Shown: positions 1-64,000 of the stretch, piece by piece
Layout: every line of letters begins with the position of its first letter
How positions within the stretch are numbered: the first letter of the stretch is position 1
Origin: an uncultured Christensenella sp.
GTDB taxonomy: Bacteria; Bacillota; Clostridia; Christensenellales; UBA1242
Length of the DNA stretch: 64,000 nt
Direction: 5' to 3'
Assembly (NCBI GenBank): GCA_949300385.1
Contig: CASGDZ010000002.1
Location: forward strand, 199,093 to 263,092
Notes under the pieces: model-generated
What the model saw: only the letters and a program-made list of their open reading frames with translations
The model's database searches: none
Told to the model about the DNA's origin: nothing
Translations under genes and position numbers: made by a program

Positions 1-156
1 GGCTATTATCATAGGAGATTTTTTTTCTTGTTTTGCGAGTGGAAAACAAGGGATAGAGTAGTCGCCTTTATCCTGTGATATGCTTTCAATTATCATGTTT
101 TCAAAATCTATATTTTTGTAATGTATACAATCCGCTATTATCTTTTTAATATTCAT
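1..156 (-). CDS. argS: Arginyl-tRNA synthetase, N-terminal fragment (cut by window edge)
   Basis: Only the first 52 codons are present. The gene reads leftward from ATG at 156-154 and runs off position 1. The translation begins MNIKKIIADCIH and contains GDYSIPCFPLAKQ, the pattern of the N-terminal Add-1 (tRNA-recognition) domain of class I arginyl-tRNA synthetases (GDY-x-x-PCF-x-LAK). The catalytic HIGH and KMSKS regions lie outside the window. No Shine-Dalgarno sequence precedes the ATG. Instead a promoter-like TTGCAA-N17-TAATAT ends seven bases before it, suggesting a leaderless transcript. The enzyme would charge tRNA-Arg in the cytoplasm. Identification rests on one motif-rich stretch. 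Confidence 0.8.
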   Translation of the reverse strand, partial: MNIKKIIADCIHYKNIDFENMIIESISQDKGDYSIPCFPLAKQEKKSPMIIA

Positions 157-163
157 AAATTGA

Positions 164-192
164 ATATTAACATAAATTAGTTCAATTTGCAA
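164..192 (-). promoter_or_regulatory. Predicted promoter of argS, leaderless type
   Basis: On the minus strand TTGCAA (192-187), a 17-base spacer and TAATAT (169-164) are followed by seven bases and then the argS ATG. Transcription would begin at or next to the start codon. Confidence 0.5.
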
Positions 193-329
193 GGAAATTT
201 TTATTTTTATATTTATAATCTTTCATTTTATAACAAAAGTGTTATCGTTTCGACATATTTAGCCATGAAAATGATTTTGCGTATAAAATGTCTTAGAGTA
301 AAATCGTATGTATACAGGGGGAAAATGAT

Positions 330-671
330 ATGAGAAAGAAAGTTAAAGGTAAATTATATTTTCTTGCGCGCGATGCGAAGACTAGAATGAGGAACTATAA
401 CAGAGAAAAATCTGTGTTTGAACAAATACCATATTCAAAAGTGACTTATGGCGTGCACGAGCAAGAACTCTACGAGCGAGTGTGTAAAATTTTGTCACGC
501 GATGAGGTGGTTATTAATCCAATACGCGAGTTAATAGACATGAAATATTACAATTCCCTTTCATTGGAAGCAAAGCAAAAATACATAATTGACCTATCAA
601 ACAAGTATAAGGAAATGAAAATTAGATATGAACGCGAGCATGAAGAGTTAGCAAAAGTGTCTAATATTTAA
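330..671 (+). CDS. Conserved-looking hypothetical protein, 113 aa
   Basis: I do not recognise the family. The protein is small, basic and probably cytoplasmic, with charged helical segments at both ends (start MRKKVKGKLYF, end YEREHEELAKVSNI) and no membrane segment or signal peptide. The start is supported by a purine-rich ribosome site (gggggaaaat) just upstream. A possible promoter TTAGCC-N17-TATAAA lies at 259-287. It stands alone between divergent argS and the next gene, which has its own promoter, so it is probably monocistronic. Confidence 0.6.
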   Translation: MRKKVKGKLYFLARDAKTRMRNYNREKSVFEQIPYSKVTYGVHEQELYERVCKILSRDEVVINPIRELIDMKYYNSLSLEAKQKYIIDLSNKYKEMKIRYEREHEELAKVSNI

Positions 672-690
672 CAAGTTTTGTAAAATATCC

Positions 691-719
691 TTGACTTTTG
701 TACAAAAAAGTAGTATATT
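691..719 (+). promoter_or_regulatory. Strong promoter placed for leaderless transcription of the next gene
   Basis: TTGACT (691-696), 17 bases, TATATT (714-719). The last base of the -10 box is six bases before the ATG at 726, so the predicted transcription start is the A of ATG. Confidence 0.65.
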
Positions 720-725
720 TTTAGT

Positions 726-1139
726 ATGAAAGATTTATATAATAAGAACTTAGATACAATAGAACTTAAGGGAAAAGAGCAAATTATACTTAAAGTTAGT
801 GAATTTTTGAAAATAGATTTGCCTAAACTTGAGAGTACCACAATTGAAGATAATATAAAAGAATTATGTGTGGCAAAACTTTGTGCTACATTAGGTATAA
901 AATGCAAATATAATTATAAAAACGAATTTTTTAGTATTTATTCGTCCATCATAGGCGAGGCGGTATCGCAAATACTTGATTTAAAATTAGATATAGCACC
1001 AGGTAAATTAAAATATATAAGATACAATGGTATTAATTTTATATCGCATGCGTTAGAACTATTAAAAATGGAAGATTTAGATGAGGCGTTTATTGATGTT
1101 TTTAATTTAGTAGATGACCATAAAGATGAGTTAAAATAG
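726..1139 (+). CDS. Hypothetical acidic protein, 137 aa
   Basis: Family not recognised. The protein is predicted soluble, acidic and helical, with two cysteines around residues 48-53 and an acidic tail ending DDHKDELK. There is no signal peptide and no clear catalytic motif. No Shine-Dalgarno precedes ATG 726; a near-consensus promoter ends six bases upstream, so the mRNA should be leaderless. A terminator follows at 1191-1231, making this a single-gene unit. The stop codon is TAG. Confidence 0.6.
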   Translation: MKDLYNKNLDTIELKGKEQIILKVSEFLKIDLPKLESTTIEDNIKELCVAKLCATLGIKCKYNYKNEFFSIYSSIIGEAVSQILDLKLDIAPGKLKYIRYNGINFISHALELLKMEDLDEAFIDVFNLVDDHKDELK

Positions 1140-1190
1140 ATATAAAATTAACACAATTTAATTTTTAAAACAACTTTATAATAAATTTTA

Positions 1191-1231
1191 AAAGTATAAA
1201 TTTTAAAAGTATTAAATTTATACTTTTTTTA
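1191..1231 (+). terminator. Intrinsic terminator
   Basis: AAGTATAAATTT and its complement AAATTTATACTT form a stem followed by a T-run (1223-1230). It closes the 726-1139 gene. Confidence 0.6.
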
Positions 1232-1342
1232 TTAATATATACAAATATGAGATTGTGTTAAAAATAGTTAATGTTAATATATATGTAGTTTAATTATAAT
1301 TAAAGGTAGTTAAAATAGAATATTTGATTAATAAAAGATTAT

Positions 1343-1366
1343 AAAAAATGGACTAATTTAGTCCAT
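1343..1366 (-). terminator. Terminator overlapping the stop codon of the HA-repeat gene
   Basis: On the minus strand ATGGACT, a five-base loop and AGTCCAT are followed by TTTTTT. The hairpin includes the last codons and the TAG stop of the gene ending at 1353. Confidence 0.6.
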
Positions 1367-2036
1367 CGTCAACATTATGTCTACATTCAAACGGAAAGGA
1401 TATGTTCTCTAAAAGTATTCTTCTGTATTCTTCTAGTCCGCCTTTTTGTTCTTCAATGATTTGCCTATTGTACCATTTACTTATAGACTTAAATTCGCTT
1501 AGCGTTTTTAATAGTTCATAATCGCCATTGACTTGTTTTAGAAGGTCAATCAATTTGTTATAATTTTTGAACCAATCGCTTCTTCTTTGCGATTTTTCTC
1601 GCTTTGAATCGTCGAAATAAAAACCGATTTTTCGCAATTCATACTCTTTGTCTTCGTCGAGTCCACCTTTGTTTTCTTCTTTCTTCTGTAATCTTTCCCA
1701 ACTAAGTAAACGACTAGTTTTTCGCTCTCCGTCTCTTTTTATATGCGAACCATTGATATTTTCCAATTCTTGCGAATACTCATCTTTAGTCTTTTTCCAG
1801 GTGGTGAGAGATTTATCATTTTTAACTTTGTCATATCCCCAATAAAAACCGATGCTATTCAACAAATTTTCACGATACTTATCTAAGGTATTGTTAACAT
1901 AATCTTCGCGCTGAGATTTTACAAATTCATACAACTCACGCTCTTCTTCATCTAAAGAATTTGCCTTAGGATATCCAAGACCATTTCCTAAGCGCTTAGA
2001 TAGTTTTATAAAATTTTTCATCCATTTTTCATTCAT
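1353..2036 (-). CDS. Helicase-associated (HA) domain repeat protein, 227 aa
   Basis: The sequence holds about three divergent units resembling the helicase-associated domain (Pfam HA): a tryptophan or aromatic start, a charged helix, then a Gly-Gly-Leu segment and an L-x-x-I-G-F-x-[WF] ending. Examples are LLNSIGFYWGYD, GGLDEDKEYELRKIGFYFD and GGLEEYRRILLENISFPF. HA domains are small putative nucleic-acid-binding modules often found as repeats without a helicase, as here. No helicase motifs are present, so function is unknown. The start is set by a ribosome site (aaggtg) 7-12 bases upstream; a TTGACT/TATTAT promoter-like pair lies further up. A related HA array is fused to a sigma-like protein at 33271-34536. 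Confidence 0.6.
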   Translation of the reverse strand: MNEKWMKNFIKLSKRLGNGLGYPKANSLDEEERELYEFVKSQREDYVNNTLDKYRENLLNSIGFYWGYDKVKNDKSLTTWKKTKDEYSQELENINGSHIKRDGERKTSRLLSWERLQKKEENKGGLDEDKEYELRKIGFYFDDSKREKSQRRSDWFKNYNKLIDLLKQVNGDYELLKTLSEFKSISKWYNRQIIEEQKGGLEEYRRILLENISFPFECRHNVDDGLN

Positions 2037-2157
2037 AATTACACCTTAATAAAATAATACACGAATTTAAAATAAAGTCAATAGCCATTTTTTATATAAA
2101 TGACTATTTTAAATACATAAAATCTATAAATGCTATATAGCTTAGACACTAACCGAT

Positions 2158-2205
2158 TAAATAAAAACGGACGATAATTTATGCCCGTTTTTATTTTTTA
2201 TTTAT
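2158..2205 (-). terminator. Terminator of the upstream lipoprotein gene
   Basis: AAAAACGG (2163-2170) pairs with CCGTTTTT (2185-2192). T-rich flanks occur on both strands. On the minus strand it lies downstream of the 2292-2978 gene. Confidence 0.5.
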
Positions 2206-2291
2206 ATTATTTTCATTAATTTGATATTTACTTTCTGCTTTTTATTTAATACTATCTTATCATTTTATTTTAATTTTAGTTTTTTACTAAA

Positions 2292-2978
2292 TTAAACTTT
2301 TTTTGCAACGATGTCGCCAGAGTTTGCGTCGATTAAAATGCCGAGTGTATCGCCATTAGTGGATACTACGCCTACATACCAATAATATGATATGCCTTCA
2401 GGGTTTGAAGAATCTTTTAATATCTTCATAACTACTTCAAAACTTACATTTTTATCACTTGTGATATTTGATATCCCTTCGCTTAATTCTTCGTTAGCGA
2501 TGGATAGAGCGGTGGAGCTATCCACATTAAAGGAAGATGAAACATTTGTTAAATCTTTATTAATGTTATATCCTGTAAAACTGATTTGAACATTGATAAC
2601 AGCGTCATCATTTACGGCAACGGCAAGGTCGGCAGAATAAGAGTTATCCACAGCACTGCTTTCTAAATAGCCCGTATATTGTTGGTCATTGATAGTTACT
2701 ATATAAGTATAGGTATCATTTGCAAGCGGGTTGCCATCAAGCCTATTTAGAGTTAAAATGCCAAAGTCTTCCATAGCATTTTTAATTCCGTCCAGAGCAT
2801 AATTTTGTTCATGTTGACCGCTAGAAAAACTTACACAATACAATTCATCTTCAGCGACAAATAGGTTGTTTCTGCGTTCAATTAAATGATCGTTTAAATC
2901 TATTTTGCTTGAACCACAAGCAGTAAAGCCAAGTAGAGCAATTGCGAGCATCATACAAATTAAAATTTTCTTTTTCAT
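2292..2978 (-). CDS. Predicted lipoprotein with PepSY-like C-terminal motif, 228 aa
   Basis: The N terminus is a lipoprotein signal: MKKK, a hydrophobic stretch, then a lipobox ending FTAC at residue 21, so the mature protein should be lipid-anchored outside the membrane. The mature part is rich in Ser, Asp and Asn. The C terminus (GILIDANSGDIVAKK) resembles the end of PepSY-type domains, which typically finish with an Asp-x-x-[ST]-Gly turn and a beta strand; this is a weak similarity. A gaggt ribosome site precedes the start. It is divergent from the radical SAM gene at 3067. No substrate can be inferred. Confidence 0.6.
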   Translation of the reverse strand: MKKKILICMMLAIALLGFTACGSSKIDLNDHLIERRNNLFVAEDELYCVSFSSGQHEQNYALDGIKNAMEDFGILTLNRLDGNPLANDTYTYIVTINDQQYTGYLESSAVDNSYSADLAVAVNDDAVINVQISFTGYNINKDLTNVSSSFNVDSSTALSIANEELSEGISNITSDKNVSFEVVMKILKDSSNPEGISYYWYVGVVSTNGDTLGILIDANSGDIVAKKV

Positions 2979-3032
2979 AACATATACCTCACAATTATTT
3001 TATTTGCTTGTCCGCAATAATAGAACATAAAC

Positions 3033-3060
3033 TTGACAAACAGATAAAAAATTCTAAAAT
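3033..3060 (+). promoter_or_regulatory. Promoter deciding the start of the PflX-like gene
   Basis: TTGACA (3033-3038), 16 bases, TAAAAT (3055-3060). The predicted transcription start coincides with the ATG at 3067. The in-frame ATG at 3061 would lie upstream of the transcript. Confidence 0.6.
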
Positions 3061-3066
3061 ATGAGT

Positions 3067-3927
3067 ATGCAGTGCAATATGTGTCCGCGCAGATGCGGAA
3101 TAGACAGAAATAAAAATAAAGGTTTTTGCAAAGAGGGCAAGTCCATACGCATAAGCAAAGTTATGCTACACAAATTTGAAGAGCCTATTATAAGCGGTAT
3201 AGATTCAAAGGGAAGTGGGGCTATATTTTTTACTGGTTGCAACATGCGATGTGTATTTTGTCAGAATTTTCCAATCAGCCATAATGACAAGGGTAGAAAA
3301 ATCTCAGTCAAACATTTAGCGCGCATTTTTAAAAGGTTAGAGAAGAAAGGAGCAAATAATATCAATCTAGTAACGCCAACCCATTTTAGTGAACAAATAA
3401 TTGAAGCACTAAAAATATATCGACCAAATATTCCTATTGTATGGAACTCTAACGGATATGAAAGCGAAGAAACGATAAATAAATTAAAAGACTATGTTGA
3501 TATATTCCTAGTTGATTTAAAATACTTTTCTGACGATTTAGCGGTTAAATATAGTAAAGCACCGAATTATTTTTACTATTCAAGCAAAGTCATTAAATTG
3601 ATGCGAAAAATTCAACCGCAGGACATAATCGAAAACGGATTAATGAAGAAAGGACTTATTATTCGTCATCTAATCTTGCCTACACATACAGACGATAGCA
3701 TAAAGTGTTTAGATTTTATTGCAAACGAAATAGGGTCGAGCACGATAGTCAGCATTATGAGTCAGTACGAACCTATGTATGACGCAAAAGATTATCATGA
3801 GATAAATAGAAAAATAACACCGCTTGAATATAAACGCGTAGTAAACCACGCACTAAAATTAAATATGATAAATTGTTATACGCAAGAGTTGTCAAGTGCA
3901 GACACAAAATACACTCCTAAATTTTAA
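3067..3927 (+). CDS. PflX-type radical SAM protein
   Basis: This is a radical S-adenosylmethionine protein of the PflX/PflA-activase-like group (COG1313 type). An N-terminal CxxCPRRC cluster motif (CNMCPRRCG) is followed by an HKFEEP segment and then CNMRCVFC, the CxxxCxxC that ligates the 4Fe-4S cluster and SAM. Later conserved blocks include VDIFLVDLKYF and RHLILPTH. Length (about 286 aa) fits the family. The substrate is unknown; relatives are annotated as glycyl-radical enzyme activases, but no glycyl-radical enzyme is nearby. I chose ATG 3067 rather than 3061 because the -10 box ends at 3060. No Shine-Dalgarno is present. Confidence 0.8.
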   Translation: MQCNMCPRRCGIDRNKNKGFCKEGKSIRISKVMLHKFEEPIISGIDSKGSGAIFFTGCNMRCVFCQNFPISHNDKGRKISVKHLARIFKRLEKKGANNINLVTPTHFSEQIIEALKIYRPNIPIVWNSNGYESEETINKLKDYVDIFLVDLKYFSDDLAVKYSKAPNYFYYSSKVIKLMRKIQPQDIIENGLMKKGLIIRHLILPTHTDDSIKCLDFIANEIGSSTIVSIMSQYEPMYDAKDYHEINRKITPLEYKRVVNHALKLNMINCYTQELSSADTKYTPKF

Positions 3928-4119
3928 ATGTAGAAAAACAAAGCAGTTATAATTAATTTTAATATAATACATTAATATAATTAATACAATATATCTAGAT
4001 ATGTGATATATATTTATAATTAAAATTAATATTTATAAAATATTTATAAGTTAAAACAATGTAAAAAATAAAAAGCACACGAAAAAATAAATAATTTATA
4101 TAAAAGGATTAAAATTAAA

Positions 4120-4542
4120 TTAATATTTCGCTATTCGTCTTGCGTGCCTACCGCCTTCAAACTCGCTTGTCAAAAATACTTTAATAATCTTTAAAGCCGT
4201 TCTAAAACTTGTCAACCTAGCACCTATTGTCAGCACATTAGCGTCTTCGTCCTTTCTTGCTAAATATGCGGTAGTGTAGTCTTGTGCACAAACCGCTCTA
4301 ATTCCTTTTTGCCTATTTGCGACAATATTAGCGCCGACCCCTGACCCGCAAGCAAATATTCCCCAATATCCTTCGTTGGCTGCAACAAATTTAGAAGCGG
4401 GCGCTATAAAATCAGGATAGTCGTCATCAGGTACATAACTTTTAGGACCCATATCGATATATTCGATATTTTTTTTATCAAAATATTTTTTTAATTTTTG
4501 AATAAAATCAAAACCGGCATGATCACAAGAAAGAACTATCAT
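4120..4542 (-). CDS. rpiB: Ribose-5-phosphate isomerase B (RpiB/LacAB family)
   Basis: The 140-aa protein begins MIVLSCDHAGFDF, matching the conserved SDHAG N terminus of RpiB/LacAB isomerases. The central IFACGSGVGANIVANR block carries the active-site cysteine and the phosphate-binding Gly-rich loop. ARKDEDANVLTIGAR and the C-terminal GGRHARRI segment are also typical. The enzyme interconverts ribose-5-phosphate and ribulose-5-phosphate in the pentose phosphate pathway. Length is normal for RpiB. A good ribosome site (aaggagcg) precedes the start. It stands alone, convergent with the radical SAM gene across an AT-rich spacer with no clear terminator. Confidence 0.88.
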   Translation of the reverse strand: MIVLSCDHAGFDFIQKLKKYFDKKNIEYIDMGPKSYVPDDDYPDFIAPASKFVAANEGYWGIFACGSGVGANIVANRQKGIRAVCAQDYTTAYLARKDEDANVLTIGARLTSFRTALKIIKVFLTSEFEGGRHARRIAKY

Positions 4543-4635
4543 AAACGCTCCTTATATCTATATACAATTAGTTTAATATAAAAATTAAAAAAAATCTATT
4601 AAACTTATAAAATTTTTCTAATTTCTATGCAATTA

Positions 4636-4664
4636 TTTACAAACAAGATATTTTATGATATAAT
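4636..4664 (+). promoter_or_regulatory. Promoter for leaderless transcription of the TM2 gene
   Basis: TTTACA (4636-4641), 17 bases, extended -10 TGATATAAT (TATAAT 4659-4664), then six bases and ATG 4671. Confidence 0.7.
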
Positions 4665-4670
4665 ACAGGC

Positions 4671-5141
4671 ATGAGATTTAAAGAGAGTAAACGATGTCCG
4701 CGTTGCAATACAAAGGTGGATAAAAATATGGCGATATGCCCAACATGCCAATTAAATTATCAGAAGTTTGATATGGCGACAAATTATGAGGCGAAAATTG
4801 CAAAGCGAGAGGGAGACAATGAACGCGTATTATTAAGGCGCGGTTATCCTAGTGATGTAAAGAAATGGAAAGTCTTATTATTCGCGATATTTTTAGGATA
4901 TACTGGCGCGCATTATTATTATGTAGGACGAAATGGTAAAGGTGTATTTTATACAATATTTTTCTTTGTTGGAATTGTGAATGCAATCTTAACAAGTTGG
5001 AAAATTTCTTTGGCTTCAGATTTGGGTCAAATATTTTATTTTTTAGTTTTAATTTGGGGGCTTGTGATATTTATGTGGATAATCGATATTGTTCATATCT
5101 GTTTTAACCGATTTAAAATTCCAGTTAGTTTGCCTAGATAA
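4671..5141 (+). CDS. Zinc-ribbon TM2-domain membrane protein, 156 aa
   Basis: Residues 9-25 hold two CPxC knuckles (CPRCNTK, CPTCQLN), a rubredoxin-type zinc ribbon. After a charged linker comes a TM2 domain: a hydrophobic helix, the turn GYTGAHYYYVGRNGKG, which matches the TM2 consensus G-x-x-G-x-H-x-F/Y-Y-x-G, and a second helix. A third hydrophobic segment follows near residues 120-142. TM2 proteins are small membrane proteins of unknown function. The gene has no Shine-Dalgarno, and its consensus promoter ends six bases before ATG, so translation is predicted to start on a leaderless mRNA. Confidence 0.8.
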   Translation: MRFKESKRCPRCNTKVDKNMAICPTCQLNYQKFDMATNYEAKIAKREGDNERVLLRRGYPSDVKKWKVLLFAIFLGYTGAHYYYVGRNGKGVFYTIFFFVGIVNAILTSWKISLASDLGQIFYFLVLIWGLVIFMWIIDIVHICFNRFKIPVSLPR

Positions 5142-5491
5142 AAAATATTAAAAAATTAAAAATTTTAAAAATAAAATAAAAATAACAATATAATTTTGAT
5201 AAAAATATTAATTTTTTAAAAAAAAATATATAAATTTCATAAAAATTAATTAAAATAAAAATTTTAAATAATTTAATGATGAGATTATAAATTCTATATT
5301 AAAATATATTAAACTAATGAATTATAAAAATAAATAAATTATTTTAAATTAATAAAAAATAAATAAAAATATTAAAAAATCAATAAATTAACATAAAAAA
5401 ATTAGAAAAAATAATTAAATTTCAATAAAAATATTAAAAATTTAAAAATATTTGGCAATATATGAATTATAAAAATTAAAAGGATAAAAAT
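5142..5491. other. Nearly pure A/T intergenic spacer
   Basis: About 350 bases consisting almost entirely of A and T in short runs. No coding frame, clear hairpin or promoter stands out until the ribosome site (aaaaggat) of mnmA near 5479. Confidence 0.7.
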
Positions 5492-6577
5492 ATGAAGACT
5501 GTTGTTGTAGGGTTATCGGGTGGAGTTGATTCGTCTGTCGCTGCATATTTATTAAAGAAGCAAGGTTATAATGTTATAGGTTTATTTATGCTTAATTGGG
5601 AAGAAAATGATGATAATGGACATTGTACTGCTGAGCAAGATTTTGAAGATGTGAAGCGCGTTGCAAATAAGATTGGGATTCCGTATTATACTGTCAATTA
5701 TAGTAAAGAATATAAGGATAGAGTGTTTAAATATTTCCTTGACGAGTATGCGCGTGGATATACACCAAATCCAGATGTTATGTGTAACAAAGAGATAAAG
5801 TTTGGTCCATTCTTAGAGCATGCTATGGCGCTTGGTGCAGACTATATTGCTACAGGTCATTATTGCAAACGAGTAGACCGCGATAACAAAGTATACTTAT
5901 ATAAAGCGCACGACCAAAACAAGGACCAGACATATTTTTTAAATCAGTTAAATCAAGAGCAGTTATCTAGAACGCTTTTTCCACTCGCGGACATAGATAA
6001 GACAGAAGTGCGTGAAATAGCGAAATCACTTGGTCTAACCACAGCCGAGAAAAAGGACTCGACAGGTATTTGTTTTATTGGGGAGCGAAATTTTAGAAAA
6101 TTCTTAAAATCATTTTTACCCGCAAATTCAGGGAAAATAGTTGATTTAAATGGGAACGAAGTTGGCACACATGAGGGTGTTATGTACTATACAATCGGAC
6201 AGCGTCGCGGGCTTAACATTGGTGGAAAAAACGGATATGATTCAGACAGGTGGTTCGTTGTGGATAAAGATGTTAAGACTAATACATTAATCGTAAATTG
6301 CGGAGAGTGTGATGAAATGTATTCGACTGGCTGTGTATTGACCGATTTCAACTGGATAACGGACAAACTGTCAGGCGAATTTGAATGTAATGTGAAACTT
6401 AGATATCGCCAACCTGACCAAAAGACAAAAGTTAGCGTTTTAGACGAACAAACTTTGCGCCTTGATTTTGAAAAACCTGAGCGTGCGGTGACGATAGGTC
6501 AATTCGGAGTATTATATTTAGATGACGGCCAATGCCTTGGCGGTGGACGAATAGATAAGTTAATTAAGTTAAAATAA
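5492..6577 (+). CDS. mnmA: tRNA-specific 2-thiouridylase MnmA
   Basis: The enzyme adds sulfur to U34 of tRNA-Lys, -Glu and -Gln using ATP and a persulfide donor. The N terminus has the PP-loop motif GLSGGVDSSVAAYLL (residues 7-21). The NPDVMCNKEIKFG segment carries the nucleophilic cysteine, GHY the ATP site, and STGICFIGERNF the second catalytic cysteine. The C-terminal beta-barrel (TIGQRRGL onward, ending LGGGRI) is intact. Length of 361 aa is normal. Start ATG 5492 has a ribosome site about ten bases upstream. It appears monocistronic. The cysteine desulfurase that supplies sulfur is not in the window. Confidence 0.93.
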   Translation: MKTVVVGLSGGVDSSVAAYLLKKQGYNVIGLFMLNWEENDDNGHCTAEQDFEDVKRVANKIGIPYYTVNYSKEYKDRVFKYFLDEYARGYTPNPDVMCNKEIKFGPFLEHAMALGADYIATGHYCKRVDRDNKVYLYKAHDQNKDQTYFLNQLNQEQLSRTLFPLADIDKTEVREIAKSLGLTTAEKKDSTGICFIGERNFRKFLKSFLPANSGKIVDLNGNEVGTHEGVMYYTIGQRRGLNIGGKNGYDSDRWFVVDKDVKTNTLIVNCGECDEMYSTGCVLTDFNWITDKLSGEFECNVKLRYRQPDQKTKVSVLDEQTLRLDFEKPERAVTIGQFGVLYLDDGQCLGGGRIDKLIKLK

Positions 6578-6696
6578 ATTTTATAATTAATACGATTTTA
6601 TTATTTATTAATATTTATTATATATTTATTAATATTTATTACATTGATTATGAATTATTAATTTTACTATTTATTTAATCTTTTACAAGTTAATTA

Positions 6697-6724
6697 TTGA
6701 CAAAATGCAATAATTTGTTATTAT
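6697..6724 (+). promoter_or_regulatory. Predicted promoter
   Basis: TTGACA (6697-6702), 16 bases, TATTAT (6719-6724), about 45 bases before ATG 6769. Confidence 0.55.
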
Positions 6725-6768
6725 AAATTAAAATACAATATATGCAAAAGATAAGTTAAAGAGGTATT

Positions 6769-7995
6769 ATGGGAGATAAAGATTCGTTTGATTTAGATGA
6801 ACATTATGAAGATTTAAGTGGGTTATATAACAAAAAACCTTTTCCTAAAGATTTTGTTTATAAAATGCATAATCAACCAGCAAAAACGCAAGTGGACACA
6901 TCACCAAAAGGTGATTATTTTGATTATCCAGAAGAATTGCGCGGAGATTATTATAGGAATTATCGTGATATGTATTCGTCTCAAAATAGAGAATATTGGG
7001 ATTGGGAATGTATAAGAAGATATGCGACACAAATACGCACATTTTACTCCACTATGAAATCTATTTTGTATGATAAATATAATGCAGTAGACGAATCGGC
7101 TTTTCCAAATTGGGCAAAGTATACCGATATAAAAGATATAGATATAAGTGAAATTGCAAAAAATGTTACCAGCGCGGAACAAAAATTAGCAGAGCAGTTT
7201 AGGACACATTCAGTAAAGCCATATTTGAATAAAAATAAAACCATTGCTCGATTATTGCAATATGCTAGTGAAGCGTGGACAACTTATCATATGTTAAACG
7301 GAGAATTGCCTCTTATCGATATCTCAAATTTTGCAAAAGCGTATAACGAATTTAAAATAACAACTATAAAAAATGATATTGATTATATAACTATTTACCG
7401 CGGTGCAAAGATTGTGAAAAGAGAAATAGATTTGTATGTAAAAAGTGACTTTATAACGAATAATCATCCGTATTGTGACTTATATGCAAATATTGATATG
7501 AAAACACAATATAATTCAATATTAAAGTCTATAGGACTTATCACATTTGAAGATTGCAAAAATATAGAAAAAGATATGCTCGACGCTTTGGGCGACAAAA
7601 GATTTACAAACACTGATATTTATGAAATTATATCTTTTTATGAAGATTATGATAAAATCTATAAAAATGTCTATGACACACATGTTGTAACTAAACGCAT
7701 TTTGCGATTAAAGAAAAATTATGAAGGGACAAATTGGTCAGTGCCATTATTTGTGTATGACGCGAGGGACAATCAAAATAACGAATATGATATGTATAAA
7801 AAATGCGAAACGGATTTAGTTAGGGTGGAAGCATTATTAAAAAATCCATATGCTAATAATAAAATCCAAATCGATATTAATAAACTTATTAAAAGTTTGC
7901 GCTCTGTTATTAATAGTGCAAAGGATATTCATGAAGAAAGTTATGACGATAGCGATTTGCCCGACTTATGCCCTAAAAGTATAAATAAAATTTAA
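6769..7995 (+). CDS. Hypothetical protein, 408 aa
   Basis: Family not recognised. The product is soluble, rich in Tyr, Asp and Lys, with no signal peptide or membrane helix. The N-terminal 60 residues are polar and look disordered (NKKPFPKDFVY, SPKGDYFDY). The rest is predicted mostly helical, with heptad-like stretches near residues 290-330 and 375-395. A ribosome site (agaggta) lies before ATG 6769. It has its own promoter and is followed by an elaborate branched terminator-like RNA at 8009-8104, so it is probably transcribed alone. Confidence 0.6.
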   Translation: MGDKDSFDLDEHYEDLSGLYNKKPFPKDFVYKMHNQPAKTQVDTSPKGDYFDYPEELRGDYYRNYRDMYSSQNREYWDWECIRRYATQIRTFYSTMKSILYDKYNAVDESAFPNWAKYTDIKDIDISEIAKNVTSAEQKLAEQFRTHSVKPYLNKNKTIARLLQYASEAWTTYHMLNGELPLIDISNFAKAYNEFKITTIKNDIDYITIYRGAKIVKREIDLYVKSDFITNNHPYCDLYANIDMKTQYNSILKSIGLITFEDCKNIEKDMLDALGDKRFTNTDIYEIISFYEDYDKIYKNVYDTHVVTKRILRLKKNYEGTNWSVPLFVYDARDNQNNEYDMYKKCETDLVRVEALLKNPYANNKIQIDINKLIKSLRSVINSAKDIHEESYDDSDLPDLCPKSINKI

Positions 7996-8008
7996 CTTAA
8001 AATGTATG

Positions 8009-8104
8009 AAATCTTGTAGTTTTGGGCTTCACCCAAAACTGAAGTGAACACCAAAAGTTAATAACTATAGGTGGGACACTTCATTTTGCAAGATTTTTTT
8101 TATT
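8009..8104 (+). ncRNA. Three-way-junction structured RNA or terminator
   Basis: Closing stem AAATCTTG (8009-8016) pairs with CAAGATTT (8089-8096) and leads into a T-run. Inside are a perfect nine-base-pair hairpin, AGTTTTGGG (8018-8026) with CCCAAAACT (8032-8040), and a second arm, GAAGTG (8041-8046) with CACTTC (8077-8082), containing CACC/GGTG and AGTT/AACT helices. This is far more elaborate than an ordinary terminator. It could be the 3' end of the preceding mRNA, a stable sRNA, or a switch. No known riboswitch consensus was recognised. Confidence 0.5.
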
Positions 8105-8128
8105 AAATAAAAAATTGTCGAAAAATAT

Positions 8129-8157
8129 TTGACTTGTTCATTTAGAAGAATTAATAT
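8129..8157 (+). promoter_or_regulatory. Promoter of the TasA-like gene
   Basis: TTGACT (8129-8134), 17 bases, TAATAT (8152-8157). It predicts a transcript starting near 8164 with a 5' leader of about 155 bases. Confidence 0.65.
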
Positions 8158-8234
8158 AGAGATATAAGCAGTCGATGTCGATGTAGATTGCTAGCAAAAT
8201 AAAAATAACAAGTAAAATTGCAATTTTATTTAAA

Positions 8235-8296
8235 TTAAGCATTTAGGTATAACCTATGCTTAAATACATATCGTCGAAAAATGCATATTGACGATA
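8235..8296 (+). promoter_or_regulatory. Two hairpins in the 5' leader of the TasA-like gene
   Basis: TTAAGCAT...AGGT ATA ACCT ATGCTTAA forms one stem (about 8235-8262), and TATCGTC...GACGATA forms a second (about 8268-8296). They lie between the promoter and the strong ribosome site aaaagggg. The leader may stabilise or regulate a highly expressed mRNA; that role is inference. Confidence 0.45.
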
Positions 8297-8319
8297 AATC
8301 TAAATAAAAGGGGAAAATT

Positions 8320-8964
8320 ATGACAAAAAATAAATCAAGAAAAATGACTAAGTCTACATTTGCTATAATCATTATGGCAATTGCAATGGTCGCAATGCTT
8401 GCTTTCGGTGGTACATACGCATACTTCACTGCAACTGCTACTGAAAATAGTGCTACAATCACTACTGGTAGTGTTAAATTAACTGCTAGTGATATTGGCA
8501 CAAGCAGCAATTATACTTTGACAGCTGAGAATGTAGTTCCTGGAGATGTTATTTCTAATAAACCTATTACATTAACAACTGAAAGTAAAGGTACAGATGT
8601 TTATATTGCTATTAGAGTCGTATTAACTAATGATAATGGTACTTTAGCTGGAAATGCTCTTGCAAATGTTTCAACATGGTTAAATGCAACACCTTATTCT
8701 GGTGCAACATGGCTTTCAACTGATACTGCTAATGTTTATGTATTAGGAGCAGATTCTAATGCTACAGCAGTTCCAACAGCTCAAACAGTTAAAATTACAG
8801 CTGATCAAATAAAATTTGAAGCTGATGCTGATTGGGAACAAGGTTCTGCAAAACCAGCTTTAATGGAAGCTACACTTACAATAACATTTGAAGCTCGTGC
8901 TCTTCAATCTAAAAATTCTGTTACTACAGCTAATGATGTAGCTAGTGAATTATTCGGAGCTTAA
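8320..8964 (+). CDS. TasA/CalY-like secreted protein with SipW-dependent signal
   Basis: The N terminus has a basic start, a hydrophobic core and the cleavage-region motif GGTYAYFT (about residues 30-37), typical of SipW-dependent signal peptides found in TasA/CalY (camelysin) proteins. The mature domain is about 175 residues, rich in Thr, Ala and Ser and beta-predicted, with the ENVVPGDVI segment common near the start of TasA-type jelly rolls. TasA-family proteins form extracellular fibres or spore/biofilm matrix. Codon use is richer in G and C than its neighbours, and it has a strong promoter, long leader, good ribosome site and clean terminator, so high expression is likely. No SipW peptidase gene is seen nearby. 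Confidence 0.72.
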   Translation: MTKNKSRKMTKSTFAIIIMAIAMVAMLAFGGTYAYFTATATENSATITTGSVKLTASDIGTSSNYTLTAENVVPGDVISNKPITLTTESKGTDVYIAIRVVLTNDNGTLAGNALANVSTWLNATPYSGATWLSTDTANVYVLGADSNATAVPTAQTVKITADQIKFEADADWEQGSAKPALMEATLTITFEARALQSKNSVTTANDVASELFGA

Positions 8965-8978
8965 TTTGTCAAAATAAA

Positions 8979-9006
8979 AATCTCTCGATCACGAGAGATT
9001 TTTTTA
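8979..9006 (+). terminator. Intrinsic terminator of the TasA-like gene
   Basis: AATCTCTCG and CGAGAGATT form a nine-base-pair stem followed by a run of T. Confidence 0.85.
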
Positions 9007-9091
9007 TGTGGAAATTTTATATTTTTATTATACAAGTTGTAAAAATTATATTAAAATGATATCAAAATAGAAATTAACAGACGAATAGTGC

Positions 9092-10108
9092 TTAAATTTC
9101 TAATATTTTTAAGTCGCTTGCGCTTTGATAAACGATATAATATCCCGCGCTTAATGGGTCATCAGGGTCGAGAGGCAACCACTGATAGTGCTTACCTAAT
9201 TCTTCTGGGGCGGGTTCATTATAATCGCGCGCGACAGCGTAGCATATATATTGCATTTCGTCCCCTTGATAAATGGCGCCTATCGAATAATTGTCTTTAC
9301 CTTCATGAATTTTGACAAATTTACCATTATCAATACGCGAATTTAATTCTTCGTCAAGTGGATAGTTGGCAAATATATAATCAAATTGTGGTGTTATTTG
9401 TGAAATAAAGGTGAGCGAAATGTCATTATTTTCGCTTATATTATTGACATTTTCACTTGTTTCATCACTGCTTTGAATTCTTTGATTATTGTTATTATTT
9501 GTTTTACTATTGAAATTGTAAAGATTATCGTCCGTTTTATTTTCTAATATGGTCGATTTTTTTTCATCATCTATTATATTATTCGTATCGCCTTCTATTT
9601 CATGAAGATCGACGGGCGTATTTGATGAATAGAAAAATTCTTTATATTTACAATGTTCACAATTCGGTTTATCTTCGTTTTCGGCGTCAATTTTATCCGT
9701 ATTTGGACAAACATTGGTATATTTGTTTTCATTTTTTGTATTTTGAATTTTAAATTCGTCACTATTGCTGAAGACATCGGTATCTTCAAAAAAATATCCT
9801 GCGTATGTACCGCCTGCCATAAGCATTTTATTGTTCTGGTCAGTAAGAATAAGTGCTGTATAGAAATCGCCGTCCATATCAAAATCGCCTACTAGCGAAC
9901 TTTCATACACGCCCGCGCGCTCGATAAAATTTGAACTATACACATTATTATTATGATATACGCCTAATTTACAATATCTATTTAATTTAGGTGCAGAGTA
10001 TAGTCGCAATTTGCATTTTAATAACTCATCTTCCATAAAAAGAGTGAGTATTCCGCGCCCATTATTTTCATTTTCGGGCGAAGATAAAATAATAGTTTTA
10101 CTTTTCAT
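9092..10108 (-). CDS. Hypothetical protein with Asn-rich linker, 338 aa
   Basis: Family not recognised. Residues 1-120 look like a compact beta-rich domain (FMEDELLKCKLRLYS, VGDFDMDGDFYTALIL). A low-complexity Asn/Ser/Glu linker spans about residues 150-225. A second domain at the C terminus ends PLSAGYYIVYQSASDL. No signal peptide or membrane helix is visible. An upstream in-frame ATG exists at 10123, but it overlaps a TATAAT whose last base is six bases before ATG 10108; I therefore start at 10108 (MKSKTIIL), a leaderless arrangement. It is divergent from the lipoprotein at 10341. Confidence 0.6.
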   Translation of the reverse strand: MKSKTIILSSPENENNGRGILTLFMEDELLKCKLRLYSAPKLNRYCKLGVYHNNNVYSSNFIERAGVYESSLVGDFDMDGDFYTALILTDQNNKMLMAGGTYAGYFFEDTDVFSNSDEFKIQNTKNENKYTNVCPNTDKIDAENEDKPNCEHCKYKEFFYSSNTPVDLHEIEGDTNNIIDDEKKSTILENKTDDNLYNFNSKTNNNNNQRIQSSDETSENVNNISENNDISLTFISQITPQFDYIFANYPLDEELNSRIDNGKFVKIHEGKDNYSIGAIYQGDEMQYICYAVARDYNEPAPEELGKHYQWLPLDPDDPLSAGYYIVYQSASDLKILEI

Positions 10109-10120
10109 ACATATATTATA
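10109..10120 (-). promoter_or_regulatory. -10 box six bases before the start codon
   Basis: On the minus strand TATAAT (10120-10115), then six bases, then ATG at 10108. The -35 region is weak (TCATAA-like). Confidence 0.5.
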
Positions 10121-10340
10121 CATGCATAAAATTTAACTTATGATAAAAATTTTGTAGATATTAAGTTAAATTTAGACGCATTTTAGTGAAATTTAAAGAA
10201 TTTTACTATGCGTACACATATCTATTTTTACTTTAAAATTTAGGTTTAACATTTGACAACAAAATGCGTTTATGATAAAATTTATATGAATTTGTGTAAG
10301 CAAATTTGTTTTTGGCAATAATTTTAATGCGGGAGTTAAA

Positions 10341-11699
10341 ATGAAAATATTTACTAGAATTTTGATATGTGCTTTAATTTGCTTCGTGCCATTTGTTTTT
10401 ATGGCGTGTAAAGATAATAAAAACACAATAGGTTATGACAGCAATGCTGAAGTTTATGGCAATGGCGGAATTGCTGTTGCTAAGGGAAATTATTTATATT
10501 TTGTTAATGGCTACAAGTCGATAGAAAATGATATCACTGATAACAATAGATATGACAAGTATACAATTGGGTCATTAATGGTTGCTGTTTTAGATAACGG
10601 CGAATTGCAACTTGATGATGACGGCTATATGCAAGACGAATATTGCAAAACTATGTCAGATACACTTGTTGGTTATGAGATAACCGACCTTTATATAGTA
10701 GGCGACTATTTATATTTTGCTACACCGGTTATTGAAGCGGCAGCAGATAGTTCGGGTGAATTTACTTGGGATAAAACTATGGTGGATATTTGTCGTGTTC
10801 ATTTGGGTAAACCGGGCGAAATTGATAGATTATATAGAGCAGGAGTTAGTTACGATTCACTTGAATATGCGTGCTATGAAGACGATGGACAAGCATATAT
10901 TGTTGTTTACGAAAAAGGCGACTCTTCAAATACGCTTGTAAAATATGATGTTAATAGTAAAAAATCTACTAAGATTGAAAATGTGACTAGTGTTGCATTG
11001 GGCGAAAATAAAGTCTATTATGTGCAACAAGACACAGATAGAGCAACATATAATTTGTACTCTTATAAATTATCTAGTGGAGAATCGTCGCAAGTTAATG
11101 GTTATACAACAACAGATAAAATAGACCTAGTAGCAGTCAATGACGACTATATCTATGCGACTATAACACATAATGGTTCAACCGCGCTTTATTATAATAA
11201 TGGAAGAAACTTCACTCGTATTGTAGATAGCTCAAATGCCGATAATTATTTAATTAACTGTGAAAATAACTATGTTGTATTAGTGACATATGGCGATGGT
11301 AGTGAAACTTATAATATGTTGGAATATGTCGATTTAAATAATCCTAATGCTAAACTAACAGAGTTATATACAGATACTCAAGCGGACGCGACTATTAAAA
11401 TAATTGGCGAATACTTTGGCTCAATTGTATATTCTTATACAAGTGATAGTGAAACAACTTTTAAATCAATAAGTGTAGCAAACGCAATAGCAGGAAATGA
11501 AGTTGAGCCTATTACAATTGCAACAGAATCAAATGTCGTAAGTGATATGTTTGATGTGGATGATGGATTTATTTATTTCTTTAAGACTTCGGGCGAGAGC
11601 GAGATAAACGAGTATTTATATAGAGTAAGTATTCGTGAAAACGCTAGCGAGCAATTAGTCGGTATTATGGAAGAATACGATATCGCGTCTAAAGAATAA
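10341..11699 (+). CDS. Predicted lipoprotein with beta-propeller-like domain, 452 aa
   Basis: A lipoprotein signal peptide ends in the lipobox FMAC at about residue 22. The mature region has repeating strands of the type DLYIVGDYLYFATP, VALGENKVYYVQ, VAVNDDYIYATI and DVDDGFIYFFKT. This is the G-D/N-x-[IL]-Y-[YF] pattern of beta-propeller proteins such as DUF5050-like ones. It is expected to be anchored on the outer face of the membrane; ligand unknown. A gggag ribosome site precedes ATG. It shares a bidirectional terminator (11724-11761) with the convergent gene downstream. Confidence 0.65.
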   Translation: MKIFTRILICALICFVPFVFMACKDNKNTIGYDSNAEVYGNGGIAVAKGNYLYFVNGYKSIENDITDNNRYDKYTIGSLMVAVLDNGELQLDDDGYMQDEYCKTMSDTLVGYEITDLYIVGDYLYFATPVIEAAADSSGEFTWDKTMVDICRVHLGKPGEIDRLYRAGVSYDSLEYACYEDDGQAYIVVYEKGDSSNTLVKYDVNSKKSTKIENVTSVALGENKVYYVQQDTDRATYNLYSYKLSSGESSQVNGYTTTDKIDLVAVNDDYIYATITHNGSTALYYNNGRNFTRIVDSSNADNYLINCENNYVVLVTYGDGSETYNMLEYVDLNNPNAKLTELYTDTQADATIKIIGEYFGSIVYSYTSDSETTFKSISVANAIAGNEVEPITIATESNVVSDMFDVDDGFIYFFKTSGESEINEYLYRVSIRENASEQLVGIMEEYDIASKE

Positions 11700-11723
11700 A
11701 TTTTTCTAAATTAATTTTACAAT

Positions 11724-11761
11724 AAAAAAGGACTTTATCAATTTGATAAAGTCCTTTTTTA
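11724..11761. terminator. Bidirectional terminator
   Basis: AAAAAAGGACTTTATC, a five-base loop and GATAAAGTCCTTTTTT form a perfect stem with A and T tracts on both sides. It sits between convergent genes. Confidence 0.9.
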
Positions 11762-11767
11762 TAAATT

Positions 11768-12520
11768 TTATTTTTTTATTGCGTTTTGTTTTTGATTTTT
11801 CTTGTCTTTATTTTTAGGAGTTTTAATTTTTACAATTTTATGAGCAGTCATCTTTCTTGCTATCATAATTTTTGTTTCAGTCGTTGGAGTAAGTTCTTTT
11901 AAATAGCGTGAAAGTTTGCCCATAAGATCGTTATAATCAGCGTCAGTACTTTCTGGGCTATGCAAGTATATAGTAAGGATATTCCCTTTTGCTTTAACGC
12001 CATTAAAGTGGTTTGTGTATGTGTCTTTATCGAATGAATATGTTATCTTAAGACCTGTGACATTTGCACTGCGATATTCTCTACTAACTGTCTTTATTGT
12101 GTACGCTTCCGTCAATTTTCTCATAAAGAATTCGGCATCAAAATTGAGAGATGAGAAGAACATTGATTTAAAGTTTTCAATAAGCCATTCTTTATGTTTC
12201 ATTAGACTATCGAATTGTCGAATCTGTTTTGTATAGTGCTTATAATTTGTGCGAAGAGTGTATCTTATATTTGTTTGGACTTTTTCTGTTGCCATATTTA
12301 ATTCTGTTTCGCCGTTAATTTGGGTTTTAAATAGGACGATATTTGCTTTTTCTAAATCGTGATCTGGAGTATCGTAATAAGTAAAAGTCTTTTTAATTTT
12401 ATCGTCAAAATTCATTATATATTTACCGAAAAAACTATTTAGTTCGAGCACCTTATCTTTAGTTTTCTCGCTAAACATATAAAATCTTTGCTTTTGTCTA
12501 ATTTTATCAAGTTTTCGCAT
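11768..12520 (-). CDS. Possible CYTH/VTC-like domain protein, 250 aa
   Basis: The pattern KKTFTYYDTPDHDLEKANIVLFK, followed by a glutamate-rich strand, recalls CYTH/VTC triphosphate-tunnel domains, which have a yYDTpd...L...l.lR motif. Paired basic/acidic strands later in the protein (GLKITYSFDKDTYT, NILTIYLHSPEST) could also fit the tunnel. The usual N-terminal ExExK motif is not evident, so activity is doubtful. The C-terminal 30 residues are Lys-rich (KTPKNKDKKNQK) and could bind RNA or polyphosphate. The start is supported by a gggggtagt ribosome site. Alternative: an unrelated beta-rich family. Confidence 0.4.
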   Translation of the reverse strand: MRKLDKIRQKQRFYMFSEKTKDKVLELNSFFGKYIMNFDDKIKKTFTYYDTPDHDLEKANIVLFKTQINGETELNMATEKVQTNIRYTLRTNYKHYTKQIRQFDSLMKHKEWLIENFKSMFFSSLNFDAEFFMRKLTEAYTIKTVSREYRSANVTGLKITYSFDKDTYTNHFNGVKAKGNILTIYLHSPESTDADYNDLMGKLSRYLKELTPTTETKIMIARKMTAHKIVKIKTPKNKDKKNQKQNAIKK

Positions 12521-12607
12521 ACTACCCCCAATGCGATTGTATTTATTATTAGTTTAAATAAAAAAGCAAAAAAAATCAAGAAATTGTAGTATTTTTTTAT
12601 TACATCT

Positions 12608-12615
12608 GATATAAT
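12608..12615 (+). promoter_or_regulatory. Extended -10 box for leaderless rsmF-like gene
   Basis: TGATATAAT, with TATAAT at 12610-12615, is followed by six bases and ATG 12622. The -35 is poor, compensated by the TG extension. Confidence 0.6.
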
Positions 12616-12621
12616 TTTGAT

Positions 12622-13929
12622 ATGTTAAACTTAGATAAAAAATTTTTATCGCGTATGCGTGGAATACTTGGTGATGAATATGAGGATTTTATCTCCGCGC
12701 TCAATCGCTTAGATGAAAAGGCTATTTATGTCAATACTAACAAAATTAGTGTTGACAAATTTTTGTCTATTATAGATTTTAATGTGGAAAAAATACTATA
12801 TGAAAAGAATGGTTTTTATATAGATAATGTCAAGTGGGGTAGGCATCCGCTCCATCATGCCGGAGCATTTTATATTCAGGAACCTAGTGCTATGTTTACT
12901 GTCAATGCGTATAATTTTAAAGGTAATGAATTAGTGTTGGATATGTGCGCATCCCCTGGTGGAAAGTCTATTCAAATTGCAAATCGCTTGCCTAGTGGTT
13001 ATCTCGTCAGCAACGAGATAGTGTCTGCGCGCGCCTCTGTTTTGTATTCAAACATTGAGAGAATGGGATTAAAAAATGTGATTGTAACGAATGATAGTCC
13101 AGAAAATTTGGCAAATGCATATGCAAATATGTTTGATGTGGTTTTAGTTGACGCGCCGTGTAGTGGAGAGGGAATGTTTCGTCGAGGGGATGAAGTTGTC
13201 AAAGAATGGAACGAAAATTTACCTAAAATGTGCGCAAAAAGACAATTAGACATTTTATTACAAGCAGATAAAGCGTTAAAACAGGGCGGAGTACTGATAT
13301 ATTCAACTTGCACCTACTCTAAAGAAGAAAATGAAGATGTTGTATGTGAATTTATAAAGGAATGTGGATATGAATTGATAAATATTGAAGCAAATTTTAA
13401 TCGTGGTATAGATATGCATGAGGTTGTTCGCTTATATCCACATAAAGTGCGTGGGGAAGGTCAATTTGTCGCTGTTATGAAGAAAATTAGTCCAAATGAG
13501 TTGATTTCTAATTCAATTTTGAAATTATCTATTCATAATGAAGCAAACAATTTTATAAAAGAAAATTTGTCCATATCATTAAAAGCGTACGAATACAAAT
13601 CAAATGCTTATATACCCGCTAATCTAGAACTAATTAGACGAAATGTAAATTATTTGTCCATAGGTGTGAAAGTCGGCAAAAATAAAGGTAAATTTTTTGA
13701 GCCAGACCATTATTTATTTTCTTCATATGGAGATAAGTTTAAACGACAAATCAATTTAGAATACAATAGTTTAGATTCACAAAAATATTTGCGCGGGGAA
13801 ACTTTGATAGTAGAAAATGAAAACGGATTTTGCTCAGTTCTTCTCTCTAAAGTTAATACAGGTGGAGGAAAAATTGTAAACGGAATAATGAAGAACCTTT
13901 ATCCTAAAGGCTTAAGAAACTACAAATAA
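12622..13929 (+). CDS. RsmF/RsmB-type rRNA cytosine-C5 methyltransferase
   Basis: This is a NOL1/NOP2/Sun-family RNA m5C methyltransferase. Visible motifs are FYIQEPSAM (substrate region), VLDMCASPGGKSIQIA (SAM-binding motif I, residues about 110-125), VLVDAPCSGEGMFRR (motif IV with Pro-Cys) and STCTYSKEENEDVV (motif VI with the catalytic Thr-Cys). The C-terminal 130 residues resemble the RNA-binding extension of RsmF-like proteins. Length of 435 aa suits RsmF-type enzymes. The target is probably a cytosine in 16S rRNA. There is no Shine-Dalgarno; TATAAT lies six bases before ATG. A terminator follows. Confidence 0.85.
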   Translation: MLNLDKKFLSRMRGILGDEYEDFISALNRLDEKAIYVNTNKISVDKFLSIIDFNVEKILYEKNGFYIDNVKWGRHPLHHAGAFYIQEPSAMFTVNAYNFKGNELVLDMCASPGGKSIQIANRLPSGYLVSNEIVSARASVLYSNIERMGLKNVIVTNDSPENLANAYANMFDVVLVDAPCSGEGMFRRGDEVVKEWNENLPKMCAKRQLDILLQADKALKQGGVLIYSTCTYSKEENEDVVCEFIKECGYELINIEANFNRGIDMHEVVRLYPHKVRGEGQFVAVMKKISPNELISNSILKLSIHNEANNFIKENLSISLKAYEYKSNAYIPANLELIRRNVNYLSIGVKVGKNKGKFFEPDHYLFSSYGDKFKRQINLEYNSLDSQKYLRGETLIVENENGFCSVLLSKVNTGGGKIVNGIMKNLYPKGLRNYK

Positions 13930-13965
13930 TATTAAAAATAACATAAAAAATTAATAAATATACTT

Positions 13966-14002
13966 AAAAAGCATTAAAAATATGTAAAAAAATGCTTTTT
14001 TT
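13966..14002 (+). terminator. Intrinsic terminator
   Basis: AAAAAGCAT pairs with ATGCTTTTT and is followed by T residues. It ends the rsmF-like gene. Confidence 0.75.
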
Positions 14003-14106
14003 ATAGAATTTTCAACTTTTTTATAAAAATTTTTAAAAAAGGTATTGAAATTTATCAATTCATGCTGTATAATACTCGCAACAAAGAAAAAAGGAGAATT
14101 TGGATT

Positions 14107-15348
14107 ATGGCATGGGAAGCACTTTTAACTATAATAGCGATTATAGGTATTGTCCTTATTGCTGGCGGTATTATTGCTTTTTTGATACATATGATTTGCG
14201 GAGCGTTTGATAGCGAAAAACGAGTTGCTAATAAGGCTAATAATAAGGAAGTTTTAGACTATAATCAATACAAACAACTTACTGAAACAAACAATAAAGA
14301 AAATGAATATGATTTTGATGCAATTAATTTAGCGAAAGCAGAAGAAGAGAAAAAACTTGCAGAAAAAGACGCAAATGCTGAAAATGAGAATGATTTAGAT
14401 TTCAATTTAGTTGAAGATAACGATGACGATATTGAAGAAATTGAAAATAGATTGAAAGAAGAAAATCAAAACACTGAAGAATCTACTAAAAATGAGACTG
14501 AAGATGATGAAGATCTAGATCTAGATAGTTTAATGGATGAAATAAATGACGATGTTGTTGAAGAAGAAAAAGATCGAATTCACGAGGATAACACAAAAGT
14601 TGACGAAAGTCTTCAATCATACACTATCGACGATTATCTAAACAAAGAAGATTCAGAAGAGACAGAAGAAACAGAAGAGACAGAAGAGACTGAAGAAGAA
14701 TCAGCCGATGAAGTAGAAGAATCTAAAGAAACTCAAGCAGAAGAAAAACAAGACGAGAATGACGCAATTATTGCTGACCTTCGCTCTCAAATAGATGAAC
14801 TTAATAAACAACTTGAAGAAGCAAAGGCAAATCAATCTCAAGAAACTACAATTGATATGACTAAGGAAGAGTGCGAAGAGCGTCTTGCCGTTCTTAATGA
14901 AAGACTTAAAGCTGCTCAAAAAGAATACAAAGCTAACATGAAAGAATATCGTCCATTAAAACGCGCAAAGCGTGATTTGGAGAAAAATGAAGCAAAATTG
15001 AGAAGGAAAGAAGCACTTGTAATCAAAAAGAAATTCGATGTCTATGGCGTTAAGAATTATGTTGATATTGACGAACAAGAGGCAAAAGAATTGGCAAATG
15101 AACTTGAATTACTCGACGGTCTTCGCCTAAGCGTAAGTCATTGTGAAGAAGTTATCAATGCTAATAAAGATAGATACCCAATCTTAGAGCATACAAACAA
15201 ATTGTTAGAAGAACAAATCGCCAACATTGAAGCAGATATTGAATACACTAAAAAGATACTCGCAAAGGTAAGTGATAATGATTCAGATAACGCTTCAGAA
15301 AGTGATTCAGAAAATAATGGTTCACAATCAACTGACGGAAACGAATAA
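14107..15348 (+). CDS. Membrane-anchored acidic coiled-coil protein, about 413 aa
   Basis: The product has one N-terminal transmembrane helix (WEALLTIIAIIGIVLIAGG onward), then about 170 residues of very acidic, repeat-like sequence (ETEETEETEETEE at about residues 188-200) and a long coiled coil (residues about 215-390) with Leu/Ala heptads. The C terminus is Ser/Asn/Asp-rich. The topology resembles structural or division-associated proteins, but no family is recognised and none should be assumed. I start at ATG 14107 because aaggag lies just upstream; an upstream ATG at 14062 lacks such a site. A terminator follows. Confidence 0.6.
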   Translation: MAWEALLTIIAIIGIVLIAGGIIAFLIHMICGAFDSEKRVANKANNKEVLDYNQYKQLTETNNKENEYDFDAINLAKAEEEKKLAEKDANAENENDLDFNLVEDNDDDIEEIENRLKEENQNTEESTKNETEDDEDLDLDSLMDEINDDVVEEEKDRIHEDNTKVDESLQSYTIDDYLNKEDSEETEETEETEETEEESADEVEESKETQAEEKQDENDAIIADLRSQIDELNKQLEEAKANQSQETTIDMTKEECEERLAVLNERLKAAQKEYKANMKEYRPLKRAKRDLEKNEAKLRRKEALVIKKKFDVYGVKNYVDIDEQEAKELANELELLDGLRLSVSHCEEVINANKDRYPILEHTNKLLEEQIANIEADIEYTKKILAKVSDNDSDNASESDSENNGSQSTDGNE

Positions 15349-15365
15349 GATAAAAAATTAATATT

Positions 15366-15421
15366 AAAATCCCTAAATTTAAGAAATATTTAATATTGCT
15401 TAAAAATTTGGGATTTTTTTA
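15366..15421 (+). terminator. Intrinsic terminator
   Basis: AAATCCC-AAATTT pairs with AAATTTGGGATTT and is followed by T residues. Confidence 0.75.
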
Positions 15422-15510
15422 TTGTTTGAATTCAATTTTTTATATTTTTAAAAATTATAAAATTTTATTTATAATATAGTTATTTTATTTGTTTGTATTA
15501 AATTTATAAT

Positions 15511-15518
15511 GATATAAT
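15511..15518 (+). promoter_or_regulatory. Extended -10 box for leaderless tlyA-like gene
   Basis: TGATATAAT (TATAAT 15513-15518), six bases, ATG 15525. Confidence 0.6.
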
Positions 15519-15524
15519 AATTAT

Positions 15525-16238
15525 ATGAAAAGGTTGGATATATTGTTATATGAAAAAGGAATTTATCCGTCAAGGGAAAAGGCTAAGCAGGCGATTGAAA
15601 GTAGGCGAGTAAAAGTCGATGATAAAATTATAGATAAGCCGTCATTTTTGTGTGATGAAAATTGCAAGGTTATTGCTTTGCCATTTGAGTTCGTTTCGCG
15701 TGGCGGGTATAAATTGCAGAAAGCGATTGAAGAATTCAAAATAGATTTATCTAATAGAATTTGCTTAGATATAGGGGCGTCAACAGGCGGATTTACTGAT
15801 GTTTGTCTAAAAAATGGAGCAAAAAAGGTATATTCTGTAGATACAGGAATCGGTCAACTGGATAAAAAATTAATAGATGACCCAAGAGTCATAAATTTAG
15901 AAAAAACGAATTATTTAGAATTGGATAAATTGAACTATCAGGACGCTGATTTTGTATGTATAGATGTTTCATTCGTTAGTCTTACAAAACTTGCCTTTAA
16001 ATTATCTAAAGATGATTTAAAAGAAATCGTAGCACTAATCAAACCGCAGTTTGAATGCGGATTAGAATACGCTAAAAAACATAAAGGGATAGTTAAAGAT
16101 AGTAAAATTCATAAAAAAGTTATTGAAAATGTTGCAAATTGTTTTGAATCTTTTGGTTATAAAAACAAAGGAATTATTGTTTCCCCAATAAAAGGAGGAG
16201 ACGGGAATACTGAATTTTTAATCCATTTACAAAAATAA
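15525..16238 (+). CDS. tlyA: TlyA-family RNA methyltransferase / haemolysin-like protein
   Basis: Residues 1-60 form an S4 RNA-binding domain (RLDILLYEKGIYPSREKAKQAI, a typical S4 start). FVSRGGYKLQKAI is a conserved TlyA signature. The Rossmann-type SAM-binding domain follows: CLDIGASTGGFTDVCL is motif I, and DFVCIDVSFVSLTK and LIKPQFECG are the catalytic-core segments. Mycobacterial TlyA 2'-O-methylates 16S and 23S rRNA; the role here is inferred. Length of 237 aa is slightly short but complete. Leaderless start; the next gene begins 73 bases downstream with its own -10-like box. Confidence 0.85.
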   Translation: MKRLDILLYEKGIYPSREKAKQAIESRRVKVDDKIIDKPSFLCDENCKVIALPFEFVSRGGYKLQKAIEEFKIDLSNRICLDIGASTGGFTDVCLKNGAKKVYSVDTGIGQLDKKLIDDPRVINLEKTNYLELDKLNYQDADFVCIDVSFVSLTKLAFKLSKDDLKEIVALIKPQFECGLEYAKKHKGIVKDSKIHKKVIENVANCFESFGYKNKGIIVSPIKGGDGNTEFLIHLQK

Positions 16239-16299
16239 TCGCTAATTTGTTTTAATCAAATAATCTTTACTTAATCATCATTAAATAACTATTTTTACA

Positions 16300-16305
16300 C
16301 ATAAT
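16300..16305 (+). promoter_or_regulatory. -10-like box six bases before the patatin start
   Basis: CATAAT, six bases, ATG 16312. It is weaker than the other leaderless promoters, and the gene could also be co-transcribed with tlyA. Confidence 0.4.
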
Positions 16306-16311
16306 AATCGT

Positions 16312-17142
16312 ATGGGTTTAACGCAAAGAAGAATCGAGGCTAAAAAAAAGCGATTTAAAAAACATTACAAAGTTGGATTGTGTTTAAGCGGTGGCGGAGC
16401 GCGTGGATTTGCACATCTAGGTGCATTCAAAGCATTTGAGGAATATGGAATCAAATTCGATATAGTAGCGGGAACAAGCGCGGGCAGTCTTTTTGGTGCG
16501 TTGTATTGCTCTAATATGAAATATGAAGATATGTACAAGTTAACATGCGATATAAAAGATAGCAATTTTAGGCATAATAAACTTAAATTTTTGCCGTCAA
16601 AAATGAACGCATTATCTAATACTATTAAAAGAATTCTTCCATATGATGATTTAAAAGATTTAAAAATACCATTGTATGTAGTTGCGGTAGATTTACGCTC
16701 AGGAAAAGAAATTCATTTTTCAAATGGTGATTTGGCTACAATTTTGACAGGTAGTTGCGCAGTACCGGGAGTATTTGTACCAGTTAGATATAAAAATATG
16801 GTGTTAGTTGATGGCGGAGTTTGCAATAATGTGCCGTCTGATGTCCTAAGAGAAGCAGGGTGTGATTTTGTGGTTACAATAGACTGCAATTGTACGCGTG
16901 GGCGAGGGACAAATAGCAATAATTTATTTACTCAGTTTGCAACGAGTATTGGCATAATGATGGCAAATAATTCAAAAAATGGCAAAATTTTAAGCGATAT
17001 AATAATTTATCCCGATATGAGAAAGTATAAGTCGTTGAAAATTATTTCAAAAAATGATATGATTGAAGAAGGATATCGCGCAACTATTGCTTTGATGCCA
17101 GAAATTGAAAAACTTTTTATGGGTAAATACCATAAACGCTAA
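16312..17142 (+). CDS. Patatin-like phospholipase
   Basis: This is a patatin/RssA-family serine lipid acyl hydrolase, 276 aa. The oxyanion-hole motif GLCLSGGGARGFAHLG (residues 22-37) is followed by AGTSAGS (Gly-x-Ser-x-Gly nucleophile) and LVDGGVCNNVP (Asp-Gly-Gly catalytic dyad). The N terminus is very basic (RRIEAKKKRFKKHYK). It probably acts on membrane lipids in the cytoplasm; the substrate is unknown. It lies between tlyA and a ComEC-like protein, and the gap to the latter is eight bases, so those two are probably translated from one mRNA. Confidence 0.85.
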   Translation: MGLTQRRIEAKKKRFKKHYKVGLCLSGGGARGFAHLGAFKAFEEYGIKFDIVAGTSAGSLFGALYCSNMKYEDMYKLTCDIKDSNFRHNKLKFLPSKMNALSNTIKRILPYDDLKDLKIPLYVVAVDLRSGKEIHFSNGDLATILTGSCAVPGVFVPVRYKNMVLVDGGVCNNVPSDVLREAGCDFVVTIDCNCTRGRGTNSNNLFTQFATSIGIMMANNSKNGKILSDIIIYPDMRKYKSLKIISKNDMIEEGYRATIALMPEIEKLFMGKYHKR

Positions 17143-17150
17143 GGTGCATT

Positions 17151-18197
17151 TTGAGTAATATACAAAAGAAAAAGAGAATCATAATACTTATTATAATTTT
17201 GACAATATTTCTATTGTCATGCTGTTTTGCACGCCCAATCAATGCAGGAATTATTAATATGCTTTATAAAAACTTTCAAATTGTACAACTAAAAGATAAC
17301 CTTCTTGTTCATTATATCTCAGTAGGTCAAGGTGATGCTACTGCTATTAATTTTCCAGATGGTACCATTATGTTGATAGATACAGGTCCAGATGACTCGG
17401 CTTCTACACTTTCTACATACTTAACAAATAAAGTTTTAAACAATAAGAGAGATAAAACTATCGATAATTTAATATTAACACATGCAGACGCTGATCATAT
17501 AGGTGGGGCTATGCGCATACTAAACGATTTTGATGTTGAGCAAATATTTATGCCAGTTATAGAAAGCGATACAAATGTGTATAATAATCTAGTGACTTAT
17601 ATAGAGGACAATAAAATTAATTCAAGTATAATAACTGAATGGTCGGATATATTCGGACTTGTGAATGTTAAAATGTATGAACCCTTGGATAGAAATAGCA
17701 CAAATAATACTTGTCCGCTTATAAAAATAAATTATAGAAATGTTAGTATGCTGTTTACGGGAGATATTGATAGTAGTGCCGAAACAGAATTTGTTGAATT
17801 GTATGGTGAAGAGTTAGATGTAGATATACTAAAGATTGCACATCATGGAAGCTTGTATTCTACGAGCGAAGCGTTTTTAAATGTAACAACTCCCGATTAT
17901 GCAATAATATCTGTAGGTGAAAACAACAGTTACGGCCATCCTTCCGAAGTAGTACTAAATAGATTAAGCGAGATGAATGTAGAAATCTTTAGAACAGATT
18001 TAAATGGAAATGTGTTATCTGTTGTCGGAGAGGACTATGGCATGAAGTTTTTGACGACTGACTACATAATAACAAATCTTATTTTAGATTATCGATTATT
18101 TGTCCTTGTTTTAGACGCTATAATTTTAGTAGAAATTATTCTAATTGTATTTAAGAAAAATAAAAAAGATAAAAATGATATAAAAAGTTTAAATTAA
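17151..18197 (+). CDS. ComEC-like metallo-beta-lactamase-fold hydrolase with membrane segments
   Basis: The start is TTG 17151 with aaggtg upstream. An N-terminal transmembrane helix (residues about 8-28) precedes a metallo-beta-lactamase domain. VGQGDATAINFPDG is the typical ComEC/Rec2 opening, LTHADADHIGG is the zinc-ligand HxDxDH motif, LFTGDID and IAHHGS supply further ligands, and SVGENNSYGHP is a ComEC-type block. A second membrane helix lies near the C terminus. Free-standing ComEC C-terminal-like proteins are putative extracellular nucleases. The channel domain is absent, so this is not a full competence protein. Translationally close to the patatin gene. Confidence 0.78.
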   Translation: MSNIQKKKRIIILIIILTIFLLSCCFARPINAGIINMLYKNFQIVQLKDNLLVHYISVGQGDATAINFPDGTIMLIDTGPDDSASTLSTYLTNKVLNNKRDKTIDNLILTHADADHIGGAMRILNDFDVEQIFMPVIESDTNVYNNLVTYIEDNKINSSIITEWSDIFGLVNVKMYEPLDRNSTNNTCPLIKINYRNVSMLFTGDIDSSAETEFVELYGEELDVDILKIAHHGSLYSTSEAFLNVTTPDYAIISVGENNSYGHPSEVVLNRLSEMNVEIFRTDLNGNVLSVVGEDYGMKFLTTDYIITNLILDYRLFVLVLDAIILVEIILIVFKKNKKDKNDIKSLN

Positions 18198-18344
18198 ACA
18201 AAAAAATATAAAATTTTATTAAAAATCGTGATAAATTTATGTAAATTTTATTAAATAATCAAAAATTTATTTAATTTATATAAAAAATGAATAAAAGAAA
18301 TTGCAATACATAATATATAGTCGTAAGGTATTTCCTTACATATA

Positions 18345-18530
18345 AAAGAGACAGTTCTATCGTCTAAAAAAATCGTGATATTTGAATTTTATAAATAATT
18401 AATTATTGAATTCGATAAATTTATAACTTATAAATTTACAATAAAAATTCTTTTCATGGTAATGAAATTATAAATTATGAAATTCTTAGAAGATTTGCGA
18501 TTTCGAGGGTAGCGCAACGTCTCTTTTTTT
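18345..18530 (+). ncRNA. Rod-shaped small RNA with terminator, possible 6S RNA
   Basis: A 186-base segment folds back on itself. AAAGAGAC (18345-18352) pairs with GTCTCTTT (18519-18526) and runs into a T-tract. Inside, CTATC (18357-18361) pairs with GGTAG (18508-18512), AAATCG (18370-18375) with CGATTT (18498-18503), and an 11-base-pair helix joins 18384-18394 with 18475-18485. The long helix with symmetric internal loops, the length and the terminal U-run fit 6S RNA, which binds RNA polymerase. The central-bubble consensus was not verified. The promoter is unclear, with TTGCAA at 18301 and TAATAT/TATATA boxes nearby. Confidence 0.4.
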
Positions 18531-18584
18531 ATTATTAGCCATTACAAAACTATTTGCATTAACTCATTTGTGTATAAAATTTTA

Positions 18585-18613
18585 TTGACATAACTAGTTG
18601 ATTTATTTATTAT
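18585..18613 (+). promoter_or_regulatory. Promoter deciding the start of the MATE-like gene
   Basis: TTGACA (18585-18590), 17 bases, TATTAT (18608-18613). Transcription would start near 18620, downstream of an in-frame TTG at 18598, so the usable start is ATG 18637. Confidence 0.65.
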
Positions 18614-18636
18614 TGAAAAAAATAGAACATAAATTT

Positions 18637-19857
18637 ATGAAAAGATTATTCAGAATAGGAGCAGGAAAACTGATATTTTCACTTATGCCACTTTTATCGT
18701 GGCTTTGTCTTTCATATGTGTTAGGGGACAATAGAATATCAAATGTATTTTCATTGACTTATGCAATTCAATTTGTTTATTCATTGTTTGTTGCTATGTT
18801 TGGTTCGGGTGCGAATATTAGAAGAGAAAAAGAACAAGACAAAAATGCAACACAAAATGGAATGTTTTGGGGTACTATATTTGCTACTATTATCTTTGCT
18901 ATACCTTTAATCTTCATTGACCAGTTTATTATATTTTTCGGCCAAGATGTTGAATTTTATAGGCCTTATGTATTTTTCTCGATTGCGCTTTTATATGTAC
19001 AAACATTGTTTGCTTTTGTTATTCAAAGGTTATATTTTGAAGATAAAGAGAAACTTGCTAATATACACTTATTTTCATTTAATATAATGCAATTTGTTTT
19101 ACTTATTGGGTTAAGCGCTCTTTTACCTAACAAAATGTTAGCCCTTTCAATTACACTAATAGCAGTATTTATCTATGTCATTGTGCTATTTATCTGGAAA
19201 TTTGAAAAGTTTAAAATTGATTTTAAATTTTATAAAAATATCAAATATGAATCAGCAGGCATTATTACAGATCTATTTTTTCTAATCATATATTTGTTTG
19301 GCTTTAAAAACGCTTTTTCGGCAGGTCCCGAATATTTAATGGCGTTAAATCTAGTTTCAATTTGTACGGATAGTCAATGGGACGCCTTAGGTGCAATTTC
19401 AACTGTCGCAAAAGTCGATCTTTCAAAAAATAGATACGAATACCAAAAGGAATTGAAAACGGGATATATCTATGCATTAATTTTGATTTCAAGTAGCATT
19501 ATAATGTCAATTTTGTTAGCATATATTAACAAAGTAAGTATGCTTTTAGTAATTGCATATTTAATTTTCCAGGTTGTTGATATGATTTCGGATCCTTTTT
19601 TAAGTATAATGGACATATATACTCAACTCAATTATTCGGCGACAATAAACTCAGTCATTAAATTTTTTGCATTAGTTGTTCGTACAATAGTATCAGTTTG
19701 CCTTTTATCAGCATTTTGTACAGATATTGCACAAGTTTTTGAAACAGCAGTATTGTTGTTATTCTATTTGATAATAAGGATAAAAAAATACAAAGTCATA
19801 GACGGCGAACTTTCGCTAAAACCTATAACAACTAATATAAATAATAAAAAATTGTAA
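18637..19857 (+). CDS. MATE/flippase-like multidrug or lipid-linked carrier, about 406 aa
   Basis: The product has about twelve hydrophobic segments spread over the full length with short polar loops, typical of the MATE/MOP flippase superfamily; the N-terminal RIGAGKLIFSLMPLLSW and the SGANIRREKEQDK loop fit that group. The substrate cannot be predicted from sequence. I chose ATG 18637 because the promoter's predicted start site lies downstream of the earlier TTG. It follows the 6S-like RNA and precedes a small, possibly frameshifted gene with a separate promoter. Confidence 0.6.
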   Translation: MKRLFRIGAGKLIFSLMPLLSWLCLSYVLGDNRISNVFSLTYAIQFVYSLFVAMFGSGANIRREKEQDKNATQNGMFWGTIFATIIFAIPLIFIDQFIIFFGQDVEFYRPYVFFSIALLYVQTLFAFVIQRLYFEDKEKLANIHLFSFNIMQFVLLIGLSALLPNKMLALSITLIAVFIYVIVLFIWKFEKFKIDFKFYKNIKYESAGIITDLFFLIIYLFGFKNAFSAGPEYLMALNLVSICTDSQWDALGAISTVAKVDLSKNRYEYQKELKTGYIYALILISSSIIMSILLAYINKVSMLLVIAYLIFQVVDMISDPFLSIMDIYTQLNYSATINSVIKFFALVVRTIVSVCLLSAFCTDIAQVFETAVLLLFYLIIRIKKYKVIDGELSLKPITTNINNKKL

Positions 19858-19886
19858 TTGACAAATGTAAATTTTAATATTATTAT
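19858..19886 (+). promoter_or_regulatory. Predicted promoter
   Basis: TTGACA (19858-19863), 17 bases, TATTAT (19881-19886). It overlaps the end of the MATE-like gene and drives the small gene at 19912. Confidence 0.65.
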
Positions 19887-19911
19887 CTATTTATAGATAG
19901 AAGGAGTTTTT

Positions 19912-20201
19912 ATGAGAGAACCATTAATACGAACAATGATAAGAAATATGTCTAATTCTCAAATAGATGAGGTTGAATACGCATTAGAGGGTGAAAAGGT
20001 TTGTTATATAAAAACGCACAATATGTAAAGAAAGAACCTTCCATTAAGCCAAGAAGCGAGAGAGTGCGTTCATCTGTACATGATAGAGGAGATATGCGAA
20101 TACCATCGAGTTCACCACTCAGCGATAGCTATAAATGGGAAAGTGATGAAGAACGAAAAAGAAAAAATACATATTGTGTGATGGATGGTGGAGTAGGCTA
20201 A
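19912..20201 (+). pseudogene. Small gene apparently split by a -1 frameshift
   Basis: ATG 19912 has a strong ribosome site (agaaggag) and a consensus promoter but stops at 20026-20028 after 38 codons (MREPLIRTMIRN...THNM). A second open frame, shifted by -1, overlaps from 20001 and continues to TAA 20199-20201. It encodes a polar, Arg/Ser-rich tail (KPRSERVRSSVHDRG...). Joined, they give about 96 residues. The overlap has no canonical slippery heptamer, so an indel or sequencing error is more likely than programmed shifting. No family recognised. Alternatively only the 38-residue peptide is real. Confidence 0.4.
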
Positions 20202-20300
20202 CGAGAAATAAAAGTAAAATTAATTAACATAAAAGATAATAACAAATTGAATAAAAAATAAAACGGACTTTGAGTTTTCAAGGTTCGTTTTATTTTTGTC

Positions 20301-20386
20301 TGGTGCCGGTGGTCGGGGTCGAACCGACATGATGTTGCCATCGCAAGATTTTGAGTCTTGTGCGTCTGCCATTTCGCCACACCGGC
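20301..20386 (-). tRNA. tRNA-Leu (anticodon CAA)
   Basis: Read on the minus strand, the acceptor stem GCCGGTG pairs with CACCGGC, followed by A and an encoded CCA (20303-20301). The anticodon stem-loop is CAAGA-CTCAAAA-TCTTG, giving anticodon CAA (codon UUG). A long variable arm (class II) and the T-loop GGTTCGACCCC are present. Length 86 bases. Confidence 0.93.
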
Positions 20387-20402
20387 ATATTAAGATAGTT
20401 AG
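20362..20402. repeat. 41-bp direct repeat, copy 1 (5' end of tRNA-Leu plus flank)
   Basis: These 41 bases cover the first 25 bases of the tRNA and 16 bases of its upstream flank. They recur without mismatch at 20548-20588. Confidence 0.9.
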
Positions 20403-20547
20403 TTTAATAAAGTAAAAGTCATAGTGCTTTGACGCACAAGACGGGGACCCCACAAATATTTATATTTGAAGGGGAAGAGGAGCAACTAAGCAAAAGGCTT
20501 AGATTGAACCGAAGGGGACAATCAAGCAAGAGCGCAAGTTGGGACGA
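20403..20547. other. GC-richer insert between the tRNA-Leu repeats
   Basis: 145 bases, clearly richer in G and C than surrounding spacers. It contains GACGCACAAGAC, which is the tRNA's own anticodon-arm sequence in inverted orientation to the flanking repeats, a GGGGACCCC palindrome, an AT hairpin (CAAATAT/ATATTTG) and CTAAGC/GCTTAG. No coding frame. It looks like a small mobile or recombination-derived element. Confidence 0.5.
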
Positions 20548-20588
20548 GCGTCTGCCATTTCGCCACACCGGCATATTAAGATAGTTAG
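20548..20588. repeat. 41-bp direct repeat, copy 2 (truncated tRNA-Leu fragment)
   Basis: Exact copy of 20362-20402. It contains only the 5' quarter of tRNA-Leu and cannot yield a functional tRNA. Confidence 0.9.
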
Positions 20589-20751
20589 AATTTATATAAT
20601 ATAATTCAACTTAATCATTATAACATAAAATTTAATAATTTGCAAGAGTTTTTTATTATTATATTAATATTAGTTTATTTAGTTTTTTTTAATTTACATT
20701 ATTTTTATATTAAAAAATTTTTTATTTTACTTTTTGATTTTAGATTATTGT

Positions 20752-20759
20752 GATATAAT
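20752..20759 (+). promoter_or_regulatory. Extended -10 box for leaderless polA
   Basis: TGATATAAT (TATAAT 20754-20759), six bases, ATG 20766. The -35 is weak. Confidence 0.6.
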
Positions 20760-20765
20760 AAATTT

Positions 20766-23291
20766 ATGGAAAAATTTGTAATAGTTGATGGAAATAGTTT
20801 AGTGAATCGCGCTTTTTACGGTATGCCTCCGCTTAAAAGTTTAAGTGGAGAGCCTTGTGGTGCGGTGTATGGTTTTTTGAATATGATATTAAATGTCATT
20901 TCAAATAATAAACCAAAATATTTTGCATGCGTATTTGACGCAGGGAAACATACATTTCGTCATAATATGTATGCAGAGTATAAAGCGGGTAGGGAACATA
21001 TGCCAGAAGATTTGGCAAAGCAAATTCCTATTTTAAAATCAATATTGCGCGCTATGGGGATAAAGACTATCGAGATGCCAGAGATTGAAGCGGATGATAT
21101 CATAGGCTCTTTGACAAGAAAATTTAATGAAGAGTTCATTCTTTTATCGGGCGATAGAGATTTACTTCAACTTATTAATGATAATACAACCGTTTGGTTG
21201 ACTCAAAAAGGTATAACAGATGTCATAAAACTTGATATCCCAACATTAAAAGAAAAGTATAATTTAGAGCCATATCAAGTGATCGAAATTAAATCCATTA
21301 TGGGAGATAGTTCGGACAATATTCCTGGAGTAATGGGAATTGGAAAAGTAGGTGCCCATGCTTTAATTGACGAATTTATGAGCCTAGACAACATTTATAA
21401 AAATATTGAAAATGTTCCTAATAAATACAAAAACAAACTATTAGAAAACAAAGAGATGGCGTATTTATCACACGAGTTGGCAACAATAAAATTAGATGTA
21501 GACATTGATTGTCAGTTAGAAGAATTTGAATATAAATTGCCTTTTTCTAATGAAGTCTATGAAATGTTAAAAGAATTAGATTTTAAGTCCATTATTTCTA
21601 GAAATGAATTTTTTATAGACTCTAATGAAGAAAAAAATGAGATTATAGACGACACAAAGATTATAGAGATAACAACTGATAATGATTTTAAAACAATGCT
21701 AGAAAATATAAATTCATATGATTCGTTCGCTGTTCTTAATGAGGGTATGAATTTGAATATATCAGTAGGAAGTGTAGAATATGTTTTATATAAAACGAGC
21801 GATGTATTTAATAAAAATATCAATCAAATACGCGCGTTATTTAATGGGGAAAAACAAAAAATATGTTTTGACGCAAAAGCGCTTATGCATGAATTAGAGT
21901 CTTTAGATATATCTATAAAAAATTATTTTGATATTTCTATCGCTATATATATAGCAAATGAAATGGATGCAGAAATAACGCTCGATGACGCGTTAAAACT
22001 AAATCGAATTAGTACCGCCACCAAAGCGCATGCGCTTATAAAATTAAAAGAAATATATATTAATATTTTAATCAAAAATCTTCAATTAAAACTTTATTCG
22101 GACATAGAATTGCCATTAGTAGAAGTCCTGTACAACATGGAGCGAAATGGTATAAAAATTAAAGTTGATGAAATAAAATTGCTTAGCGAAACATATCATG
22201 AAGAGTTAAAATCTTTAACACAAAAAATCTATACATTATCGGGTGAAGAATTTAATATTAATAGCCCTAAGCAACTTCAATCAATTTTATTTGATAAATT
22301 AAAAATTGAATATAAAGGCAAGAAGGGAACTTCAATAGAAGTGTTAAATGCAATAAGTGATAGACACCCGATTGTTGATGAAATTATTAGATATAGAAAA
22401 GTTAGCAAACTTATAAGCACTTATTTAGACGGGATGATGAATTATATTGCAAGCGACGGTAAAATTCATACTACATTTATGCAAAGAACGACTTCGACAG
22501 GTAGATTGAGCAGTAGAGAACCTAATTTGCAAAATCTACCTATTAGAGATGACGAAGGACGCGCGCTTAGAAAAATGTTTACAAGTTCATTTGAAAACGG
22601 AACCATGATTAGTGCCGACTATAACCAAATTGAATTGCGATTAATAGCAAATTTTAGTAATGATGAAAATATGGTGGCGGACTATCTCTCAGGCAAAGAT
22701 ATTCACACTGCAACGGCTAGTAAAATTTATAATGTAGATATAAGTAAGGTTGATAGTCATATGCGCAGAGTGGCAAAGACAGTAAATTTTGGCATTATTT
22801 ATGGCATAAGCGCGTACGGTTTAAGTCAAAGTCTCCATATATCAACGAAAGACGCGGGAGAATTTATAAAAAAATATTTAGCCATTTATCCACGCGTGAA
22901 AGAATATGGAGATGAGCAAATTGAATTGGCACGAAAGCAAGGATGTGTGAGTACAATTATGGGAAGAGTACGCCATATTCCAGATATCAATTCATCTAAT
23001 TCGGTTATTCGCGGATTTGCTGAGCGAACGGCAAAGAATACACCACTGCAAGGTAGTGCTAGTGATATAATTAAAATTGCTATGATACGAGTGTTTAACC
23101 GAATAAAAGAACAAAATTTAAAAAGTAAATTAGTGCTTCAAATTCACGATGAATTGATTGTAGATTGCTATCCAGGTGAGAGCAAAATAATTAAGTCAAT
23201 TTTAAAAGACGAAATGGAGAATGTAGTTCATTTAAAAGTCCCATTAATTGTTGAAATTAATGAGGGTGTTACGCTATATGATGCAAAGTAA
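20766..23291 (+). CDS. polA: DNA polymerase I
   Basis: Family A DNA polymerase, 841 aa, used in Okazaki-fragment processing and repair. Residues 1-290 form the 5'-3' exonuclease (start VIVDGNSLVNRAF; EADDIIGSL; GDSSDNIPGV helix-hairpin-helix). Residues about 300-450 occupy the 3'-5' exonuclease position, but the Asp-x-Glu metal-binding motif is not visible (FAVLNEGMN), so proofreading is probably lost, as in several Bacillota. The polymerase domain is complete: RLSSREPNLQNLP, motif A DYNQIELRLIA, motif B RRVAKTVNFGIIYG, motif C QIHDELIVD. Leaderless start with TATAAT six bases before ATG. Confidence 0.95.
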   Translation: MEKFVIVDGNSLVNRAFYGMPPLKSLSGEPCGAVYGFLNMILNVISNNKPKYFACVFDAGKHTFRHNMYAEYKAGREHMPEDLAKQIPILKSILRAMGIKTIEMPEIEADDIIGSLTRKFNEEFILLSGDRDLLQLINDNTTVWLTQKGITDVIKLDIPTLKEKYNLEPYQVIEIKSIMGDSSDNIPGVMGIGKVGAHALIDEFMSLDNIYKNIENVPNKYKNKLLENKEMAYLSHELATIKLDVDIDCQLEEFEYKLPFSNEVYEMLKELDFKSIISRNEFFIDSNEEKNEIIDDTKIIEITTDNDFKTMLENINSYDSFAVLNEGMNLNISVGSVEYVLYKTSDVFNKNINQIRALFNGEKQKICFDAKALMHELESLDISIKNYFDISIAIYIANEMDAEITLDDALKLNRISTATKAHALIKLKEIYINILIKNLQLKLYSDIELPLVEVLYNMERNGIKIKVDEIKLLSETYHEELKSLTQKIYTLSGEEFNINSPKQLQSILFDKLKIEYKGKKGTSIEVLNAISDRHPIVDEIIRYRKVSKLISTYLDGMMNYIASDGKIHTTFMQRTTSTGRLSSREPNLQNLPIRDDEGRALRKMFTSSFENGTMISADYNQIELRLIANFSNDENMVADYLSGKDIHTATASKIYNVDISKVDSHMRRVAKTVNFGIIYGISAYGLSQSLHISTKDAGEFIKKYLAIYPRVKEYGDEQIELARKQGCVSTIMGRVRHIPDINSSNSVIRGFAERTAKNTPLQGSASDIIKIAMIRVFNRIKEQNLKSKLVLQIHDELIVDCYPGESKIIKSILKDEMENVVHLKVPLIVEINEGVTLYDAK

Positions 23292-23380
23292 GGCATAAAT
23301 GTAATTAAAATTTTGCAAGAAAAAAGTTAAATAATTAAAAATATTTGTAGTTTTTTTCGTTTTAGTATATTATTGTAAAA

Positions 23381-24715
23381 ATGACGAATGAAGAAAGAAA
23401 AGATAAATACATGAATCGGAACATAAAATTATGTCCCATTTATTTAGGTTTATCTTATGAATTAATATTTATTTGGACAATCTCAACTATGTACTTTACC
23501 ACACAAAAAGGGTTAAGCATGTCGCAAACAATTTTATTAGATTCTATTCGTATGTTTGCTGGTTGTTTTCTATGTATTCCAATTGAAAGGTTGTTTAAAA
23601 AGATTACACCTATAAAATCATCTATGATAGGTAATTTATTTTATATATTGTTTTTAATTATTTGTATTTATGGAAAGAATTTCTTTTCATTTGCTGTTGC
23701 ACAAATCTTTTTGGCAATAGGCTATGTAATATGCGCGATAAAGAACAATTTAATTTTAAGTCAAACGTTAGAATCTGTTCATAGGGATAAAGATTTTAAT
23801 AAGATATCAGGCAAGGGGTTATCCCTGCATTATATAATAGATTCTATAGGAGCAATTATAGCAACTTATGTATTTACATATAACCCCGATTTATGTCTAT
23901 GGTTATCTGTTTTTGTAATATCATTTAGCGAAATGGTTGGACTATTATTGAAAGAGCCATCAAAATTTCAGAATAAAAACATTGAATTAAATGAGAAAAT
24001 GCAATCTGATTCATCTCAGTTAACTTTCCAAGACACGAAAAAAAATAAAGCAGATTCTTATGTTAAAATTTTAATGAGTTCATTTTTAGTATTTATGTTA
24101 GTATATATGTTTTTCTTTCGAGGGGCCAATGCTGTTATCAGTTCTGGATTTAAGATGTATTTGCAACAAGCGATTGATTTTGGTCGTCTGCCAATTTGGA
24201 TGTTTGGATATATATATGCGTTGTTTAGAATAGTATCTGCGTTCTCTAGCAAATATCAATTCAAATTTGATTTAAAATTTGGTGTTAGAAGTTTATTAAT
24301 ATTTAACACTATATTGATTTTGGGATTTGTGGTAAGTGGTACGATATATTTATTTACACCATTTTCTGTCGTAGGGTTTATTGGCATAATAATATCCAAT
24401 TATTTGTTAGCAACACTCCGTTCTCCAAATGAAATTTTCATAAATAATTATATGCAAGTTTGTATTGCGCCAAAAAATATAGAAAAGGCATACTCAATCC
24501 GAACCATGGTGGAATATTTAGGATATGCTTGTTGGAATAGCATTTATAGTTTGCTAGTAGAGATGTTTTCGGATAACTATGGTTGGACAAGTATAACTTT
24601 TGTATCATTAATTAGTTTGCCAATAATCATTTCTTTAATTCTTTTTGTTAGAGCATTGGTTAAAAAACATGCCCAAAAATATACAATAATAAAAGATGAG
24701 TATGTGAATGATTAA
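23381..24715 (+). CDS. Major facilitator superfamily-like transporter
   Basis: The 444-residue product has about twelve hydrophobic helices in two halves separated by a charged loop (residues about 190-225, NKNIELNEKMQSDSS). This is the MFS layout. No substrate-specific motif is recognised. A TATATT box ends nine bases before ATG 23381, so the leader would be at most a few bases; a second ATG (MNRNIKLCPIYLG, 23411) is an alternative start. A bidirectional terminator shared with SRP RNA follows. Confidence 0.68.
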   Translation: MTNEERKDKYMNRNIKLCPIYLGLSYELIFIWTISTMYFTTQKGLSMSQTILLDSIRMFAGCFLCIPIERLFKKITPIKSSMIGNLFYILFLIICIYGKNFFSFAVAQIFLAIGYVICAIKNNLILSQTLESVHRDKDFNKISGKGLSLHYIIDSIGAIIATYVFTYNPDLCLWLSVFVISFSEMVGLLLKEPSKFQNKNIELNEKMQSDSSQLTFQDTKKNKADSYVKILMSSFLVFMLVYMFFFRGANAVISSGFKMYLQQAIDFGRLPIWMFGYIYALFRIVSAFSSKYQFKFDLKFGVRSLLIFNTILILGFVVSGTIYLFTPFSVVGFIGIIISNYLLATLRSPNEIFINNYMQVCIAPKNIEKAYSIRTMVEYLGYACWNSIYSLLVEMFSDNYGWTSITFVSLISLPIIISLILFVRALVKKHAQKYTIIKDEYVND

Positions 24716-24734
24716 ATGTTAAGAAATAAAAATA

Positions 24735-24764
24735 AAAATCGCTAGTTAATCTAGCGATTTTTTA
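24735..24764. terminator. Bidirectional terminator between MFS gene and SRP RNA
   Basis: AAAATCGCTAG, a five-base loop and CTAGCGATTTT with A and T tracts on both sides. Confidence 0.9.
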
Positions 24765-24766
24765 TG

Positions 24767-25039
24767 GTGAATTGTACATGCATATTTGAGACAAATCAAT
24801 TGCTGGCATAACCTTATAATACTCCATTAAAGCAACCTCATAGCACATATCGTATCCTTCTTAATGCTGCTACCTTCCGGTCCTGACATGGTTCGTAGGG
24901 CAATATTGTATAAGACCTTAATTTCAACATACTACAAAACTACTCAACACAACCGAGTTTGACCCGCATTATGCCGTTCAGTCCCACTGTAGTGGATTGT
25001 GGGTACAGGGCACCACTAGCTCCCCACCTAGTACAATTC
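24767..25039 (-). ncRNA. Signal recognition particle RNA, large type with Alu domain
   Basis: On the minus strand the apical S-domain sequence GAACCATGTCAGGACCGGAAG is followed by GTAGCAGCATTAAG, the hallmark of SRP RNA. Upstream, CTAGGTGGGGAGCTAGTGG and TGCCCTGTACCCACAATCC match the Alu-domain region of Bacillus-type scRNA. The ends GAATTGTAC and GTACAATTC pair to close the molecule, giving about 273 bases. The RNA joins Ffh to target nascent membrane proteins. A consensus promoter and a terminator bracket it. Confidence 0.93.
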
Positions 25040-25045
25040 TGTCTT

Positions 25046-25074
25046 ATTATATCAAAGACAAATATAAATGGCAA
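25046..25074 (-). promoter_or_regulatory. Promoter of SRP RNA
   Basis: On the minus strand TTGCCA (25074-25069), 17 bases, extended TGATATAAT (TATAAT 25051-25046). The start is predicted near 25039. Confidence 0.8.
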
Positions 25075-25163
25075 GGTTTTTTTGTTTTGGTTTATTAATT
25101 TTTTAAAAAAAAGGAAGAATAATCAGCAAATATGTAAAAAATCAAGTATTTTAAATTTCGGTA

Positions 25164-25192
25164 TTGACAAATTGTATATCTTGTGTTAAATT
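25164..25192 (+). promoter_or_regulatory. Promoter deciding the start of the next gene
   Basis: TTGACA (25164-25169), 17 bases, TAAATT (25187-25192). An in-frame GTG at 25183 lies at the promoter and cannot be the start, so ATG 25213 is used. Confidence 0.6.
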
Positions 25193-25212
25193 ATGGTAAA
25201 GAGGAAGGAACT

Positions 25213-25884
25213 ATGAAGGAAGAAATGTTAAAAATAATTAATCCTAAATCTCTAATATATAATTTGGATTTGGCTGGAGATAACTATTTACAAGCCATAA
25301 GAGATGAAGTATCTAACAAATACTTAGATATTATGGAAAAATGCTATACAGATTTACAAGACATACTTTCTAACTATGAAAATAAAGAGTCTGTTGAAAT
25401 CTTCAACAAATATCATGTAGATTTAAACTCAAATTATTATTCGAAGATAGAAGATTATCTTGTTTGTGATGAGCAAGGAAAAATTCAAATACAAGGTCAA
25501 AATTATAAATTAGATAAAAATATTTTTAGACTAATTCACGGAGTAGTTGAAGAGAATATTACATTATTAATTCGATTGTATTTTAAAGTTTTATCACGCC
25601 AAAAAAATTATAAACAGGATGTTGAAAATTATAATTATGATTTTATAGATTTAAAGGTCCGCGTTGCGATTATACAAGCATTAAGGACAGCTCATCAAAA
25701 GTATGGTGAAAAACAAAAAATTCTATATGGGATAAATAATTATAGCGACCAATTTAAGGCTATTGATTATCCATCAAGGCAAGATTATATAAATTCTGCT
25801 ATAGATAGTGCAATTTTTATGTCAACAATTAATTATTTAAAATCATTGAAAGTAGTAGATGAACATGGAAAATCTGTTTCATAA
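25213..25884 (+). CDS. Hypothetical helical protein, 223 aa
   Basis: Family not recognised. The protein is soluble and predicted almost wholly helical, with no signal or membrane helix. Segments such as NKYLDIMEKCYTDLQDIL and FRLIHGVVEENITLLIRLYF are amphipathic. The start is fixed by an aaagaggaagg ribosome site and by a promoter that overlaps earlier start codons. A strong terminator at 25897-25924 closes the unit, so it is monocistronic. Confidence 0.6.
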   Translation: MKEEMLKIINPKSLIYNLDLAGDNYLQAIRDEVSNKYLDIMEKCYTDLQDILSNYENKESVEIFNKYHVDLNSNYYSKIEDYLVCDEQGKIQIQGQNYKLDKNIFRLIHGVVEENITLLIRLYFKVLSRQKNYKQDVENYNYDFIDLKVRVAIIQALRTAHQKYGEKQKILYGINNYSDQFKAIDYPSRQDYINSAIDSAIFMSTINYLKSLKVVDEHGKSVS

Positions 25885-25896
25885 ACAATCGTAATC

Positions 25897-25924
25897 AAGG
25901 GCAAAATCTAATTGCCCTTTTTTA
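25897..25924 (+). terminator. Intrinsic terminator
   Basis: AAGGGCAA, a loop and TTGCCCTT followed by T residues. Confidence 0.88.
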
Positions 25925-25979
25925 TGCTAAAATGTTTGTAAAAATAGAATGATTTTGTTATAATAAACTTGAGGAAATT

Positions 25980-26720
25980 ATGGAATCAACGAATGCAGAA
26001 CGCTTTATAACGGCGTATAATACAATAGATTATAGTTTGAGAACAATTTATGATTTTAAACGCAGTATGTCATTTAGCGATGTTGTTAGGCGCAGTGTTG
26101 TTTTAAACTCTGTTGTTAGAAAATATGAAGATGACTTAATTGATTATGGAAGACTTCGTAATGCAATTATTCATAGTGGGAATAAAGATTATATCATAGC
26201 GGAACCGCATGATGAAATAGTAGAGAAGATTGAAAAACTTGCAGACCTAATCTCTGAACCACCGCTTGCTTTGGATCGCGTTGGAAATAAAGAAGTTATT
26301 ACCATATCACATGATATGTCGATATCGAAGGCAATGGAATTGATTACAAGGACAGGATATGCGAATTTGCCAGTCTATAATGGTACAAAACTGTTAGGTA
26401 TATTAAACGCGAGAAAAATTGTGGATATCTTAGGCAAGGTCATTATAGATGGTAGAAATCTTCAAGAGTATGTGGAAACAACTAATGTAGGACAAATCAT
26501 TGAAAATATGGGCGATGATTATTATTTCATGATTGCCGATGAAGGACTTACTATTGATGAAGCGATGAATAGTTTTGAAAATAATAGAAAACTTCTTATT
26601 ATTTTAATAACAAAAGATGGAAAAGACACAGAAAAACCTTTGGCAATAATTTCATCAGTCGATATCATTGATATGAAAAAGATTTTAGATGTCTATTATG
26701 TGCCAGATAGTAAAAAATAG
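25980..26720 (+). CDS. CBS-domain protein with helical N-terminal domain, 246 aa
   Basis: Residues 1-90 form a helical region resembling a HEPN/abortive-infection-type fold (RLRNAIIHSGNKDYIIAEPHDEIVEKI is an [RN]-x-x-x-x-H-type segment). Residues about 100-240 form a pair of CBS domains (SKAMELITRTGYANLPVYNGTKL and TIDEAMNSFENNRKLLIIL), which normally bind adenine nucleotides. CBS pairs usually act as energy-state sensors; the output here is unknown. TTGTAA-N17-TATAAT (25936-25964) and a gagg ribosome site precede ATG. The next gene starts 12 bases downstream, so they probably share a transcript. Confidence 0.7.
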   Translation: MESTNAERFITAYNTIDYSLRTIYDFKRSMSFSDVVRRSVVLNSVVRKYEDDLIDYGRLRNAIIHSGNKDYIIAEPHDEIVEKIEKLADLISEPPLALDRVGNKEVITISHDMSISKAMELITRTGYANLPVYNGTKLLGILNARKIVDILGKVIIDGRNLQEYVETTNVGQIIENMGDDYYFMIADEGLTIDEAMNSFENNRKLLIILITKDGKDTEKPLAIISSVDIIDMKKILDVYYVPDSKK

Positions 26721-26732
26721 ATTAATTTGTTT

Positions 26733-27575
26733 ATGAGAATTGCAACTGATTGGAATGATTATAAAGTATTATCTACCGCAAGTGGAGAAAAACTAGAAAA
26801 CATTGGCGGTTATACTTTTTTACGCCCCGATCCGCAAGTTATTTGGAATACAGATAGACACCTTCCTACAAATGTAGACGCTTGCTACAAGCGTGGTGAT
26901 AACAAATCGGGCAAATGGATAAAGAGTGATAAACTTCCTAATTCGTTTGTAATTAGTAGAAAAGGAATAAAATTTCACATTGAACCTATGAGTTTTAAAC
27001 ATATTTGCATTTTCCCTGAACAGGCGGTAAATTGGGATATAATGTCCGATTTAATAAAGAATGCAAATAGACCTATAAAGATTCTTAACTTGTTTGCATA
27101 TACTGGTGGGGCTAGCGTGGCATGTGCACTTAGTGGTGCGAGCGTAACCCATGTTGATGCAGCAAAAAGTATGATTGATATAGCAAAGATCAACGCAAAA
27201 CTTAACAATATTGATAATATACGATTTATTTTAGATGATTGTACAAAGTTCGTTGAAAGAGAAATTCGTCGTGGGAATAAATACGATGCAATAATTATGG
27301 ATCCACCATCATTCGGGCGTGGACCGCGTGGCGAAACATGGAAGATAGAGGAAAACATTTTTGAGTTTGTAAAATTATGTACACAATTGCTTAGCAATAA
27401 TCCTCTATTTGTATTGATCAATAGTTATACGACTGGTTTGCAACCAACTGTTATGGCTAACATTTTAAATGCAACAATTAAACATGGCAAGTGTGAAGCG
27501 TATGAAATTGGATTGCCGACTGATGAAAAAGATATCGTATTGCCATGCGGTTGTAGTGCAATTAAAATATTTTAA
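26733..27575 (+). CDS. Class I SAM-dependent RNA methyltransferase (RlmI-like)
   Basis: The C-terminal two thirds is a Rossmann methyltransferase: LNLFAYTGGASVACALSGA (motif I), VTHVDAAKSMIDIAKINAKLNN (motif II), IMDPPSFGRGPRG (Asp-Pro-Pro-Ser-Phe motif IV). This matches the RlmI/RlmK group of 23S rRNA methyltransferases and related DUF-type enzymes. It lacks an obvious PUA domain, so the exact target is open. I start at ATG 26733 rather than TTG 26727. It follows the CBS gene closely and precedes a pseudouridine synthase after an AT-only spacer, giving an RNA-modification neighbourhood. Confidence 0.78.
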   Translation: MRIATDWNDYKVLSTASGEKLENIGGYTFLRPDPQVIWNTDRHLPTNVDACYKRGDNKSGKWIKSDKLPNSFVISRKGIKFHIEPMSFKHICIFPEQAVNWDIMSDLIKNANRPIKILNLFAYTGGASVACALSGASVTHVDAAKSMIDIAKINAKLNNIDNIRFILDDCTKFVEREIRRGNKYDAIIMDPPSFGRGPRGETWKIEENIFEFVKLCTQLLSNNPLFVLINSYTTGLQPTVMANILNATIKHGKCEAYEIGLPTDEKDIVLPCGCSAIKIF

Positions 27576-27745
27576 ATCTAATATAAATTAAAAAATTTTA
27601 ATAAAAACTATAAAAATATTATAAAAAAATTATAAAACTATAAAAATTTTATTAAAAATATATTAAAATATGAAAACTATTAAAAATTTAATTAATATCA
27701 ATAATAAACATAATATTTTTTAAATTTTTATTTGTGGGGACAAAA

Positions 27746-28447
27746 ATGAAAATAGAACCAAAAATTATATATGAAGATAATCATATAATAGTGGTTATAA
27801 AACCACAAAATATTTCTGTACAAGCAGACGATAGCAAAGACATGGATATGTTGACAATAATTAAAGATTTTATTAAAGAGCGCGATAATAAACCGGGCAA
27901 TGTATATTTAGGACTTGTGCATAGATTAGATAGACCGACTGGTGGCGTAATGGTGTTTGCTAAAACTAGTAAGGCAGCAAGCCGACTTTCAAAAGAATTA
28001 AAAGACAAGCAGTTAAAGAAAAAATATCTTTGTGTAGTATGTGGACGACCACAAATTGTTAGCAATAGACTTACTACATATTTAAAGAAAGATAGCAAGA
28101 CAAATACAGTTAGAATTGCACCTCAATTAGAAGAAGGAGCAAAGGAAGCTATTTTGGAGTATTCATTAATTGAAACAAAAAATAATCTCTCGTTAATAAG
28201 TGTTGATTTAATAACAGGGAGAAGTCATCAAATTAGAGTGCAGATGTCAGCACAGTTGAATACTCCAATCTATGCAGATTTCAAATATGGAGATAGGCAA
28301 CATGCTGGTAATTTGGCTTTATGGGCTTTTGAGTTATCATTTGTTCATCCTGTTACCAAAGAGAATATGCGCTTTAAGGTTGCTCCAGATTTTACAAACT
28401 CTGCTTTCTCGATTTTTAAAGACAAAATTGAAAAAATGATAAATTAA
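27746..28447 (+). CDS. RluA/RluD-family pseudouridine synthase
   Basis: The enzyme isomerises uridines in 23S rRNA or tRNA. Visible motifs are YEDNHIIVVIKPQNISVQ (N-terminal block), GLVHRLDRPTGGVMVFAKTS with the catalytic Asp, and ITGRSHQIRVQMS near the C terminus. There is no S4 domain, so it belongs to the short RluA/YhcT-like group of about 230 aa. A GTG at 27734 is in frame, but gtgggg serves better as the ribosome site, so ATG 27746 is chosen. The target cannot be deduced. Confidence 0.85.
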   Translation: MKIEPKIIYEDNHIIVVIKPQNISVQADDSKDMDMLTIIKDFIKERDNKPGNVYLGLVHRLDRPTGGVMVFAKTSKAASRLSKELKDKQLKKKYLCVVCGRPQIVSNRLTTYLKKDSKTNTVRIAPQLEEGAKEAILEYSLIETKNNLSLISVDLITGRSHQIRVQMSAQLNTPIYADFKYGDRQHAGNLALWAFELSFVHPVTKENMRFKVAPDFTNSAFSIFKDKIEKMIN

Positions 28448-28705
28448 CATTTAATATATTTAAATGTTTTTTAATATAAAAAATTAAAAAAATAATGAAA
28501 AATATATAAATAAATTAATAAATTTTAGTTATTTATTATATAAAAATAAAATTTTTATTATATTAATCTTAGATTTAATATTTTAAATAAATTATAGTAA
28601 AAAATAATTATAAAAAAAATATTAAAAAAATTTTTAAAAAAGTATTGACTATATTTAAAATTAGTGCTAAAAAGTATGTGTAATTTAAGTACATAAGGAG
28701 AATTT

Positions 28706-30211
28706 ATGAATAAATTAGCAGTATTTGAATTAGGCGTTAATGATGTGCGCTTAACAATATTTAAACATACAAGCAATGGATATTTCGCGATTGATTCGCA
28801 AATTATAGAGCCTATTAAATTAACACAAGATATGGAGCGTGATGGTTATATTAAACCTGCTCGTATTCAAGAAACGATTACAATCTTAAAAAATTTTAGG
28901 AAGATAGTTGATGGAGCGCAGATTGAGAATATGATATGCTATGCTAGTCCAATAATAGCAACTGCGCGAAATCAAATAGCTTTTTTAGACGAAATATATA
29001 AGACAGTATCTCTTTACTTTAAAATATTGAGTCACGAAGAACAAATATCCGCTTTGCATAGTGCTATCATGTACTCGTTTGCTATGACGCGTGGCGTGAT
29101 AATGCAGATAGGTGATTATTCTACTGAAATTATAAGATTCAACAGACGAGTTGTTGTAAATAGCGCTTCAATTCCATTCGGCGCAGTCAACTTGTTAGAT
29201 AGAATGTCTGAAGGTACGCTTGCTGACCATATGGACAAAGCGGTTGAGATAATGACAAGAGAGTTTAAAAAATTGGACTGGCTATATAATCTTGATGAAG
29301 AATCTGAGTTTATAGGCGTAGGGGAAGTATTTACATCACTTGGGAAATTGTCAAGAAAATCTTCTAGATATCCACTAGATGTAGCGCATAATTATGAAGT
29401 TACTCAAGATAGTTTCCAAAGCGTTTATAACCTTATTCGTGGGCTAGATTTAAACAAGGCTAAGAAATTGAAAGGTATTTCAGAGAAGCGTGCTGATGTT
29501 ATTGCAATTGGACTTGCTATTGTAAAAGTCGCATTTAACGAGTTCATTCGTGGGTGTGTGAAAGTCTCTACGAATGGGGAAATGTATGGGATAGTGGCAA
29601 AGAGTTTGCTTGGACAGACGGGCGAAAAACCATTGTTGGATATTTTGGGATATTCTTTGAGTGCAATAAATGAATTTTATCCAACGAATGTCAATGCAGA
29701 CAGCAATTACGCACTCGCAGTAATTTTGTATAAACAATTAAAAGTTTTGCATAAACTTACTCGACCTTATGTTAAAGTCTTAAGAATTGCGGCAAGTTTA
29801 TGTATGGCAGGCAAAAGAATATCATTTGAAGATTATCAAAAAAATAATTTTCCTGTTATTTTGCATAGTTCCATCTATGGCGCTTCACATAAAGACATTA
29901 TACTTGCAGCATTCGTTGCAGCCAGTCAAAATATTGATGATTTCTCACTCAGTGATTGGGTGCGATATCAAGATTTAGTGTCGGACGAAGATTTGGACGC
30001 AGTTAGAAAATTAGCAGTTATTATAAAAATGGCTACAATGTTTAATATAACTAATTCAAATAGCGTAAAAGATATAGCGTGCGATGTTTTAGGAGACACT
30101 GTCATCTTAAAAACAGAAGTGGAAAAAGACGCTACTTTGGAAATAAGCCAGGCTATGTCTGTTGCTGGTGATTTTAAAAAAGTTTACGGAAAAAATTTAC
30201 AAATATTATAA
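28706..30211 (+). CDS. Ppx/GppA-like protein with altered nucleotide motif, 501 aa
   Basis: The fold follows exopolyphosphatase/pppGpp phosphatases: VFELGVNDVRLTIFK (phosphate-1-like strand), ATARNQIAFLDEI (family ATSAxRxAxN-like block), SHEEQISALHSA (SGxEEA-like) and a C-terminal HD-like helical domain. However, the usual DIGGGSTE loop reads MQIGDYSTEIIRF, and the first loop lacks the canonical DIGSNS. Catalysis is therefore uncertain; a regulatory or structural role is possible. A ribosome site (aaggag) precedes ATG. It lies 24 bases before an MreB-like gene, which suggests an operon with shape and division genes. Confidence 0.65.
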   Translation: MNKLAVFELGVNDVRLTIFKHTSNGYFAIDSQIIEPIKLTQDMERDGYIKPARIQETITILKNFRKIVDGAQIENMICYASPIIATARNQIAFLDEIYKTVSLYFKILSHEEQISALHSAIMYSFAMTRGVIMQIGDYSTEIIRFNRRVVVNSASIPFGAVNLLDRMSEGTLADHMDKAVEIMTREFKKLDWLYNLDEESEFIGVGEVFTSLGKLSRKSSRYPLDVAHNYEVTQDSFQSVYNLIRGLDLNKAKKLKGISEKRADVIAIGLAIVKVAFNEFIRGCVKVSTNGEMYGIVAKSLLGQTGEKPLLDILGYSLSAINEFYPTNVNADSNYALAVILYKQLKVLHKLTRPYVKVLRIAASLCMAGKRISFEDYQKNNFPVILHSSIYGASHKDIILAAFVAASQNIDDFSLSDWVRYQDLVSDEDLDAVRKLAVIIKMATMFNITNSNSVKDIACDVLGDTVILKTEVEKDATLEISQAMSVAGDFKKVYGKNLQIL

Positions 30212-30235
30212 TGTTTGTAATTTAGGGGGGTGTGT

Positions 30236-31228
30236 ATGTTCAGTATAGATCTAGCGATAAAATTTGGTAGTGATGAAATTATTATCTACAGAAAAGGTAT
30301 TGGAATAATAGCAAAAGAGCCGGCATATTTAGCGCTAACAAAAGGAGAAAAACCAAAGGTTAAAGCATATGGATTGCGCGCTAAAAAACTCTTTGAAACA
30401 GAGTCTAATCAAGTAACTGTATATCGTCCAATTCAAAGAAGTGAAGTGGTAGATGAGAAAATGGCAGTGGAACTTATGTCTAGTATTCTTAAAAATGTCA
30501 TTGTGGATAAGTTCACTATTACACGAATAAATGCACTTGTCGCTGTGCCATGCGCTTTAAATGAGGGTCAATTATTAAGCCTTAAAAAAGTATTGCAGAT
30601 GTCGGGCATTGGGAAAGTTACTTTTGTGCAAAATAGCGTCTGTGCACGAGCAAATTTAGATATAGACAGCCATTCACATATTATGGTAGTAGATATAGGA
30701 GCGTACATCACTGATATATCTGTTTTAAATGAATATAATTTTTCATTTGGTAGAATGTATTTTATCGGCGGAAATGATATGGATAAAAGTATAACCACTT
30801 TCATATCAGACAACCACAACCTTGAAGTTAGCGACTTGACAAGTAATAAGGTCAAAAATGAAATTGCATCTCTTTATGACCGCGATCTATATCGTGCCGA
30901 ATATTTGGGCATGGACGAGAATAAAAAACTTGTTAAACATGAAATATCAGCAAATGAAATACGAGTTGCTATTGTAAATATTTATGATTTGATATTTAGT
31001 AAAATACAAGAAATAATGTCTCAACTTCCAAAAGATGTTATGGCAGATGTATACAATAATGGCGTAATGTTTGTCGGCGGTGCTAGTTCAATAGCGGGAC
31101 TATATGAATATGCTAAAAAGAAATTGGACCTTCCTATTATTGTCCCTGATGACCCTATGAATGCTGTTATTTTAGGAGCAGGCAAATTATTAAATCCGGA
31201 TAGAGATTTTCTAAAAATTAATTTTTAA
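30236..31228 (+). CDS. MreB-like cell-shape protein
   Basis: This is an actin-fold protein of the MreB/Mbl family, about 330 aa. Recognisable parts are the N-terminal SIDLAIKFGSDEIIIY strand (usually DLGTAN, here divergent), ALVAVPCALNEGQ (normally VPxxxTxxER), MVVDIGAYITDISVL (phosphate-2), RMYFIGGNDMDKSI (GGD-like) and MFVGGASSIAGL (adenosine motif). These match in order, but several are degenerate. It should polymerise under the membrane to guide cell-wall synthesis. ATG 30236 is preferred over GTG 30230 because aggggggtg is an ideal ribosome site. It is followed by minD. Confidence 0.75.
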   Translation: MFSIDLAIKFGSDEIIIYRKGIGIIAKEPAYLALTKGEKPKVKAYGLRAKKLFETESNQVTVYRPIQRSEVVDEKMAVELMSSILKNVIVDKFTITRINALVAVPCALNEGQLLSLKKVLQMSGIGKVTFVQNSVCARANLDIDSHSHIMVVDIGAYITDISVLNEYNFSFGRMYFIGGNDMDKSITTFISDNHNLEVSDLTSNKVKNEIASLYDRDLYRAEYLGMDENKKLVKHEISANEIRVAIVNIYDLIFSKIQEIMSQLPKDVMADVYNNGVMFVGGASSIAGLYEYAKKKLDLPIIVPDDPMNAVILGAGKLLNPDRDFLKINF

Positions 31229-31407
31229 TATTATATAAACATTGCAAAATTTTTAAAATTTTATAAAGATAGCGTTATTTTAGAAATTTTTGCAATTTTT
31301 TTATGCAAAATATAAAAATTCGTCTAATAATGACGAATATAAAATTTTATATATTTGAGTTATATCTTTTTGTATTCTTAATGATAAAATGACATCAGGA
31401 GGAAAAT

Positions 31408-32199
31408 ATGGCGAGAGTTATAGTTGTAACATCGGGAAAAGGCGGAGTAGGGAAAACTACTGTAACCGCTAATTTAGGCTTGCACCTTGCTAGTAAAAAT
31501 TATAGAGTTTGTTTAGTCGATATGGATATAGGATTAAACAATTTAGATGTTGTCATGAATATGGAAGATAGAGTTGTGTATAGTATGCTAGATGTTATAG
31601 AAGGTAGAGTGCGCCTTCGCGAAGCGCTAGTCCAAGACGATTGTTATCCGCTTTTGTATATGCTTAGCAGTGGAGGTTTAAATCAAAATCTAACTATACA
31701 AATGGCTCAAATAAAATTAATAATTACGGAATTGTCGAGTATGTGCGATTATGTTATAATAGATTGCCCAGCGGGAATAGACGCAGGCTTTAAGCGCGCG
31801 GTTAGTTGTGCAGATGAAGCGCTAGTTGTAACAACACCACATTTGTCAAGCCTAAGAGATGCGGACAAAGTTATAACGATTCTTACAAGTTACGGCATAA
31901 CAAATAAGCGATTTGTCATAAATCGTGCGCGCGGAGATTTAATTAAAGACAAACTTATGTTTGATGTCTACGATATAGGTAAATCGTTAGGTATTGAATT
32001 TGGTGGAGTCATTCCAGAAGACGACAATGTTATAACTAATTCAAGCAGTAGTATAAAAAATAATAAAATTGCATTGAATCGAGCATTCGATATCCTTGCT
32101 AATAATATTATTACAGGCGAGAAAAAATTATATGATTGTACATATAAATATAGGGGATTTTTAGGTTCGATAAAAAAGTTGCTTAAAAGGAGCGTATAA
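31408..32199 (+). CDS. minD: Septum-site determining ATPase MinD
   Basis: The deviant Walker A KGGVGKTT with its signature Lys (residues about 10-17), DMDIGLNNLD, VIIDCPAGIDAGF (Walker B) and INRARGD define MinD. The C terminus ends in a basic amphipathic helix (GFLGSIKKLLKRSV), the membrane-targeting sequence. MinD with MinE oscillates on the membrane to place the division septum. The effector MinC is not adjacent. A perfect ribosome site (aggagg) precedes ATG. The stop codon overlaps the minE start (TAATG). Confidence 0.92.
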   Translation: MARVIVVTSGKGGVGKTTVTANLGLHLASKNYRVCLVDMDIGLNNLDVVMNMEDRVVYSMLDVIEGRVRLREALVQDDCYPLLYMLSSGGLNQNLTIQMAQIKLIITELSSMCDYVIIDCPAGIDAGFKRAVSCADEALVVTTPHLSSLRDADKVITILTSYGITNKRFVINRARGDLIKDKLMFDVYDIGKSLGIEFGGVIPEDDNVITNSSSSIKNNKIALNRAFDILANNIITGEKKLYDCTYKYRGFLGSIKKLLKRSV

Positions 32200-32426
32200 T
32201 GGACTTAAAAAAACGATTAAACTCGATAATTGAAAAAGATAAAGAGCATAATCCAAAATATTTAATAAATGTCATTAAATCTGATTTTTTCTATCTCATA
32301 AGCAACTATTTCGAAGTGAATTTCGATGATATAAATGTTGACATAGGCTTAAAAGATGGGCAGTATGAGATAAAGATTTCATGCTTAGGTGATAGAATGA
32401 AGTTGATGCGAACTTTGCCTGATTAA
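32199..32426 (+). CDS. minE: MinE topological specificity factor
   Basis: The 75-residue product begins MDLKKRLNSIIEKDK, an amphipathic membrane-binding start, followed by a contact helix and a beta segment (GQYEIKISCL), as in MinE. The gene overlaps the minD stop by one base, giving translational coupling. MinE stimulates MinD ATPase and drives oscillation. Short and divergent, but context and length make the call good. Confidence 0.8.
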   Translation: MDLKKRLNSIIEKDKEHNPKYLINVIKSDFFYLISNYFEVNFDDINVDIGLKDGQYEIKISCLGDRMKLMRTLPD

Positions 32427-32479
32427 AAATATAAAATCATTTTCGTACTAAATTTTAAATAAATTTAATATTTTAATAT

Positions 32480-33274
32480 ATGAAAAAACTAAAAATTAGT
32501 CCAAATATCGTAATTTTAGTGCTTTTTTGCGCTATTTTTAATAAATTTTTGCTATTTTTAAATTATTTTGTCGCTTTGGCTATACACGAACTAGCACATT
32601 TTTATGTTGCTTCTAAGCGCGGATATGCAATGAAAGAATTTAAAATAGATCTTTTTGGTTGTTCAATGGACTTGGATGAAAATATTGAAGATAGAGATAG
32701 TTTTTCAATAAATATCGCAGGACCATGTATTAATTTGTTTTTATGCTTAGTATGTTTAGCACTATATTATCTCGTTCCAGAATCTTATGTTTATCTAAAT
32801 TTATTTTGTATTAGTAATCTCATTATTGCACTATTCAATTTACTTCCGATTTATCCACTAGATGGAGGGAAAATTGTACGCGGAATTATAAAAAATAAAA
32901 AAGTATATTTTGTCGTAGATATATTAATTCGTATTATCTTTTCAGTTGTATTTATTTCTTTATTTATTGTTTCACTAATGACTACACCTAATTATTTTTA
33001 TCTTTTAATGTTTATATTTTTCGTCAGTGCAAGAAACAAAAAATCGCCGACCTTTTCAATTTTCAAAACAAAAAAGCATCATAACTTTGAAAAGATAAGA
33101 TTAATAAAAATTGATGCGCAGGACAATCTTTACAAGATAATCAAGCACATCAAAAAAGATAAATATACAATCTTTTATTTCCCAAACAAAAAGCGCTATA
33201 TTGACGAAGATACAATCGTTCAATTCGCGCTAAATTATCCACTTGTAACAGAAATAAAAGACATTAAATTTTAA
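32480..33274 (+). CDS. Site-2 protease, SpoIVFB-like (M50 family)
   Basis: An intramembrane zinc metalloprotease. HELAHF (residues about 37-42) supplies the HExxH zinc site, and NLLPIYPLDGGKI (about 126-138) supplies the third ligand (LDG motif). Four to six hydrophobic helices surround them, and a cytoplasmic tail of about 70 residues follows; SpoIVFB carries a CBS domain at that position, but none is recognised here. It lies downstream of minDE, a neighbourhood also seen in Bacillus, where spoIVFB cleaves pro-sigma-K. Its TAA overlaps that of the convergent sigma-like gene. Confidence 0.8.
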   Translation: MKKLKISPNIVILVLFCAIFNKFLLFLNYFVALAIHELAHFYVASKRGYAMKEFKIDLFGCSMDLDENIEDRDSFSINIAGPCINLFLCLVCLALYYLVPESYVYLNLFCISNLIIALFNLLPIYPLDGGKIVRGIIKNKKVYFVVDILIRIIFSVVFISLFIVSLMTTPNYFYLLMFIFFVSARNKKSPTFSIFKTKKHHNFEKIRLIKIDAQDNLYKIIKHIKKDKYTIFYFPNKKRYIDEDTIVQFALNYPLVTEIKDIKF

Positions 33275-34341
33275 ATATTCCACTCGGTTATGTCAAGATT
33301 TGATTTAAGTATGTTTAGAATGCGGAGTATTGCACATTTCACTTTTTTCTCACTTACATTGTATTTAATAGATAGTTCGCTAATTGTTCTTTTCTTAACC
33401 CCTATTCCAAAATAATAGGACAATAGTTTAAATTCGCTTTTATTCAATATTGTTTTAATATTTTCTACTAAATTTTCGTTGAAAACATTTTCTATCGCAA
33501 TTATATCAGTATTTTTATTTTCGTCCGCCTTTAATGAATCTAATATAGTTAAATTATCGGTATCATCAAATTGTTTATTTATGCTTATACTTTCATTAAT
33601 ATTTAATTTTTTATAAAATGTAATTTTATTGTATTTAAGATATTTGATAGGTAAATATAAATCATTAATTAAAGATTTATCTAATGCATAAACAAGTTTT
33701 TCGGTTAAATAAGCAATTAAATCTTCACGAGTATCGTAATCTTTCTCGGAATTGGCTAATTTATATACTAGTGGCATAAACTTTTGATGTAATGTTTTTC
33801 TAGCTTGCATGTCCCCTAACAACATGCGTTCACGAAGATGGTAGTTATTATCTTTTGTTGAATATGTATCGTTTGGCAACAATGAACTATGTGTATCAAA
33901 TTCAAAACCAATTTCTTTTAGTGATATTATTTGATTTTTAGACAATTTAACATAACCCATACGAATAGTTTTAACATAAAAACCTAATTCGTAATTATTA
34001 TCAATATAATCTTGCGGGACATACAAATTGTGAAAACTATTTTTATACGAAATTATGTTTTGATAAAATATATCATAATCAAACTTTTTTATTTTTGCAG
34101 TAAAAGTAAAGTTCCAAATAAAGCCTATGTCATTAAGCATTTTAATTTGTCCATCAGTTAGTTTAATATTACTAGATCTAACAGAATGAACTTTCATGCC
34201 TAAAGGATAACCATTTATGGTATAAGTTATTTTAATATTAAGGTGATCAAATTTGTTGTAGAAATCTACAATGTAATCATAGAATTCTTTAAAATTAAAA
34301 TAACGTTTATTATTCCAAATGAAATCCAAATCATTAAGCAT
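33271..34341 (-). CDS. HA-repeat / sigma-70-like fusion protein, main open frame
   Basis: Residues 1-70 and 75-155 each resemble a helicase-associated (HA) domain: YPLGMKVHSVRSS...KLTDGQIKMLNDIGFIW and GFYVKTIRMGYVKLSKNQIISLKEIGF. The C-terminal 190 residues look like a sigma factor. LRERMLLGDMQARKTLHQKF and DLIAYLTEKLVYALDKS fit region 2, ISINKQFDDTDNLTILDSL fits the linker seen in RpoD/SigA-like factors, and LSYYFGIGVKKRTISELSIKYNVSEKKVK is a region 4 helix-turn-helix. No such fusion is known to me. Coding sequence homologous to a third repeat extends upstream through an in-frame TGA (see 34342-34536). The stop overlaps that of the M50 gene. Confidence 0.6.
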   Translation of the reverse strand: MLNDLDFIWNNKRYFNFKEFYDYIVDFYNKFDHLNIKITYTINGYPLGMKVHSVRSSNIKLTDGQIKMLNDIGFIWNFTFTAKIKKFDYDIFYQNIISYKNSFHNLYVPQDYIDNNYELGFYVKTIRMGYVKLSKNQIISLKEIGFEFDTHSSLLPNDTYSTKDNNYHLRERMLLGDMQARKTLHQKFMPLVYKLANSEKDYDTREDLIAYLTEKLVYALDKSLINDLYLPIKYLKYNKITFYKKLNINESISINKQFDDTDNLTILDSLKADENKNTDIIAIENVFNENLVENIKTILNKSEFKLLSYYFGIGVKKRTISELSIKYNVSEKKVKCAILRILNILKSNLDITEWNI

Positions 34342-34536
34342 TTGAATTTGATGATCAGTTAGTTTTATATGACCAGATCTCGCATAACTAACTTTCTTGC
34401 CTAAAGGGTAGCCATTTACTACATAATATTGTTTAATATCAAGGTGACCAAATTTGTTATAGAAATCTATAATGTAATCATAAAATTCGTTAAAATTAAA
34501 TCATCTTTTTATTGCCTTGACTATAAGATTATCCAT
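34342..34536 (-). pseudogene. N-terminal HA repeat of the sigma-like gene, interrupted by in-frame TGA
   Basis: In the same frame as the 33271-34341 gene, ATG at 34536-34534 follows an AAAGGAT ribosome site and reads MDNLIVKAIKR, then TGA (34503-34501). It then continues FNFNEFYDYIIDFYNK...NGYPLGKKVSYARSG, clearly a copy of the HA repeat just downstream. The TGA stands where the sister repeat has an aromatic residue. Between TGA and ATG 34341 there is no other start codon. Either the 5' repeat is lost by a nonsense mutation or UGA is read through. Confidence 0.6.
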
Positions 34537-34698
34537 TTTTAATATTATCCTTTGTAGTATTTTATCGTATTTATTGAATTTGTCAATAGCCTATCGAATA
34601 GTAGATAAAACGCATTTAATACAATTACATATGTTTAAGGTTATTCATATAAAAGTAGAGAAATTGTGGATAACTAAGGGAATTTTAAAAATTATAGT

Positions 34699-34727
34699 TG
34701 ACAAAGTGTATAGAGTATGCTAAAATA
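34699..34727 (+). promoter_or_regulatory. Promoter of the L21 operon
   Basis: TTGACA (34699-34704), 17 bases, TAAAAT (34722-34727). The start is predicted near 34734. Confidence 0.8.
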
Positions 34728-34733
34728 TACAGG

Positions 34734-34817
34734 TAGTACCACATTGAAAAGGTATAATTTCATTATCAAAAGTATTTTGATATGAAAACCTTAAGAGTGA
34801 GTCTTTATAGGAGGTAA
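34734..34817 (+). promoter_or_regulatory. L21 ribosomal-protein leader
   Basis: The 5' leader folds as AAGGT...ACCTT enclosing TTTCAT/ATGAAA and TATCAAAA/TTTTGATA, then runs into the rplU ribosome site (ggaggt). Position and a conserved-looking CTTAAGAGTGAGTC stretch suit the Firmicutes L21 leader, proposed to let L21 regulate its own operon. The match is by eye. Confidence 0.55.
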
Positions 34818-34823
34818 ACTAGT

Positions 34824-35129
34824 ATGTACGCAATCGCAAATATTTCAGGCAAACAATATAAGGTTGAAGCTGGCGCAACAATTTCTGTTGACAAATTAAA
34901 TGCAGAAGTTGGCGAGGAAGTTACATTCCCAGTTATGATGACTGTTGATGGCGCTAAAGTTAAAACCGGTAGCCCTGTTATTAAAGATGTCGTTGTTAAA
35001 GCGAAAGTCGTATCTCACGGCAGAGACAAGAAAATAACTGTCTTCAAGTATAAAGCTAAGAAGAACGAGCGCACTAAACAAGGACACAGACAGCCATACA
35101 CTAAGATTTTAATCGAAAGTATAGGTTAA
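34824..35129 (+). CDS. rplU: Ribosomal protein L21
   Basis: Large-subunit protein bL21, 101 aa. It begins [17 protein letters not shown], the standard L21 start (YAIIxTGGKQYKV), and ends with the [12 protein letters not shown] strand. The KKRRR-like segment appears as [18 protein letters not shown]. First gene of rplU-prp-rpmA; the next gene starts one base after the stop. An ideal aggaggt ribosome site precedes ATG. Confidence 0.96.
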
Positions 35130-35130
35130 T

Positions 35131-35466
35131 ATGATTAATATAACTATTATTTGGTCGAAAGACGACCTTATGACTATCGAGGCGACAGGTCATTCAGGAT
35201 ATGCAGAGAGTGGACATGATATAGTTTGTGCAGTAGTATCTGCACTTACAGGAAATATTCTTAATGGTTTAAAATTAATTAATGCTGATTTTAAATCAAA
35301 TATAGATGAGAATATACCACATTTTAGTGTAACGATATCAAAGGATATAGATAAATCTAAGATGAAAGACGCTCAAATTATTATGAAAACGGCATATTTA
35401 GGACTTAAAGATGCTTATGATAGTTTCCCAAAATATATTAAGATAAAGGAGAAGCACAATGATTAA
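35131..35466 (+). CDS. prp: Ribosomal-processing cysteine protease Prp
   Basis: The 111-residue protein carries the catalytic His in [13 protein letters not shown] and the catalytic Cys in [11 protein letters not shown]. Prp cleaves the N-terminal extension of ribosomal protein L27 in Bacillota and related bacteria. The gene lies between rplU and rpmA as usual and overlaps rpmA by eight bases, indicating translational coupling with its own substrate. Confidence 0.92.
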
Positions 35467-35734
35467 TTTTCAATTATTTGCCCATAAGAAAGGTGGCGGT
35501 AGCACAAAGAATGGTCGTGATAGTGAATCAAAGCGTCTTGGTGTGAAGGCTGGCGATGGACAATTCGTACATGCTGGTGCAATTATAATACGCCAAAGAG
35601 GTACAAAAGTGTACCCTTCTACAAATGTAGGATGCGGAAAAGATTATACTTTGTTTGCACTTATTGATGGTATCGTTCGTTTCAAAAAAGACGGACGCGG
35701 TAGAAAAATTGCTGTTGTAGAAGCAAAAATTTAG
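35459..35734 (+). CDS. rpmA: Ribosomal protein L27 with Prp-cleavable extension
   Basis: bL27, 91 aa. The N terminus [15 protein letters not shown] contains the Prp recognition pattern (hydrophobic-Q-L/F-F-A followed by HKKG), so maturation should remove the first eight residues to expose HKKGGGS, which reaches the peptidyl-transferase centre. [12 protein letters not shown] and [19 protein letters not shown] are standard L27 blocks. Stop TAG. A terminator follows. Confidence 0.96.
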
Positions 35735-35743
35735 TTATAAAAG

Positions 35744-35779
35744 TCCAAAAAGTCGTATAAGATATTTTTGGATTTTTTT
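35744..35779 (+). terminator. Terminator of the L21 operon
   Basis: TCCAAAAA pairs with TTTTTGGA and is followed by T residues. Confidence 0.8.
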
Positions 35780-35945
35780 ATGTGAATTTTATTCAAAACA
35801 GATAAGTAAGACAAATATATTTATAATCAAATATTGTAGTTTAATGTAAAAATGCAAAAAATTAGTTTCAATAGTTGCAAATTCTAATTAAATTATAATA
35901 AAATATATATGTTTATAACATATATATTTTTGGGAGTAGAATTGA

Positions 35946-36494
35946 ATGAAGATAAAAAATAAGACTTTACTTATTACTGGCATACTTTGTTTAGTAGGTT
36001 TATTATTAAATATATTAGATATTTATCTCGATGTAAAGATATATTCATCTAACATCATATACATTATAGGGAATAGCGTCGCGGGAGCAATTAGTATTGC
36101 AAGCGGAATATTTTTAATAATTATGTCTACTAAAAGTGATGAATATGTTGCAAAGCGAGCAAATATATTTTTTATTTTTTCGTTGATAAACATTTTTAAC
36201 AATATAGTCGTATGGGGTATTGTATTGTGGGCGCAGTTCGCAGTATCTGCTAGAATTAGGAAAATTGCGTACCGAGATTTTACAAAATCAACACGAGAAA
36301 ATAGCGATGGTTCTATTGTATTAAATAAAGAAGATTATGAGATAACCCAATTGACAAACGATTTAACCGAAGAATTAAACAAGTTAGACAAAAAGCGCAC
36401 TGATGGAGAAATTTCAGAAGACGAATACAATACGAAAAGGGAAGAAATCATAAAAAAATACATTTTATCAAATAAGGACAGCAAAAATGATTAA
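35946..36494 (+). CDS. Small membrane protein with SHOCT-like tail, 182 aa
   Basis: Three or four hydrophobic helices fill residues 5-110. The C-terminal tail LNKLDKKRTDGEISEDEYNTKREEIIKKY matches the SHOCT motif (short helical tail with L-x-x-G-x-I-[ST]-x-x-E-[FY]), often found on membrane or oligomeric proteins. It overlaps the first ABC-transporter gene by eight bases, so it is co-expressed and may be an accessory component of that exporter (inference). The start has ggga upstream. Confidence 0.6.
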   Translation: MKIKNKTLLITGILCLVGLLLNILDIYLDVKIYSSNIIYIIGNSVAGAISIASGIFLIIMSTKSDEYVAKRANIFFIFSLINIFNNIVVWGIVLWAQFAVSARIRKIAYRDFTKSTRENSDGSIVLNKEDYEITQLTNDLTEELNKLDKKRTDGEISEDEYNTKREEIIKKYILSNKDSKND

Positions 36495-38244
36495 AATACT
36501 TAAATATTTAAAACTAAAAGAGTGGATTTTAGTTGCAATTAATGTTGGATTAATTGTTGCTCAAGTTTATTTTGAATTAAGACTACCTGATTATATGAAA
36601 GAAATTACACTTGTGATGCGATCTCCAAATGTACAAATGTCTGATATATGGCAGTTAGGTGGAATGATGATGCTGTGTGCATTTGCAAGTTTGGCGTGTG
36701 CTATCATAGTCGGATACACTGCTTCTACAATTGCATCAAGTTTGTCTGCTAGATTGCGCGAAAAGACTTACACAAAAGTACAAAATTTTTCAATGGAAGA
36801 AATCGACAAATTCTCAACCGCCAGTCTAATCACGCGTTCGACGAACGATGTAACTCAAGTTCAACAAACTATCACTATGGCAATGCAAGTTTTAGTTCGT
36901 GCACCTGTAATGGCAATATGGGCAATTAGTAAAATCTCGTCAAAAAGTTGGCAGTGGTCGGTTAGTACCGCAGTGGCTGTTTTCGTCATGGTGGCGCTAC
37001 TTACTACTATAATTGCATTCACACTACCTAAATTTAAAAGAATGCAAAAATTGACCGATGATTTAAACAAAGCAACAAGGGAGAATTTAACCGGGGTTCG
37101 TGTAATTAGAGCATATAATGCGGAAGATTATCAACAAGTTAAATTTGAAAAAACAAATAATGATTTGACCAAAACAAACTTATTTGCACATAGAATGATG
37201 GGCATTATGCAACCGGGCTTAACTTTAGTTATGAACGGATTGTCGCTTGCGGTCTATTGGTTAGGCGCGTACATAATTGAAGGTGCAAATATGGCAAGCA
37301 AAGAAGTTTTATTAGCGGATATGATAACCTATTCTTCATATGCAATACAAGTCGTTATGTCTTTCTTAATGCTAGTAATCCTTTTCATAATGATACCGCG
37401 TGCAAGCGTTTCAGCAAACAGAATAAACGAAGTTTTGTCAACTGAACCAAAAATTATAGATGGTGACTTAGATATAGATAAAACACCTGAAGGAAAAGGC
37501 GAGATAGAATTTAAAAATGTTTCGTTTAAATATCCAGATGGTAGTGATTATGTACTTAAAGATATAACATTCAAGGCGAAGAAAGGTGAAGTCGTCGCTT
37601 TTATAGGCGCGACGGGTAGCGGTAAAAGTACACTAATAAATTTAATCCCGCGCTTTTACGATGCTAGCGAAGGTGAAGTACTTATTGACGGCGAAAATGT
37701 GAAAAATTATAAGAAAAAGGACCTTAATAATAAGATAGGATATATCTCACAACGCGCTGTGATATTTTCGGGTACAATTGCGTCAAATATTAATTTTGGA
37801 GAAAGTGGAAAAGAAGAAATAACAGAAAAAGACATAAGAGAAGCGTTGGATGTTGCACAAGCAAGTGAATATGTGAACAAATATTCAGATAATATTAATC
37901 ATAGAGTGGCGCAAAACGGAACAAATCTATCAGGCGGACAAAAACAGCGCTTATCTATTGCGCGCGCAGTGGCAAGGAAACCAGAGATTTACATATTTGA
38001 CGATTCATTTTCTGCACTTGACTATAAAACAGATAAAGAATTAAGAAAGCAATTATTTGCAAATATGAACGATTCAACCGTTTTGATAGTTGCTCAAAGA
38101 ATAGGGACTATACGCGATGCGGATAAAATTATCGTTTTGGATAAAGGAGAGATTGTAGGTATAGGCAAGCATGAAGACCTATTGAAAAACTGCCCTGTAT
38201 ATAGCGAAATAGCATCTTCTCAACTTTCTAAGGAGGAATTGTAA
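36487..38244 (+). CDS. ABC exporter subunit with degenerate catalytic site (BmrC-like)
   Basis: A fused six-helix membrane domain and ATPase, 585 aa. Walker A is GATGSGKSTL, the signature is LSGGQKQR, and Walker B reads IYIFDDSFSALD, with Asp instead of the catalytic Glu. That substitution is typical of one half of heterodimeric exporters such as BmrC/LmrC. With the following gene (one-base gap) it forms a heterodimer that likely exports drugs or lipids. It overlaps the upstream SHOCT gene. Confidence 0.88.
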   Translation: MIKILKYLKLKEWILVAINVGLIVAQVYFELRLPDYMKEITLVMRSPNVQMSDIWQLGGMMMLCAFASLACAIIVGYTASTIASSLSARLREKTYTKVQNFSMEEIDKFSTASLITRSTNDVTQVQQTITMAMQVLVRAPVMAIWAISKISSKSWQWSVSTAVAVFVMVALLTTIIAFTLPKFKRMQKLTDDLNKATRENLTGVRVIRAYNAEDYQQVKFEKTNNDLTKTNLFAHRMMGIMQPGLTLVMNGLSLAVYWLGAYIIEGANMASKEVLLADMITYSSYAIQVVMSFLMLVILFIMIPRASVSANRINEVLSTEPKIIDGDLDIDKTPEGKGEIEFKNVSFKYPDGSDYVLKDITFKAKKGEVVAFIGATGSGKSTLINLIPRFYDASEGEVLIDGENVKNYKKKDLNNKIGYISQRAVIFSGTIASNINFGESGKEEITEKDIREALDVAQASEYVNKYSDNINHRVAQNGTNLSGGQKQRLSIARAVARKPEIYIFDDSFSALDYKTDKELRKQLFANMNDSTVLIVAQRIGTIRDADKIIVLDKGEIVGIGKHEDLLKNCPVYSEIASSQLSKEEL

Positions 38245-38245
38245 T

Positions 38246-40318
38246 ATGCCGGGACCTAGAATGAATTTTACTAATGAAAAATATACTTTTTCAGAAACTT
38301 GGTTAAAACTTTTACAATATAGCAAAAAATATATCATTCCTACAATTTTTGCATTAGTTTTCGCTATAGCTGGAACAATTTTTACAATTATTGGCCCAGA
38401 CAAGTTAAAAGAAATGACAAATGCTATAACGAACGGCATGATGACGGGAATTGATTTAAATCTCGTTACGCATATAGGTTTAACTCTTGTGGCTTTTTAT
38501 GTTTCAAGCGTTGTGTTGTCATATTTACAGAGTTTTATAATGGCAACAATAACACAAAAAATATGTAAGAACTTGCGTTCAGATATAGCAAATAAGATTA
38601 ATAGATTACCGCTAAAATATTTTGATACGACAACTACAGGTGATACACTATCACGCGTAACAAATGATGTCGATACAATAGGTCAAACACTAAATCAAAG
38701 CATAGTAAGTTTAGTTTCCGCAATAGTGCTATTCTTAGGCTCGTTGCTTATGATGTTTATTACAAATTGGATATTGTCATTTGTGGCAATCGGTGCCTCA
38801 TTAATAGGGTTCATATTCACGTTCATTATCATTGCGCGCTCACAAAAATATTTTGTTAAACAGCAACAACTATTAGGGGATATAAACGGGCATATTGAAG
38901 AAGCCTATTCAGGGCATGATGTTATTAAAGTTTACAATGCAGAAGGACAATTTTATTCTCGTTTTTCTTCTATCAACAACGCATTAAGAAAGGATAGTAA
39001 AAAGGCTCAATTCATGTCTGGACTTATGATGCCGTTAATGAATTTTATAGGAAATTTTGGCTATCTTGCAGTGTGCGTAGCGGGTGCTTTGTTATTAATA
39101 GATGGACGAATTGCGGGAATTGGAACAATAGTTGCATTTATTGTTTATGTTAGATTATTTACTCAACCGCTTAGTACAATTGCGCAATGCATGAGCAGTT
39201 TACAGACATGTAGTGCAGCAAGTTATAGAGTGTTCGATTTCTTAGGTAAAAATGAACTTTCTAATGAAAGTTTGAAAAAAGAAGTATTGAAAAAATCTAA
39301 TGGGAATATTGAATTTAAACATGTTCGTTTTGGATATGATGAAGGTAAAACTATAATTAAAGACTTTTCCACCAAAATAAAGCATGGGCAAAAGGTGGCA
39401 ATTGTCGGACCTACAGGTGCAGGTAAAACAACAATGGTAAATTTACTAATGCGCTTTTATGATTTAAAACAACCTAGATTGATCGTCAATGATAACATTT
39501 TAGATTATGAAATATTTAATAATGGTAAATCTATAAAAATAATAATTGAAGATGACAATTCTTTAACCATAAATGACGAGCATACAGAATATTTCTTGAA
39601 TGACGAAATAGCGAATAAACTTCCGCACAATAAGGAAATCAAATTTGATCAAAACTTTAATATGTTTGCAAATGAAAAACCTATAAAATATAAAATTGAT
39701 GTATTAGTAGGAGAAGATATTGACAAGAAGAATAAAACTAAATTTGGTGTTGCATATTATGGAGATATCTTCATAGATGGAGTGCCTACAAAATCAATTA
39801 CACGAGAGAATATTCACGACCAATTTTGTATGGTACTGCAAGATACTTGGCTATTTGAAGGCAGTATAAAAGAAAATGTTATGTTTAATAAATTAGATAT
39901 AACAGATGAAGAAATTTATTCGGCTTGTAAAACTGCGAACATTGATCATTTCATAAATACATTGCCTAAAAAATACGACACAATATTAGACGAAAACGCA
40001 AATTTGTCAGCAGGTCAAAAACAACTACTAACTATCGCGCGTGCGATGGTTAGTAAAGCTCCAATATTAATTTTGGACGAAGCGACGAGTTCGGTCGATA
40101 CGCGTACAGAAGTATTAATCCAGGACGCTATGGATAAATTGATGAAAGGTCGTACCTCAATCGTCATAGCACATAGATTGTCAACAATTAAAAGTTCAGA
40201 TATGATTTTAGTTATGAAAGACGGCGATATAATCGAAAAAGGAAATCATGAAGAACTTATGAAAGCAAACGGCTTTTATGCAGATTTGTACAATAGTCAG
40301 TTCGATAAAGTTGATTAA
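38246..40318 (+). CDS. ABC exporter subunit with about 98-residue insertion in the ATPase (BmrD-like)
   Basis: 690 aa, about 100 more than usual. It has a six-helix membrane domain, then Walker A GPTGAGKTT (about residue 388). An unusual insert runs from about residue 407 to 504, between RFYD and GDIFIDGVPTKS: acidic, beta-rich, with DEHTEYFLNDEIANKL. After it come the Q-loop MVLQDTWLFEG, signature LSAGQKQL, and canonical Walker B ILILDEATSSVD with catalytic Glu. Thus this is the catalytically competent partner. The insert would sit near the beta-subdomain face of the nucleotide-binding domain. A shared terminator follows. Confidence 0.88.
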   Translation: MPGPRMNFTNEKYTFSETWLKLLQYSKKYIIPTIFALVFAIAGTIFTIIGPDKLKEMTNAITNGMMTGIDLNLVTHIGLTLVAFYVSSVVLSYLQSFIMATITQKICKNLRSDIANKINRLPLKYFDTTTTGDTLSRVTNDVDTIGQTLNQSIVSLVSAIVLFLGSLLMMFITNWILSFVAIGASLIGFIFTFIIIARSQKYFVKQQQLLGDINGHIEEAYSGHDVIKVYNAEGQFYSRFSSINNALRKDSKKAQFMSGLMMPLMNFIGNFGYLAVCVAGALLLIDGRIAGIGTIVAFIVYVRLFTQPLSTIAQCMSSLQTCSAASYRVFDFLGKNELSNESLKKEVLKKSNGNIEFKHVRFGYDEGKTIIKDFSTKIKHGQKVAIVGPTGAGKTTMVNLLMRFYDLKQPRLIVNDNILDYEIFNNGKSIKIIIEDDNSLTINDEHTEYFLNDEIANKLPHNKEIKFDQNFNMFANEKPIKYKIDVLVGEDIDKKNKTKFGVAYYGDIFIDGVPTKSITRENIHDQFCMVLQDTWLFEGSIKENVMFNKLDITDEEIYSACKTANIDHFINTLPKKYDTILDENANLSAGQKQLLTIARAMVSKAPILILDEATSSVDTRTEVLIQDAMDKLMKGRTSIVIAHRLSTIKSSDMILVMKDGDIIEKGNHEELMKANGFYADLYNSQFDKVD

Positions 40319-40364
40319 ATAGTTGGATAAAAATAGTGTACAAACACTATATTATAATATATTA

Positions 40365-40390
40365 AAAAATCCGCATATGCGGATTTTTGT
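40365..40390. terminator. Bidirectional terminator
   Basis: AAAAATCCGC-ATAT-GCGGATTTTT between convergent genes. Confidence 0.9.
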
Positions 40391-40409
40391 TTTATTATTT
40401 AATTTTTTA

Positions 40410-41141
40410 CTATTTTAGCAATCTGGAATCTAAATAATTTTTGCATTGAAATATTAAGAATAATATTATATCGAGAATGTATAACAGCACAAATATTAAT
40501 ACAAATACAAAACCTACTTTTATAAACGCTAAACCTATTATAAGCGCCATAGTAATAGCAAGTAGTGAAATTAAAAATATAATATTCAATTTAGAAAAAG
40601 ATGATTTAATTTTAGCACTATCAGAAATTTTTTTGTCTTCTATATATACATTTTCAACTAATTGTTTAGGTGGTTCAAACAATCGGTTTGCGAAATGTGA
40701 TTCTAGCAGTTCGGTCATGAATACTGCTGGTATGTGTTGCAGTTTAGGACTTGCCATACTGTCATTAATTTTAAATATTGATTTAACATATACATTATAT
40801 GCTGAATTGCACATACTTTCAAATGAATTATAAATAGGCATAACATTAGTTATTTTGTCATTTTTAATTTTAGAAGTAAATTTGTTTAAAAGTGCATTAT
40901 CAACATTAAAACTAGAGTAGTAGACAAGTACATCATCAATCTCTGATTTTTTTAGTAGCACATGAATTGTCAGGGCAAGTCTATTTTTATACACAGCATT
41001 ACATTGATATCCATAAGTTTTGAATAAATCAGCCAAAGGCGCTTTGACAACAAAAAGAATATTGTCCCCAAATCTAGACCTTATCATATTAATTTTTTGC
41101 TGAATTGAACTTATTGAATCAACTACAAAAATAATTTTCAT
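40410..41141 (-). CDS. Hypothetical protein with two C-terminal membrane helices, 243 aa
   Basis: Family not recognised. The soluble N-terminal part (about 180 residues) starts MKIIFVVDSISSIQQKI and alternates strands and helices in an alpha/beta manner. Two long hydrophobic helices near the C terminus (IIFLISLLAITMALIIGLAF and FVFVLIFVLLYILDIILFL) anchor it with a cytoplasmic domain. I start at ATG 41141 since aaaaaggat lies upstream; an earlier ATG at 41168 lacks a site. Stop TAG. Expressed alone, convergent with the ABC operon. Confidence 0.55.
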   Translation of the reverse strand: MKIIFVVDSISSIQQKINMIRSRFGDNILFVVKAPLADLFKTYGYQCNAVYKNRLALTIHVLLKKSEIDDVLVYYSSFNVDNALLNKFTSKIKNDKITNVMPIYNSFESMCNSAYNVYVKSIFKINDSMASPKLQHIPAVFMTELLESHFANRLFEPPKQLVENVYIEDKKISDSAKIKSSFSKLNIIFLISLLAITMALIIGLAFIKVGFVFVLIFVLLYILDIILFLIFQCKNYLDSRLLK

Positions 41142-41422
41142 AACAATCCTTTTTCTTATTATACTCAATGATTATAAAAATTCAAAATATTTTGTCGATA
41201 TTTAAAAATTTATAAAAATGAACAATTTAATGCGGAATATGATTTTATAAATATAGCAATACAATATTATATTTTCTCATATAAGCAAATCACTAAAATG
41301 ATATCGTTATAAATATAGTACATAAAATTAATAAAAATAAAAAATGATATAGAATTTTATATTAAAAACATAATAATCCTTACTCTATAGATAAATCATA
41401 CAAAAATTTAATATGTGAAATT
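41142..41422. other. AT-rich intergenic region
   Basis: No gene or strong repeat seen. It contains the upstream region of the leftward 40410-41141 gene and ends at the terminator of the next leftward gene. Confidence 0.6.
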
Positions 41423-41454
41423 AAAAAAAAGACAATGTAGATATGACATTATCT
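41423..41454 (-). terminator. Terminator of the XRE-family gene
   Basis: On the minus strand AGATAATGT pairs with ACATTGTCT (one G-U) and is followed by a T-run. Confidence 0.75.
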
Positions 41455-41471
41455 TTTTATATAAAATTGAT

Positions 41472-42209
41472 TTAATTTTCTTTTTTGACTTCATCATTAT
41501 TTTGACTATCAATTACGATACTTTGTTTATTATCACTATTTTGTTGACTATCAGTAGAAATTATCTCATTTTCTTTGTCATTTTTAGATTTTTGTGTCTT
41601 TCTATGTTTTCTTGGACCTTTAATCAATGCTCCCCATAATATTGTTGCAACTTGTAAAGGTATGCCCAAAATATAAATTATCCATATCTGATATTGTATA
41701 AGTTGTACATGAATACAAGCAAGAGTGGACCATATTAAAACAGATAAAATAATAGGCAATAGATATTGTTTTCCCCAAATGCTATTAAATATAATGAGAA
41801 CTAAACAGGATACAGGCACAGCCCACAAGAATATGAGCGGGAATGATTTGTCTAGCGTTATTTGAAGACAGACAAATAGTACAGTGGCAAGTAACCAAAC
41901 GGCACTAACTGCCAATAAGGTTATAATGAGTTTAGTAGGGAAAAGCCTATCTTTAACTATAGGCTTAGTTTCCTGTTCTTTTATCTGAAAGTCTTCACGA
42001 GTTAAATCGTCGAGTGTAACATTATAGAACTTTGCTATTGTGTATAAAATCTCTACGCTTGGTAAAGATTCGCCACTTTCCCATTTGGATATAGTTTTAT
42101 CTGAATAATTAAATTGTTCAGCAAGTTCCATTTGAGTTAATTTTTTACTCTTTCTTAAAGTTAATAAATTTTTTCCAATAATTTTGTTTATATCATTAAT
42201 TTCTTCCAT
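41472..42209 (-). CDS. XRE-family regulator fused to membrane helices, 245 aa
   Basis: Residues 8-68 form an HTH_XRE domain (LLTLRKSKKLTQMELAEQF...SDKTISKWESGESLPSVEIL). Four hydrophobic helices occupy residues about 95-200, followed by a polar Ser/Asn/Asp tail. Such membrane-tethered Xre proteins are common in Clostridia and are presumed to link a membrane signal to DNA binding; the target is unknown. A ggagcg ribosome site precedes ATG. The terminator at 41423-41454 closes the gene. Confidence 0.8.
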   Translation of the reverse strand: MEEINDINKIIGKNLLTLRKSKKLTQMELAEQFNYSDKTISKWESGESLPSVEILYTIAKFYNVTLDDLTREDFQIKEQETKPIVKDRLFPTKLIITLLAVSAVWLLATVLFVCLQITLDKSFPLIFLWAVPVSCLVLIIFNSIWGKQYLLPIILSVLIWSTLACIHVQLIQYQIWIIYILGIPLQVATILWGALIKGPRKHRKTQKSKNDKENEIISTDSQQNSDNKQSIVIDSQNNDEVKKEN

Positions 42210-42516
42210 TTTCGCTCCTATGGATTTTCATATTAATAGCATATAACTGATACAGCAATGATTTCATTACTAAAATACTACCATATTCTAAAATTAATAG
42301 CAAGAATTTTGATAATTCTAATCAAAATATAGTCAAAATTTTTAACTCTCATGAAATTAGAGTTATTCTACTTTTAGTATTTTTAACATTATAGAACAAA
42401 TTTAGCAATTCTATTGATAAAATAACAATTTTAGTGATAAGATATGGTAACAATAAAAGGCGTAGAGTATGCCACTTTTATTGATAAACACGAAGGAAAG
42501 GAATAAGGGGAAATTT

Positions 42517-43797
42517 ATGAAAGATTTAATTTCAGTTATAATACCATGTTATAATGCAGAGAAGACATTGTCTCGCACTTTGGATAGTGTGCTCGAACAA
42601 GACTATAAAAAGATAGAAATTATTATTGTCAACGACGGAAGCAAGGACAATAGTTTAAGCGTCGCGCAAGAATATGCGAATAAAGATTCAAGAATACGGA
42701 TCATCAATCAAGATAATGCGGGAGTGTCTGTTGCTCGAAATAATGGACTTGAGAATGCTAATGGTGAATATATAATATTTTTAGATGCAGATGACAATTA
42801 TACTACTCCGCATGCGTATAGCAATATGCTAAAAAGATTAAAAGAAGAAAACGCTGATATGTGTGTATGCAATTTTACTCACCCATGTTTTGAAGAACAC
42901 TTAAAGGGTGGAGTTTATGATTTAACAGACAAAAATCAGTTTGTTACTTATTATCAGGACTTTTTCTCTTATGCTATGCCTTGGAACAAAATTTTTAAAC
43001 GCGAGTGTTTAACCGAGGGGTACGCAGTAGGTATTAAATTTACAGAAGATGAATTATTTAATCTTGACAATTTAAAAAATGTTAAAAAAGTTGTCGTTAT
43101 TGATGAAGTCTATCATAACTATTATTGCGCACCATATAACCCAAATGCAGAGGCAAGTGCAGTCAATTCTATATATTCAGAAGATAAATTTTGGGAAAAG
43201 AAACACACAATATGGCATATGGGGATGAAAAATAATCAACATAGAATTGATTCAATAAATAAATTTTATGGAACATTGAAAGAGGATATGTTGTATGTTA
43301 GAAGTTTTGATTTCTTCTTCTGGGACTTCTTAGTTATGGCAAAAAACTGTATTGCAGAAGAGTATATTAGCAATGTATGTAAAGGCATTTTTGAAGAAAA
43401 ATTATTTATTGATTCAATTAGAGATAAAGAAAGATATGGTTTAATTTTAAAAGATTACAATCATAAAGATATAGAAACATTTGTTAAACTGGCATATTTT
43501 GCTTTTAAAGAGATAAAGCAATATAATATTAAATTATCTATGAACAAAGTTTTATTATCAATTTTTGCTAAAATATTTTATAATATACCAAACAATATAA
43601 ATACAATCGATATATTGGCAAAATCTTATCTAGAATTAAAAAACAATTCTTCAGAAGAAGCGGTTTATGTTAATTCGTTATTTGATATAATGGGTGAAAG
43701 AGAAGCTCAAAAAAGTAAAAATATAATTCTAATGGATGATACTTTAAAAAATTGGTTTGATTCGTTAAATAAAGTTTTAGAACATAGAACTATATAA
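42517..43797 (+). CDS. Family 2 glycosyltransferase, 426 aa
   Basis: The N-terminal GT-A domain is clear: SVIIPCYNAEKTLSRTLDSV, IIIVNDGSKDNS, IRIINQDNAGVSVARNNG and the IIFLDADDN metal-binding motif. The C-terminal 200 residues are helical and unassigned. The acceptor is unknown; it probably transfers a sugar from a nucleotide donor to a surface glycan. I start at ATG 42517, which has aagggg upstream, rather than the earlier ATG 42469. A terminator follows immediately. Confidence 0.82.
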   Translation: MKDLISVIIPCYNAEKTLSRTLDSVLEQDYKKIEIIIVNDGSKDNSLSVAQEYANKDSRIRIINQDNAGVSVARNNGLENANGEYIIFLDADDNYTTPHAYSNMLKRLKEENADMCVCNFTHPCFEEHLKGGVYDLTDKNQFVTYYQDFFSYAMPWNKIFKRECLTEGYAVGIKFTEDELFNLDNLKNVKKVVVIDEVYHNYYCAPYNPNAEASAVNSIYSEDKFWEKKHTIWHMGMKNNQHRIDSINKFYGTLKEDMLYVRSFDFFFWDFLVMAKNCIAEEYISNVCKGIFEEKLFIDSIRDKERYGLILKDYNHKDIETFVKLAYFAFKEIKQYNIKLSMNKVLLSIFAKIFYNIPNNINTIDILAKSYLELKNNSSEEAVYVNSLFDIMGEREAQKSKNIILMDDTLKNWFDSLNKVLEHRTI

Positions 43798-43802
43798 AAA
43801 AC

Positions 43803-43840
43803 AAGCGCGAATAAAGTTTATCTTATATCTGCGCTTTTTT
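43803..43840. terminator. Bidirectional terminator
   Basis: AAGCGC pairs with GCGCTT across a 22-base loop, with T residues after it and A residues before it. Confidence 0.6.
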
Positions 43841-43887
43841 AATCTAATTTATAAATTTTATTAATAATAATTTAATTTGAAATAATT

Positions 43888-44433
43888 TTAAACATTATTT
43901 TTTATAACTATATCATCATAAGTTTCTTTTAAATATTTTTTGTTTAAAACATACTGCTCGCCATAATCTTTTAAATCGGTAAATACTTTTGAGAAAAATG
44001 ACTTCATATTGTCGTTAGTCGGCGTTTGATCAAGGTGTTTAATCCAGTATTCAAGTGGAGAACTATCCGTATAATCTTCTTTCATATAGCACTTAGATGC
44101 CGAAATTCTATCACATATGCATTCAACTGCATATTTATATGGCATATTCACTTGCGTTTTATTCTGAAGGTCAAACCAGTATTCAAAATGATGTTTATTG
44201 TGGTTAATATGATGAATCCATGCAAGCGAATATCCTTTTTGTCGCCTACAATTAGAGATAGGAGAACCTACTCCAGTATAATATTTCACGCTTTCGAAAA
44301 ATTCTGTTGGTGAAAATTTTGATAAATCATGGGTAAGTCCACGCCAAAAAAGTCCGCATTTACAACATAATTTAAACACAATGAATCTATGTTTAGTTAC
44401 CATACCTAAATGTTTAAAGAATTTATTACTCAT
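43888..44433 (-). CDS. DUF5662-family protein, 181 aa
   Basis: The sequence is rich in conserved His/Asp/Trp: KHLGMVTKHRF, GLFWRGLTHDLSKFSPTEF, GYSLAWIHHINHNKHHFEYW and DRISASKC. This pattern identifies the DUF5662 family, whose His/Asp cluster suggests a metal-dependent hydrolase of HD-like type. The function is not established. No signal peptide. On the minus strand a TATAAT lies about 30 bases before the ATG. It is convergent with the glycosyltransferase. Confidence 0.78.
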   Translation of the reverse strand: MSNKFFKHLGMVTKHRFIVFKLCCKCGLFWRGLTHDLSKFSPTEFFESVKYYTGVGSPISNCRRQKGYSLAWIHHINHNKHHFEYWFDLQNKTQVNMPYKYAVECICDRISASKCYMKEDYTDSSPLEYWIKHLDQTPTNDNMKSFFSKVFTDLKDYGEQYVLNKKYLKETYDDIVIKNNV

Positions 44434-44563
44434 TTTTATCTCGCAAGAATTAATTTTATCTTGTTATTATATCATATTATTTAACTTTTTTATATAAAAT
44501 TATGGTTATTTCTTTATATTATATTGATTTTTAAATAAAATTTTAGCATAACAAATAATTTTA

Positions 44564-44595
44564 ATAAAAATCCCCCTTTTCTAAGGGGGATTTTA
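44564..44595. terminator. Terminator of the collagen-like gene
   Basis: AAATCCCCCTT pairs with AGGGGGATTT, flanked by A and T runs. On the minus strand it follows the 44600-45703 gene. Confidence 0.85.
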
Positions 44596-44599
44596 AAAT

Positions 44600-45742
<1,143 letters not shown>

Positions 45743-45912
45743 TTATGAGCGAAATAGAATTTGGTGCAAATTTAAGATTTTATTATATAATTCAAATAAT
45801 TTATAAACGCATATATGAATATTTTAATATGAAACATATAACATTTTTGTATAAATGTTTAGATAGTTTAAATATTTTATAATATGGATAGGTTAGTAAA
45901 TACAAATAAAAG

Positions 45913-45941
45913 TTGATATATAAACTTTAATATGTTAAAAT
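45913..45941 (+). promoter_or_regulatory. Predicted promoter of the glycan gene cluster
   Basis: TTGATA (45913-45918), 17 bases, TAAAAT (45936-45941), before ATG 45961. Confidence 0.6.
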
Positions 45942-45960
45942 AAAATAGTATGGAGTATGT

Positions 45961-46779
45961 ATGAAAGTTGTTATTTTAGCGGGCGGATATGCAAATCGTT
46001 TACGCCCAGTAACTAATAATGGGGAAATAGCAAAAACTTTGCTACCCATTAGTGTAGGTGGTGAGACTAAACCAATTTTATATTATTTGCTTGAAAAGAT
46101 AGAAAAATTATCTAATCTAGACGAAATTATTATAATTGTAAATGACAAATATAAAGAACAGATTAAATCTAATGTAAATTTATATTCTCCGCGTGTTGAT
46201 GTGTCCATTTATTCAGATGAATCAAATGCTCCAGAAAATGCAAAGGGAGCAAATACTGCAGTATTAATTGCGAATAAATATATACCTACTAATTATCATG
46301 GCGATATTATGATAATGGCAAGTGATAACTATTTTGAATTTCAACTTAGTGAAGTGGTAGATTATTACGAAAATTTAAAAGATAAATATGGGGACAACAT
46401 AAATTTAGTGGTTAGCAAACGCTATCCTGATAGTGAGAGAGAATATATTGCCAATAATTTTGGTATACTCAACATTGACAAAAACAGTCGTATTATTTCT
46501 TTTGATGAAAAACCGGGTATTGAGAATTTAAAATCGAATAACGCGTCATTAGCATTATATGTGTTTAACAGGTACGATTTAAATATGATAAATGATTATA
46601 TGGATAAAGCAGAGGGTAAGGCTAGAGATTCATTAGGTCATTTCATAAACTATGTTATCGAGAATAGTGAAACATACACATATGCCATTACTGGAATTTT
46701 TTACGATATCGGAACACCTGAAGAGTATTATCGTTTAGCACCAAAAACTAACGAAAATACAAAAATTAGAGATAATTAA
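45961..46779 (+). CDS. Sugar-phosphate nucleotidyltransferase
   Basis: 272 aa. The N-terminal signature VILAGGYANRLRPVTN...KTLLPI is the nucleotide-binding motif of glucose-1-phosphate thymidylyl/uridylyl/cytidylyltransferases. IMIMASDNYFEF holds the metal-binding Asp, and the later SFDEKPG and YDIGTPEEYYR blocks are typical. It makes an NDP-sugar for surface glycans; the sugar and base are not certain. A ggag site precedes ATG. First gene of the 46-51.5 kb glycan region. Confidence 0.88.
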   Translation: MKVVILAGGYANRLRPVTNNGEIAKTLLPISVGGETKPILYYLLEKIEKLSNLDEIIIIVNDKYKEQIKSNVNLYSPRVDVSIYSDESNAPENAKGANTAVLIANKYIPTNYHGDIMIMASDNYFEFQLSEVVDYYENLKDKYGDNINLVVSKRYPDSEREYIANNFGILNIDKNSRIISFDEKPGIENLKSNNASLALYVFNRYDLNMINDYMDKAEGKARDSLGHFINYVIENSETYTYAITGIFYDIGTPEEYYRLAPKTNENTKIRDN

Positions 46780-46840
46780 ATTTTTCTATAAAACATAAGA
46801 CAACATTTTAACATAAAATAGTTATAGATTTTATGGAGAA

Positions 46841-47796
46841 ATGATGAATAATTTTATAGATAAAAAATTCTACGCTTTAATTGATGATATAAGATTTAAA
46901 ACAGAAGACGAAATATATAATCATATGGTTGGAAAATTTATTACACTTCCCTTTTTTACACAATTATCTATACAACAATTTTTGAATAAATTTGAGTATT
47001 GGGGTAGAATTGAAGTAGAAAATATGAAATTTGATATGATAAAAGCCAAAGCAAAAGTGTTTTATCATCAAATTGAAGATTATATTTGGTTGTATAAAAA
47101 TCTTAATGACTATAAGTCAAAATATATTTTGTATTCTATAATAAATAGTTTTTATAACTTTGATTTTCAATCATTGAAATATTGTATGGAAAATGTCTAT
47201 AAGCATTATTTTGATTTAGATATTATGCCAAAACGCAAAGACGATGTTTTTGTAGATGTAGGCGCGTATATTGGTGATAGTTGTCTAGACTATGTCTCTA
47301 GTTATGGTGAAGATTCGTATAAAAAAATTTATTGTTATGAAATGGCCAAAGAAAACATAGAGAAAATGCATAAAAATTTAAAAAATTTAAAAAATATTGA
47401 AATTATTGAAAAAGCAGTTAGTGATAAAAATGGGGAATTGTTTTACAATATTAATCAAGATTCGTCAGCAAATAAATGTGCAGAAAATGGTAGAGAATCT
47501 GTAAAATCAGTTCGTCTTGATGATGACATTCAAGAAAAAATTAGTATGGTAAAAATGGACATAGAAGGTGGAGAGAAATCGGCAATAAAGGGTATGCAAA
47601 ATCATATTAAAACCGATATCCTACCTTACTTATATCCGTTTATCATAACAATACAGATTTATTAGAAATACCTAAAATGATACTAAATATAAACTCAAAT
47701 TATGATTTATATTTACGATACTATGGTGGAAGTTATTATGCAACTGAAATTGTCTTAATTGCCCTTCCACAACAAAAAGAAAAGAATATAGAATAA
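46841..47796 (+). pseudogene. FkbM-family methyltransferase, frameshifted near the 3' end
   Basis: The N-terminal 250 residues read normally: FVDVGAYIGDSCLDYV is SAM motif I, YCYEMAKENIEKM motif II, and VKMDIEGGEKSAIKGM the FkbM hallmark. The frame then ends early at TAG 47663-47665 after an unrelated tail (PYLYPFIITIQIY). A +1 frame beginning around 47617-47620 continues the expected family C terminus (ISVYHNNTDLLEIPKM...YLRYYGGSYYATEIVLIALP) to TAA 47794-47796. A single-base loss near 47615 explains it. The protein would have O-methylated a sugar. Truncation probably inactivates it, or it is a sequencing error. Confidence 0.75.
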
Positions 47797-47900
47797 AAGT
47801 ATACATTAAATTTTATGTTTATTTTCATCTTGAGTTTTTATCAAGAATTAAATCTATGAATATAAAAATTTAATTTTATATGTTTTGTGTATATAAAAGA

Positions 47901-47929
47901 TTGAAATTTTTATTTAAATATGTTAAATT
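47901..47929 (+). promoter_or_regulatory. Promoter for leaderless transcription of the membrane glycosyltransferase
   Basis: TTGAAA (47901-47906), 17 bases, TAAATT (47924-47929), six bases, ATG 47936. Confidence 0.6.
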
Positions 47930-47935
47930 TTATAA

Positions 47936-49939
47936 ATGGAACATTTGAAAAAGTTTAATTTGATTAATTTGTTTTATATTTCATTAACAGCAATTTTTTT
48001 ATCTTTTTGTTCTAATTTATATATATTGCTTTTTATTTCTATATTTCTTTGTTTTTCGCTATCATTGATATTTATTTTATTAAAAAACAAAACTAATGAT
48101 TATGTAATGAGCGAAAAAGATAAAAATGCTATAAAATATATAGCAAATTTATATATATTTTTAACTTTATCAACCTCAATAGTGATCATAAGAAATATAA
48201 ATTATATTGTTAATAAATGGCTGATTGAATTTATTTTTACACTATTATTAATAATTACAATATTTAGCCTGTCATTTTACCTATTAATAAAATTTAAAAT
48301 AATCCATAAAATTTCAAAATCTACCATATTAGAATATTTACCAATGATATTCATTTTTATAGTATTATTTATTTTGAGTTGTGATGGATTCTTAATGTAT
48401 CCTAAGTGGGATTCACTTGACTATTATAATGCAATAATAAAAATAGATATAAATACATTTAATGACATTAGTTATTTGAAACTTTGCAAACATATGAGTA
48501 TAGTTTATTCTATTCTTGTATACTTATTATATTGCATTGTTGGAAATTATTTTATTTCGGCTGTATTATTAAATATAATTTTTAATATGTTGGGTGCAAT
48601 TTGTATTTATAAAATGGTAAAGGCAATTGCTCCTAAGTCATCTAATATTTTTGCGTATTTATGTTCAGTAATTTTTGCTTTTTCACCATTTACACTTGGA
48701 ATGAATAGTTATATATTTTTAGATAATGTAATGATGTATGCGTTTTTGTTTTTCATGTATGCAGTCATTATCAAAAATAAGAATTTGACATTTATGACGT
48801 CTATATTCTTGATGTTTTCTAAAGAGCAAGGCATAATTTTTACATTCATTTTTATATTTATTCCAATTATTATTTCATTGATAAAATCTTGTAAACTACA
48901 TAAGTTTAAAAGTGAGATCAAAAATCAATTATCAACTTTTAATATATGTCAAATAATAATAAATTTTGCTTTTGTAATAATATTTTTGCTGGGTAATTGG
49001 GCTAAACAAGGTGGATGGTATGAATTTGCTTTAAATTATAATCATATTGTTAACTCTTTAAATAATATAATAACTTTGAACTTTAATTGGATTTTATTTT
49101 TAATAGTTATAATTGATTTTATATGGATTTCTATAAAAAATCATAGAGAAAATATATCATTAAAAACTTTTATAATCCATAATATAGGATTATTTAAAAT
49201 TTTTTTAGCTGGAATTATAATGATGTGCTTTAATTTTATTGTTATAACATGGAATCATCCGCGTTATCATTTAATAGAAATAATTGTCTTGTATTTATTA
49301 GCATTTTTTGCATTAAACGATATGTATCAAAGTGTAAAAAATAAAAGGATCAAATTTCAATATATTATTATGCCAATTATATTTTTTCTGTTGTTTGTAC
49401 AATCATACATAACTATAGATCCAATAATGCTTGTTTGTAACAATAAAATATATATGGGAGAGAATAATAATTATATAGTTGCTACAAAATGGTTGTATTA
49501 TGAACCAGATTTTGGTAGATTTGTAGATTGTGCAGTTTACAATAAGCAAGCTAATTATTATGAACTAGTCTTTGATAAATTGTTAACAGAAATTGAGTAT
49601 AATACAAATATATGCTTAGTTGCGGGTTCACATGAAAGTTATTTTATCAAAGGTATGGCATGGGATAATAGTAATAAAAGAAGATACTTTACTAATGATG
49701 AAGATAAAATGATAAAATATATGATAATAAATGAAAACAACTTAGATATTGAATGGAATAAAAATTTAACATATTATTTCATTGATTTCCATTCTGGTAC
49801 AAATTCGCATGCTAATGAGAGAAGTGACAAAGATGTATATTATTACTTTTCTGAAAATTCATCGGTTCAAATTGATCAATTAAAAGATGTTGAAATGTTT
49901 GGCTGGAAATTTACTTATTGTAAGTTGTCAATAATATAA
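47936..49939 (+). CDS. Polytopic membrane glycosyltransferase-like protein (GT-C/GT39 type), 667 aa
   Basis: About eleven to thirteen transmembrane helices occupy residues 1-490. The early extracytoplasmic loop has the acidic WDSLDYYNAI segment, matching the Asp/Asp-Glu loop motif of GT-C enzymes (PMT/ArnT type), which use polyprenyl-phosphate sugars. The C-terminal 170 residues are soluble, predicted extracellular. With the DPM1-like transferase and GtrA downstream, it fits a pathway in which a sugar is put on undecaprenyl phosphate, flipped, and transferred outside the cell. Start is leaderless. Confidence 0.65.
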   Translation: MEHLKKFNLINLFYISLTAIFLSFCSNLYILLFISIFLCFSLSLIFILLKNKTNDYVMSEKDKNAIKYIANLYIFLTLSTSIVIIRNINYIVNKWLIEFIFTLLLIITIFSLSFYLLIKFKIIHKISKSTILEYLPMIFIFIVLFILSCDGFLMYPKWDSLDYYNAIIKIDINTFNDISYLKLCKHMSIVYSILVYLLYCIVGNYFISAVLLNIIFNMLGAICIYKMVKAIAPKSSNIFAYLCSVIFAFSPFTLGMNSYIFLDNVMMYAFLFFMYAVIIKNKNLTFMTSIFLMFSKEQGIIFTFIFIFIPIIISLIKSCKLHKFKSEIKNQLSTFNICQIIINFAFVIIFLLGNWAKQGGWYEFALNYNHIVNSLNNIITLNFNWILFLIVIIDFIWISIKNHRENISLKTFIIHNIGLFKIFLAGIIMMCFNFIVITWNHPRYHLIEIIVLYLLAFFALNDMYQSVKNKRIKFQYIIMPIIFFLLFVQSYITIDPIMLVCNNKIYMGENNNYIVATKWLYYEPDFGRFVDCAVYNKQANYYELVFDKLLTEIEYNTNICLVAGSHESYFIKGMAWDNSNKRRYFTNDEDKMIKYMIINENNLDIEWNKNLTYYFIDFHSGTNSHANERSDKDVYYYFSENSSVQIDQLKDVEMFGWKFTYCKLSII

Positions 49940-50046
49940 ATTACTAAAATCATTAGACATAGAATCATAAATATGTTATACTTACATATAGTCGTAATAT
50001 TTTAATTATTAATAAAATAAGCACAAAATGCGAAAGGATAATAAAA

Positions 50047-51012
50047 TTGAAAAGGATAAGAATTTTAATACCAACATTTAACGAAGAAAAAAATGTTGAA
50101 GATTTAGTAAAAGCTATAACCCATCATTTTGAAAATGAATTGCCGCAATATGACTATTTTATACATTTTATCGATAATAATAGTTCAGACAATACTCAGC
50201 AAATAATAAAGCAAATGGCAAAATCGAATAAAAAAATTAAAGCTATCTTTAATTATAAGAATTTTGGACAGTTTAATTCACCTTTTTATGGGCTTTTGCA
50301 AAATAATATAGGCGGAGGAAGTGATTGCACGATTATTATGTGCGCGGATTTCCAAGATCCGATCGAAATGATTAAAAAATTTGTCTTAAAATGGGAAGAA
50401 GGATATCAAGTTGTAGCTGGTATTAAAACTAAAAGTAAAGAAAATAAATTAATGAGATTTTTTAGAACTATTTATTACAAATTTATAAAGAAAATTAGTT
50501 CTATTAAACAAATTGAGCACTTTACAGGCTTTGCTTTATACGATAATAGTTTTATCGAGATATTAAAGAAAATAGATGATCCTACACCTTTTTTAAGAGG
50601 AATGGTCGCAGAATTTTGTGGGAACTTAGCTACTATTGAGTATACCCAACAAAAAAGGAAAGCTGGTAAATCAAGCAATAACTTTAAAACTTTATATGAT
50701 GCCGCAATGTTATCTATTACAACATATACTAAAAGAATCCCTAGAATAGCTACAATTTTTGGAGCAATTTTATCTGGATTATCATTTGTTTCAATTATAG
50801 TATTATCAATTTTGAAAATATTTTATCCAAATATTCATAGCATGTATATATTGTTTGCATCTCTAACATTGTTTACATTCATTAATCTTTTCTTCATAGG
50901 TATGTTAGGAGAGTATATAATAAATATGAATGTGCGCCAATTACATAGACCTCTAGTTATTGAAAAAGAGCGAATTAATTTTGAGGAAAACGATGATAAA
51001 AAAAATCTATAA
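50047..51012 (+). CDS. DPM1/GtrB-like polyprenyl-phosphate glycosyltransferase
   Basis: 321 aa with a TTG start at 50047 preceded by aaaggat. ILIPTFNEEKNVEDLVKAI opens a GT2 domain. HFIDNNSSDNT, IFNYKNFGQFNSP and IMCADFQDPIEMI (the Asp-x-Gln-Asp-Pro motif of the dolichyl-phosphate sugar synthase group) follow. Two membrane helices lie near the C terminus. It should load a sugar onto undecaprenyl phosphate at the inner membrane face. The start of the GtrA gene overlaps its end by 20 bases, so they are coupled. Confidence 0.88.
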   Translation: MKRIRILIPTFNEEKNVEDLVKAITHHFENELPQYDYFIHFIDNNSSDNTQQIIKQMAKSNKKIKAIFNYKNFGQFNSPFYGLLQNNIGGGSDCTIIMCADFQDPIEMIKKFVLKWEEGYQVVAGIKTKSKENKLMRFFRTIYYKFIKKISSIKQIEHFTGFALYDNSFIEILKKIDDPTPFLRGMVAEFCGNLATIEYTQQKRKAGKSSNNFKTLYDAAMLSITTYTKRIPRIATIFGAILSGLSFVSIIVLSILKIFYPNIHSMYILFASLTLFTFINLFFIGMLGEYIINMNVRQLHRPLVIEKERINFEENDDKKNL

Positions 51013-51499
51013 TTGGCTAAAAAACTTAGATTATCGTATAAAGTTCATTTTAGTTGGTGGTTTAAATACTATCGTTGGGGTAGGTTCATATTGGTTAGTT
51101 TTAATAATATTTGGTGTAGATATTTTTGAAAATAATGATGGATTAGTTTTACCTGTCATAGTTGCTACTATCATTAGTCAAATTTTAGGTGTTATCAATA
51201 GTTATTTGTGGAATAAGTTTTTTACTTTTGAAAGTTATAAAAAAAGTAAAATTGAAACATTTAAATTTATTTTAGTTTATTTGACAGCTTTTGCAGTAGA
51301 TTATATTTTTAAAATATTGTTAAGGAAAATTGAATATTTTAATGAAATAATAATTGCAATTATAACAACTTTGGTTACTATGGTAATTAGTTTCGTAGGT
51401 CAAAAGTGTTTTGTATTTAAATATAAGAAAAAATCCAAGCAAGAAAATTATCAATCTGACAATACAAATGAAAATGATAATTCACCAACAAACATTTAA
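50993..51499 (+). CDS. GtrA-like membrane protein, 168 aa
   Basis: Four transmembrane helices with the family pattern FILVGGLNTIVGVGSYWLVL in helix 1, NSYLWNKFFTFE in the loop and FVGQKCFVFK at the end. GtrA proteins are proposed flippases for polyprenyl-phosphate sugars and usually accompany GtrB-like transferases, as here. I choose ATG 50993 (ttgagg upstream) over ATG 50960. The tail is polar and Asn-rich. A terminator follows at 51573-51604. Confidence 0.85.
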   Translation: MIKKIYNWLKNLDYRIKFILVGGLNTIVGVGSYWLVLIIFGVDIFENNDGLVLPVIVATIISQILGVINSYLWNKFFTFESYKKSKIETFKFILVYLTAFAVDYIFKILLRKIEYFNEIIIAIITTLVTMVISFVGQKCFVFKYKKKSKQENYQSDNTNENDNSPTNI

Positions 51500-51572
51500 T
51501 GAAATTATATTGCACAAAATTCAATTCTTTTAAGTTTATATTATTCATACATAATATTACAACAATTAGACA

Positions 51573-51604
51573 AAAATCCACCAGTTAAGTTGGCGGATTT
51601 TTTA
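51573..51604 (+). terminator. Terminator of the glycan cluster
   Basis: AAATCCACCA pairs with TGGCGGATTT (one mismatch) and is followed by T residues. Confidence 0.75.
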
Positions 51605-51886
51605 CTGGTAAAAGATTTAATATAATAATTAATATTGTATTATTGTTTTAGATATATAAGTTATAGACAATAAATACATTTTTTACTCGATTATATTTTA
51701 ATTTATATTTGTAAATTCGAATAGAAAATATTAATATATTAATATTTAAGTAAATGAAATTTTATCTGAACTTATAATTTTAATACAAAAAATAAGATAA
51801 ATTTATAAGAGTAAAGAACATACTGTATTCAATAAATTAGCTTTTAGTCTAATTTACAAATTTATTATAGCCAAAATTTATATATC

Positions 51887-51901
51887 GTTGCAAAAGGGAC
51901 A
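51887..51901 (+). repeat. 15-bp operator-like direct repeat, copy 1
   Basis: GTTGCAAAAGGGACA lies upstream of the -35 box of the 52002 operon. The identical sequence recurs at 51952-51966, 65 bases on (about six helical turns). Confidence 0.8.
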
Positions 51902-51909
51902 CGAATAAC

Positions 51910-51938
51910 TTGACTTAATATTAAAATTTTATTAAACT
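51910..51938 (+). promoter_or_regulatory. Promoter of the RAYT-like operon
   Basis: TTGACT (51910-51915), 17 bases, TAAACT (51933-51938). The two identical repeats bracket this promoter. Confidence 0.6.
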
Positions 51939-51951
51939 ATTTTTGTTGAAT

Positions 51952-51966
51952 GTTGCAAAAGGGACA
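51952..51966 (+). repeat. 15-bp operator-like direct repeat, copy 2
   Basis: GTTGCAAAAGGGACA, identical to 51887-51901, located just after the predicted transcription start (near 51945). Confidence 0.8.
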
Positions 51967-52001
51967 ATAATTGAATAATTATTGTGTTAATAGGGAGATA
52001 A

Positions 52002-52757
52002 ATGGCTAGAAAAGCTAGAGAAAAAAGTCAATTAGGGATATATCTAATTAATATTAAAAGTGTAGATGATTTAGTTTTTTCAAGTGAAGATAAAATAAAT
52101 TATTTGAATATTTTATTGAAAAATAACACTAAATTATTAGCATATACTTTATTGGACAATTCTTTTATAATAGTTGTAAAAGAAGAAGATAAACCTATTG
52201 ATTCAATACTAAGACAAAGTAGTATAAAATTTGTGAAAGAATTCAACAAGTTAAATGGTAGACAAGGAAAAGTTTTTTACAGTAGATATACAAGTTTTCC
52301 AGCGAATAATATTGAAGATGTTCGACATTTTATCACAAACACTCATGTTATGGCATTATTTAATGAAAAGGTTATGAGCTCAGCTAAAGGTTATTTTAAT
52401 AATGCATACATAGACTCAAAATATGCACTGACATATTTTCATAGTAAGGAAAAGTTTGAAGAAGCATGTAATAAATCTGCTTTTACTGAATCAAAAATAA
52501 AACTTAATGATGAGGAATTAACAAAGTATATTATAAATACTTTTGATATACAACCGCACAACATATCGAAATTGCCTCAAACAACACTTGATAATGTTAT
52601 ATATGATATAGTTAAGGGTACAAAAACGAGTGCTAGGCAGATAGCTCGTATCACATCGCTTCCATTGAGAATGCTTTGGAAAATTGTAAAAAAACTAAAA
52701 TCTAAACCTAAAGGTGTAGTGGAAAATGGACTTAACAACAAAAGAAGAATCAATTAA
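52002..52757 (+). CDS. Domesticated, catalytically dead RAYT (Y1-transposase-like) protein, 251 aa
   Basis: The start MARKAREKSQLGIY and overall plan match REP-associated tyrosine transposases (TnpA/IS200 Y1 fold). The HUH motif, normally NHVHLL, reads DNSFIIVV, so both histidines are gone. The catalytic tyrosine region, normally Y-x-x-Y-[FW]-N, reads KFVKEFNKLNG, with Glu in place of Tyr. The later VFYSRYTSFP and C-terminal helix-turn-helix (SARQIARITSLPLRMLWKIVKKL) persist. DNA binding may survive without cleavage. A gggag site precedes ATG. The next gene starts inside it (32-base overlap), which suggests an operon. Confidence 0.68.
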   Translation: MARKAREKSQLGIYLINIKSVDDLVFSSEDKINYLNILLKNNTKLLAYTLLDNSFIIVVKEEDKPIDSILRQSSIKFVKEFNKLNGRQGKVFYSRYTSFPANNIEDVRHFITNTHVMALFNEKVMSSAKGYFNNAYIDSKYALTYFHSKEKFEEACNKSAFTESKIKLNDEELTKYIINTFDIQPHNISKLPQTTLDNVIYDIVKGTKTSARQIARITSLPLRMLWKIVKKLKSKPKGVVENGLNNKRRIN

Positions 52758-53664
52758 AGATATTGGCAATCCCAAATTTAAAACAAAGAAAAAATCGCTA
52801 TATATCAATTTAAGTGTAATATCAGTTATTGCAATTGTTAGTGGATTTTTTATAGGAATGTGGTATGTTTCAAATCAAACGAGTGGTTCCGAAATTTACA
52901 AAGATATTAATATAGAGGCGCTTTATGATGATGTGGATAGCATACGAAAAGAAGCAATAAATAAATCTCCACTAGAATTAGGAGCGGTTAAGAGCTGTGT
53001 GTTGGCGTTTGATAATACTTTTAATTACGAAAATGTTATAATTTCAAGCCAAGGTAGTGTGGAGGCCATGGGTACAACTCAGGAAATAACGGCAAATACA
53101 ATACGAATAGGGAATGAAATTTGTTCTGAGAATTTAAGTTATGGTAAATATGTGAAAGTTGCGGATAGATTCTATTTAAACAACAATTCAGTATTGCATG
53201 TAAAAGGAAATTTTAATGATAATGTTGTCAATTGGAACGGAGATAAACAAAACTTGTCGTTAGACGAATATGAAAACAGCATGGGTGGAGCGATTAACGA
53301 ATATATACTCTATATCATTTCATCTAAAACTGTAGAAAAGTATAGCGAAGTAACAAAATTAGAAGATGGAAATTATTCATTTAACCTTGAATTACATAAG
53401 GTAAATAGTGTAGTAAAATATGTGAAATATATGAAAGCTACTGGTGGTCTTCAAGAATATCCAGTATTTAAAGAACCTATCAAGTTATCCGTGATTATAG
53501 ATAGCAATTACAGACTGGTTAAGGTTGTGTCAAATGAAAAATACACAGCGGTTAAAAAGGTTGTAGTAAATATTAAAGCTTCATCTGTAGGTACTTTAAC
53601 AACAACATTTACATATGATCAAGCTCAAACTATACCAAATATTGAAGATCCTACTAAAATTTAA
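52726..53664 (+). CDS. Single-pass membrane-anchored extracellular protein, 312 aa
   Basis: After a basic cytoplasmic segment (KFKTKKKSLY), one transmembrane helix (residues about 26-48) anchors a large outer domain. That domain alternates strands in the manner of LolA/LppX-like or DUF lipoprotein folds (VLAFDNTFNYENVIISSQG, YGKYVKVADRFYL, KLSVIIDSNYRLVKVVS); this is weak. Its style resembles the repeat units of the giant protein downstream, hinting at common ancestry. It overlaps the RAYT-like gene by 32 bases and is 21 bases from the giant gene, so all three are probably co-transcribed. Confidence 0.6.
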   Translation: MDLTTKEESIKDIGNPKFKTKKKSLYINLSVISVIAIVSGFFIGMWYVSNQTSGSEIYKDINIEALYDDVDSIRKEAINKSPLELGAVKSCVLAFDNTFNYENVIISSQGSVEAMGTTQEITANTIRIGNEICSENLSYGKYVKVADRFYLNNNSVLHVKGNFNDNVVNWNGDKQNLSLDEYENSMGGAINEYILYIISSKTVEKYSEVTKLEDGNYSFNLELHKVNSVVKYVKYMKATGGLQEYPVFKEPIKLSVIIDSNYRLVKVVSNEKYTAVKKVVVNIKASSVGTLTTTFTYDQAQTIPNIEDPTKI

Positions 53665-53685
53665 AAAAATATACAAAGGGAAAAA

Positions 53686-56600
53686 ATGAAAAGATTTTTA
53701 TTATATATATGTACATATATTTTAGTAACAATTGCCTCTGCTGTAGGTACTATTACTATAAATAATGTTATGGGAGCAACTGTCCAACAGGTTACAGCCG
53801 AGCAAGAAAGCACGGCGGTTAAATTAATGAATGGTATAATGGATATAGGTAGTGCAGAAGTAGAAATTGACTTGAACTTGACAGATAAAGCGATTTCTCT
53901 GCAAAGTGCTAGCACTAGAAATACAAGCATTGTTATTAATTTTAAAGGTAATATTAATATAGCAAGTTTAGACAATATAAATTTAAATGGAGATTTGAAA
54001 TTAAAAATAAATGGTGAAGAAATTGCGCTATTTATAGTATACTACAATGATACAATTTACATTTCGAATGAAACAATTAATCTCAAAGTTGAAACGTCAA
54101 ATCTGTCTAAAATTTTTGAACTTATTCCGTTATTAGGTGTTGACTTTAATTTGGGATTAGATCTAAGTACGTTCAGTATTGATAGTATCTTGCAATCTTT
54201 AGAGAGCAATAAAGAAGAAAGAGTCGATGATAATACTATTAAAATACCTTTAGAACTTTTTGAAAATCTCACTATTAACATATTCTGTGATAATCAATAT
54301 AATATCACTAAGATAAGCGGAGATAATCTTTGGATAGGTAATTATTTAGTTGATTTAAATTTAGATTTAGTAAAAAATCAAGAAATTGAGATAGTTGACC
54401 CAGAAGAAGATTTAACCTCAGATTATGTAGATGTCACTAATACATTAAATATAGTTGATTCTATTAAAGAAATAATAAATAATAAAAAATTACATTTAGA
54501 TGTTAGCATTGATATACCAGCTTTGCACGATATTTCAATTGACGGAGAAATTGATATTGATTTTAACAATGAGTTGTCAGTCGCAACTAGGTTGCAACTA
54601 TTATGCAATAATAATACGTACGAATTAAATTTTGTATTTAAAGATTCAAGTATATATATTGATTTCAATGATATAAAATTTATGGTAGATAAAAATGCGA
54701 TAAATGATGTTATTGAAATTATTTACGAAAAATTAAATTTAGAATCATCAACTAAAAATATATTAATTAATTTGTTGCCTGTATTCTCAAATCTAGACTT
54801 GTCTAAACTTTTAGAAGGTGATTTTAGTGCCCTTAATATTGATAATCTACTAGAGTTTTCAAATGGAGAAGATGAGTCAATTAACATTACTATAAAAAAA
54901 GATTTCTTTGGACTATCTAAAGATTTAAACATTAATATTATTTTAGATGATGAAGATAAATTTTCAGGTCTTAAAGTTAGCGGACTTGAACTTCTTGGGA
55001 ACGAACTTTCTTTATATGTTGGTTATTCGAACAATGTAAAAATACCTACAATAAATGAAAATGATTACTTAAACTTTAACAAACTACCTAATCTTTTAAA
55101 TGCTTTAATTAATTCGGCGCAAAAGATAGTAAAAGATAAGAAAATTTCTTTAGATATTGATAGTCAATTAATAGTAAATGATAATTTAGTAAATGTTAGT
55201 GGAAATGTTAATATAGATTTTTATGACAAAGAAGATATAAAAATATATTCAACTCTTTTACTTGAGTTGTATAACAAAAAAATAGACATTAAGTTTAGTG
55301 TAGTTAATGATACAATATATTTAGATATTGACAATTTAAAATTTAAATCAAAGTTTAGTGAAATAAAGGAATTGATTGAAATTATATCACAATCATTCGA
55401 TATAGATTCCGCAAATTTAATTGGTGATTTTACAACAGGTATTATTTCGAATGCTAAAAATCTTGTACAAGTCTTAAATTTTGATCTCTCTAAATTAAAT
55501 GAAATTGTAAAAGAAATAAATATCAATGATACAAATGTTTTACTAATTTTAAATAAAGATGCAACTCAAACTTCTAGTGATATTAGCCTTATATTAAATT
55601 ATAATGAAGAAATTGAGAGTTTAGATATACAAGCAGACTTAGTTGATGATATTAAATTAGACTTAAGTATAAAGACTGAACAAGCTTTTGTAAAAAATGA
55701 AATTATTGAAAGTGAATATGCGAGTCTAAAGTATGCTAAAAATTTAATCACCGCTTCATTAAATAGTGTAAATAATATATTATCAAATAATAAATTATCA
55801 CTTAATGTTAACGCTCAAGTTGAATTAAATAATCAATTAATAAATTTAAACGGAATATTAGCAATAGACAATAGTTGCACATATTTAAAGATTAATTTGC
55901 CTATAGATAACAAAAAAATAGTTTGTGAATTATATTTAGTTAATAATATAATTTATGCCAACATAGACGGATTAAAATTTCATACAACAATAAATGATAT
56001 CAAAGAAATTTTAAAAATATTAAAGATAGAGGATATCAATTTATCAGACACAATTGAATCTTTATTCCCTAAATACAATATTAATGAAATCAAAGAATTT
56101 AATTTTGAAAGTTTAAATCTTGGAATTATCAAAAATATAAATATCTTAGAGAATAGTACCGAGATAGAACTATCAAAAGATTATATAGACTTAATTTCGG
56201 ATATTCAATTAACTTTAAATTATGATAATCTAATAACTTCACTTGAGATATTTAACATTAATCTATCTAATGTGAAGGCAAATTTAACTTTAGAATTAGA
56301 TTATGATTATGAAATAAACCAAATAGATATTGATGAATATGGTAATTTAACCAATATTAATAAAAGTGTAAACGCGCTATTTAATACAATAAACGATATC
56401 TTGAATGAAAAGGAAATTGCATTCAACTTAGACATTCATACAATAGTAGGGAATAATGAATACAAATTAAGCGGAGATTTGTATATTGATTATTCTAATA
56501 TTAGTGATATAAAAGATATAGATTTTACTAATATTATTGCGTCAGCAAATTTAAAGGTTTCTATTAATGGAGTAGAAATAAATTTAATATTTAATCTAGA

Positions 56601-59600
56601 AAATGGTTATGCTTACATAAACTTTAACGAATTAAAGTTAAAGATAGGCGTTAGCAGTATTGAAGACCTTATAACAAATATTTCTCTATTATTCAAAACA
56701 GAGTATCAGTTCGATATACAAAATATTTTGTTAAGTTATTTTAAAGATTCAATCTTAAATGATATTCTCAACAAAAACTATGATGATTTAAGTTTGAGTC
56801 TAATTAAATCAATTAATTCAACTGAGAATGAATTAGTTATAACTTTTGACAAATCTCTTTTAGGAACGAATGAAGACATAACTATTTCATTAACTAATTC
56901 ACACGATAAACTTGATACAATAAAGATACAAAATTTTGGTTTGGAAAATATATCGTTTGACAAATTATCAATACAAATATTAACTAATTATAATTATATT
57001 AATGTAGTAGATAGCGACTATTTTGAAATTAGCGGAATTAATCAATTAATAAAATCATTTGCAAATACTTATAACGGAATAAATTCGAGCAAACAAATAG
57101 CTTTAAAAATAGAGCAATTAAATTTATACACAAATGATATAACCTATCAACTATCTGGAGTGTTCTATCTAGATTATTCAAAAGCATTGACAGTCAATAA
57201 TTTAGGCGAGATATTTGTAGATATTGATAAGCTAATTATATACACTAAATTGTCGATTGTTGAATACAATAAATCACTTGATTCTAATAGTTATACTCAT
57301 AATATAGAATTGCTATACGATACTGAAAATTTATATTTAACATACAATAATTTGAGTATTTGCGTAGATACATACACAATAGAAAGTATATTTGAATTAA
57401 TTACTAAATTGACCAATAATGAGAACTTAGACACAATAAATAATGTAAAAATTAACTTTAATGAAGTCATTCAAAACATGATAAGCTCATTAAATATAGA
57501 AGAAAATTCTTCTAACATCTTATCATCTTTCGATGCTAATATCATCAAATATTTAGATATATCAAATAACAAGTTAGATTTAATATTAGACAAAAATTTG
57601 CTAGATACCTCAAATGATATTTCTTTAGAAATTAATTATAGTGATAAGTTAGACAATATTTCTTTGCAAGAGTTTTGTTTGAATAATTTATCTTTAGATA
57701 TATCCTTAGATCTACTTACAAATTTTGAAGTACCAAATGTAGATATAACTAAATATTCAAATTTGGATAATATAGATGAATTCATAGATTCAGCATTTAG
57801 CACTATTAAAAAGATTGAGAGCAACAAAAACTTATCTTTCAATATTAGTTCAACAATCACGAATACGACTTACTCATATGATGAAAAAGACATAATAATT
57901 AAGTCTGTTTCCAACAAAATAAATATTTTAGATAGTTCGTTAATATCAATCAATTGGGCAAGCGCAATCAAAGACAATCAAACATTTAACATTAATGCAA
58001 TATCAATCTATGCGAAGTTAGATATTGGAATAGATACCATAATTAAGTATTACAACAATGGTATAGTAGATAATTCAAAAACAAATATTTCTAGCACTAC
58101 ACACAGTATAGAAGTTAGATTTATTGATAATACAATTTATCTAGCATATAACAATATGAAAATTAAGTTGGCAGGTGAAGGGCTAGACCTTGCAATTAAT
58201 TCTATTTGTGAAATAATGCAAATAGACATCGGAACAAATTCGTTAGACAATCTAATCAACCTTATCCTTAATTTTAATAATAACGAATCATTTACGAACG
58301 ACTTAAAAATCGAAATGATAAAATCAATTAATCTAACGGACACTATTCTAAGTGCAACAATAGATTTGTCCGAAGTAGATATGTTTGATGGACTAACTGA
58401 ATTAGATTTTGATATTGTGTATCGCAAAGAAACTATTGAGAGTATAAACATAAACAATTTAATTATTGGAAATTTCAATATTAATTCAGTAAATATTAAT
58501 CTACGAGATTATGAAATAGTTGAAGATTTAACTGAAGAAGAAAAATCTAATTATATGGATATTTCTTCGGTTGGAAATTTAATTGAAGCAGTTAAAAATA
58601 CTATTAAATTTACCGATTTCCATATAACAGGCAATGTTGATTTAAAATTAAATGTTATAGGAATAGATGTAGAATTTAATGTACCAGTTGATGCTTATCT
58701 AAAAGTGATAGAAGGAAAAATTGAAGGCAAAATTATACTTGGACCTGTACCAGTTATAGGTGGAGTCAATGATGATGCACCTTACAAGTTTGGAAATACT
58801 GTTAGTGGAGTAAATCCGGGCAAAGATAGAATTCTTACAGTATACCTAAAAAATAATATGGCATATTTCTATAGAACAGAGATAATACCTGTTTTTGCAA
58901 GTTCAGATAGAGTGTATGAAAAGAAACTTAAAGTGCATATGGATACATTGCTTTTAGACCCATTATATTATTTCTTAGATTATGGATTAGGGTTAAGCGA
59001 TTCAATAATGCAAGCGATATATGATTCGTTAAATATCGAAAGAGAAAAACCTATTGATTATAGCAATATTTTGAAAGGATTTGACTCTACAGGCAATATG
59101 TATACTATGACTTTAAACTTATATGAACTAACCGCTAATCCACAATTAGATACTATGAGTCTTGGAGTTAAAGTCATTGATTATCAAAATCAACAAAGTG
59201 GACAAGATGTACCTATTATTGGCGGATTAACTTTAAATATGTTTATGCCTATCGCGGATAATGTAGAAATAACATTGAATAGCGAAAATTTGACGTTAGT
59301 TAATATAGGGGAAAGCGTAGATTTATCAAGTCTATACGAATTTACCTCTAATTATTCGTACAAAGAAGGAGCAGAGTGGGACGCATATGATGGTTCGTGG
59401 AATTTAAGTAGTCAGCGAAAATTCAGCCTTATGTTTGAAACTAACTGCGATGAAAAGTTAGATTCTATTCAAGGGATTGCTGGAAGTTCGTTCATATTGC
59501 CTAGTTTAAATAACTATGTTGTCGATGACAACATAGTTAGAAGCAGTTATACTTTTGTGGGTTGGTACACAACAAGCACTTTTGATGTCGGTAGCGAATA

Positions 59601-60648
59601 CAAAGAAAATATTTTCCCTAGAAGCGACACAGTTTTATACGCAAAATGGATAGTTGATACTAAAAATTATATTACTATTTCTTTCGAGACAAATGGCGGA
59701 GCGCCGATTGATAGTATAAAAGTACTTGAAGGACAAGAATTGAATTTACCTACATATTTTGATGTTATTACTGTCGAAGAAAATGGAATTATTTACATAA
59801 AGCAATTTGATTCGTGGTATATGGATAAAGATTTAACTATTAAAGCATGCAATGTAGCACCAGACGAAGATATAATTCTTTACGCTAAATGGAGCGTAAT
59901 TTCGACAGAAGAATCTTATACATTGAATATTTATGACAATGGGCAAAAAATCTTATCTAAGCGATTATGTGAAAACGATTTAATAACATTAAACGGCTCT
60001 AGCAAATTTAACGAAACTACAAAATACTTTATTGATAGTTCGTATACAACAGAATTCACTAGTATGATTATGCCTAATCATGATTTGAATTTGTATGTTA
60101 GAAACTTATATAATTTCACACTTTCTTCTCAGTATGGCGAAATTGTAAATGTTAATACGAATTATTATCAATCTGAAATTATATCATTACCACAACAATA
60201 TAGTTATTATTATGATGACGGCACTCAAACAGAAAGAATGATATACACTTTCGAAGGATATTATAGCGACAATATAAAAATTGAAAATATTAATAATTTT
60301 GTTATGCCGAATAATAATGTGGAAATAGTTGCAAAATGGGCTGTCACTATTAAAGAATATTACACTGTCACTTTTAGTAAAGATACAAGTGTTGTAAGTG
60401 CATTTAAAGATAGTATAGTTTTCCCAATTGACAGCATTAAAGTATTGGAAGGCGAAACTTTAAATTTAAGTCAATATAATCCTACTTGGGTGTATAAAAC
60501 TGGGACTATATTTACAACTTGGTGGCACTATGAATTTGAAGGTTGGACAACTGAATTAGGTAGCGAAAATATAACTCAAATTATTGTAACAGGTGATACT
60601 ACAATATATGCTAATTGGAACGGAGTAGTAAAAACCGGCAAAGGATAA
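53686..60648 (+). CDS. Giant secreted repeat protein with InlB-type C-terminal repeats, 2320 aa
   Basis: An N-terminal signal peptide (KRFLLYICTYILVTIASAVG, cleavage probably near residue 30) leads into about eight divergent tandem units of 215-245 residues. Each unit has an amphipathic helix ending K-K/E-[IL]-[SA]-[LF], several strands (for example FKDSSIYIDFNDIKF, VVNDTIYLDIDNLKF, LVNNIIYANIDGLKF) and a helical stretch before the next copy. Residues about 1900-2320 hold several InlB-type (Listeria-Bacteroides) repeats: FETNGGAPIDSIKVLEGQ, FVGWYTTS, TVLYAKW. There is no LPxTG or S-layer anchor, so the protein may be released or held by its partner. It is rich in Asn, Ile and Asp. A ggga site precedes ATG. 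Confidence 0.8.
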   Translation: MKRFLLYICTYILVTIASAVGTITINNVMGATVQQVTAEQESTAVKLMNGIMDIGSAEVEIDLNLTDKAISLQSASTRNTSIVINFKGNINIASLDNINLNGDLKLKINGEEIALFIVYYNDTIYISNETINLKVETSNLSKIFELIPLLGVDFNLGLDLSTFSIDSILQSLESNKEERVDDNTIKIPLELFENLTINIFCDNQYNITKISGDNLWIGNYLVDLNLDLVKNQEIEIVDPEEDLTSDYVDVTNTLNIVDSIKEIINNKKLHLDVSIDIPALHDISIDGEIDIDFNNELSVATRLQLLCNNNTYELNFVFKDSSIYIDFNDIKFMVDKNAINDVIEIIYEKLNLESSTKNILINLLPVFSNLDLSKLLEGDFSALNIDNLLEFSNGEDESINITIKKDFFGLSKDLNINIILDDEDKFSGLKVSGLELLGNELSLYVGYSNNVKIPTINENDYLNFNKLPNLLNALINSAQKIVKDKKISLDIDSQLIVNDNLVNVSGNVNIDFYDKEDIKIYSTLLLELYNKKIDIKFSVVNDTIYLDIDNLKFKSKFSEIKELIEIISQSFDIDSANLIGDFTTGIISNAKNLVQVLNFDLSKLNEIVKEININDTNVLLILNKDATQTSSDISLILNYNEEIESLDIQADLVDDIKLDLSIKTEQAFVKNEIIESEYASLKYAKNLITASLNSVNNILSNNKLSLNVNAQVELNNQLINLNGILAIDNSCTYLKINLPIDNKKIVCELYLVNNIIYANIDGLKFHTTINDIKEILKILKIEDINLSDTIESLFPKYNINEIKEFNFESLNLGIIKNINILENSTEIELSKDYIDLISDIQLTLNYDNLITSLEIFNINLSNVKANLTLELDYDYEINQIDIDEYGNLTNINKSVNALFNTINDILNEKEIAFNLDIHTIVGNNEYKLSGDLYIDYSNISDIKDIDFTNIIASANLKVSINGVEINLIFNLENGYAYINFNELKLKIGVSSIEDLITNISLLFKTEYQFDIQNILLSYFKDSILNDILNKNYDDLSLSLIKSINSTENELVITFDKSLLGTNEDITISLTNSHDKLDTIKIQNFGLENISFDKLSIQILTNYNYINVVDSDYFEISGINQLIKSFANTYNGINSSKQIALKIEQLNLYTNDITYQLSGVFYLDYSKALTVNNLGEIFVDIDKLIIYTKLSIVEYNKSLDSNSYTHNIELLYDTENLYLTYNNLSICVDTYTIESIFELITKLTNNENLDTINNVKINFNEVIQNMISSLNIEENSSNILSSFDANIIKYLDISNNKLDLILDKNLLDTSNDISLEINYSDKLDNISLQEFCLNNLSLDISLDLLTNFEVPNVDITKYSNLDNIDEFIDSAFSTIKKIESNKNLSFNISSTITNTTYSYDEKDIIIKSVSNKINILDSSLISINWASAIKDNQTFNINAISIYAKLDIGIDTIIKYYNNGIVDNSKTNISSTTHSIEVRFIDNTIYLAYNNMKIKLAGEGLDLAINSICEIMQIDIGTNSLDNLINLILNFNNNESFTNDLKIEMIKSINLTDTILSATIDLSEVDMFDGLTELDFDIVYRKETIESININNLIIGNFNINSVNINLRDYEIVEDLTEEEKSNYMDISSVGNLIEAVKNTIKFTDFHITGNVDLKLNVIGIDVEFNVPVDAYLKVIEGKIEGKIILGPVPVIGGVNDDAPYKFGNTVSGVNPGKDRILTVYLKNNMAYFYRTEIIPVFASSDRVYEKKLKVHMDTLLLDPLYYFLDYGLGLSDSIMQAIYDSLNIEREKPIDYSNILKGFDSTGNMYTMTLNLYELTANPQLDTMSLGVKVIDYQNQQSGQDVPIIGGLTLNMFMPIADNVEITLNSENLTLVNIGESVDLSSLYEFTSNYSYKEGAEWDAYDGSWNLSSQRKFSLMFETNCDEKLDSIQGIAGSSFILPSLNNYVVDDNIVRSSYTFVGWYTTSTFDVGSEYKENIFPRSDTVLYAKWIVDTKNYITISFETNGGAPIDSIKVLEGQELNLPTYFDVITVEENGIIYIKQFDSWYMDKDLTIKACNVAPDEDIILYAKWSVISTEESYTLNIYDNGQKILSKRLCENDLITLNGSSKFNETTKYFIDSSYTTEFTSMIMPNHDLNLYVRNLYNFTLSSQYGEIVNVNTNYYQSEIISLPQQYSYYYDDGTQTERMIYTFEGYYSDNIKIENINNFVMPNNNVEIVAKWAVTIKEYYTVTFSKDTSVVSAFKDSIVFPIDSIKVLEGETLNLSQYNPTWVYKTGTIFTTWWHYEFEGWTTELGSENITQIIVTGDTTIYANWNGVVKTGKG

Positions 60649-60991
60649 ACTTTTATTAGAAAGCAGTTTAAATATTAATAGTAAAAATTGTCGTAAAATG
60701 ACAAAAATTATAATATAATACAAAAATCCACGTTTTAATTCGTGGATTGTTTATATCTCATTAATCGACTACCATAATAAAAACTCACGGGCAATGGGAT
60801 AACCCTCAAAACCTAGTCTTAGAGAATTACAAAATCATATTAAATTGTTTAAGCGATAATTTCTTCCGTTTACTTTTGCGAAAATTATGCTACAAAAGAC
60901 ACTCAAAAAGGCAAAAAGATACAAGAAGGGACGGCAAATTAAATAATTTCTTTATTGAAAAATGATACTATAATTGGTTAAATATTGTAAT
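60649..60991. other. Intergenic region with a weak terminator and a decayed-looking frame
   Basis: ATCCACG (60726-60732) and CGTGGAT (60741-60747) form a hairpin with a poor T-run, likely ending the giant gene. From 60761 to 60946 one plus-strand frame reads peptide-like segments (LIDYHNKNSRAMG, LRELQNHIKLFKR, LQKTLKKAKRYKKGRQIK) broken by two TAA codons. It could be a decayed gene or chance. Confidence 0.35.
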
Positions 60992-62227
60992 TTATAAACA
61001 TTGTATCTTATTTTTTACTTTTACAAATGTCTTTTTCCCTTTTTTAACAATTTGTTCAGATTTTAGTTCTAATATTTCATTTACATCTGTTTTCTTTTCA
61101 TTGTCAATTATTATACCGCCCTGTTCAATTAATCTTCGTGCTTCTGATTTTGATTTAATAATGCTAAGTTTTGATAAAAAATCTACAATATTTATGTGTT
61201 GAACACAAGATAATTCTTCAGTTGGCATTTCTGTAGCATTACCATTTGCAAATAACTTCGTGGCTATTTCTTGAGCTTTGGTTGCTTCATCTGTTCCGTG
61301 AACAAGTTCTGTAACTTTAAAGGCCATTAATTTTTTAGCTTTAACAATATCGTCTTTGCACATATTTTCAATTTCTTTAATCGGTAAATCTGTAAAAAAT
61401 CTTAACAATCTTTCTACATCAGCATCCAAGCAGTTTACAAAATGCTGGAAGAATTCAAAAGCTGAAGTTTTTGACCTACTGACCCATAATGTACCTTTTT
61501 CCGTTTTGCCCATTTTTATTCCATCAGCATTTGTCAAAAGTGGGCAACATAACCCCATCATAAGTGGGCGAGAGGTACCATTTTTAAAATTCATCTTTCG
61601 AGATAGTTCAACACCTGCACAAATATTTCCCCATTGGTCTGATCCGCCAATTTGTAAAATACAATTAAATTTATCGTTTAAATGCACAAAATCAAAAGCT
61701 TGCATAAGCATATAACCCATTTCCATAAATGTTAATCCACCTCTTGCAAGACGATTTTTATATAAATCTTTTGTTAACATTTCATTTATATTAAAATGAA
61801 CGCCAACTTCACGCATAAAATCGATGTAACCCATAGGTTTTAACCAATCAGCATTATCTACAATTATTGCTGGATTATCTCCGGTTGTTTTAATAAATCT
61901 GTTTAAAATACTTTTTATTTCTTCTGCATTTTTCGAAACTTCTTCTTTTGAAAGCATTTTTCGCATATCACTTTTGTTTGTCGGGTCTCCTATTAGAGCA
62001 GTAGCACCACCAACAAGAACAATACATTTGTGTCCGCAATCTTGCAAAATTCTTGCCATACGCAAACCGAAAAAATGTCCGATATGCAAGTCGTCGGCTG
62101 TAGGGTCAATTCCAATGTAAAATGTTATAGGTTTTTCATTTAAAATTTTTTTAGTTTCATCTCTGTGAGTTGTTTGAAAAACAAACCCTCTTTCTTCTAA
62201 TAATTCGAATCCATTTTTATTAAACAT
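60992..62227 (-). CDS. tyrS: Tyrosyl-tRNA synthetase
   Basis: Class I synthetase of about 411 aa. FYIGIDPTADDLHIGHFFGL contains the HIGH-type motif, GGATALIGDPTNKSDMRK and QIGGSDQWGNICAGVEL are TyrRS signatures, and IKMGKTEKGTLWV is the KMSKS-type loop (here KMGKT, as in TyrRS type 2-like enzymes). A C-terminal S4 RNA-binding domain (IIKSKSEARRLIEQGGIIIDN) completes it. It charges tRNA-Tyr. The start ATG 62227 has aaaggag upstream; the earlier in-frame ATG 62254 does not. An attenuator with a tyrosine leader peptide precedes it. Confidence 0.95.
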   Translation of the reverse strand: MFNKNGFELLEERGFVFQTTHRDETKKILNEKPITFYIGIDPTADDLHIGHFFGLRMARILQDCGHKCIVLVGGATALIGDPTNKSDMRKMLSKEEVSKNAEEIKSILNRFIKTTGDNPAIIVDNADWLKPMGYIDFMREVGVHFNINEMLTKDLYKNRLARGGLTFMEMGYMLMQAFDFVHLNDKFNCILQIGGSDQWGNICAGVELSRKMNFKNGTSRPLMMGLCCPLLTNADGIKMGKTEKGTLWVSRSKTSAFEFFQHFVNCLDADVERLLRFFTDLPIKEIENMCKDDIVKAKKLMAFKVTELVHGTDEATKAQEIATKLFANGNATEMPTEELSCVQHINIVDFLSKLSIIKSKSEARRLIEQGGIIIDNEKKTDVNEILELKSEQIVKKGKKTFVKVKNKIQCL

Positions 62228-62274
62228 AATATTCTCCTTTAATAATTTTATCATAATTTTATTTCAATGCAATA

Positions 62275-62316
62275 TTATTTAACGCCCATATGGGCGTATG
62301 CTTTTCTAAAAAACAT
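62275..62316 (-). CDS. Small leader ORF between attenuator and tyrS (13 aa)
   Basis: ATG 62316 follows an ideal AAAGGAGAAAGT ribosome site and reads MFFRKAYAHMGVK then TAA. Its coding sequence contains the 16-base palindrome ACGCCCATATGGGCGT (62282-62297), a hairpin that translation would melt. It ends 47 bases before tyrS. It could couple translation to tyrS or be a further regulatory peptide. Confidence 0.5.
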   Translation of the reverse strand: MFFRKAYAHMGVK

Positions 62317-62332
62317 ACTTTCTCCTTTTAAT

Positions 62333-62372
62333 AAAAAATCTGCCAATAACAAAACTGATAATTTTGGCAGAT
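62333..62372 (-). terminator. Second terminator in the tyrS leader (T2)
   Basis: On the minus strand ATCTGCCAA pairs with TTGGCAGAT (nine base pairs) and is followed by TTTTTT. Its left arm (CTGCCA) can alternatively pair with TGGCAG in the right arm of T1. Confidence 0.8.
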
Positions 62373-62381
62373 ATTCTATTT

Positions 62382-62420
62382 AAAAGAAAAACTGCCACAC
62401 AGCTAATTGCTATATGACAG
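62382..62420 (-). terminator. Attenuator terminator of tyrS (T1, segments 3:4)
   Basis: On the minus strand CTGTCATATAGC (62420-62409) pairs with GCTGTGTGGCAG (62403-62392) over 12 continuous base pairs including G-U, with a five-base loop and a T-rich tract (TTTTTCTTTT). Confidence 0.85.
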
Positions 62421-62463
62421 ATGTTTATCTTTATTTCGCACAAAAACTTCTACATATAGCAAT
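62406..62463 (-). promoter_or_regulatory. Antiterminator of the tyrS attenuator (segments 2:3)
   Basis: ATTGCTATATG (62463-62453), immediately after the leader-peptide stop codon, is perfectly complementary over 11 bases to CATATAGCAAT (62416-62406), which is part of the left arm and loop of T1. Segment 2 can instead pair with the Tyr codons: CTACAT (62473-62468) with ATGTAG (62455-62450). Confidence 0.8.
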
Positions 62464-62511
62464 CTAAATGTAGTAGTAATAATATGAAGTCAATGCGAAA
62501 ATGTTTATCAT
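62464..62511 (-). CDS. Tyrosine attenuation leader peptide (15 aa)
   Basis: ATG 62511 with AAGGAG ten bases upstream reads MINIFALTSYYYYYI and stops at TAG 62466-62464. Five consecutive Tyr codons (TAT TAT TAC TAC TAC, 62484-62470) sit directly before the competing hairpins. This is the layout of amino-acid leader peptides such as those of trp, his and phe operons: a ribosome stalled for lack of Tyr-tRNA would free segment 2 to form the antiterminator. It lies directly upstream of tyrS, the gene expected to respond to that signal. Confidence 0.85.
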   Translation of the reverse strand: MINIFALTSYYYYYI

Positions 62512-62532
62512 TTCTAACTCCTTATATTTTTT

Positions 62533-62560
62533 ATTATATCACAAGATTTTGAAAAAGCAA
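62533..62560 (-). promoter_or_regulatory. Promoter of the tyrS leader
   Basis: On the minus strand TTGCTT (62560-62555), 16 bases, extended TGATATAAT (TATAAT 62538-62533). Confidence 0.75.
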
Positions 62561-62748
62561 CAGTTTATATAAAAATTGATAAAAAATTTTATATTTTGAA
62601 CAAATTTATAAATAAATACCTTTTTCGTTATTTGTTAATAAATACTAAAAAACTTTTTCACTCTCGACAGTAGTGAAATATTATAAAATGATTGGCAGGA
62701 TTGATTTTTCATTTATAAAATATTATTTTTTTATATTAAACCAAAAAT

Positions 62749-62777
62749 TTGACAAATTCGGTTATTTATGATAATTT
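62749..62777 (+). promoter_or_regulatory. Predicted promoter of the NUDIX gene
   Basis: TTGACA (62749-62754), 17 bases, TAATTT (62772-62777). It gives a leader of about 75 bases before ATG 62859. Confidence 0.6.
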
Positions 62778-62858
62778 ATAAAAAAGACTTATATTGCTAT
62801 AAATTTAAATTCAAAAGCAATAATATCTTAAATATTTTAAAATTAAAGGAGTCTATTT

Positions 62859-63368
62859 ATGAAAGATGTTTCAGTTATGATTGATGATTTTAAATTTAAT
62901 TTTAGAGTTGGTGCTCTAATTGAGAATAAAGGAAGATACTTACTTGAAAAAAATAAAAATGATGACTTTTACAATATGCCGGGCGGTCGTGTTCATGCCG
63001 GCGAAAACACACTTAATGCAATTAAAAGAGAACTAAAAGAAGAACTTGGACTTTATGTTGATAACCCAAAACTTATTAAAGTTTCAGAGCAATTTTTTGT
63101 TTTAGCAAACACAAAATATCATGAACTTAATTTTGTATATTATATTAAATTAAAAAATTCCAATCAACTCACAAAAAAAGATAACTTTATAAATTTAGAT
63201 AATCAAAACGAAACAATGGTATGGATAGACAAGAATTCTTTGAATAATTACAAAATTTTACCAGAATTTATATACACTTTAAAAGATGAAAAAAATATTT
63301 CTCACTTAATTTTTGATAAAATTAACAATGAAAGTTATGATTCAAGATACAATTATAAAATGTCATAA
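62859..63368 (+). CDS. NUDIX hydrolase, 169 aa
   Basis: The NUDIX box is complete: GRVHAGENTLNAIKRELKEEL fits G-x5-E-x7-R-E-[IVL]-x2-E-x-G. The preceding MPGG and N-terminal VGALIENKGRYLLEKN strand are typical. Enzymes of this fold hydrolyse nucleoside diphosphates linked to another group; the substrate cannot be predicted. A good aaaggag site precedes ATG. It has its own promoter and stands between divergent tyrS and a structured intergenic region. Confidence 0.88.
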   Translation: MKDVSVMIDDFKFNFRVGALIENKGRYLLEKNKNDDFYNMPGGRVHAGENTLNAIKRELKEELGLYVDNPKLIKVSEQFFVLANTKYHELNFVYYIKLKNSNQLTKKDNFINLDNQNETMVWIDKNSLNNYKILPEFIYTLKDEKNISHLIFDKINNESYDSRYNYKMS

Positions 63369-63619
63369 TAAAAAATTAATTAACAGCGGAGAGACAGTTG
63401 AAATTACGACATATATGTGTATAATGCTAGCGAATTTATTAACAGATTTCGTAAATTTAGTTAGATGATAATATAAATATCTATCACTTGGAGTGTTTTA
63501 TTTATCCATGACAATAGAATAGAAAAATATTTTATAAAAAATTAATATAAAATGTTAAATATAAAATGAAATAATTTCTATATATAAAATCTCTGATTTG
63601 ATAAATTTACATTATATGA
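63369..63619. other. Intergenic region, no gene recognised
   Basis: AT-rich sequence without a supported coding frame. It leads into the structured element at 63620. Confidence 0.5.
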
Positions 63620-63712
63620 GATACGCAATTCGTAGATGCAATTTTAGAATGTAGCGCTCCGCCATTAGAGAACTGTACGCACCCTATAAAAACACTAGGT
63701 TGCGTATTTTTC
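63620..63712 (+). ncRNA. Candidate small structured RNA ending in a U-run
   Basis: ATACGCAA (63621-63628) pairs with TTGCGTAT (63700-63707) and leads to TTTTTCTT. The enclosed 70 bases are GC-richer than surroundings and contain CCTA/TAGG and CTC/GAG pairings. Part of it (GCACCCTATAAAAAC) recalls preQ1-I aptamers, but the required P1 helix is missing and no gene follows. Identity unknown. Confidence 0.35.
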
Positions 63713-63841
63713 TTATTAAAAAATAGTTTCGGAATTGTGTTTTATTATGAAAAAATTATACATTTGTTGCCTCTACTTTATTAAATATCAATAAAAACAA
63801 CTTCTTTTGGCAGTAAAATGCCAAATGGTGTAAGAAAACAA

Positions 63842-63879
63842 TAAAAATACCCAACTAAACTAAGGTGTTCAGTTGGGTA
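63842..63879 (-). terminator. Terminator of the leftward gene entering from the right edge
   Basis: On the minus strand TACCCAACT pairs with AGTTGGGTA (nine base pairs, 14-base loop) and is followed by TTTTTAT. Confidence 0.75.
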
Positions 63880-63953
63880 CATAATGGCGGCACCAACAAA
63901 GTTCAGATTGAACTTTTACATCAACAGACATTCTTAATACTTAAAATGACTTT

Positions 63954-64000
63954 TTAATCATTTATTTCTTCAAGAAAATCTTCCCAATTAACGCGTTCTT
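63954..64000 (-). CDS. C-terminal end of a leftward gene (cut by window edge)
   Basis: In one minus-strand frame the last 15 codons read ERVNWEDFLEEIND followed by TAA at 63956-63954. The acidic amphipathic C terminus and the terminator about 75 bases downstream support a real gene. Too short to identify. Confidence 0.4.
   Translation of the reverse strand, partial: ERVNWEDFLEEIND

Follow-up and report, generated by a model that had tools for sequence, protein, structure and literature searches.

A probable ribosome-mediated tyrosine attenuator in front of a second tyrS gene in a family of uncultured Clostridia, with codon-swapped relatives

The leader of a tyrosyl-tRNA synthetase gene (tyrS) in the 64,000-nucleotide stretch of uncultured Christensenella sp. 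DNA analyzed here (the window) is very probably a ribosome-mediated transcription attenuator that measures charged tRNATyr and controls tyrS. The support comes from the sequence, its conservation, the pairing of its segments, their covariation, and codon swaps in related leaders that match the controlled gene. At the sequence level, all the defining features of a ribosome-mediated attenuator that were tested are present. The mechanism so read belongs to a known class, but it occurs in an unexpected lineage, in front of unexpected genes, and with an extra element. In what appears to be a gut-type Clostridia host, leader-peptide control of synthetase genes is unexpected.

The leader region lies between a divergent NUDIX-type gene (62859-63368, plus strand) and tyrS on the minus strand. 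Judged by domain models, the gene behind the leader is an authentic tyrosyl-tRNA synthetase gene: its product, queried without the first Met, scores 394 bits against TIGR00234 (cut-off 113.8), and the domain search gave PF00579 and an S4 domain. This copy is the second tyrS of its genome. All 34 genomes of the genus gave a housekeeping-type tyrS match, in some cases partial, with 41-53% identity to the window tyrS, and 8 of the 34, the window's own genome included, have a copy of the window type at 71% identity or more; short remnants of the window type occur in genomes G007 and G025. At locus L077 (G025, contig C11), an intact-looking Tyr leader is followed by what seems to be a tyrS remnant. 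The leader-bearing gene is the sole tyrS match found in G102 and G163 (window type) and in G088, G109, G128, G145, and G157 (housekeeping-like), these genomes not all being complete. Elsewhere in the window we noted a 2320-aa repetitive, perhaps surface, protein (53686-60648, plus strand) convergent with tyrS, the bacterial large SRP RNA (24772-25036, minus strand), and a tRNALeu(caa) (20301-20386).

The mapped features are listed in Table 1. A preliminary description of this DNA had proposed a promoter, a ribosome site, and a 15-codon ORF with five Tyr codons, and all of these were found, on the minus strand. The -35 box of promoter P1 has only three of six consensus bases, and this weakness explains its absence from the promoter scan list; in the alignment of relatives, mostly TTGA- is seen at -35 together with a TATAAT-like -10, with L040 and L047 looking different. 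The short translatable leader ORF (ATG 62511, preceded by AAGGAG) is followed by segments in attenuator order, as had been described: helix 1:2 (CTACAT:ATGTAG) has 6 bp, helix 2:3 (ATTGCTATATG:CATATAGCAAT) 11 bp (12 counting a G-U), and helix 3:4 (CTGTCATATAGC:GCTGTGTGGCAG) 12 bp, followed by TTTTT. These three pairings are mutually exclusive, with weak equilibrium switching in some relatives, and segment 2 starts directly 3′ of the stop codon. Intrinsic terminators precede the gene, T1 (3:4) being found by the scan and T2 by alignment only. T1 was one of two terminator-like sites in the scan (0.1 expected in shuffles), the other being on the plus strand; T2 is missing from the scan because its loop exceeds the limit of 8. 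The second terminator of the preliminary description is nevertheless there, as the helix ATCTGCCAA:TTGGCAGAT followed by a T-run, and its left arm CTGCCA can pair with TGGCAG of segment 4 over 6 bp. The 179-nt leader has a folding energy of -49.2 kcal/mol (z -5.6; 0/200 shuffles as stable), and the minimum-energy fold of the isolated leader is the terminating state, with the basal helix and 1:2, then 3:4, then 5:6.

Table 1. Mapped features of the tyrS leader region, in window coordinates and in the order of transcription.
Feature	Position	Strand	Basis
Promoter P1: -35 TTGCTT (62560-62555), 16-nt spacer, extended -10 TGA-TATAAT (62538-62533)	62533-62560	minus	sequence
SD AAGGAG of the leader ORF	62518-62523	minus	sequence, relatives' alignment
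Leader ORF MINIFALTSYYYYYI-stop, 15 codons, five consecutive Tyr codons	62464-62511	minus	ORF reading, conservation
Basal helix 5′ arm TTTCGCAT, within the ORF; partner 62441-62434	62493-62500	minus	minimum-energy fold, relatives
Segment 1, CTACAT, last Tyr codons	62468-62473	minus	folds, alignment
Segment 2, ATTGCTATATGTAG, immediately 3′ of the stop codon	62450-62463	minus	folds, alignment
Basal helix 3′ arm GTGCGAAA	62434-62441	minus	minimum-energy fold, relatives
Segment 3, CTGTCATATAGCAAT, partner segment 2 or 4	62406-62420	minus	folds, alignment, permutation test
Segment 4, GCTGTGTGGCAG plus T-run; terminator T1 with segment 3	62387-62403	minus	alignment, terminator scan
Segment 5, ATCTGCCAA, T2 left arm; its CTGCCA can pair with segment 4	62364-62372	minus	alignment, folds
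Segment 6, TTGGCAGAT plus T-run; terminator T2	62333-62346	minus	sequence, alignment
Mini-ORF2 MFFRKAYAHMGVK-stop, with SD AAGGAG at 62327-62322	62275-62316	minus	sequence; Tyr in frame in 17/19 hairpin loci
Tyr codon TAC (62298-62296) at the base of the hairpin ACGCCC-ATAT-GGGCGT (62297-62282)	62282-62298	minus	sequence, relatives
SD AAGGAG of tyrS	62234-62239	minus	sequence
tyrS, second copy, 411 aa from ATG 62227	60992-62227	minus	TIGR00234, PF00579

We infer that stalling, termination, and readthrough in the cell, as well as the 4:5 relay, would proceed as follows. With ample Tyr-tRNATyr, the ribosome would reach the stop codon and mask segment 2, so that 3:4 would form and transcription would stop at T1, with T2 (5:6) as a second stop. 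With scarce Tyr-tRNATyr, the ribosome would stall in the Tyr codons and mask segment 1, so that 2:3 would form before segment 4 exists; the free segment 4 could then capture the left arm of T2 (4:5), both terminators would fail, and tyrS would be transcribed. A leader that is not translated would form the basal helix and 1:2, leading to termination at T1/T2.

In the stall model, the ribosome was assumed to mask all RNA up to 13 nt past the first nucleotide of the codon in its A site. For the window RNA extending to the T2 left arm, each stall at Tyr codons 1 to 4 gave 2:3 together with 4:5, and the stop-codon position gave 3:4. When the full T2 was included, the minimum-energy folds retained 2:3 and 4:5 for stalls at Tyr codons 2 and 3; at the stop position and at Tyr codons 1 and 4, segment 3 was paired with segment 6 around 4:5, instead of T1 and T2 being formed. 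Within this model, the 3:6 fold speaks against a purely equilibrium picture, and the order of synthesis must decide; T1 is made, and able to act, before T2 exists. Across 20 sequences folded to the end of T1, a ribosome placed on the stop codon left P(3:4) at 0.8 or higher in all 20. When the ribosome was stalled on the first, second, or third Tyr/Trp codon instead, P(3:4) dropped by at least 0.2 in 16 and to below 0.5 in 11. In the equilibrium model, 3:4 remained above 0.5 at every tested stall position in 9/20 sequences, and L039 and L042 barely responded (a fall of about 0.1 or less); where 3:4 persists in this way, the model therefore needs 2:3 to form first. For loci L087 and L091 of genus g32, equilibrium folding of the relay gave no terminator loss.

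The preliminary description had called for a conserved Tyr-rich ORF and covarying helices in related genomes, and both were found. A single scan of GTDB genome contigs gave 28 tyrS loci, 21 of them at 70% identity or more and 20 of these with enough upstream DNA. Nineteen of these 20 testable close relatives have the leader ORF, which carries Tyr codons toward its end; this takes the observed leader beyond chance. Its core is SYYYYY in most of them, with the variants YYYCY (L039), YYGYY (L052), and YYWWTY (L054). No leader was found at the remaining locus, L053, where the terminators are gone as well and the ACGCCC-GGGCGT hairpin is kept with no ATG ahead of it. Loci L055-L057 (46-56% identity) have no Tyr-run leader, just short ORFs with scattered Tyr codons, and no comparable leader was seen at the housekeeping tyrS of the genus in the 22 loci inspected (of 34); a seven-codon match, MVYYYDL, at -487 of the housekeeping tyrS in L032 was judged to be chance. 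L043 (contig end), L058 (partial match, gene start not located), and L059-L061 (29-30% identity) were left out of the conservation count.

Pairing was scored on a 19-sequence alignment (A1) that excludes L051, which is without T2; the near-copy L034 was excluded from alignment A2 and from the permutation test, and L035, L041, L048, L052, and L112 from alignment A3. On A1, 95.1% of the cells of the terminating structure are paired, with 7 double-change pairs (0/500 shuffles as high), and slid versions of the structure give 16-47%. For the antiterminated structure (2:3 and 4:5), 95.3% of cells are paired (26-47% when slid), with 2 double-change pairs (17/500 shuffles); it is poor in covariation because it is nearly invariant. 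Slid by -1, it has more double-change cells (5 versus 2) and a higher covariation score (0.080 versus 0.071), yet only 26% of its cells are paired. Arms also pair better within their own sequence than when exchanged between sequences, in a permutation test that ignores relatedness: among 20,000 arm swaps of 19 sequences, uncorrected for relatedness, the observed pairing was reached 0 times for the basal helix, 0 for 2:3, 356 for 3:4, and 64 for 4:5. With 15 more diverse sequences added, and again uncorrected, the counts were 0, 0, 200, and 179 of 20,000. Natural compensation can be seen at single loci. The basal stems of L051 and L054 are quite different and still pair, L052 has GCTGTATG:CATACAGC, and L042 carries CTACC and GGTAG in segments 3, 4, and 5, so that 4:5 follows the change from CTGCC to CTACC. 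The 4:5 pairing, which resembles a D:E pairing, is thus possible and conserved, being fully paired in all 19 A1 sequences; it is partly implied by the arms common to T1 and T2, and equilibrium folds of it are mixed.

We consider codon swapping to be the decisive and strongest line of sequence evidence for attenuation, as the swaps can be read as natural codon-replacement experiments. The run of cognate codons consists of five Tyr codons before tyrS, Trp codons before trpS, and Tyr plus Trp codons before tyrS-trpS. A covariance model of the leader (R1) matched 34/297 genomes of the family in 9/42 genera (E up to 0.01, a few doubtful matches included), and a model of the Tyr and Trp leaders (R2) matched 41/297 genomes in 12/42 genera (E up to 0.1, a few doubtful matches included). 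These tallies contain matches judged to be chance or doubtful in G039 (L096), G076 (L161), G102:C3 (L167), and G086 (L168), as well as doubtful opposite-strand matches in G226, G223, G163, G213, and G050. Neither model had a convincing match beyond the family: the scan of the order returned 4/396 genomes, all in the family, and that of the class 2/391, namely the window's own genome and G1001, which is without a visible leader. Within the family, a Tyr leader precedes a housekeeping-like tyrS in G248 and in all six tyrS loci recovered from eight genomes of genus g32. In the g32 loci L087 and L091, a T-run follows 5:6 only and none follows the 3:4 hairpin; control there would therefore depend on the 4:5 relay.

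For trpS, found at 61% identity or more in 16 genomes of the genus, the upstream DNA was sufficient in 13 (too short in L100, L104, and L114). The scaffold with Trp codons was found in six of the 13: G013 (NYWWNI), G016 (KYWHCI), G011 (KSWYCI), G017 (LNLWLDT), G018 (FWYWRNI), and G001 (SWCWRNI); in G011 and G016 it lies about 750 nt upstream of trpS. More divergent Trp scaffolds occur in two others, G031 (KSWQNWINHRYSM) and G010 (NIWSTRWR), and G008 and G007 have a Trp leader of different look. In G020, the tyrS stop codon is followed some 20 bases later, on the same strand, by trpS, and the leader of the operon encodes YYWWTY. No leader was found at the trpS of G002 or of the window's own genome, the last two of the 13. 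Upstream of trpS in G008, G007, G004, and G029 (L105, L113, L120, and L127), we observed a second, unrelated-looking Trp leader architecture, in which the ORF ends in CWRN, GWRI, GWRK, and WWRW, respectively, with hairpins and a T-run between it and trpS.

Weaker R2 matches extend to other amino acids. A Met-codon leader, FFMGMHTG (in a fuller reading FFMGMHTGYCV), with a terminator-like hairpin precedes metA in L166 (G050:C7); this gene scores 421 bits against PF04204, yet lies under the NCBIfam cut-offs. A His-codon leader (L162) precedes a radical-SAM-like gene, and Ile-rich or Phe/Tyr-rich leaders precede related proteins of about 620 aa (L163 in G142; L164 and L165 in G164), one of which has a faint ATP-grasp match, below cut-off. 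In L162 and L169 (G157:C122), the His leader is accompanied by a His mini-ORF2 before a 293-aa radical-SAM-like protein, with an ileS-like ORF further downstream. Leaders with 6, 8, and 7 Asn codons (VNNNNNNFN, INNNNNNNNA, and INNNNNNNSS; L174, L175, and L196) stand before aspS-type genes. These are leaders of their own, with hairpins and T-runs, and in two of them an LNLMGSF tail is conserved. Two of the genes are aspartate--tRNA(Asn) ligase by NF003483 (420 and 424 bits, cut-off 353), though under the TIGR00458 cut-off, and the third (L196) scores as a bacterial aspS. Finally, the leader MKNFERTILVAAAARNLVCNTVFLQ of L201 (G060:C8), with four Ala codons (VAAAARN) and a terminator-like hairpin, precedes an alaS that is partial and stays under the cut-offs (449 against 529). 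Several of the Trp, Ala, and Met leaders have no clear SD, and in L098, L093, L099, L103, and L108, as well as in L166 and L201, the leader ATG is preceded by a -10 box at a distance of only about 8-9 nt or slightly more; given this short distance and no evident SD, those leader transcripts may be leaderless.

The five consecutive Tyr codons are striking, and with SYYYYY preserved in most relatives one might suppose that the nascent poly-Tyr peptide, not a shortage of Tyr-tRNATyr, arrests the ribosome. We consider this very improbable: the core varies (YYGYY in L052, YYYCY in L039, YYWWTY in L054, YYYDYIF in L089), Trp, Asn, and Ala codons stand before trpS, aspS, and alaS, and what stays constant is a codon cognate to the controlled enzyme, not a peptide motif. 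The textbook regulator of synthetase genes in low-GC Gram-positive bacteria is the T-box, and the window's own genome has three matches to the T-box model, all below the Rfam cut-off, before thrS (TIGR00418), pheS (TIGR00468), and glyS (NF003211). That the tyrS leader is itself a T-box, or another metabolite-binding RNA, is nevertheless scarcely credible. The preliminary description had predicted no T-box match in this region, and none was obtained; no Rfam family reached threshold there (best, below threshold, NmsRb with 24.4 bits versus 52 and the trpB motif, RF04312, with 20 versus 59), and only two tRNAs did so in the scan of 26 related loci. The conserved bases are moreover mostly accounted for by the ORF and the helices.

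Another reading contests a single detail, the 4:5 relay, and leaves attenuation as such in place. T1 and T2 would be mere back-up terminators, and 4:5 a by-product of similar arms with no role of its own. T2 does resemble a partial repeat of T1 (shared CTGYCA and TGGCAG arms), L051 has T1 only, the stalled minimum-energy folds of L087 and L091 retain the 5:6 hairpin, and some window folds pair segment 3 with segment 6. Against this stand the complete pairing of 4:5 in A1, its following of the change in L042, and the permutation result (64/20,000). Without 4:5, furthermore, T2 would halt the transcription that had passed T1, and in L087 and L091, where 3:4 lacks a T-run, an 8-9 bp 4:5 helix can be read in the sequence. 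We therefore regard the back-up reading as unlikely.

Beyond attenuation by the Tyr leader, a second short ORF (mini-ORF2), whose Tyr codon touches a GC hairpin, lies between T2 and tyrS (Table 1). The preliminary description, supported in its reading of the leader, had overlooked this codon, along with the codon swaps and the status of tyrS as a second copy. The ACGCCC/GGGCGT hairpin is present in 19/20 leader-bearing loci, window included, and absent in L051; the exceptions to a TAY codon in frame with an SD-preceded ATG are L049 and L054. The pattern SD-ATG-GCCC-N4-GGGC has 39 matches in 34/297 genomes of the family, and the reversed pattern has one. We tallied 35 distinct matches in the studied loci, several of which were chosen because they match. 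Seventeen are short ORFs downstream of a leader, and the codon directly before GCCC fits in 15 of them (11 Tyr before tyrS, 3 Asn before aspS, and 1 His at a His-leader locus). The fit is loose in the other two: at trpS of G031 the in-frame TGG and the stem share one base, and at alaS of G060 the preceding codon is Phe, the stem's own GCC being an Ala codon. The other 18 comprise 3 short out-of-frame ORFs and 15 ORFs of 79 aa or more, most or all of which are ordinary protein starts, for instance what we take to be those of rpsC, a U32-peptidase-like protein, and an FAD-protein-like protein.

Several explanations of the hairpin were set aside. A widespread genomic repeat is ruled out by a single ACGCCC/GGGCGT match in the genome and one in the reversed control; a DNA operator is unlikely, the spacing of the arms varying while the stem adjusts (L042, L049, L052); and an antisense terminator, corresponding to the plus-strand site of the scan, would leave the codon match unexplained. 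An internal promoter just before tyrS is only suggestive (shuffle p of 0.025 or less in 7/20 loci; 0.12 in the window). From its sequence, mini-ORF2 looks like a second codon-matched sensor, and a ribosome waiting at its cognate codon would cover the GC hairpin. An effect on mRNA stability or processing is our guess, weakly held. We tentatively put forward, at somewhat less than even confidence, a family-wide and re-codable attenuation of synthetase and amino-acid genes that is joined by the mini-ORF2 sensor in a two-stage check on the same tRNA. One scaffold would have been recoded for Tyr, Trp, Tyr plus Trp, and probably Met, His, Ile, and Phe, with the Asn and Ala leaders as further ones, and the mini-ORF2 stage would come into play once readthrough has occurred, perhaps by affecting the stability or processing of the mRNA. 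If functional, mini-ORF2 would be a new kind of element.

In this small-genome family of Clostridia, tyrS, trpS, aspS, and alaS appear to be controlled through ribosome stalling. In the genome of the window, T-box-like leaders persist before thrS, pheS, and glyS, and it can be asked why and how the two controls are exchanged. In the extract of a 2005 comparative study (PMC1262725), T-boxes are given for most synthetase genes of Firmicutes and classical attenuation for none. His-leader attenuators are predicted for some Firmicutes his operons in the consulted portion of PMC9413887; they share the principle, but concern biosynthesis operons, not synthetase genes. PMC11109978 counts eight uORF candidates, and the word tyrosine is absent from its main text. 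The literature searched, open-licence papers only and hence no proof of absence, yielded no description of a Tyr leader before tyrS.

Two enteric systems invite comparison: the pheST attenuator, which responds to Phe, not Tyr, and belongs to another lineage, and the his attenuator, in which segments C and D can also pair. The pheST system exemplifies leader-peptide attenuation of an aminoacyl-tRNA synthetase operon (PMC1262725, in extract), the kind of control proposed here for tyrS. The preliminary description had placed such control mainly in enteric pheST, which holds for pheST itself, but leader attenuation is also predicted for trpS and leuS of Streptomyces (same extract), of the classical type and likewise on Gram-positive synthetase genes but in Actinobacteria and for Trp and Leu, and for cysS of Rhodobacterales. 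The latter motif, uORFC-8-2, has two cognate codons before a synthetase gene, but in Alphaproteobacteria and for Cys (PMC8632094, in extract). In the his attenuator of Salmonella and E. coli, E:F is the terminator, A:B forms when the leader is untranslated, and B:C and D:E form on stalling (PMC4046918, in extract). The tyrS leader has a similar short ORF with a cognate codon run and, in its possible pairings, the same six-segment logic, with 1:2, 3:4, and 5:6 set against 2:3 and 4:5. This likeness is one of logic, with no sequence relation claimed. Unlike the his attenuator, the tyrS leader would sense Tyr, its gene encodes a synthetase, and its host belongs to an uncultured Clostridia family; in most tyrS relatives, 3:4 is itself a terminator, hence there are two.
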